Source of the DNA: a virus
Virus record (IMG/VR): IMGVR_UViG_3300042924_000189
Coordinates: 1 to 23,804 of that record
Strand: one strand, 5' to 3'
DNA: 23,804 bases
The position numbers were made by a program, and so were the translations under genes. The notes under the pieces were generated by a model. The model ran no database searches and was not told where the DNA came from. It saw only the letters and a program-made list of their open reading frames with translations. Shown here one piece after another: positions 1 through 23,804 of this stretch (position 1 is the first letter of the stretch; every line of letters starts with the position of its first letter).

Positions 1-220
1 TATACCACTTACCACCAACTTCCTCTACACCGTCACGCTGACTGTATTGATACACTGTGCCGCCAGTGGCTTGTGCGCCTTCAAAGACTACATCAGCACC
101 CAGAGACTGTAGTATCTCGTCAGTTGTGCGATCCCACGATGCACCGCTTGTGCTTTTAATGTATGCGCGGAACTCACTTTCGTACATCACCGCGCCTGTA
201 GCTTTAACTCTTATTTGCAT
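1..220 (-). CDS. Hypothetical protein next to tail fibres, truncated at the window edge
   Basis: The reading frame is open from ATG at 220 to the left edge, giving 73 complete codons starting MQIRVKATGAVMYESEFRAY. The start is supported by an AAGGA ribosome site overlapping the stop of the upstream fibre gene, with a 10-base gap between the genes. The visible part is hydrophilic, with no signal peptide or membrane segment. Short proteins that begin this way often follow tail-fibre genes in aquatic phages, sometimes with a DUF4376-type domain; this is recall and was not searched. A fibre-assembly or virion-accessory role is only an inference from position. Confidence 0.7.
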   Translation of the reverse strand, partial: MQIRVKATGAVMYESEFRAYIKSTSGASWDRTTDEILQSLGADVVFEGAQATGGTVYQYSQRDGVEEVGGKWY

Positions 221-230
221 GATTTATTCC

Positions 231-2237
231 TTACGCAATAGCCAAAAAGATGTAAGTGGCAGTGTTTACGTTGACGTTTGTTGCGGCCACTTGGTTGACT
301 ACAAAGCCTGTGCTGTCAGTGTCCACGCTGTCATCTGTTGTTACTTCAGCCGCTGTAGTATTGAGGCTGAGGTGCGGATCATTACCAGCTACGATACCCC
401 TTGCGCTGTCCCAGACGTACCAATCACCTGTGCTGTCCGTGCGCTTTATGAGGACAAACCTCGCACCACCTGTGAAGCCACAGTTGATCTGTAGCGTTGT
501 ACCTGTGCCTGTGTAGCTGCCTACTTTGGAGACTCCAGCGAGTGTGGCGAATAGGTAGGCAACGTAGGTGTTTCCTGAGCTATTTACTTGACTTGCGCTG
601 CCAAGGGTTAACACCGCTGCATTGGCGTCAACACGCCAAGCTGCTCCGTAGTTTCCAATTGGGTCGGTTGATTCAAGGTTTAAAAACTTACCTGATGTTG
701 TAAACGTTCCTGTCACCATCCAGTTATCGGCTGACGTTCTGCTTTTTACAATTCTCAGTTCTGGAACAACGCCAAGATTGTGTGCTTGCGTAGTCCCACT
801 AACTGAATTTCCCGTATAACAAACCACATCAAAGAAACCGGGGGCGCGGCTGAAAGCCCAGAAAAGAAGATTGGTTAAGCCACCTTGTTGTGATCCTCGT
901 TTAAACCCAGTGTTGTCAAAAGCGTATCCAACTGGGAACAGCGTTGTGAATTCTTGGTCAGATGTATCTGTTGTTAGCCAAGGCGCGTTTTGCGGGGAAA
1001 CGTCTGAAGCGGGGAATCCGCGCAAACGGTCTTGAACATAGTTGCTATGGCTGAACGAAGGTTTTAAGCCACCTATGTACGCGTCAACGGGAAACCCCGT
1101 GGTGATCGTAGAGCCGATTGATCCAGCAGTTAAACTTGGCGTAAACACACTCGTCCCACTCGTTGGCACTTTCATTGGGCCACGGCGTATGGCTATGTAG
1201 ATGTAGGTGGAACCGTTTGCGTTTACGTCACCGTCACTATCGGCTAATTGAAATCCTGTTGATGTTGGGTTAATACGATTTACTGCCGTAACCTCGGCTC
1301 CGCTTGTGTTAGGCCTAAGAATAGCATCGTTGCCCATCGTTAAACCGCGCATTGAATCATAAATCTCCCACTGTCCAGTGCTTACGGTTGCTCGCTTAAC
1401 CATAACCCACTGAGGCTCATAGCCAAGAGTAACAACAGGCCCAGTTGCAGAGCCATTGCCCGTATAACTCCCACAGCTTATAACATTGTCCGTACCCGTC
1501 AGACCAAAGCCGCCTGCATTGTGGGCGAATAGATAGGCGACGTAAGTTCCACCGTTTGTATTGAGGTCACCACCGGTATCTTGTAAATAGGATGGCTCGA
1601 AATACGTCGCTGTAATTGCTGGAGAAAAGTCTAAAGTGCCCCCAGCAGCGGCTGATAGATTTAGACCCCTAGAACTGCTTGTAAAATAGGCATAAGTTGT
1701 CCCTGTTGTTCTCGCAACAACACCCCAATTTGCTGTCGTGTCTGTACGTTTAATAATAATACAACCCGGCACTGAACCAAGATTGTGGGCAATGTTTTGA
1801 CCACCTGATCCATTCCCCGTATACGTCACAATATCTAAGAACTTCGGCTGCTTGCGGAATGTCCATGAGGCGTAGGTAGTGCCAGAGCCGTTAGGGTCAC
1901 CAGCAGAACCAAGATCAAACCCTGTTGAATTAAACGCGGTCAGTTGGTTTGGGCTTGAAAATTCACCGTTTGTGGATTGCGATTGAAGTTTCTTATTAAC
2001 TCCACGCGCTGTGTCAAACAGCGCATGACCTTTTGCGCCGGAGTTTCGGTCTTTGATCCAAACCAAACCACCCTCACCAGCAAGGTCAATCCCGTTGGTA
2101 ATGGTCTGAGTAGACCCGTTGCCTGTATAGAGGTATGTACTAAAAACTTCTTCTATGTAATTCGGAATAACAGCAGCGCCAAGGCTCAGACCAAACCCTT
2201 GAGCAGACCCTGCACCTTTAGTCTCAAGCAAGGGCAT
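231..2237 (-). CDS. Modular DUF7483-like tail fibre / virion surface protein
   Basis: This 668-aa protein is built from repeats of about 100-120 residues. Each opens with a YTGNGS-like motif (residues 37, 139, 258, 474 and 575), passes through an 'xxxIKR…W…D…RG' segment, and closes with TY(V/I)xYLF or TYIxxAI (around 121, 231, 344, 557 and 661). A diverged sixth unit without a clear opening motif fills about 352-470. This architecture matches the DUF7483 proteins of aquatic phages. It is rich in Gly, Ser, Thr and Asn, has few charged residues, and has no Cys-based metal site or enzyme motif, as expected of a beta-rich surface protein. It follows the trimeric-type fibre gene with a TAATG overlap and has a GAGG ribosome site. 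A receptor- or glycan-binding role is inferred. Confidence 0.8.
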   Translation of the reverse strand: MPLLETKGAGSAQGFGLSLGAAVIPNYIEEVFSTYLYTGNGSTQTITNGIDLAGEGGLVWIKDRNSGAKGHALFDTARGVNKKLQSQSTNGEFSSPNQLTAFNSTGFDLGSAGDPNGSGTTYASWTFRKQPKFLDIVTYTGNGSGGQNIAHNLGSVPGCIIIKRTDTTANWGVVARTTGTTYAYFTSSSRGLNLSAAAGGTLDFSPAITATYFEPSYLQDTGGDLNTNGGTYVAYLFAHNAGGFGLTGTDNVISCGSYTGNGSATGPVVTLGYEPQWVMVKRATVSTGQWEIYDSMRGLTMGNDAILRPNTSGAEVTAVNRINPTSTGFQLADSDGDVNANGSTYIYIAIRRGPMKVPTSGTSVFTPSLTAGSIGSTITTGFPVDAYIGGLKPSFSHSNYVQDRLRGFPASDVSPQNAPWLTTDTSDQEFTTLFPVGYAFDNTGFKRGSQQGGLTNLLFWAFSRAPGFFDVVCYTGNSVSGTTQAHNLGVVPELRIVKSRTSADNWMVTGTFTTSGKFLNLESTDPIGNYGAAWRVDANAAVLTLGSASQVNSSGNTYVAYLFATLAGVSKVGSYTGTGTTLQINCGFTGGARFVLIKRTDSTGDWYVWDSARGIVAGNDPHLSLNTTAAEVTTDDSVDTDSTGFVVNQVAATNVNVNTATYIFLAIA

Positions 2238-3946
2238 TATGCAAACCTCGTCTGAGATGCCAGCACTGTGAATGTCGCTGCACCTGTCTTAATAATCGTG
2301 TAGATGTAGGCATCAATACCTGACGCATTACCCGCAGCAGGAGCAGTACCGCCTTGCCACTTAGGAGTCACGCTAGAGCCATCTACCTGCACAGCACTGT
2401 TGTAGTAAGCCGTAGCACCTTGAGTGACGAGGAAGGCTGCTGTTACTGACTGACCTGTTGCCAGAGCCGTGTTTAAACTTGTACCGCTTGATGCCCTGAA
2501 GTTAACAGTCCAGTTCGCTGATGCGTTGCTTGTGTAGTACAGGACAGACTGCGTAGTAACGTCATAGGCAATCGTACCCGTGGCCGCTGTTGCAGACACT
2601 GTAGCTACTTCTGCTGCATTGGTTAGTACCTCTGCAAGTGTGCTGGTGCTACCGCTGAAGGTTTGTGTAGCTGTAAAAGTAGTAGCCGTTGCGGGTGCAA
2701 CAAAGTCTGTTCCAGCAGTCGCAGCAGTAAACGCACCTGTGCCGTTGCCCTTGAGAACTCCTGTCAGCGTTGTTGCGCCTGTGCCGCCGTTGGCGATAGG
2801 AAGAGTGCCAGTAACCTGTGATGTTAAACTAATAGTTGTGGCTATTGCAGCGGTATCTTGCCACCCAGAACCGTTGTATATCCTTGTGCTATTGCTTGCA
2901 GTGCTGAAATACATCGCACCCGTAACAAGCGGATTGCCGTCATTATCAACTGTTGGATCAGATGCTTTAGCACCTAAATAACGATCATCAAACAAATCAT
3001 ACGTTGCAGCAGCATTGCTTTCAGATGTCGCAGCGTTAGCTGCACTGGTAGACGCGCTAGACGCACTTGCAGCAGCGTTTGTAGCACTTGTGGAAGCGTT
3101 GCTGGCACTTGTAGATGCGTTGCTGGCTGATGTAGCAGCGTTGGTTGCTTGTGTCGTAGCAGTGCTTGCAGAGGCCGCTGCGTTGGTTGCAGAGGTAGAT
3201 GCAGCACTAGCCGAGGCAGCAGCAGCCGTAGCACTTGAAGCAGCAGCAGCAGATGTTCCCACCCAGAAGGTTGGTGAGCTTACTGGTATGTTGCCAGTGT
3301 TAGCATTCTGAAGTGATGTGTAAAGTATGCCGTCTGGGCCAACTGCGTTGACATTAATTGCATAGGTTTGCGTTGCAATCCATGACAGTTGAATGGGTAT
3401 CCAAAACGCTGCCTCAGTAGATGGATTTTTGTTGAGGTTTGCATTCTGAAGTGACTGGTAAACAATGGTTTCGTAGGTGACCACCGAACCCGTTTTGTAC
3501 GTTGTGCCTGCGCTCCACTCAACAGAGTACAGAAACGTCCACGATCCTGATGTAGTCACAGGGTTGTTGTTTACGTTACCGTTGACCAGTGATCGGTAGA
3601 AGTTGCCGTCAGAACCCTGCACAACGTCATTGGCGCTGTAGTCCTTTGATGCTATCCACGGGTTACCAAATGTCGATGCCGTCTCGCCAACAGGGTCTCT
3701 AACAAGTATCTGCACACCAGCAGAGGTTGCCAGTACCGCCTTAGCCACGCCCTGAAAGAAGATGTTGGGTTGCCGTCCAGCCGCCGTCAGAATTACAGGG
3801 TGAGCATTTGGGATGGTAAAGTTAACATCAGAAAACGTAGGCTTGGGCGTTGTTGTGCCTGTCTCAAAGAAGAATATTTTACCGTTGATGAGTGGATCAC
3901 CAGCATCGTCAAAGTATTGTGTATCTAGATCACCGTATCTTGCCAT
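2237..3946 (-). CDS. Tail fibre protein with virion-binding N-terminus and CBM5/12-like modules
   Basis: Residues 1-90 contain 'GDPLINGKIFFFETGTTTPK' and 'NAHPVILTAAGRQ', the pattern of podoviral head/tail-binding domains that anchor a fibre to the tail hub. Three short Trp/Tyr modules follow (about 97-137, 144-182 and 189-228; pattern W…Y…V…G…YxSL.NxNxxxxP…FW), resembling carbohydrate-binding CBM5/12 units. Residues 231-315 are a low-complexity Ala/Ser/Thr/Asn run typical of extended trimeric fibre shafts. A small 'YLGAKASDP…GAMYF…RIYNGSGW' domain (322-363), a 'LPIANGGTGATT' linker and a C-terminal tip (about 455-569) common to phage fibres complete the protein. TAATG junctions lie on both sides. 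The role is host adsorption; the receptor is unknown. Confidence 0.88.
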   Translation of the reverse strand: MARYGDLDTQYFDDAGDPLINGKIFFFETGTTTPKPTFSDVNFTIPNAHPVILTAAGRQPNIFFQGVAKAVLATSAGVQILVRDPVGETASTFGNPWIASKDYSANDVVQGSDGNFYRSLVNGNVNNNPVTTSGSWTFLYSVEWSAGTTYKTGSVVTYETIVYQSLQNANLNKNPSTEAAFWIPIQLSWIATQTYAINVNAVGPDGILYTSLQNANTGNIPVSSPTFWVGTSAAAASSATAAAASASAASTSATNAAASASTATTQATNAATSASNASTSASNASTSATNAAASASSASTSAANAATSESNAAATYDLFDDRYLGAKASDPTVDNDGNPLVTGAMYFSTASNSTRIYNGSGWQDTAAIATTISLTSQVTGTLPIANGGTGATTLTGVLKGNGTGAFTAATAGTDFVAPATATTFTATQTFSGSTSTLAEVLTNAAEVATVSATAATGTIAYDVTTQSVLYYTSNASANWTVNFRASSGTSLNTALATGQSVTAAFLVTQGATAYYNSAVQVDGSSVTPKWQGGTAPAAGNASGIDAYIYTIIKTGAATFTVLASQTRFA

Positions 3947-6027
3947 TATCTGTTTACCTCTGAAGGCTGTTGCTGTGTTCCTGAATACGCGCCTAATGGA
4001 CCAGCCAAACTAGATTGCGGTAAACGCTGCCCTACAGTAGAAAGAGCTTCAATCGTTTGCTGTGCTGGAGAAATCATTCTTCCAACCGCTGCCGCCTCTG
4101 CTCGTTCCAATCTTAATGCCTGAACTAAGTCAGCAAACTGACCAACAACCGGCAATTTAGATAGCATTGACCTTTCAAGCCTGTCGATTGCCTGGGCGCT
4201 TGGACCTCTTCCTAACGCAGTGCCGCGCACAGGTTCGCGCAATTCTGCAAGTCTAACCATGTTATTCAAAAACGTATATTCTTCAGGAGCAAAGATTATT
4301 TTAAGTTTATCCTCGCCGATACGTTTCAAAGCTCTTTCTATTCCAGCCCTAGATAATGCTTTATTACCAAACTCATCTAATGGGCCGTTCATCGCAGTGC
4401 CTTTGATCCAATCAAGCGTATCAGCTCTTAGTCCAGCCCATGCTCCTAGCCCTTGATCTGCCTGCTCTGGAACAGAGCTAACCAAAAACTTCTTCAAATG
4501 ATTTACATCAGTAGATGCCCAAGATTTTCCTAGTACCACTTGGTCAAACACATTTTCAGGCTTTATGTCGTTTTCCATAATTGACTGAACAAGGCTTCGT
4601 TTGGTTTGATCAAACTTGCTTACTCGCTCAGGCATCAAAGCCCTGCCAAACTCTGTACGCAGCCGCCTAGCCTCTGCAAACGCATCCCTGCCAGCAATGC
4701 TAATAACGTCATCATCTAAAGAGTCTTTAAGCTCACGGATGACTTGCCTTCCCAATGGAGAAGTTGAATCGTATCTTTGATTTATAACCTGCCGTATAGT
4801 TTCAGCAGTATCAACATCAACAAGGCCGCGCACTTTGAAGTTATTGTCAATAACGCCACGCTCTGCAAGGTCGCCACGCAAAGAACGAATTAATCCACCT
4901 GTAAGCTCGTTGTCTGGCGCACGCCTTCTTAAGGCTTCAGCGTATCTATTAAGCCTGATATTCTGCTCATTGCCTATGGTTTGCCTAGTCGTATTGTACA
5001 GCCGGTTTATTTCGTTATCCAAAATAACTGCACGATTTACAACAGCATCAGAGATTGGCGATCCACTTGTGACACCGCCAGCGCCCCTGATGCGAGTATC
5101 AAATGCACTAGATATAACACCCTCTTGCTGTTCAATCGCAGCCCTAGCTGGTCCAGACCTTTTAATAAGTTCTTGCTGAAGCTGAAAATCATCAGCAGAC
5201 CTAGTTACTTGCGCCGTTGTTGGCTCTATGCCCATTTCACGCATAAAGTTAAACCGCTGCGCCTGCTCTTGAGTTAGCACACCAGTCCTTTGCAGCGCCG
5301 TTGTTTGCTCTGCCGCCTCTCTTGCAAAGTCATCAGCAGATGTTCCGCTTGCTCTTAACAATCTTATAGCGTCTTGCGTTAAAGTGCCGTCATTATTAAC
5401 TAGGCGTATACCAGTGTCTCGACCAACCACCTTAGCGACCAAAGGAGAAACAACGCGAAAAGCCAATCTAGCAGCCGCATCACCAGCCATTGCAAACATC
5501 GGGGTGGTAGCAAGCCTGTCCCATTGAACATCATCGCCAGTAGCACCTCTTGCCGCCTGTGTTATGGACTCCTGCGCCAACCCTGTTGCGCCCTGAGCCA
5601 GCAATTGCGCCCCATAGCGCAAAGGAGCAGTAATCGCACCTGTAGCAATGTATGGCGCAGCCTCTTGAGCCATGCGCTCAGTGCCTCTAATAACCTGCGA
5701 AACATCTGCTCCCGAAAGACCTGGGCGGTTTAAGTAAAACGTCCCACGATTCGTTTGAATTATAGGATTTCCACGCCTGTCAGCCGAAATAGAAGCATTA
5801 GGGTCACCCATTTGACGCTCAGTGCGTAAAGCCATCTCTGGGTCAGAGCCGCCAGGATATTCGCGGTAGTCTTCTCGCTCAGGACTAATGGCCTGTTTAA
5901 ATCTCTGCACTATGCTGGGTTTATTTTGCAGTTCTTGAAAAGCCTCTGACACTATTTTAAATTCATCAGTGCCTTGCTTGTCTTGGTTGTCAATAAGCCA
6001 TTCTGCAAACTTTTCTAGGTCAGACAT
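3946..6027 (-). CDS. Putative ejection / internal virion protein (largest of the set)
   Basis: This 693-aa protein is mostly helical by composition. The N-terminus has 'LEKFAEWLIDNQDKQGTDEF', an amphipathic segment of a kind seen at the start of many podoviral internal proteins. Residues 118-205 are rich in Ala and Gly and moderately hydrophobic (for example APYIATGAITAPLRYGAQLL), a possible membrane-inserting region. The remainder is charged and rich in Arg, Gln and Glu with coiled-coil character. No lysozyme or transglycosylase catalytic motif is evident. It is the third large gene after the neck genes and lies directly before the fibre. That position and size recall P22 gp16 (about 600 aa), which crosses the host envelope during DNA ejection. 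The equivalence is positional, not from sequence identity. Confidence 0.6.
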   Translation of the reverse strand: MSDLEKFAEWLIDNQDKQGTDEFKIVSEAFQELQNKPSIVQRFKQAISPEREDYREYPGGSDPEMALRTERQMGDPNASISADRRGNPIIQTNRGTFYLNRPGLSGADVSQVIRGTERMAQEAAPYIATGAITAPLRYGAQLLAQGATGLAQESITQAARGATGDDVQWDRLATTPMFAMAGDAAARLAFRVVSPLVAKVVGRDTGIRLVNNDGTLTQDAIRLLRASGTSADDFAREAAEQTTALQRTGVLTQEQAQRFNFMREMGIEPTTAQVTRSADDFQLQQELIKRSGPARAAIEQQEGVISSAFDTRIRGAGGVTSGSPISDAVVNRAVILDNEINRLYNTTRQTIGNEQNIRLNRYAEALRRRAPDNELTGGLIRSLRGDLAERGVIDNNFKVRGLVDVDTAETIRQVINQRYDSTSPLGRQVIRELKDSLDDDVISIAGRDAFAEARRLRTEFGRALMPERVSKFDQTKRSLVQSIMENDIKPENVFDQVVLGKSWASTDVNHLKKFLVSSVPEQADQGLGAWAGLRADTLDWIKGTAMNGPLDEFGNKALSRAGIERALKRIGEDKLKIIFAPEEYTFLNNMVRLAELREPVRGTALGRGPSAQAIDRLERSMLSKLPVVGQFADLVQALRLERAEAAAVGRMISPAQQTIEALSTVGQRLPQSSLAGPLGAYSGTQQQPSEVNR

Positions 6028-7196
6028 TATCGGCGTGTCCTATTAACAATTCTATTTGCTTCCGCTATTTTATCTTCTCTTGGCTGCTGCGGCTGCTGGG
6101 GCGCAACTATTTCAGCCGGAAGCCCAAGTTTGTCAGCAACTCTTGCTCGTATTTCTATTAGTTTTTCATTCATTCGCGCTTCGGAGCCTCTTTCGCTTAT
6201 ACCGCTTGCCGCGTTTGCGATAAGTGCTATGTCAGACTGAGAAAGAACACCAGTCATGCGCCCCAAGTTGGTCATGGTCAGCAAGTCTTGCAGCTCTTTA
6301 AGATTAGCTTCAAAGTCAACTGTGGCTTCTCTAAATGATGGCAGTCTTGAACTGACTGGACCTGTTGCGCCTGCTAATCCTGCTTGATTTGATGCAAGCC
6401 TTTCGGTCAAGTCATAAATCCTTTGCAATTCCATCTGTTGCATGGATTGACGCTCTTGCTGCTCCCCCATTGTTGTTTGCGCCTCAAACTCTTGCAATTC
6501 GCGTGCAGAGGCTGCTCTGTTTATTTCGTCCTCATATTGAGATGGAGTTATGAGGCCTGCCTGCATGTCTTGATTTAACTGACCAATATTAGTCGCAGCC
6601 CTTACTGGCGCAGGCGCACGACCTTGCTGCATATTAGACATTTCTGCATCAAAGTCAGTTTGCGTTATTCTGCCAGCCTCTAAATCTGCTCGCAGCTTTC
6701 CAATGTCAGTTAAAGCATTTGGAGCTTCAGCAGGAACACCGTATTGGAATTCACCATCTCTAAATACTTGTTCGCCAGGCTTCAGCACTCTAGTGTCGGC
6801 TTGAGGAGCTTGCAGTATGCCCATCGCCCGTCCAGCAGATACAGCGCCCGTTAGCTCTAATGACAAGTTTCTCAGAGCTATTGGATCACCAGCCTTTGCT
6901 GCCATTGCGTTTTCTAAGATACGCATGGTGTCTGATGGATCAGCATCACCAAATGTCTGGAGTATCTCTAAACGGTCGTTAGCAAGGTTAATGATGCCGT
7001 CAAAGTCTCGCTGTTGCAGAAGCTGATCAGCCGCGCCAGCATCTTGATACATTGCTATTTGACGAGCCTGCAACTCCTCACGCTTACGCTGTGTCATCTG
7101 CTGTTCGCGTTGACGTATGCCTTGAGCATACTGCTGTGCTGTGCCGCCAAACGCAGCACCAATGCCGCCTAGCATGTCACCTATTGTGATAGCCAT
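6027..7196 (-). CDS. Putative internal virion / ejection protein with an internal repeat
   Basis: This 389-aa protein starts with a Gly/Ala-rich segment (GDMLGGIGAAFGG) followed by a Gln/Arg-rich helix (residues 20-50). Two copies of a short helix-turn-helix-like unit lie at about 162-188 ('TDIGKLRADLEAGRITQTDF') and 201-227 ('TNIGQLNQDMQAGLITPSQY'). A Gln/Met-rich coiled-coil stretch (230-270) and a C-terminal helical domain (about 290-360) follow. There is no enzyme motif. The flanking genes on both sides are joined by TAATG overlaps, so translation is probably coupled. The function is inferred from its place among ejection-type genes between the neck and the fibres. Confidence 0.55.
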   Translation of the reverse strand: MAITIGDMLGGIGAAFGGTAQQYAQGIRQREQQMTQRKREELQARQIAMYQDAGAADQLLQQRDFDGIINLANDRLEILQTFGDADPSDTMRILENAMAAKAGDPIALRNLSLELTGAVSAGRAMGILQAPQADTRVLKPGEQVFRDGEFQYGVPAEAPNALTDIGKLRADLEAGRITQTDFDAEMSNMQQGRAPAPVRAATNIGQLNQDMQAGLITPSQYEDEINRAASARELQEFEAQTTMGEQQERQSMQQMELQRIYDLTERLASNQAGLAGATGPVSSRLPSFREATVDFEANLKELQDLLTMTNLGRMTGVLSQSDIALIANAASGISERGSEARMNEKLIEIRARVADKLGLPAEIVAPQQPQQPREDKIAEANRIVNRTRR

Positions 7197-9181
7197 TATA
7201 CCAAGCCCCCTAAGTAAACCATGCTTCGTGGGTTGTAAACACCTGACGGCATAGGTTGATTAAACTGCTGCTGTTGCTGCGGCATACTGTAACCAGAGCG
7301 CATTGGCCCGTAAGTATTAGGGTTAATATATGACGGAACGCTATTTGATACTGGTGCAGGATTTTGACGCTGATTAACCGCTTGATTCATAATGTCGTAG
7401 CCACCAGCAGCAGCGTTAAATGCGTTACCGTACATGCCTGCGTAGTCAAAGGGCTGTTGGTTATACAATGGCTGTCCTTGTATTTGGTTAGCGGTATTTG
7501 TTGCCAGTCCAGTCTGAAGGTTAGACATACTGCCGCCCAAGTTAATAGCATTCTGCTGTGCGCGTAATGCTGCTGCATTTTGCAGGTTAATCAGATCGGA
7601 TGCTTGACCGCCAATCATGTTTGACTGACTAGTTCCAAGATTCTCCAAGAGAGTAGATTGATTGCCGTAGACATCTTGAATCTGGTTGGCTATTAACTCG
7701 CCAGCCCTTGCTCTCTGAGTTGCAATGTCTCGACCAGTGCCGTACTGCATGTCTGCAATACCCTCACCAGTTCTTTGGCTTAGGTTAGCTAGGTTAATGC
7801 CAGCCTGACCCTGAAAGTTAGCCATGTTGCCACGCTGACCAGCAATGTTCGTCATTGTGTTCAGGGTTATGTCGCCCAGTGCGCCACCTCTCTGAGTCTG
7901 CAAGCCAGATACCCCTTGAGCCTGCGTACCGCGCTGTGCAGCAATGTTCTGAGCAGTGTTGATACCTATGTCGCCCAAAGCCCCTGCCCTGCCTGTAGCA
8001 AGCCCTGAGAGCGCCTGAGAGCCTTGCATACCCATGCCAGACAATGCACCAAGGTTTCCGATCTGCTGCTGCAATCCTTGAGATGCCAGACCCTGACCAA
8101 AGCGTTGCAATTCTCGCTGTACGTTACCGCCACCCAGCCCACCAGTGGCCGCAGCACCAGCAAGGTTTGAGCGCATACCCTGTTCAAACAGGAACTGCTC
8201 GTAAGGTGACTGCTGTCTTGCTGCGTTGAAAGCGTCCTGACCCAAAGCGCCTGATAGCGCGAGCTGCTGCTGGAATGCTTGTGCGCCACCCTGCTGGAAG
8301 GGTTGGAAGTATCCTCTAGCCTCATCAAAGCCCGTGTTAACTTGTTGAGCCGCTTGATCTGCCGCTGCTCTCAAGTCATCAATGTTAATACCGTATAGAC
8401 GGTTCAGGGTCTCTATGCCCTGATCAAAGCCTGCACCAACCTGTTGACCAGCCAGAGTTCCAGCCTGCTGAAAGCCTTCAATGTTCTGGCCGAGCATTTG
8501 ATTGATGTTCTGCATTGCAGCGTTGATGTCGCCGCGTGAAGTCGTTTCTGCACCTCGCAGTGTTGTCGTTGCATCTCGCAGACCTTGTCCAGCAGACTCC
8601 TCAAAGCCAATCAAGCCGGTGGGTGTTTGTTCTACCTGCTGCTCACGAAATCGTCTGGTTACTTCACTTAATGGCAAACCCAGAGCCTGTCCGACCTGCT
8701 GTGGCGTTACACCATACGCCTGCATGTTTGCATAGACTTCTGCGTCAGTGGCATTAGGGTTATTTTGAAAGTAAGCCTGCAACTGCTCCTGCGTAACCTG
8801 ACCGCGCTGCGCTGTGTTAACAATTTGATCTCTGTACCGGCGCATAGAGTCGTCAGATTCAAGACCCATCGTTTGAATTACTTGATCTGGCGATATGTTG
8901 TTTTGACGCATGTACTGGAATATTTGTTGATCAGTGGCGGTAGGGTTGCCCTGAAAAAACTCCTGAACCTGCTGCTGCTTGGCCTGCGGAGAGGTCTGCG
9001 CTGCAAACTCAGCCTGCACTTCCTGCGGAGAGTAGCCTGTTAATCGAGCAACCTGCCCAACAGGCACATTGTTTTGCTCCATAAACCGAGCAATGGCACG
9101 ATGCGCCTCAAACCCTGCGCCACCAAACTGTGCGTAAGCTGTGTTAATTGCATCCTGAACTTGTTGGTCGGTCATAGCCAT
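7196..9181 (-). CDS. Putative DNA-transfer / ejection protein with three N-terminal repeats
   Basis: In this 661-aa, Gln/Asn/Gly-rich protein, three related helical units lie at the N-terminus (about 8-62, 72-120 and 134-182). Each has the pattern (V/L)QxxFxxNPxATDxxIxxxMxxxxxxPxQVxxxxGL. Residues 326-392 ('YEQFLFEQGMRSNLAGAAAT' then G-L-G-G-G and a Gln/Leu-rich helix) match the 'SPxYxFxLxxG…AAAxGxxxSG' segment found in phage DNA-transfer and ejection proteins. A 33-residue tandem repeat ('GALGDIGINTAQNIAAQRG', 'GALGDITLNTMTNIAGQRG') spans 400-451. The tail is Pro/Gln/Tyr-rich. ATG at 9181 has an AAGAG ribosome site; an internal ATG at 9175 is an alternative. It is longer than P22 gp20 (471 aa) but comparable in position. 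Confidence 0.62.
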   Translation of the reverse strand: MAMTDQQVQDAINTAYAQFGGAGFEAHRAIARFMEQNNVPVGQVARLTGYSPQEVQAEFAAQTSPQAKQQQVQEFFQGNPTATDQQIFQYMRQNNISPDQVIQTMGLESDDSMRRYRDQIVNTAQRGQVTQEQLQAYFQNNPNATDAEVYANMQAYGVTPQQVGQALGLPLSEVTRRFREQQVEQTPTGLIGFEESAGQGLRDATTTLRGAETTSRGDINAAMQNINQMLGQNIEGFQQAGTLAGQQVGAGFDQGIETLNRLYGINIDDLRAAADQAAQQVNTGFDEARGYFQPFQQGGAQAFQQQLALSGALGQDAFNAARQQSPYEQFLFEQGMRSNLAGAAATGGLGGGNVQRELQRFGQGLASQGLQQQIGNLGALSGMGMQGSQALSGLATGRAGALGDIGINTAQNIAAQRGTQAQGVSGLQTQRGGALGDITLNTMTNIAGQRGNMANFQGQAGINLANLSQRTGEGIADMQYGTGRDIATQRARAGELIANQIQDVYGNQSTLLENLGTSQSNMIGGQASDLINLQNAAALRAQQNAINLGGSMSNLQTGLATNTANQIQGQPLYNQQPFDYAGMYGNAFNAAAGGYDIMNQAVNQRQNPAPVSNSVPSYINPNTYGPMRSGYSMPQQQQQFNQPMPSGVYNPRSMVYLGGLV

Positions 9182-9213
9182 AATGCTTACTCTTGATTGT
9201 TTGCTTGTCGTTG

Positions 9214-9849
9214 TTAGCCATTAAAATACTGATCTTGCTCACGCATCATCCGCATCTGATCCATCTGATCCATCTGTGGCGCACCGCCTTGCATTCCACC
9301 TTGCATGTTGCCCTGCATACCGCCACGCATACCGCCGCGCATACCACCACGCATACCGCCGCCCATGCCACCGCCCATACCACCTTGGCGCATCGGTCTT
9401 TGCTGGAACTGTTGAGCCGTTGGGTTCATCAGACCTTCAAGTGCTGTTTGGTTAATCGGCAGTGATCTGGCCTGCATTGGTGCTGGCATTCTGCCACCTA
9501 GTATCGCAGCCCTCATTGCCGGTAGTGAGGCAAGGTTAGCCTCCTGTGCTGCAAGGTTGCCGCCCTCATAAGCCTGCATCTGCGGCATGAAGACATCACG
9601 GCGCATCATCATGGCTCGCTCTAGAGCCTCCTGATTAATACGATTAGCCTGACCAAAGCCACGCCGTTCGCTTTGCATTGCCTGTTCGTAGCCAGGTTGC
9701 AGGTTCACCAATGCGCGTTGCGTCTGAGCATCAGCACGCTCATTAGCTTGCGTTGTGGCGCGTCTTTGTTCCTTGCGGTTGCGCTTTGCACCATACAGGC
9801 TAGAGCCTGCACCTATTGCTGCGCTCACAATTGCTGCTTCTATGCCCAT
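9214..9849 (-). CDS. Putative small ejection protein with Gly-Met repeat tail
   Basis: The frame extends to a GTG at 9855, but AGAGGTGG ends directly before the ATG at 9849, giving a five-base spacing, so that start (MGIEAAIVSAAIGAGSSLYG) is preferred and yields 211 aa. The N-terminus is a hydrophobic, Ala/Gly-rich helix followed by a strongly basic stretch (AKRNRKEQRR) and a Gln/Arg-rich helical middle. Near the C-terminus a low-complexity tract alternates GGM, RGGM and QGGM units, followed by acidic/Met-rich 'QMDQMDQMRMM'. Size and layout resemble small internal virion proteins such as P22 gp7 (229 aa), but this is analogy only. It overlaps the stop of the preceding GNAT-like gene by 10 bases. 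Confidence 0.6.
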   Translation of the reverse strand: MGIEAAIVSAAIGAGSSLYGAKRNRKEQRRATTQANERADAQTQRALVNLQPGYEQAMQSERRGFGQANRINQEALERAMMMRRDVFMPQMQAYEGGNLAAQEANLASLPAMRAAILGGRMPAPMQARSLPINQTALEGLMNPTAQQFQQRPMRQGGMGGGMGGGMRGGMRGGMRGGMQGNMQGGMQGGAPQMDQMDQMRMMREQDQYFNG

Positions 9850-10202
9850 ATCCACCTCTGTTTAACTTTACGGAATTTAAGTGACTCAAGCATCCTGACC
9901 AGCCCAACTCTATCATCTGGAGCTTTAGTCCACACTTGTGTGTAGCCAAGCCTTTTAAACCACTGTAAGCCGCTTTCTAGGGTTTCTCTTACGCCTGCCC
10001 TGTCACGGTACTTACATGCTATGTGAACCTCTACAGACTGTTTGCGGGTCTTTGCCAGCACCAGCAGTCGCTCATCCATCACCAGCATTATAAAACTATC
10101 TTTCACGTTGACCGGATAGTCGGATAACCATTTAACAACAGACGGGTCTTGAAGATACTCAAGAGCCTCATCCTCGCTGCATGTTCTTACACTAATATCC
10201 AT
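9840..10202 (-). CDS. GNAT-like acyltransferase fold protein of the structural module
   Basis: This is a 120-aa protein. The central segment 'VEVHIACKYRDRAGVRETLE' followed by 'FKRLGYTQVWTKAP' and 'MLESLKFRKV' fits GNAT motif A plus the final strand: a strand, then a loop near R-x-x-A-G, then a helix, then the neighbour-strand and 'LxxLxF' end. It is shorter than typical GNAT enzymes (about 140-170 aa), and the acetyl-CoA loop is degenerate, so activity is uncertain. Small GNAT-fold proteins recur beside podoviral internal-protein genes. The ATG at 10202 lies inside the end of the previous gene, with AGGA upstream. An assembly role rather than acetylation is possible. Confidence 0.6.
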   Translation of the reverse strand: MDISVRTCSEDEALEYLQDPSVVKWLSDYPVNVKDSFIMLVMDERLLVLAKTRKQSVEVHIACKYRDRAGVRETLESGLQWFKRLGYTQVWTKAPDDRVGLVRMLESLKFRKVKQRWIWA

Positions 10203-10441
10203 CCCTGTGTCCTGTCACCGCCGATCTCAGATAACATCTTACGATACTCAATTGCTCCAGCAGTGCCGGTAGAATCAATGTACAACTGGAACTGTCTGGC
10301 ATCTACCACGCCCTCTGGCGATCCTGTTCCTACAATAGGAATGCTCAATGATGCTTCCAGTGTCCACGACCTAAACGCCTGTGCCATTTTACCAGAGTCA
10401 TCAATAATAGGTTGACCGGCATTCAATAAAGGTGACTTCAT
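10187..10441 (-). CDS. Small conserved virion-associated protein (GSPEGVV motif)
   Basis: This 84-aa protein starts at ATG 10441, which overlaps the stop of the gp10-like gene in a 4-base ATGA junction. Its features are a Trp-containing helix ('FRSWTLEASLS'), a GTGSPEGVVDA motif at about 38-48, and 'LYIDSTGTAGAIEYRKM'. This pattern recurs in small proteins of aquatic phages located between neck and internal-protein genes, and resembles the short repeat found at the edges of fibre domains. No catalytic residues are evident. Function is unknown; a minor virion or fibre-attachment component is a reasonable guess. Confidence 0.6.
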   Translation of the reverse strand: MKSPLLNAGQPIIDDSGKMAQAFRSWTLEASLSIPIVGTGSPEGVVDARQFQLYIDSTGTAGAIEYRKMLSEIGGDRTQGWILV

Positions 10442-11880
10442 TTCGTACCGCCGATAATCTCTGCGTTAAGCTGTAGGATCACGGGTTTAACAGCGTCAGT
10501 CAAAGTGAACCTGAATATTTCAAAGCGCGACACCCTGCCGCATCTTCGCCATATTGCTCTTCGATTAAACTCGCCCACCTTGCCAATTGAGCGTGTGCGT
10601 GTATCAGCCCATGTCTTGCCGTCTCTGCTTCGCTCTAGTGTGATCACAGGGTCTTCTACAGCATCATTTCCGACACCCGACTCAACTGTTAACTCTAAGG
10701 AAGGAACAAAGATTGACTTCAAGTTGTTTTGAAAGGGCTGGGTTGCTACTCGTCTGATCAGCGTGAAGCCGTACTCAGTGTAAACCAGTGGATCAATGCG
10801 GCCGATCTTGCCGTCAACAAAGTCGCCACACAGAATCTGATTGTACGCCTTGCAGATGGCAGTGACTCGGCATCGACTCAGCTCACCCTCTAACAGTGAT
10901 CGTCTCTCATGCCAACGCTTGGAAGTGATATCAAAGACCAGCGTTGTTGTTGGCAGAGTGAACCCGATAAAGTATGCGCCATTTTGTGAGTACGCCCACG
11001 CATAGATTGATTCAAGCTGTGCCTGAGTTAACTTCTGCAACAGGTTGTCTATTGGCGTACTGCTAATTTTTGCTGAATCATTGCCCGACAGCGCCCAGAT
11101 TGATGGCCCTTCGTTCTCACCGCCACCGACCCAGACAAACGTATCCTGAGCGTTAATCAGAGAGTAGGGCGCATAAACACCCTTTTGCAGATACAAACCA
11201 GTGCGCTGGAAAGGAAAATCTGTTCCTCCCACGTTTTGGAAAGCCTCGAAGGTTTGTGATCCACTGATGAACAACTGGTTCTTAAATACAATGGGTGCAA
11301 CCGTCACATCTGGATCAGACTCAGCAGTCCCAAAGTCCAGAGCGTTATAACTCAAGCCGTCATTAGGTGCAGAGCAAATAAACTTCTTGGTGTCAGTTGT
11401 GCAAACAAAGTAGGAGTCAACAAAGACAACAAACTGCGGGTTGCCGTTAGCATCGAAATCAGTGTCTGTAATCTGAGCAAACACATCGGTAACATGGTTA
11501 TAGATGTAGCCGTCCCCGCCTGGCACTAACACCATCAACTGTGTGCCGTTGTCAGCCATCGATACTCGTTTAGTACCAGATACCGTCCCCAGACTTACCA
11601 AGCTGTAGCTCGCAACACCTGCAACAACTGTTTCAACAATCTTGTAAAGCACATTGCCGTTGACAGCATAGGGGATGTTAGCCATCTCATGCATACCACG
11701 GTTCTGGTTATTGATCTCACCAGAGGATACCAACTCAACCAGCCCTGGTGTGCCAAACAGGTTCTCAGGGCTAAGTGCAGGAGCCTCGCTGATGTTTGGA
11801 TACCAGTTCAAGCACTCTTGTGCGCTCAGTGGCAAGGATGGGCTAGTGTAGAACCCATTGGTGATGGGTAGGGCTGGCAT
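10438..11880 (-). CDS. P22 gp10-like packaged-DNA stabilisation / tail hub protein
   Basis: This 480-aa protein is close to P22 gp10 (472 aa). The N-terminus has the family pattern: 'SAQECLNWYPNISEAP' followed by 'FGTPGLVEL'. The body contains repeated beta-strand motifs such as 'NGNVLYKI', 'MADNGTQLMVLVPGG', 'FVVFVDSYFVC' and 'FKNQLFISGSQTFEAFQN', consistent with the propeller-like fold of gp10 proteins. The latter half includes 'WAYSQNGAYFIGF' and 'WHERRS', then a C-terminal beta domain. In P22, gp10 binds below gp4 and helps keep packaged DNA inside the head. The gene lies two places downstream of the gp4-like gene, as expected, and begins at a TAATG overlap. Confidence 0.85.
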   Translation of the reverse strand: MPALPITNGFYTSPSLPLSAQECLNWYPNISEAPALSPENLFGTPGLVELVSSGEINNQNRGMHEMANIPYAVNGNVLYKIVETVVAGVASYSLVSLGTVSGTKRVSMADNGTQLMVLVPGGDGYIYNHVTDVFAQITDTDFDANGNPQFVVFVDSYFVCTTDTKKFICSAPNDGLSYNALDFGTAESDPDVTVAPIVFKNQLFISGSQTFEAFQNVGGTDFPFQRTGLYLQKGVYAPYSLINAQDTFVWVGGGENEGPSIWALSGNDSAKISSTPIDNLLQKLTQAQLESIYAWAYSQNGAYFIGFTLPTTTLVFDITSKRWHERRSLLEGELSRCRVTAICKAYNQILCGDFVDGKIGRIDPLVYTEYGFTLIRRVATQPFQNNLKSIFVPSLELTVESGVGNDAVEDPVITLERSRDGKTWADTRTRSIGKVGEFNRRAIWRRCGRVSRFEIFRFTLTDAVKPVILQLNAEIIGGTK

Positions 11881-12722
11881 TACAAGGCGCTCAACTGTAC
11901 GTTTATCGCAATGACACTGTCTGTTGTTGATTCGTTTCTAACGAACACCTCAAGGTAATCGTTCTGATTTAACTCAAGGTTTATAAAGGTAGCCAAGGCT
12001 CTAGGCGCACCAGCAGAGATTGTGTCGGTCATCTTGGTTGAAACGACCGTTCCGTTCTTTGCAATGAATAAAGATATCTTGTGATTGCTGCCGCTAGATG
12101 TATCAAGGGTTGCCAGTGCGTTAACAATATGCCGACTTGTTGCGCCAGTGTAAGTAATTCGACCGTTAGTGCTTGCCGTGTACCCAGCGGACACATCACC
12201 TACAACAAATGTTCCAGCAGCCTTCACTGGTGTCGCAGTTGATGCAATCGTTGTGGCCGTTGAGTTGCCAGCCATTGTGACCGTTGCAAAGCTCAATGCT
12301 TCTGTACTTGATATAACAACTCGCGTACCCGTTGTGGCAACAGCAATACCCGTACCAGCCTCAATAGAAACGAATGTCGGACTTGCGCTGCCGCCGTTCT
12401 GGACAATCGGTTGACCAACAGAGTCAATGGTAAAGTTATGAGCTATTTCAATGCCGTTTTCTGCGCTCAGGTTCAACGATATGCCTGGCCCTTCCTCTAG
12501 GTTGCGAATGAAGTTATTCACGCCCTGAATGTCTAAAACAGCCACCCCTGTTACCGATCCATCTTGTGCAATGGTTCCAGTCACGCCTAAACCATTAAGA
12601 AAATTGGCGTAGGTTATTTGGTAGTTGTAGCCGTTGTTGAAGAAGCCGAATGACGATCCCGCCAGAATGCTTGTCTGTACGACAAACTCAGACTGTCTTA
12701 CACCATAACTGCGCTCAATCAT
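11880..12722 (-). CDS. Neck / needle or head-fibre candidate with C-terminal jelly-roll-like domain
   Basis: This 280-aa protein has a short N-terminal region (MIERSYGVRQSEFVVQ), a beta-rich Gly/Thr/Asn middle (about 40-140) and a C-terminal domain (about 145-280). The C-terminal pattern is: alternating short strands, 'GRITYTG', 'HKISLFIAKNGTVV', then 'NLELNQNDYLEVFVRN'. It resembles the TNF/C1q-type jelly-roll tips found on phage fibres. It sits between the gp4-like and gp10-like genes. In P22 the needle gp26 follows gp10, and in phage Sf6 the needle ends in a TNF-like knob, so a plugging-needle or head-fibre role is plausible. No long heptad region typical of a needle shaft is obvious, which weakens the needle reading. 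Confidence 0.5.
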   Translation of the reverse strand: MIERSYGVRQSEFVVQTSILAGSSFGFFNNGYNYQITYANFLNGLGVTGTIAQDGSVTGVAVLDIQGVNNFIRNLEEGPGISLNLSAENGIEIAHNFTIDSVGQPIVQNGGSASPTFVSIEAGTGIAVATTGTRVVISSTEALSFATVTMAGNSTATTIASTATPVKAAGTFVVGDVSAGYTASTNGRITYTGATSRHIVNALATLDTSSGSNHKISLFIAKNGTVVSTKMTDTISAGAPRALATFINLELNQNDYLEVFVRNESTTDSVIAINVQLSAL

Positions 12723-13197
12723 TTGTTGATACCTCTAGAGCAATCGAGCCATTAACTTCTGTAAGGATTGCCTGTTCGCTTTCGGGATAGAAGTGCAGAC
12801 CGTTACCGAACTGATTGTCCTCGTTGCCAGAGCCAACAGGCAAAGTATTGGGAAGCCGAGTCGGGATAATGATCTGACCGAGATGACGCATTGCCTGCAT
12901 ACCCTCACGCGCAGTTAGGGCAAGCTCAGGCGTTACAACACCCCCGTAGTACGGAACAGACTGGATTGCCATATTAGCAATGATGCCTGTCAGTGCGCCT
13001 GGAGGAACAGTAACCTCATCAGCAATATTGCTCACAGCAGTATACCCAAGGTTCACACCCTTGGCTGCAAGTGAGTTCATGTAATTGTTCATAGCAAAGA
13101 TAAAGTCCTGATACTCATCAGCCTCTAGCGGAGCCTCTGATGCCTGCACCAGAATCGATTGCAGTGATGCCTTAGCTACTTGAGCAACAGTCGCCAT
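12715..13197 (-). CDS. P22 gp4-like tail accessory factor (head completion protein)
   Basis: This 160-aa protein is close to P22 gp4 (166 aa). An N-terminal helical region (residues 5-45) is followed by 'NLGYTAVSNIADEVTVPPGA' and a helix 'ALTGIIANMAIQS'. The diagnostic C-terminal stretch is 'IPTRLPNTLPVGSGNE' (111-126) and 'HFYPESEQ' (135-142); P22 gp4 has a matching 'YPSRMPTGSGN' and 'WHYFPGEQ'. In P22, twelve copies of gp4 dock under the portal and start tail assembly. The stop overlaps the next gene start by eight bases (ATGATTGA). The upstream 49-aa gene ends two bases before this ATG. Confidence 0.85.
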   Translation of the reverse strand: MATVAQVAKASLQSILVQASEAPLEADEYQDFIFAMNNYMNSLAAKGVNLGYTAVSNIADEVTVPPGALTGIIANMAIQSVPYYGGVVTPELALTAREGMQAMRHLGQIIIPTRLPNTLPVGSGNEDNQFGNGLHFYPESEQAILTEVNGSIALEVSTND

Positions 13198-13199
13198 GA

Positions 13200-13349
13200 T
13201 TATTCAAACCTTGGTTTAGCAGTCTTAGCCGCTTGTTTAAATGCCTTCGCAGTGGGAGCGCCAGCAGTGCCAGGCTTACGCATCTTCTCTTTGGAGCCTT
13301 CTTTAATTCGTTTGCGCTTTGCTGCAATGTTTGCGTATAAGCCTTTCAT
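13200..13349 (-). CDS. Small basic protein (49 aa)
   Basis: ATG at 13349 is preceded by an AGAGGTG ribosome site. The product starts MKGLYANIAAKRKRIKEGSK and continues with KMRKPG, GAPTAKAF and a Lys/Ala-rich tail ending KPRFE. It is strongly basic, with no cysteine or membrane segment. Near-identical small proteins with 'MKGLYANI' and 'KMRKPG-GAPTA' are known from aquatic phage structural clusters by recall. Function is unknown; binding to nucleic acid or to an acidic virion surface is inferred only from charge. The gene is too short for many ORF callers but fits exactly between its neighbours, with a 1-base gap upstream and a 2-base gap downstream. Confidence 0.75.
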   Translation of the reverse strand: MKGLYANIAAKRKRIKEGSKEKMRKPGTAGAPTAKAFKQAAKTAKPRFE

Positions 13350-13350
13350 G

Positions 13351-13515
13351 TCACACCTCTGCTTTAGACTTAGGTCTGCCCTTCTTCTTTTCTGCTACTA
13401 CTTCAACTTGTTCTTCTTTTGGTTTCCAGCCCAGACTTGCAGCAACAGCATAGCTTGCGCTGTCTACCGTAACCTCTGTGCCGCTTGGTTTAATCCAGAT
13501 GCTTGTACTCACCAT
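13351..13515 (-). CDS. Small hypothetical protein with basic tail (54 aa)
   Basis: ATG at 13515 overlaps the stop of the upstream gene by seven bases (ATGGTGA). The N-terminal half (MVSTSIWIKPSGTEVTV then 'YAVAASLGW') looks like a small beta-alpha unit: a strand pair followed by an Ala-rich helix ending in LGW. This recurs in small phage proteins. The C-terminal half is highly charged (KPKEEQVEVV, AEKKKGRPKSKAEV) and contains a KKKGRPK segment similar to an AT-hook core. No function can be assigned. It is tightly packed with the genes on both sides, which supports expression as part of the late operon. Confidence 0.7.
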   Translation of the reverse strand: MVSTSIWIKPSGTEVTVDSASYAVAASLGWKPKEEQVEVVAEKKKGRPKSKAEV

Positions 13516-13802
13516 TTCTCCTTTGCAGCCCAGTAAGCCGCTGACATTTTGCCTTTGTCAATGTTAGCACGATGACGCGCCATGAAGGACTTTCTACGCG
13601 CTTTGTCTGCGTCAGATTCACCTTCTTTCTTTGGTGAACCGCTTACACCTTGTTGACCAAAGCGAACAAGTTTATAAGAGTCTCTTTCTTTAGCCATTAC
13701 AACGTGAGACTTTGTTGGGTGATCCGGCGTTTTCTTTGGTTTATTTACGCCAGAAATCCCTTCTTTTTCCATTTTATTTTTTACTTTTGCGGGAATAGCC
13801 AT
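13509..13802 (-). CDS. Small conserved phage protein (NKPK-TPDHPTKSHVV family), 97 aa
   Basis: The N-terminal segment 'NKPKKTPDHPTKSHVVMAKE' (20-39) is followed by 'KLVRFGQQGVSGSP', an acidic linker (KKEGESDADKARR) and a C-terminal 'RRKSFMARHRANIDKGKMSA' then 'YWAAKEKW'. The combination is recognised by recall from small proteins in aquatic phage structural clusters; its function is not known to me. The first part closely matches the N-terminus of the adjacent HNH endonuclease, indicating duplication or shuffling. The start at 13802 lies 22 bases inside the end of the HNH gene with only a weak GAGAG ribosome site, so translation may depend on coupling. An alternative ATG lies ten codons later. 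Confidence 0.75.
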   Translation of the reverse strand: MAIPAKVKNKMEKEGISGVNKPKKTPDHPTKSHVVMAKERDSYKLVRFGQQGVSGSPKKEGESDADKARRKSFMARHRANIDKGKMSAAYWAAKEKW

Positions 13803-14437
13803 TTGTACATTCTCTCGACATGTAATTTAAATTGGCTGAATTCAAGATTGCTTTTTGCTCTGTTGCAAGTTACGCAGCATGGCACACAGTTATCTACAGT
13901 ATAATCGCCATCAGAATCAAACCTATCAACACCACTAAACTTTATTTTATAGTCTTGCGGGTTAGCGTGTGGGCTGTCTAATTTTAATGATGGCGCATTT
14001 GACATGCAGTCCCAGTCTTTTGCCTCTGATCCGCAATAAAAACAAGGCTTAGCTGTTATCCTTGCAAACTCTTCGTAAGAAAGTTCCCACGCAAACCCTC
14101 TTTTTGCAGCACCGCTTTTGTATCCCTGCATTCTAGAGTTAATTGATCTTCTTTGCTTTCCTGTAAAGCCAGCTTCATCGGTTCCACATCCGCAGGTTTC
14201 TTGTCGAGAAATAGCAGAATATTTCCAAAAAACTTTTTCTTTTCCGCACTTGCATTGACATACCCAGATTCGGTTTTTCCCTACATATTCAGACCTAACA
14301 AGCTTAAATTCACCAATTGTGTCGCCTTCTTTGGCAACAACAACATGGGATTTGGTTGGATGGTCAGGAGTGCGCTTTGGCTTGTTGAAGCCTTCTACGC
14401 CAATTCTTTCTAATCGCGGGTCTTTAGCTTTTGGCAT
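13781..14437 (-). CDS. HNH homing endonuclease with zinc-binding N-terminal domain and a borrowed N-terminus
   Basis: This protein has 218 aa. Residues 12-40 ('GVEGFNKPKRTPDHPTKSHV') copy the start of the next gene. Residues 41-84 carry a Cys-rich domain (WVCQCKCGKE…ETCGCG; Cys60, 62, 64, 82, 84) of the type often found in front of phage HNH or AP2-type homing nucleases. The HNH core spans about 131-196: CFYCG (Cys132, Cys135), 'SGVDRFDSDGDYTVDN' and 'CVPCCVTCNRAK', with the metal-binding Cys pairs and the VDR…YTxDN…CNxAK signature intact. It sits between the coat and neck genes, a common site for phage homing nucleases. ATG at 14437 has GGGGTGA upstream. It appears functional: no frameshift, key residues present. 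Confidence 0.88.
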   Translation of the reverse strand: MPKAKDPRLERIGVEGFNKPKRTPDHPTKSHVVVAKEGDTIGEFKLVRSEYVGKNRIWVCQCKCGKEKVFWKYSAISRQETCGCGTDEAGFTGKQRRSINSRMQGYKSGAAKRGFAWELSYEEFARITAKPCFYCGSEAKDWDCMSNAPSLKLDSPHANPQDYKIKFSGVDRFDSDGDYTVDNCVPCCVTCNRAKSNLEFSQFKLHVERMYKWLFPQK

Positions 14438-14452
14438 GATTCACCCCAGATG

Positions 14453-14490
14453 ATAATGGTGACGCACCCCTGAAGATGCGCCACCATTAT
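14453..14490 (-). terminator. Strong hairpin after the coat gene (terminator or RNA-processing element)
   Basis: The 14-base arms ATAATGGTGGCGCA and TGCGTCACCATTAT (minus strand) pair fully with one G-U pair, around a 10-base loop (TCTTCAGGGG). It begins nine bases after the coat stop and ends 16 bases before the HNH start. The tract after the stem (CATCTGGGG) is not T-rich, so it is not a classic intrinsic terminator. It may be partial, or may stabilise or cleave the abundant coat mRNA. Confidence 0.65.
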
Positions 14491-14498
14491 ACCACTAC

Positions 14499-15767
14499 TT
14501 ACACACCGAAACCCTGCCCGGACATCAGCGGGTTGAAGCAGGCATACGCAGGCAGAAGGTCAAAACGAATCTTCTGGCTGTTAGCATCACCTGATGAGTA
14601 CTTGCTGATGCGTATGCTCATACCGTCAGAGGTAGTTGCAACAGTATCAGTCGAGTACAGTTTCGGCAGCTTAACAGTTCCCATGCCAAATGCTTGCTTG
14701 GCGTAGAACAGGTTAGGTTGGTACAGGGTTGCAGTGGCAGACACGATTGTAATCACCGCACCGCTTGCAGGAGCAGCAGTTACAGTGTTGTATTGACCAT
14801 TGGCCTCATAGATTGCAGGGCCAGCAACTACCAGTGTGCCTTCGCCTGATGCACCCAAAGTTACGTCAGCAGTCACAACACCAGTCCACGCAATGTTTGC
14901 GCCTGTTGCACTAACCATCGCTTGACGGGTAGAGCAGTTCAGACGGTTAACGTTAGCAATGGTTACCAGTTCACCAGCCTTCACAACCATGTTTGCTTGG
15001 AACGCAGTGACAGCCAGAGACTGGGTCATTGTGTCCTTTGCAGTAACATAGGTTGCGTCAGGAGCAGATGACAGAGTACCAGCACGATCTGCACCAGAGC
15101 TTGATGTGAAGCTCGCCATTGTGGTTGCGCTCAATGCTCGCAGGCCACCGAAGTTGGTGCTGATCTGGGCATTCTCCCACGCTGTACGAATCAGGCTATC
15201 AACAGAGTTGAGACCTGACTGTGCAGAGGCCAAGGCCGCTGTGGTGAACGGGTTCATCAGGTAGTAGCGGTCAGTGCTGGGATCAACGCCAATCGCGTCC
15301 AGAGTCGCACCAGCGCCCGCTACGTCAGACCACGCATCTACAGCAGTACCGTGAGTACCGTAGCGCAGTGAAGAGTTCTTCAGCATGAACGATGCAAAGT
15401 CCAGTTCAAGGTCAGTCACGATACGCCGAGCCATCGGAGCCAGGATGTCCTCAAGCTGGTCTAGTTGCAGAGCCTCTTCCACGTTGCCCCATTCGGTAGC
15501 AGCGGTGAAGTAGTTCTGTACAGTACCAGTTGCCTTACCAGCAATGATCTCGCTCTTGGTAGAGGAAGAGATGTCACCGCCAGCGGTACGGATGGTCTTG
15601 TAGTCATGGGGACGCTTGAAGTCCACAGTGCTACCAGATGACGGGTTGAACTTGTCAGCCAGAAGCTGAGTGTCAACAGTCTTTGTGATTACCCGTGAGT
15701 TCTCAAAAGCATCAAGGAACACACGGGCAACTTTACGGGTTACGTTACTGCTTAAATTATTAGCCAT
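14499..15767 (-). CDS. Major capsid protein, P22 coat-like (HK97 fold)
   Basis: This 422-aa protein is close to the P22 coat (430 aa). The N-terminal helix (ANNLSSNVTRKVARVFLDAF) and the following segment around 'GSTVDFKRPHDYKTI' match the P22-type coat family. 'NYFTAATEWGNVEEALQLDQ' fits the E-loop/spine region, and a beta-rich insertion (about 225-345) corresponds to the P22 I-domain. The conserved end 'IRFDLLPAYACFNPLMSGQG' is present. It forms the icosahedral shell after assembly on the scaffold, whose gene lies eight bases upstream. A strong AGGTGAGG ribosome site precedes the ATG, fitting the high synthesis a coat protein needs. A strong hairpin follows the stop. Confidence 0.9.
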   Translation of the reverse strand: MANNLSSNVTRKVARVFLDAFENSRVITKTVDTQLLADKFNPSSGSTVDFKRPHDYKTIRTAGGDISSSTKSEIIAGKATGTVQNYFTAATEWGNVEEALQLDQLEDILAPMARRIVTDLELDFASFMLKNSSLRYGTHGTAVDAWSDVAGAGATLDAIGVDPSTDRYYLMNPFTTAALASAQSGLNSVDSLIRTAWENAQISTNFGGLRALSATTMASFTSSSGADRAGTLSSAPDATYVTAKDTMTQSLAVTAFQANMVVKAGELVTIANVNRLNCSTRQAMVSATGANIAWTGVVTADVTLGASGEGTLVVAGPAIYEANGQYNTVTAAPASGAVITIVSATATLYQPNLFYAKQAFGMGTVKLPKLYSTDTVATTSDGMSIRISKYSSGDANSQKIRFDLLPAYACFNPLMSGQGFGV

Positions 15768-15775
15768 TTCCTCAC

Positions 15776-16612
15776 CTATTCAAATGTTGCCCCCTTCGGC
15801 CCTTTCGGTTTGACCTGTACGCCAGAAGGCTGAGGTCTACGGATTGGATCAGGAGCGTTAGTAAACTTTGGTTTAAGGGCAGCAGCCTTCGACTTAATCT
15901 CGGTAGCAATCATGACCGCAGCTCTGGTTGGATGCATTTGTCGCAGACTGTCCAAAAGACCTATGTTCTGCGAAAGATACTTGGTGATCAGTGGGCCGTG
16001 ATCATCCTCTAGGATGTACTGCACCAATGAGTCCTCAATTCCAAACTGACCTACAATCGATCCTGCTGCCTGAAGCTCCTCGGCTTTCACTCCAAGGGTT
16101 TTAGCCCTCTGAGCGTAGCTTTGTACCTTCTCAACTAAAACCTCTTGCTGCTTTTGTGCTGCCTCCTGAGCTATTTGCATCTGCTGGTTTTGCAGCATTT
16201 GCATACGCATATCATAGGCAGCAGCGGATATCAGTGCCTGCTCTCTGTGCATGATCTGCCGCTTGTACTCTTCGTCAGAGACAGCAAACGGGTCAGGCAG
16301 AGCCGGTACGTTAGGCCGCGACTGAGTTACAGGACGCTCAATTTCTTCTAGGCGCTTTCGCAGTTGTTCGGCTTCTCGCTCCATCTCTCGGAGCTTAAAC
16401 GTCTTCTTGCCAATCGCTTCGTCAAAGATGCGTTGCTGCTTCTCAGTAAAGATCGGTTTATCGTGAGTCTCCTCACTATCCGCTGACGATTCGGAATCAT
16501 CCTCGACATCTTCTTCAATGTCGGCCTGATCTTCAGCCTGGTTAGTTTCAACTGGCTCCTGCACTTGTTCGTCAGGAGTGTCATCAAAATCATAGTCCGC
16601 TGGTTGCGTCAT
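15776..16612 (-). CDS. Capsid scaffolding protein
   Basis: This 278-aa protein is close to the P22 scaffold (303 aa). The N-terminal 50 residues are very acidic (EEDVEDDSESSADSEE). The middle is helical with charged heptads (LREMEREAEQLRKRLEEIER) and a Gln-rich coiled coil (about 130-170). The C-terminal end is basic and Pro-rich (KPKFTNAPDPIRRPQPSG, KPKGPKG). Acidic start, coiled-coil centre and basic coat-binding tail are the expected layout of phage scaffolds. It lies directly before the coat gene, as in P22. ATG at 16612 has AAGG upstream. A 99-base leader with alternative hairpins separates it from the preceding gene, one of the largest gaps in the operon. Confidence 0.85.
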   Translation of the reverse strand: MTQPADYDFDDTPDEQVQEPVETNQAEDQADIEEDVEDDSESSADSEETHDKPIFTEKQQRIFDEAIGKKTFKLREMEREAEQLRKRLEEIERPVTQSRPNVPALPDPFAVSDEEYKRQIMHREQALISAAAYDMRMQMLQNQQMQIAQEAAQKQQEVLVEKVQSYAQRAKTLGVKAEELQAAGSIVGQFGIEDSLVQYILEDDHGPLITKYLSQNIGLLDSLRQMHPTRAAVMIATEIKSKAAALKPKFTNAPDPIRRPQPSGVQVKPKGPKGATFE

Positions 16613-16636
16613 AGTTTGCCCTTATAGGTGAGATGC

Positions 16637-16659
16637 CCAGAAAAGGTCTGGTGGCCTTT
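16637..16659 (-). promoter_or_regulatory. Two mutually exclusive short hairpins in the scaffold leader
   Basis: On the minus strand, AAAGG (16655-16659 side) can pair with CCTTT, or CCAGA can pair with TCTGG; the CCTTT arm of the first is the loop of the second. They lie 25-47 bases before the scaffold ATG. Each stem is only 5 bp, so this is tentative. A weak TTGACG box lies further upstream (16678-16683) but no good -10 follows it. Confidence 0.25.
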
Positions 16660-16711
16660 AAACAATTTAACACTGTTCGTCAAAAAGGACAACAGTTAGC
16701 GGTTTTCGCCA

Positions 16712-16909
16712 CTATTCAAGAAATTGGTACACATTTTCTGGAATTAGTTCTATCTCAGAAGCGCCTTCTGGCGCACCGTCCGGATAGTTAAAGTCCAAAT
16801 ATCTCTGCTTTGTTACGGGGCCGCCAAGTACATTTTTTAAATAGTTGTAAACGGCATCATCTGGCCCAGTCTGGTAAGCTGACCCCGCCTGCCTCATTAA
16901 GTATTGCAT
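16712..16909 (-). CDS. Hypothetical protein (65 aa)
   Basis: The sequence starts MQYLMRQAGSAYQTGPDDAV and ends IELIPENVYQFLE. A central 'TKQRYLDFNYPDG' is followed by an acidic end. ATG at 16909 lies 53 bases inside the end of the preceding large gene; GAGAGGG upstream supports this start, and a Met four codons later would shorten the overlap. No family is recognised. Codon content and a clean stop suggest a real small gene, but an alternative is the remains of a longer C-terminus. A leader region follows before the scaffold gene. Confidence 0.55.
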   Translation of the reverse strand: MQYLMRQAGSAYQTGPDDAVYNYLKNVLGGPVTKQRYLDFNYPDGAPEGASEIELIPENVYQFLE

Positions 16910-18488
16910 CCTGCATCCCTCTCTGCGTGATATTGCCTCTTTTAAACTCTTGCATTATATCATTTATGCCACCTAACAGTGCTTGATTTCTTTTTTGCTC
17001 TGGGCTGAATAAGCCTCTTGCACCCTCCCACGCTATAGACTGCGCCTGCCTCGGAAGTAATTGGTTAGCACTTGCAAATTCTCGATAAGCATCTGCAAAC
17101 ACAGGATAAGTTCCCCTAATTCCCGTTACTGCGCTTCCAGCAGCCGAACCAAGATTATGCGAAACCTCTGGCGCACTTCCACCCAATGGCCTTAACAATG
17201 CACCAGCGACTGCGTGTGTATCTGCTGTAATACTGGACGGGTTCGATGGGGCAATTATATTGTTATAAAAGTTTCTAACCTTGTGCTGCTCTCCCATCTG
17301 ACTAGATATATTTTCTATGTTTGGGTTGTCAAGAACCCTAACTGCTTTAGCTATTTCGCCAAAAGAACCCCAAGCAATACTTCTTGGCTCCCCCTTGCTA
17401 GTCATATACAGGCCAAGTTTGTCACCCTCTGGGGAATAGATATTGTAAGACCTTGGGTTGTAGGTCTCGTCAAACATTCTGATAAATATTGACCTCTCGA
17501 CTGGGTCTTGTATGTCAGACAGCCTCATGCCCTTTATTCTTTCCAGTGCGCGTAAATGGTCTGTTTTACCCTCTAATTTTGCGCTTGCCGTTCTGACCAT
17601 ATCGCTATCAAACACATGGTCAGCTCTGTTCTTGTAAATATCCAACACTCTTTCAGCCAGTCCGACATTTTGATACCAATCTTTTTGTGGGGACATTGAT
17701 GCGATAACCCCAGCAACAGCCTCATTGTTTACCCCGTATATAGACGCAAGCTCATTGGCTTTTCTGTTTGCTCCGTTGTACCACTGAGCAGACCTTTGCC
17801 TAATTTCTGGAGGCATTTGGTTATAAAGAAACTCTAAATTCAATACTGAGTGTTCCTTCATTGAGTTTATTATTTCGTCAGGGGATGAAGATGACCCTTG
17901 GTAATTTGGGTATTGCGACATTGTTTCAGCTATTTTCTGAGTTTGCTTTGGGTCAGTCTTTAGTGCATTTATATCTGCAACCAAAAAGTCTGTCATTGGA
18001 TTCTCTCTTGCACTAACTGCTGTCGGGAATCTCTCTGATATAACTCTTCCTTCCAATAAATTAGGCTCCACGGCCATCGGCATCGCAGACTGATTAGGAA
18101 TGTCTAATCTGCTACTTATCGCACGACTTGCAGCATCCCCCGCCACCGGCAGCATACCCAGCATAGTCGCCCCGCCAAGTATCGCAGCAGTGCCGTAGTT
18201 ACCCTGCCGGTAAGCGTCTCTAGCCTCGTCAATGGCAAGCGCATCACCAACAACAGGCGTGAAGTCAGCAGCAAGCCTGCCTGCACCAATAAGCCCTTCT
18301 GCTCGCCTAGTTGCTTGCGCTCTTCTGGCTGGGTCTTCACTGCTGCCGCCAAACATGTCATACATGGTGTTAAACGCCCTGCCTCTAAATGTCTCTTGAG
18401 GCATCGGTGCAGTAGGCATCTGACCCTGCTGTGTAAGGATGCGATCTCTTGCGCTTGGTAACAATGTGCGTAGTGCTGACTCGGCCAT
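16857..18488 (-). CDS. Large portal-adjacent protein with DUF7178 / HhH-GPD glycosylase-like C-terminal region
   Basis: The frame extends further upstream, but ATG at 18488 has a GAGGAG ribosome site and lies two bases after the previous stop, so 543 aa is preferred. Residues 74-125 are hydrophobic and Gly/Ala-rich ('TPVVGDALAIDEARDAYRQG', 'GMLPVAGDAASRAI'), a pattern seen in pre-toxin regions and phage internal proteins. Residues 233-282 ('EAVAGVIASMSPQKDWYQNV'), 373-386, and 399-436 ('GEQHKVRNFYNNI', 'SITADTHAVAGALL') resemble HhH-GPD DNA glycosylases: a GxxxK loop (Lys403) and a DTH motif (Asp423) spaced like the catalytic Lys/Asp pair. Residues 461-494 ('YPVFADAYREFA', 'QSIAWEGARGLF') are shared with DUF7178-type phage proteins by recall. 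It may be a virion-carried enzyme; activity is unproven. Confidence 0.6.
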   Translation of the reverse strand: MAESALRTLLPSARDRILTQQGQMPTAPMPQETFRGRAFNTMYDMFGGSSEDPARRAQATRRAEGLIGAGRLAADFTPVVGDALAIDEARDAYRQGNYGTAAILGGATMLGMLPVAGDAASRAISSRLDIPNQSAMPMAVEPNLLEGRVISERFPTAVSARENPMTDFLVADINALKTDPKQTQKIAETMSQYPNYQGSSSSPDEIINSMKEHSVLNLEFLYNQMPPEIRQRSAQWYNGANRKANELASIYGVNNEAVAGVIASMSPQKDWYQNVGLAERVLDIYKNRADHVFDSDMVRTASAKLEGKTDHLRALERIKGMRLSDIQDPVERSIFIRMFDETYNPRSYNIYSPEGDKLGLYMTSKGEPRSIAWGSFGEIAKAVRVLDNPNIENISSQMGEQHKVRNFYNNIIAPSNPSSITADTHAVAGALLRPLGGSAPEVSHNLGSAAGSAVTGIRGTYPVFADAYREFASANQLLPRQAQSIAWEGARGLFSPEQKRNQALLGGINDIMQEFKRGNITQRGMQDAILNEAGGVSLPDWAR

Positions 18489-18490
18489 GA

Positions 18491-18871
18491 TTAATACTCC
18501 TCGTCCTCTTCTTTTGCTTCCCAAGCCTGACACACTCGCAGGTTGTGGCAGACGAACTCAAACTTAGTGCAGTAGCCTCGACCGCCGCCATCAGCGTCAT
18601 ACTCATCCTCTGGCACTACTTCCATCATCTCCAGCTTTTCAGGGGAGTTGTTAAAGTATTCACAGTTGCCACACATCTGCCTTCTAGCCTCGGCTGGCTT
18701 CACGCTCCACGCCCTAGCCATCATGCGATAGTAGTCAGTGTTGTCGGTGATTGTTTCCTCTGGGCCAAACTTCCAGTTCTCAATCACGTTGGCTCGATTC
18801 TCTCGGTTGGTCTTAGCAGTGAATGGCTCTTCTTGCTGGATAATGATGGTCATGCCTTCTAATGGGTTCAC
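18491..18871 (-). CDS. Small Cys-rich protein beside the portal (possible Zn or Fe-S binder)
   Basis: This 126-aa protein starts at GTG 18871, supported by AGGAG with a seven-base spacing; the portal stop is at 18875. The N-terminal half is helical and charged. Five cysteines cluster in the C-terminal half: Cys67-x2-Cys70 (MCGNCEYF) and Cys101-x6-Cys108-x5-Cys114 ('GYCTKFEFVCHNLRVCQAW'), with His109 adjacent. Spacing and flanking aromatics suggest a zinc or iron-sulfur site. An acidic linker (EDEYDADGGG) separates the pairs and the tail is acidic. No named family was recognised. Its place between portal and the glycosylase-like gene hints at a packaging or virion accessory role. Confidence 0.7.
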   Translation of the reverse strand: MNPLEGMTIIIQQEEPFTAKTNRENRANVIENWKFGPEETITDNTDYYRMMARAWSVKPAEARRQMCGNCEYFNNSPEKLEMMEVVPEDEYDADGGGRGYCTKFEFVCHNLRVCQAWEAKEEDEEY

Positions 18872-18874
18872 TTG

Positions 18875-20998
18875 TTATCTCCTGAATGGTGTCAGCGCAC
18901 TGACCAGTTTCATCTCGTTGTCAATCTGCATACCCTGCACCTGTACGCTATCCTTGTTGATTCTAGCCCCAGCCTCTTGCGCCTTGATCTGTGTGTTCAT
19001 GCGCTGGGTCTGTGCGTTAAATGTTTCCAGTTGCAGTGCGGCCTGATCAGCCTGATTACTGAGTTGCATTTTCTGCGCCTCAAGTTGAATCTTGGCGGTT
19101 TCCAGTTGCAGCCTCTGAACCTCAACCTGCGCCCTCATCTGCTCTGCTTGCGCCTTAGCCATCTCAGCCTGAGCCAGTACCATTGCTGGGTCTTGCTGCT
19201 GCTCCTGACCCTGTGCGCTCTGCTGTAGCTGTGCGATCTCTTGCTCAGTCATCTGTGACTGCGGTATCAGACCCTGAGACATCATCTGGAGACGCTTACG
19301 CTCACCGATCTGGGTAGCTGCACTTGTTGGGATAGCGTTGAGCAGGATGTCGCCAGCCATACCGATAATTGACGGATCGACCTTGGCAATCTCAATAATG
19401 GTCTCAATAGTTTCCTGCTGACGGTTGCGGAACGATGCGCCAGCTCGACAGGTAACACTGTACTGACCTCTTGTTAGGTCGTTCAGCGTAATGATCTCAC
19501 CAGTCTGGTTATCAATGACTGGCTCGTTGAGAACCTGCATCTCTGTTGAGCCATCCTCATAGAGCAGTCTGACCGTTCTCTGAGCGTCATAGACCTTCGG
19601 GATAGCCTTAACCAACAGGTCACCAGTGGCCGCAATAGCAGACTCAAGCGCACGGAAGTATTTGATTGTGCCGTTGTCGCCCTTGCTCTGGAGACGCTCG
19701 ATTGCCACACCTGATTGTAAGCCAGGGTTATCGCCCATGTTGGCAGCAAACATGCCAGCAGTCTGACCAATGATCTGGCGCATTGACTCGGAGATGGTTC
19801 TCAGCCCTGGGTTAACTTGTGCGCCACCCTGCTGCTGTGGTGCGCCTGGCATCTCTGGATCGTTGTTGTAGAACTGCACTGGATCAGAGTTGGTGTTCAG
19901 GGTAGCCAGTGTGTCTTCATGCCCAGCAGCCTGAGTAAGTGTCATCCAGTATTTGGCTCTTGGAGCTAATGCGCCTTCTTCAATCTCTCTGGATAGGCTG
20001 TAGTTCAACACACGCTGTGGATCAAGTAGCTTCTCAACAACACCCCAATAGATGGTCTTGTTTTCAACGATTTTAAAGTTGCCGTAAACAGGTATGATTG
20101 GAATGCGATCAAATATGGTTTCTTCTTTCTCTTCTAGCCAGTCGGTCTGATCAAAGAAGTGCGAGCAGACAACAGTCTTGTAAGCCTCACGCCGTCTGAC
20201 CTCTTCAATACCCAGTGCCGTTAGTTCGTCCTTGACCTTTTCATAGTCATCGTCAATTGAGTAGACAGCGCCATTGCTCATCAGCACAAGCTCACATGCC
20301 TGCTGTTCAGTGTAGAAAAGCTGCCCTACAACGATGACCTCGGCCTTGTCGTAGTATGCCTCACCCTCTCTGTCAATGGACACGGATGCCTGAGAGCCTT
20401 CTGGGTATCGCTTCATGTATTCCTGAACTGACATAGCATGAAGCAGGAAAGCATACTGAGCGTCAGACTTGTCTTGCAAATACGCAGCAGGGTCAAACCA
20501 TACCCTATCAATGAAGTTAGCCACCGGCTCGATTACTAGGTCTTGATCAAACGATTGTGGGTCAGTGTACTTGTGCGATACCATCCAGCCATCGTAGCCA
20601 GCCGTTGCCATGCCGCGACCAGCGTTGATGTAGATGTCCTTGGCTCGACTCATGGCCTCAATGTTTCTAACCAGACCATCAATGACCATTGCCGTTTCTT
20701 TGGATGCTGGGCCAGACATTGGGCTGACCTTGATGTCAAAGTCTGCCTGCTCAATCTCAGCAGTCACCTGATCAACAATAGGGTTGACCATGTCAAAGGT
20801 GTATCTTGGCTTGCCAGCGTTGTTAGTCCACCAATATGGCTCCCACTGGCCGTCACGCTTATCGCAGAACAGGTTGGCCTCACGCGCTTTCTCACGGTTA
20901 TCGTGATCAGCCTCCTGTGCGGCAGAGAGTAAGTTCAGGACTGTTTGATGACTATCAAAGTCGATCTGGTAATCAGTCTCTGTGTATTTAGCCATCAT
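18875..20998 (-). CDS. Portal protein, P22 gp1-like
   Basis: About 707 aa, compared with 725 in P22. The N-terminal 'DNREKAREANLFCDKRDGQW' followed by 'YTFDMVNPIVDQVTAEIEQADFDIKVSP' is the usual start of P22-type portals. A middle domain with 'GYDGWMVSHKY' and 'DRVWFDPAA' follows, and then the conserved 'YSLSREIEEGALAPRAKYWM'. The C-terminal 130 residues are a Gln/Ala-rich long helix (AEMAKAQAEQMRAQVEVQ), as in the P22 portal barrel. The dodecameric ring is the DNA channel and the nucleus for head assembly. The frame reaches a GTG at 21004, but ATG at 20998 makes a 4-base ATGA overlap with the terminase stop and has AAGGG upstream; ATG 20995 is equally possible. Confidence 0.9.
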   Translation of the reverse strand: MMAKYTETDYQIDFDSHQTVLNLLSAAQEADHDNREKAREANLFCDKRDGQWEPYWWTNNAGKPRYTFDMVNPIVDQVTAEIEQADFDIKVSPMSGPASKETAMVIDGLVRNIEAMSRAKDIYINAGRGMATAGYDGWMVSHKYTDPQSFDQDLVIEPVANFIDRVWFDPAAYLQDKSDAQYAFLLHAMSVQEYMKRYPEGSQASVSIDREGEAYYDKAEVIVVGQLFYTEQQACELVLMSNGAVYSIDDDYEKVKDELTALGIEEVRRREAYKTVVCSHFFDQTDWLEEKEETIFDRIPIIPVYGNFKIVENKTIYWGVVEKLLDPQRVLNYSLSREIEEGALAPRAKYWMTLTQAAGHEDTLATLNTNSDPVQFYNNDPEMPGAPQQQGGAQVNPGLRTISESMRQIIGQTAGMFAANMGDNPGLQSGVAIERLQSKGDNGTIKYFRALESAIAATGDLLVKAIPKVYDAQRTVRLLYEDGSTEMQVLNEPVIDNQTGEIITLNDLTRGQYSVTCRAGASFRNRQQETIETIIEIAKVDPSIIGMAGDILLNAIPTSAATQIGERKRLQMMSQGLIPQSQMTEQEIAQLQQSAQGQEQQQDPAMVLAQAEMAKAQAEQMRAQVEVQRLQLETAKIQLEAQKMQLSNQADQAALQLETFNAQTQRMNTQIKAQEAGARINKDSVQVQGMQIDNEMKLVSALTPFRR

Positions 20999-22416
20999 GA
21001 CCACCCTTTAAATTTGATCGTTGCGACCTTCTCCAGCTTAGGCTTAGGTCGGTACATTGCCATCATTAATGCATCACCCATGTTAGGTGACGGTATCTCG
21101 TATGGCTTCTTAGCCATCTCAATCTTGCTCATGATCTGTATTTTACCACTATTTGTACGTTTAAGCGGTATCCTGCATACCTCAGAGCGCAACTGATCCA
21201 GCTTGTCAATGCTTGATGACAGAGAGATCATCTCATCAGGATCAATGTACTGCCCCTTCGATACTGCACGATGGGTGGCCTCAAACCTGCTTCGTAGCCT
21301 CCACCAGTACTGCGCTCGCTTGTTGGTAAAGGTCTCACGGTTAGACTTTGATCGTTGTACCCCGCCCTCAAACGATGCTGCCTCAGGGTCTTCTGGAGAC
21401 TCTGATCCCTTATACATCACATATTCAACCTTCTTGTTCTCTAGCGCAGCATCAACCTGGCGCTTCAGACTTACACCCAATCCGTCACAGTCCCAGACAA
21501 AGTAGTCAGCACGATCGTTGAGTGCTAAGTCTAACGCCCAGTCCATGCCATCAGCAGACTCGCCTGTAACCTTCTCAGTGACGTTTAAGACTACGTTGCC
21601 ATGTCTGACTGCGTAACCCTTCGAGTCGCCACCAGTGTCGCTAGGATCGTGACTAGCAATGATTGCGCCCTCTGCCTTCCAGCCCAGCTTGATGTGAGCA
21701 TCAATAGCAGATTCAAACCAGTCAACAGGGATGATGCTATCCTCGACCTCATCGTAGAACTCACCAAGCCAGATGTGCCTGTATTGAGCTGTCGTTAGAT
21801 TAGCTTTGTCGTATGTTCGATCTTTCTCAAGCACCGCTGGGAAGAATGGATTGTCGGTGTAGTTGACCCAGATGATCATGTGCATATCATCTTCGTAATA
21901 GCCTTCTGATCTGAGCTGCTTCTCGAAAGGCTTGATGAAACGCTGGCTGAACGGGTCAGCTATTGATCGAGGATTGGCAGTCATCCAGATTTCAGAGTTA
22001 TCTGCTCTGAGCGTTGGCGTTAATGTTTTAAGGCTGTCGGCGCTGATTGATTGCGCTTCTTCAACCCAGAACCTTTCAAAGCCATACATGGACTTAACGC
22101 TTTCAGAGTTCCTTGCCAGCCCCATGAACTTGAAAGCATCCTGACCATTGTATTGTATTGCGTCAGACTGGACTTTGAAGCCCTCTAGACCAAGCCTTCT
22201 GATCTCTCCTACAAGCAGTGCGTATACCGAGTCATCCATTCTTGCTTGGTATTCTCGGAAGCAGGCTGTCTTAATGCCCTTAGTCTGAGCATCCATCAAA
22301 CAGATGTCGCCAACTGATTGGCTTTTGCCTGAGCCTCGTCCACCGATTACGATTTTAAATCGCTTTGGCTTGCTGATTAGCGGGAGTAGTTTACTTGGCA
22401 GTGTCATTTCGGGCAT
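20995..22416 (-). CDS. terL: Terminase large subunit (packaging ATPase/nuclease)
   Basis: Using ATG at 22416 (473 aa) the ATPase domain shows Walker A GGRGSGKS (25-32), Walker B RFWVEEA (115-121) and the coupling motif MTANP (145-149). The nuclease domain has acidic residues in 'SHDPSDTGGDSKG' (about 255-267), 'VWDCDGLG' (307-314) and 'SPNMGDALMMA' (Asp448), matching an RNase H-like active site. Length and motifs resemble Sf6 gp2 (470 aa). It cuts concatemeric DNA and drives it through the portal. The frame reaches a TTG at 22422, but GAGGG six bases before ATG 22416 favours that start, which overlaps the small subunit by 26 bases. Confidence 0.93.
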   Translation of the reverse strand: MPEMTLPSKLLPLISKPKRFKIVIGGRGSGKSQSVGDICLMDAQTKGIKTACFREYQARMDDSVYALLVGEIRRLGLEGFKVQSDAIQYNGQDAFKFMGLARNSESVKSMYGFERFWVEEAQSISADSLKTLTPTLRADNSEIWMTANPRSIADPFSQRFIKPFEKQLRSEGYYEDDMHMIIWVNYTDNPFFPAVLEKDRTYDKANLTTAQYRHIWLGEFYDEVEDSIIPVDWFESAIDAHIKLGWKAEGAIIASHDPSDTGGDSKGYAVRHGNVVLNVTEKVTGESADGMDWALDLALNDRADYFVWDCDGLGVSLKRQVDAALENKKVEYVMYKGSESPEDPEAASFEGGVQRSKSNRETFTNKRAQYWWRLRSRFEATHRAVSKGQYIDPDEMISLSSSIDKLDQLRSEVCRIPLKRTNSGKIQIMSKIEMAKKPYEIPSPNMGDALMMAMYRPKPKLEKVATIKFKGWS

Positions 22417-22774
22417 CGACAACCCTCACTGTCCACTCTGTTTTGATGGCTCCACCGTCTGCGCCTGTTAGCTCTTGCTCTGTCTTGTCCTTCCATCCAA
22501 AGTTGTTTTTTAAACTGAAGATTGACCCGACTGGTGACTGTTGGTGTAGCCTTTTCTCCAAGAACATTTCTACTCTTTGCTTGGCTCTTTTTATAGTCGC
22601 ATAAAATTCTTCGTTCTCTCCGTACCTTCTGAGAGATTCTGTATTCATATCAAGATGATACGCTAGTCCTGAGATTAGCGGAGGATTTTCGTCATTGCAA
22701 GCTGCAAAGTAGCTGTCTATTTTAGCCTGCATCTCTTCGACTGATTTGAACTTTAGTGGTCTGCCGCCTGGCAT
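22391..22774 (-). CDS. terS: Terminase small subunit
   Basis: This 127-aa protein begins 'MPGGRPLKFKSVEEMQAKID', then 'PPLISGLAYHLDMNTESLRR' (a helix-turn-helix DNA-binding unit), 'YGENEEFYATIKRAKQRVEM' and 'GSIFSLKNNFGWKDK'. This is the standard layout of small terminases with an N-terminal HTH and a central oligomerisation helix. It recognises the packaging site and regulates the large subunit. The start is in a TAATG overlap with the upstream DUF6496-like gene, and the end overlaps the large subunit. Its own pac or cos site was not identified. Confidence 0.88.
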   Translation of the reverse strand: MPGGRPLKFKSVEEMQAKIDSYFAACNDENPPLISGLAYHLDMNTESLRRYGENEEFYATIKRAKQRVEMFLEKRLHQQSPVGSIFSLKNNFGWKDKTEQELTGADGGAIKTEWTVRVVDARNDTAK

Positions 22775-22920
22775 TACTCGTACCGCGCTGCTTTTGGCTT
22801 AGACTTCTTTGCCACGCTCATGGCTATTGCTACTGCCTGCTTCTGTGGCTTGCCAGCGGCCATCTCTGTCTTGATGTTCTTGCTGACCGTTTTCTTACCG
22901 TAACCCTTCTTCATTGGCAT
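22774..22920 (-). CDS. Small basic DUF6496-like protein (48 aa), first gene of the late operon
   Basis: ATG at 22920 has AGGGG six bases upstream. The product begins MPMKKGYGKKTVSKNIKTEM and continues 'AAGKPQKQAVAIAMSVAKKS', ending KAARYE. 'KKTVSKNIKTEM-AAGKPQKQAVAIA' is the signature of the DUF6496 family, by recall. It is highly basic with no cysteine; function is unknown. The stop overlaps the small-terminase ATG (TAATG), indicating coupling. An alternative start two codons later (MKKG) cannot be excluded. It lies just downstream of a minus-strand intrinsic terminator. Confidence 0.85.
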   Translation of the reverse strand: MPMKKGYGKKTVSKNIKTEMAAGKPQKQAVAIAMSVAKKSKPKAARYE

Positions 22921-22934
22921 ACATTACCCCTATT

Positions 22935-22960
22935 AAAAAACGCCCCATGTTTCAGGGGCG
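22935..22960 (-). terminator. Intrinsic (rho-independent) terminator in the leader of the late operon
   Basis: On the minus strand, CGCCCC-TGAAACAT-GGGGCG forms a perfect 6-bp GC-rich stem with an 8-base loop, followed immediately by TTTTTT. On the plus strand there is no T-run, so it acts on transcription moving right to left. It sits 15 bases before the first late gene, so late transcripts started upstream must read through it, or a promoter lies beyond it. Confidence 0.88.
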
Positions 22961-22969
22961 ATAAAGGAA

Positions 22970-22988
22970 CCACACACACAACAGGATA
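22970..22988 (+). repeat. Weaker third copy of the CACACA-AGGATA box
   Basis: CCACACACACAACAGGATA resembles the leader boxes at 23128 and 23326, with extra bases in the CA run. It is followed by ATG (22988-22990) and a 21-codon hydrophobic reading frame to 23053, but AGGA lies one base from that ATG, too close for normal initiation. Confidence 0.35.
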
Positions 22989-23089
22989 TGCCAGTCGGAT
23001 TCTGGCTTCTTAAGTATCTACTAATCTGTGCCTTAAATCCACTATCCAAATAAATGTGTAATATTTGAAATAAAGTATTGCATTAATGA

Positions 23090-23114
23090 ATGTAGTGTAT
23101 TACAGTTACTACAT
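23090..23114. promoter_or_regulatory. Inverted repeat ATGTAGT-n11-ACTACAT, possible operator
   Basis: Perfect 7-base arms at 23090-23096 and 23108-23114 lie in an AT-rich region, just upstream of the leader of the plus-strand cluster that encodes a ribbon-helix-helix protein. The arm centres are 18 bases apart. A weak promoter-like pair (TTGCAT 23078-23083, TACAGT 23101-23106, 17-base spacing) would place the repeat over the -10 region. Autoregulation by the RHH protein is an inference. Confidence 0.4.
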
Positions 23115-23127
23115 CGGCAGCACAAAG

Positions 23128-23149
23128 CGGCCACACACAGAGGATAAAA
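23128..23149 (+). repeat. Leader box copy 1 (CGGCCACACAC-GAGGATAAAA)
   Basis: A 22-base segment, identical at 21 of 22 positions to 23326-23347, ends in the GAGGAT ribosome site of the 51-aa gene. Both copies are placed the same way relative to their start codons. Confidence 0.85.
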
Positions 23150-23151
23150 AA

Positions 23152-23307
23152 ATGAACAAGTATGATGCTGAAATTGCAAGAATCATGAAATTGGCTGCGC
23201 CACACCTGATTAATTCAGAAAAAGGCTTCACTGTAGCCAATTTTTCAGGAACAGAAGATCAGTTTGAGTATTTTGCATCACTGTTTCAAGACGCAGTGTT
23301 TGCATAA
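23152..23307 (+). CDS. Small acidic hypothetical protein (51 aa) on the opposite strand
   Basis: The open frame extends upstream to 23086, but ATG at 23152 has AGAGGA with a seven-base spacing, so MNKYDAEIARIMKLAAPHLI is the likely start. The product continues 'NSEKGFTVANFSGTEDQFEY' and ends FQDAVFA. It is slightly acidic, with two probable helices and no cysteine or membrane segment. No family is recognised. It is transcribed opposite to the late operon and precedes the Arc-like gene by 41 bases. It may be an antitoxin-like or regulatory peptide, but nothing in the sequence proves this. Confidence 0.7.
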   Translation: MNKYDAEIARIMKLAAPHLINSEKGFTVANFSGTEDQFEYFASLFQDAVFA

Positions 23308-23325
23308 CCAACCAACGGCCAAGGA

Positions 23326-23347
23326 CGGCCACACACTGAGGATAAAA
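23326..23347 (+). repeat. Leader box copy 2 (CGGCCACACAC-GAGGATAAAA)
   Basis: This is the second copy of the leader, differing from copy 1 at one base (T for A before GAGG). It supplies the ribosome site of the Arc-like gene. A further short direct repeat (CGGCCAAGGACGGCC) leads into it. Confidence 0.85.
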
Positions 23348-23348
23348 C

Positions 23349-23522
23349 ATGAACGATAAAGCAATCTCAGCCACCAGCCTGCGGATGCCTGACGGCCTCC
23401 TGCGCTTGCTTACTAAAGCAGCTCACAAGTGTGAGGTATCTCGCACTGAGTACATCAACCAGGCTCTTCTAGAAGCCGTCAACAAGACTTTAGGGGTCAG
23501 CAATGAAAGCAAAAACAATTGA
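23349..23522 (+). CDS. Arc/MetJ-type ribbon-helix-helix DNA-binding protein (57 aa)
   Basis: ATG at 23349 is preceded by GAGGATAAAAC. The product starts MNDKAISATSLRMPDGLLRL and continues 'LTKAAHKCEVSRTEYINQAL' and LEAVNKTLG. The pattern strand (ISATSLRMP), helix (DGLLRLLTKAAHKCEV), turn, helix (SRTEYINQALLEAV) matches the Arc-repressor fold, including 'LRMP' equivalent to Arc 'LRWP' and the S-R-T-E-Y turn into helix 2. It acts as a dimer on operator DNA, with Ser8, Thr9 and Arg12 as likely base-contacting strand residues. It lies in a plus-strand cluster with a palindromic candidate operator upstream. Likely role: repressor of this cluster, of the facing late leader, or both. Confidence 0.82.
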   Translation: MNDKAISATSLRMPDGLLRLLTKAAHKCEVSRTEYINQALLEAVNKTLGVSNESKNN

Positions 23523-23586
23523 TGCCATTTGTGGTGTACTGACTTGCCTGATCTGTGCCGGTATGTTCATGCTGGTACTGCTGTAA
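23503..23586 (+). CDS. Tiny single-pass membrane peptide (27 aa)
   Basis: ATG at 23503 has AGGGG six bases upstream and overlaps the end of the Arc-like gene by 20 bases. The product is MKAKTIDAICGVLTCLICAG followed by MFMLVLL: a short positively charged start and an uninterrupted hydrophobic helix, as in small holin-, toxin- or inhibitor-type peptides. Its size makes it easy to miss. The good ribosome site and the coupling overlap argue that it is translated. No function can be assigned. Confidence 0.6.
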   Translation: MKAKTIDAICGVLTCLICAGMFMLVLL

Positions 23587-23592
23587 TCAAAG

Positions 23593-23615
23593 TGCGCTGG
23601 CTTATAGCTGGCGCA
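23593..23615 (+). terminator. Hairpin between convergent genes, possible plus-strand terminator
   Basis: TGCGCTGGCT-TAT-AGCTGGCGCA forms a 10-bp stem as plus-strand RNA, with two G-U pairs and a 3-base loop. In the minus-strand RNA the G-U positions become A-C mismatches, so it suits plus-strand transcripts. It starts six bases after the membrane peptide stop. The T-tract after it (TCTTC) is weak. It overlaps the end of the NinG-like gene. Confidence 0.45.
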
Positions 23616-23804
23616 TCTTCAAGTCTGCTAGTTTCTTTTTGTACTCTGCCTTGATCCTCTTGACATCCTCAATCGTAAACCTTGCCTCTGAGTTATCGCA
23701 TTCAATCCTGTCCACTTCTGCCTGCCCAATCCTGTTCAGCAATTCCCGCCGGTAGTTGATCAGGTTGCCAGACAAGTGGTTATTGCATGTGGCGCACTGT
23801 AGCC
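23602..23804 (-). CDS. ninG: NinG/Rap-like recombination protein, C-terminal end only
   Basis: Sixty-six codons are visible in the frame that runs off the right edge (in frame from 23802). They encode 'LQCATCNNHLSGNLINYRRE', 'LLNRIGQAEVDRIECDN' and 'FTIEDVKRIKAEYKKKLADL', ending KMRQL. The 'C-x2-C-N-x-H-x-SGN-xx-x-Y-R' run followed by 'IGxxxVDxxE' and 'T-x-EDxxxIKxxYxxKL' matches the C-terminus of lambda NinG (Rap), a Holliday-junction/D-loop nuclease that promotes recombination. In lambdoid phages ninG lies shortly before the late control region, consistent with its place here. The gene converges with the plus-strand cluster. Confidence 0.8.
   Translation of the reverse strand, partial: LQCATCNNHLSGNLINYRRELLNRIGQAEVDRIECDNSEARFTIEDVKRIKAEYKKKLADLKMRQL

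Follow-up and report, generated by a model that had tools for sequence, protein, structure and literature searches.

How does an HNH endonuclease gene come to begin with a segment resembling the start of the gene that follows it? The question is raised by the window, the whole 23.8 kb stretch of phage DNA analysed here, which encodes a P22-type coat protein, a portal, a tail accessory factor and a large terminase. No phage in the collection searched has a coat protein with more than 55% identity to that of the window. The minus strand carries, in this order, the genes for the coat protein and the HNH protein, the small gene, a 54-aa ORF and the tail accessory gene. Our analysis makes it highly probable that a free-standing HNH endonuclease homed into coding DNA of the phrog_7595 family, without splicing, and carried with it a replacement for the 5' end of the gene that it entered.

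Organisation of the locus

The first-pass annotation had called the HNH gene (13781-14437, minus strand, 218 aa) and the small gene (13509-13802, minus strand, 97 aa), and both ORFs were confirmed. Upstream lies the coat protein gene (14499-15767, minus strand; Pfam PF11651, E 4e-66), which was used as the anchor for relatives with an empty site. The HNH core (13784-14314, minus strand) is composed of an N-terminal Cys-rich/beta domain and an HNH (endonuclease VII-like) domain, with a phrog_1035 match at E 1e-11. Matches to the HNH families phrog_1035, phrog_3118 and phrog_338 assign the protein to the HNH nucleases, the Pfam HNH match of the window protein lying below the cut-off. The small protein is a full-length match to phrog_7595 (residues 5-97, E 6e-39).

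The junction between the two genes is essentially unchanged across five other contigs, which come from five metagenomes: a 999-bp region is identical in three of them (L002-L004), and there are 0 mismatches in 957 bp in L001 and 1 mismatch in 462 bp in L005. Because it is near-identical in these five further contigs, the junction is not an assembly artefact. All five contigs of the window phage keep the segment that opens the HNH gene whole and in frame, in nearly identical copies.

A short basic protein (GLYANIAAKRKRIKEGSKEKMRKPG; 13172-13357 in the window) is encoded near phrog_7595 in the window, L006 and L007, and a similar one is present in L159, which suggests that it forms with phrog_7595 a conserved pair across several different phages. 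A phrog_7595 gene is also present in Roseophage SIO1 (L257, 1501-1716), where it is unannotated in the record.

The shared segment

Residues 3-41 of the HNH protein match the phrog_7595 profile (E 3e-10) and residues 8-48 match the neighbouring small protein (E about 3e-11), so the shared segment is not a chance resemblance. HNH residues 18-33 and small-protein residues 20-35 indeed differ at one position, as had been noticed from the sequence. The homology had also been thought to run on as far as a KLVR motif, but it stops at HNH residue 41 (EGDTI|GEF). The intact resident gene has KTIR at the KLVR position and the HNH relatives have TILR or FLRS; the KLVR common to the two window proteins is therefore a coincidence. 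The proposal that the break falls at a local similarity survives in part, since the end of homology lies near a GD-x-I stretch resembling the start of the HNH N-terminal domain, while its KLVR component has to be dropped.

We also looked for the segment as an ordinary part of HNH proteins in other contexts, and did not find it. Most of the best phage HNH matches start only beyond the segment; a few reach into it, and these were compared by annotation only. A normal place for the segment in HNH proteins was rejected on the basis of relatives that lack it.

Uninterrupted alleles and other inserts at the same site

Empty-site relatives were sought among IMG/VR contigs picked by their coat protein. 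In L029, whose coat protein is 99% identical, an uninterrupted phrog_7595 gene starts 75 nt after the coat gene. An intact gene starts 30-78 nt after the coat gene in L029 and in more than ten other contigs (L028, L012, L083, L086, L167 and L231 among them), and the relatives of the window phage have a single copy of the small gene. The uninterrupted gene that the first-pass annotation suggested searching for thus exists in related phages (L007, L028, L029 and others), and the insert is polymorphic, present or absent at one site. These alleles support the suggestion that the HNH gene was inserted in a copy of the small gene.

Other inserts occupy the interval between the coat gene and phrog_7595. 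An HNH gene unfused to phrog_7595 is found there in L171 (about 5264-5883), L186, L188 and L189; from their sequence alone we take these to be AP2-type, a third endonuclease type using this spot besides the window type and the GIY-YIG type described below. A tRNA-Trp (cca) lies in the same interval in L091 (2867-3212) and L181 (5599-5672).

A three-part mosaic

The first part of the mosaic is the N-terminus of the HNH protein, a 5' stub of 41 codons from the resident phrog_7595 gene (14315-14437, minus strand). It shares 121 of 123 bases (98% DNA identity) with the intact, uninterrupted allele of L007, with which it groups in the tree (support 99/85), and this identity ends abruptly after GGCGACACAATT. 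By comparison, the stub is 64% identical to the adjoining complete copy and 54-64% identical to the HNH-linked alleles, which are those following related HNH genes in L006, L158, L159 and L266. The leader between the coat gene and the HNH gene (14438-14498, minus strand) was likewise inherited from the resident gene, its last 31 bases agreeing with L007 at 30 positions. The idea that the HNH gene captured expression signals is supported in that its predicted start codon and leader are those of the resident gene.

The second part is the 5' half of the small gene (46 codons; 13665-13802, minus strand), whose start codon lies inside the HNH 3' end. This half is foreign and cassette-borne: it shows 67-73% DNA identity to the HNH-linked alleles and to HMO-2011-type alleles (those of roseophages CRP-1, CRP-9 and CRP-345) and only 55-63% to its own clade, and it groups with the former two sets with support of 100/100. 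The closest foreign 5' half found is only 73% identical, too distant to be the actual donor.

The third part is the resident 3' half (13509-13664, minus strand). From RFGQQG onward it is 97% identical in DNA to L028 and 95% to L086, an identity that restarts at CGCTTTGGTCAA and runs into the downstream genes, as opposed to 54-69% with the HNH-linked alleles; it groups with its own clade with support of 98/99. AU tests rejected three alternative groupings: the 5' half among the alleles of its own clade (p 7e-5), the stub together with the 5' half of the neighbour (p 0.004) and the 3' half among the HNH-linked alleles (p 0.024). The small gene at 13509-13802 is a chimera of a foreign 5' half and a resident 3' half, and the 'fusion protein' appearance of the HNH protein would be a junction scar.

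From the mosaic identities and the trees of both halves, the inserted stretch is bounded at about 13665-14314 (about 650 bp); of the resident gene it replaces about 9 bp only. The left flank is nearest to L007 (98%) and the right flank to L028 (97%); because no single allele is near both, later recombination must also have occurred. The first-pass annotation had judged the event old from codon differences. The two copies in the window are in fact only 64% identical (77 of 120 bases), but it does not follow that the event is 'not recent', because the intact allele of L007 shares 98% identity with the stub.

In L234, L174 and L009 the usual, conserved C-terminus AAFWAAKEKW has given way to AAWWSSTTKWGIILAFTN, so exchange affects the 3' end of the gene too.

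HNH relatives in other phages

The arrangement recurs in other phages. All HNH relatives with at least 50% identity, representing seven lineages, adjoin a gene of the phrog_7595 family; the identity over the HNH core is 65% in L006, 60% in L158, 56% in L159, 63% in L263 and L266, and 51% in L267/L268. The GVDR, N and CC..CNR.K residues are invariant in four HNH relatives. A profile of four HNH sequences matches the HNH enzyme PacI (E 1e-6), its sole sequence-level match in the PDB.

The HNH 3' end overlaps the start of the restored gene by 22 bp in the window (13781-13802, minus strand) and equally in L006, L158, L159 and L266; the overlap is 28 bp in L268, and a one-base gap separates the two genes in L263. 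The left side differs from case to case. L268 has a stub of about 44 resident codons that ends near the same position and is followed by a TAATG stop-start, the HNH gene and a distant phrog_7595 homologue; L006 has a short stub-like ORF that is out of frame; and the stub is absent in L158, L159 and L263. Judging from these junctions, the HNH element varies at its left end and hardly at all at its right.

The AlphaFold model of the HNH protein, built from four sequences only, has a mean pLDDT of 70. Its residues 1-32 are of low confidence and predicted disordered, in alignment columns that held one sequence only, and this is in keeping with a dispensable tail. A Foldseek search of the PDB with the predicted structure gave no usable fold match, and the bacterial and archaeal genome contigs searched contained no relative of the HNH protein.

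More distant HNH proteins, 33-36% identical and without the segment (L270-L281), are encoded in many phages directly upstream of a gene that we presume, from its sequence, to be phoH-like. The phoH-like gene may be a further one to which an endonuclease is dedicated.

The same architecture with a GIY-YIG enzyme

In L173 and L234/L246 the endonuclease is a GIY-YIG/NUMOD3 protein, with matches to the homing endonuclease family phrog_314 (E 3e-16) and to NUMOD3 (8e-6); it has MPKAKDPRLERVGVEGFNK at its start and continues with YKVYLHRR. The phrog_7595 gene after the ORF is complete and has an N-terminus of an unusual kind. The stub of L173/L234 matches the empty allele L012 and the 3' part matches L171. 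The arrangement is repeated in L247, which belongs to another phage; here the stub and the 3' part match the empty relatives of that phage itself (L051, L053, L057 and L062-L064), which are contiguous exactly at the point where L247 is interrupted. In L173/L234 and L247 the stub has 18-19 codons and the ORF overlaps the restored gene by 26 bp. The GIY-YIG insertion lies at another codon of phrog_7595 than the HNH insertion.

A wide search using the GIY-YIG alignment returned mostly generic GIY-YIG/NUMOD3 endonucleases that start at FYVYLHRR and have no phrog_7595 part. Because the generic relatives start at this motif, the stub is an addition, which in L173 and L247 ends there.

L091, which was mentioned above for its tRNA-Trp, has a stub MAKKDPRLERLGLDGFNKPNRT that breaks off in the codon region also affected in the GIY-YIG case, with an entire gene after it.

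A proposed homing route without splicing

We propose that the mobile unit would consist of the HNH gene and, overlapping with it, a 5' half of phrog_7595 of foreign origin. The HNH enzyme would cut an intact resident gene near codons 41-46, and repair would copy in both the HNH gene and the foreign 5' half. On the right side, the copy would rejoin the resident sequence at the conserved RFGQQG stretch and so rebuild a working gene; on the left side, it would be attached in frame, behind codon 41, to the 5' stub of the resident gene itself. Expression of the HNH gene would then depend on the leader and start codon of the resident, and the target gene would be restored as a chimera whose start lies within the 3' end of the HNH gene. 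Just left of the presumed cut site, the restored gene departs from the resident sequence, and by this change the foreign half may protect the element from its own enzyme. The argument for immunity is weakest in L159, because its restored gene has an IKTIR-like sequence (YKTIRFGQ).

Every stub matches the lineage of its recipient, which would put the left crossover within the stub or ahead of it. The stub may have been first joined to the HNH gene here, or it may already have been part of the element and been overwritten by recipient sequence during homing. In elements that own a stub, it could act as the left homology arm; elements without one may have been joined illegitimately.

The same architecture in one gene, built from two unrelated enzymes, suggests that this solution arises repeatedly. 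We give about even chances to the broader proposition that at least two unrelated phage endonuclease classes have converged on it, with a diverged 5' end that would restore the target and destroy the cut site and a recipient 5' end that would serve as homology arm, leader and start.

Alternative explanations

Four rival readings were considered. The position of two related segments side by side would agree with an internal duplication, as the first-pass annotation had envisaged, in which the phage carried tandem copies of the small gene and the HNH gene entered one of them; however, the relatives have a single copy, and the 64% identical segments fall into different, well-supported clades whose joint grouping was rejected (AU p = 0.004). 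Trees and identities thus speak against a duplication within this genome, and we regard this history as very improbable. A spliced element in the small gene, either a group I intron or an intein, is conceivable since homing endonucleases often reside in such elements. Yet a complete small gene with its own start follows the HNH gene, leaving nothing that needs splicing, and an Rfam search of the window and of the related loci tested gave no intron or other match. The HNH reading frame accordingly stands outside introns and inteins, and splicing can hardly explain the locus.

In the main rival reading, the stub was kept as a useful domain, for example for DNA targeting or virion association. 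Its intact reading frame in all five contigs of the window phage speaks for such a capture, as does the functional chimeric nuclease known in ICP1 (Gp88/Odn with a RepA domain; PMC8263062). As a general rule, nevertheless, the targeting domain put forward at first finds no place among relatives that lack the stub or have it out of frame or stopped (L006 and L268), the first 32 HNH residues are predicted disordered, and the two GIY-YIG cases retain a different length, 18-19 codons only; we consider domain capture improbable. Plain phage mosaicism, in which the HNH gene hitchhiked in a random recombination bounded in phrog_7595 and was not driven by the endonuclease, draws on the heavy recombination in the phages related to the window and on the AP2-type HNH genes and tRNA-Trp found at the same spot without fusion. 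Against it, seven HNH and two GIY-YIG lineages all lie at one gene and reuse the same codon positions, and this explanation is unlikely. We therefore retain homing with a carried replacement 5' end as the preferred reading.

Comparison with known systems

Introns and inteins allow homing enzymes to sit inside genes by splicing out. The locus described here would be another phage route into genes, namely to bring a replacement for the gene part that is displaced. For annotators, it means that stub-like 'domains' need not be functional, and the homing reading gives predictions that are directly testable by a cleavage assay. Our search of the open-access literature found no phage element that brings along a 5' end with which its target is restored.

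Homing endonucleases are described as clustering at essential phage genes and exchange boundaries (PMC10448857). The nuclease genes at recombination boundaries beside capsid genes are like the present one, and carriage of a replacement gene end is not among the passages of that source that were found. In T4-type phages, free-standing endonucleases split genes, as mobE does in nrdA of Aeh1 and mobA in T4 gene 60 (PMC2988022). These cases share with the window a free-standing endonuclease inside a coding sequence and the use of upstream expression of the host gene, but there the gene stays split into two working pieces, whereas in the window it is restored as one complete chimeric gene. Gp88 (Odn) of ICP1 is also a phage nuclease with an N-terminus from another gene; its captured part is a DNA-binding domain that directs the nuclease, while in the window type the captured part is, judging from the relatives, dispensable and variable (PMC8263062).

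The window is a mirror image of the mitochondrial mobile ORFs with replacement C-termini in Allomyces macrogynus atp6 and in Glomus sp. atp6, atp9, cox2 and nad3, which encode both LAGLIDADG and GIY-YIG enzymes (PMC3630166). As in the window, an endonuclease ORF that has entered a coding gene supplies one end of its target from a foreign source, and the leftover native part matches close relatives while the inserted part does not. The mitochondrial elements replace the 3' end and displace the native one, whereas in the window the foreign part that travels with the endonuclease is the 5' end, encoding the N-terminal half (PMC3630166). The window differs further in that it is a phage with an HNH enzyme and not an organelle, and in that the displaced native 5' end has become the N-terminus of the endonuclease itself.
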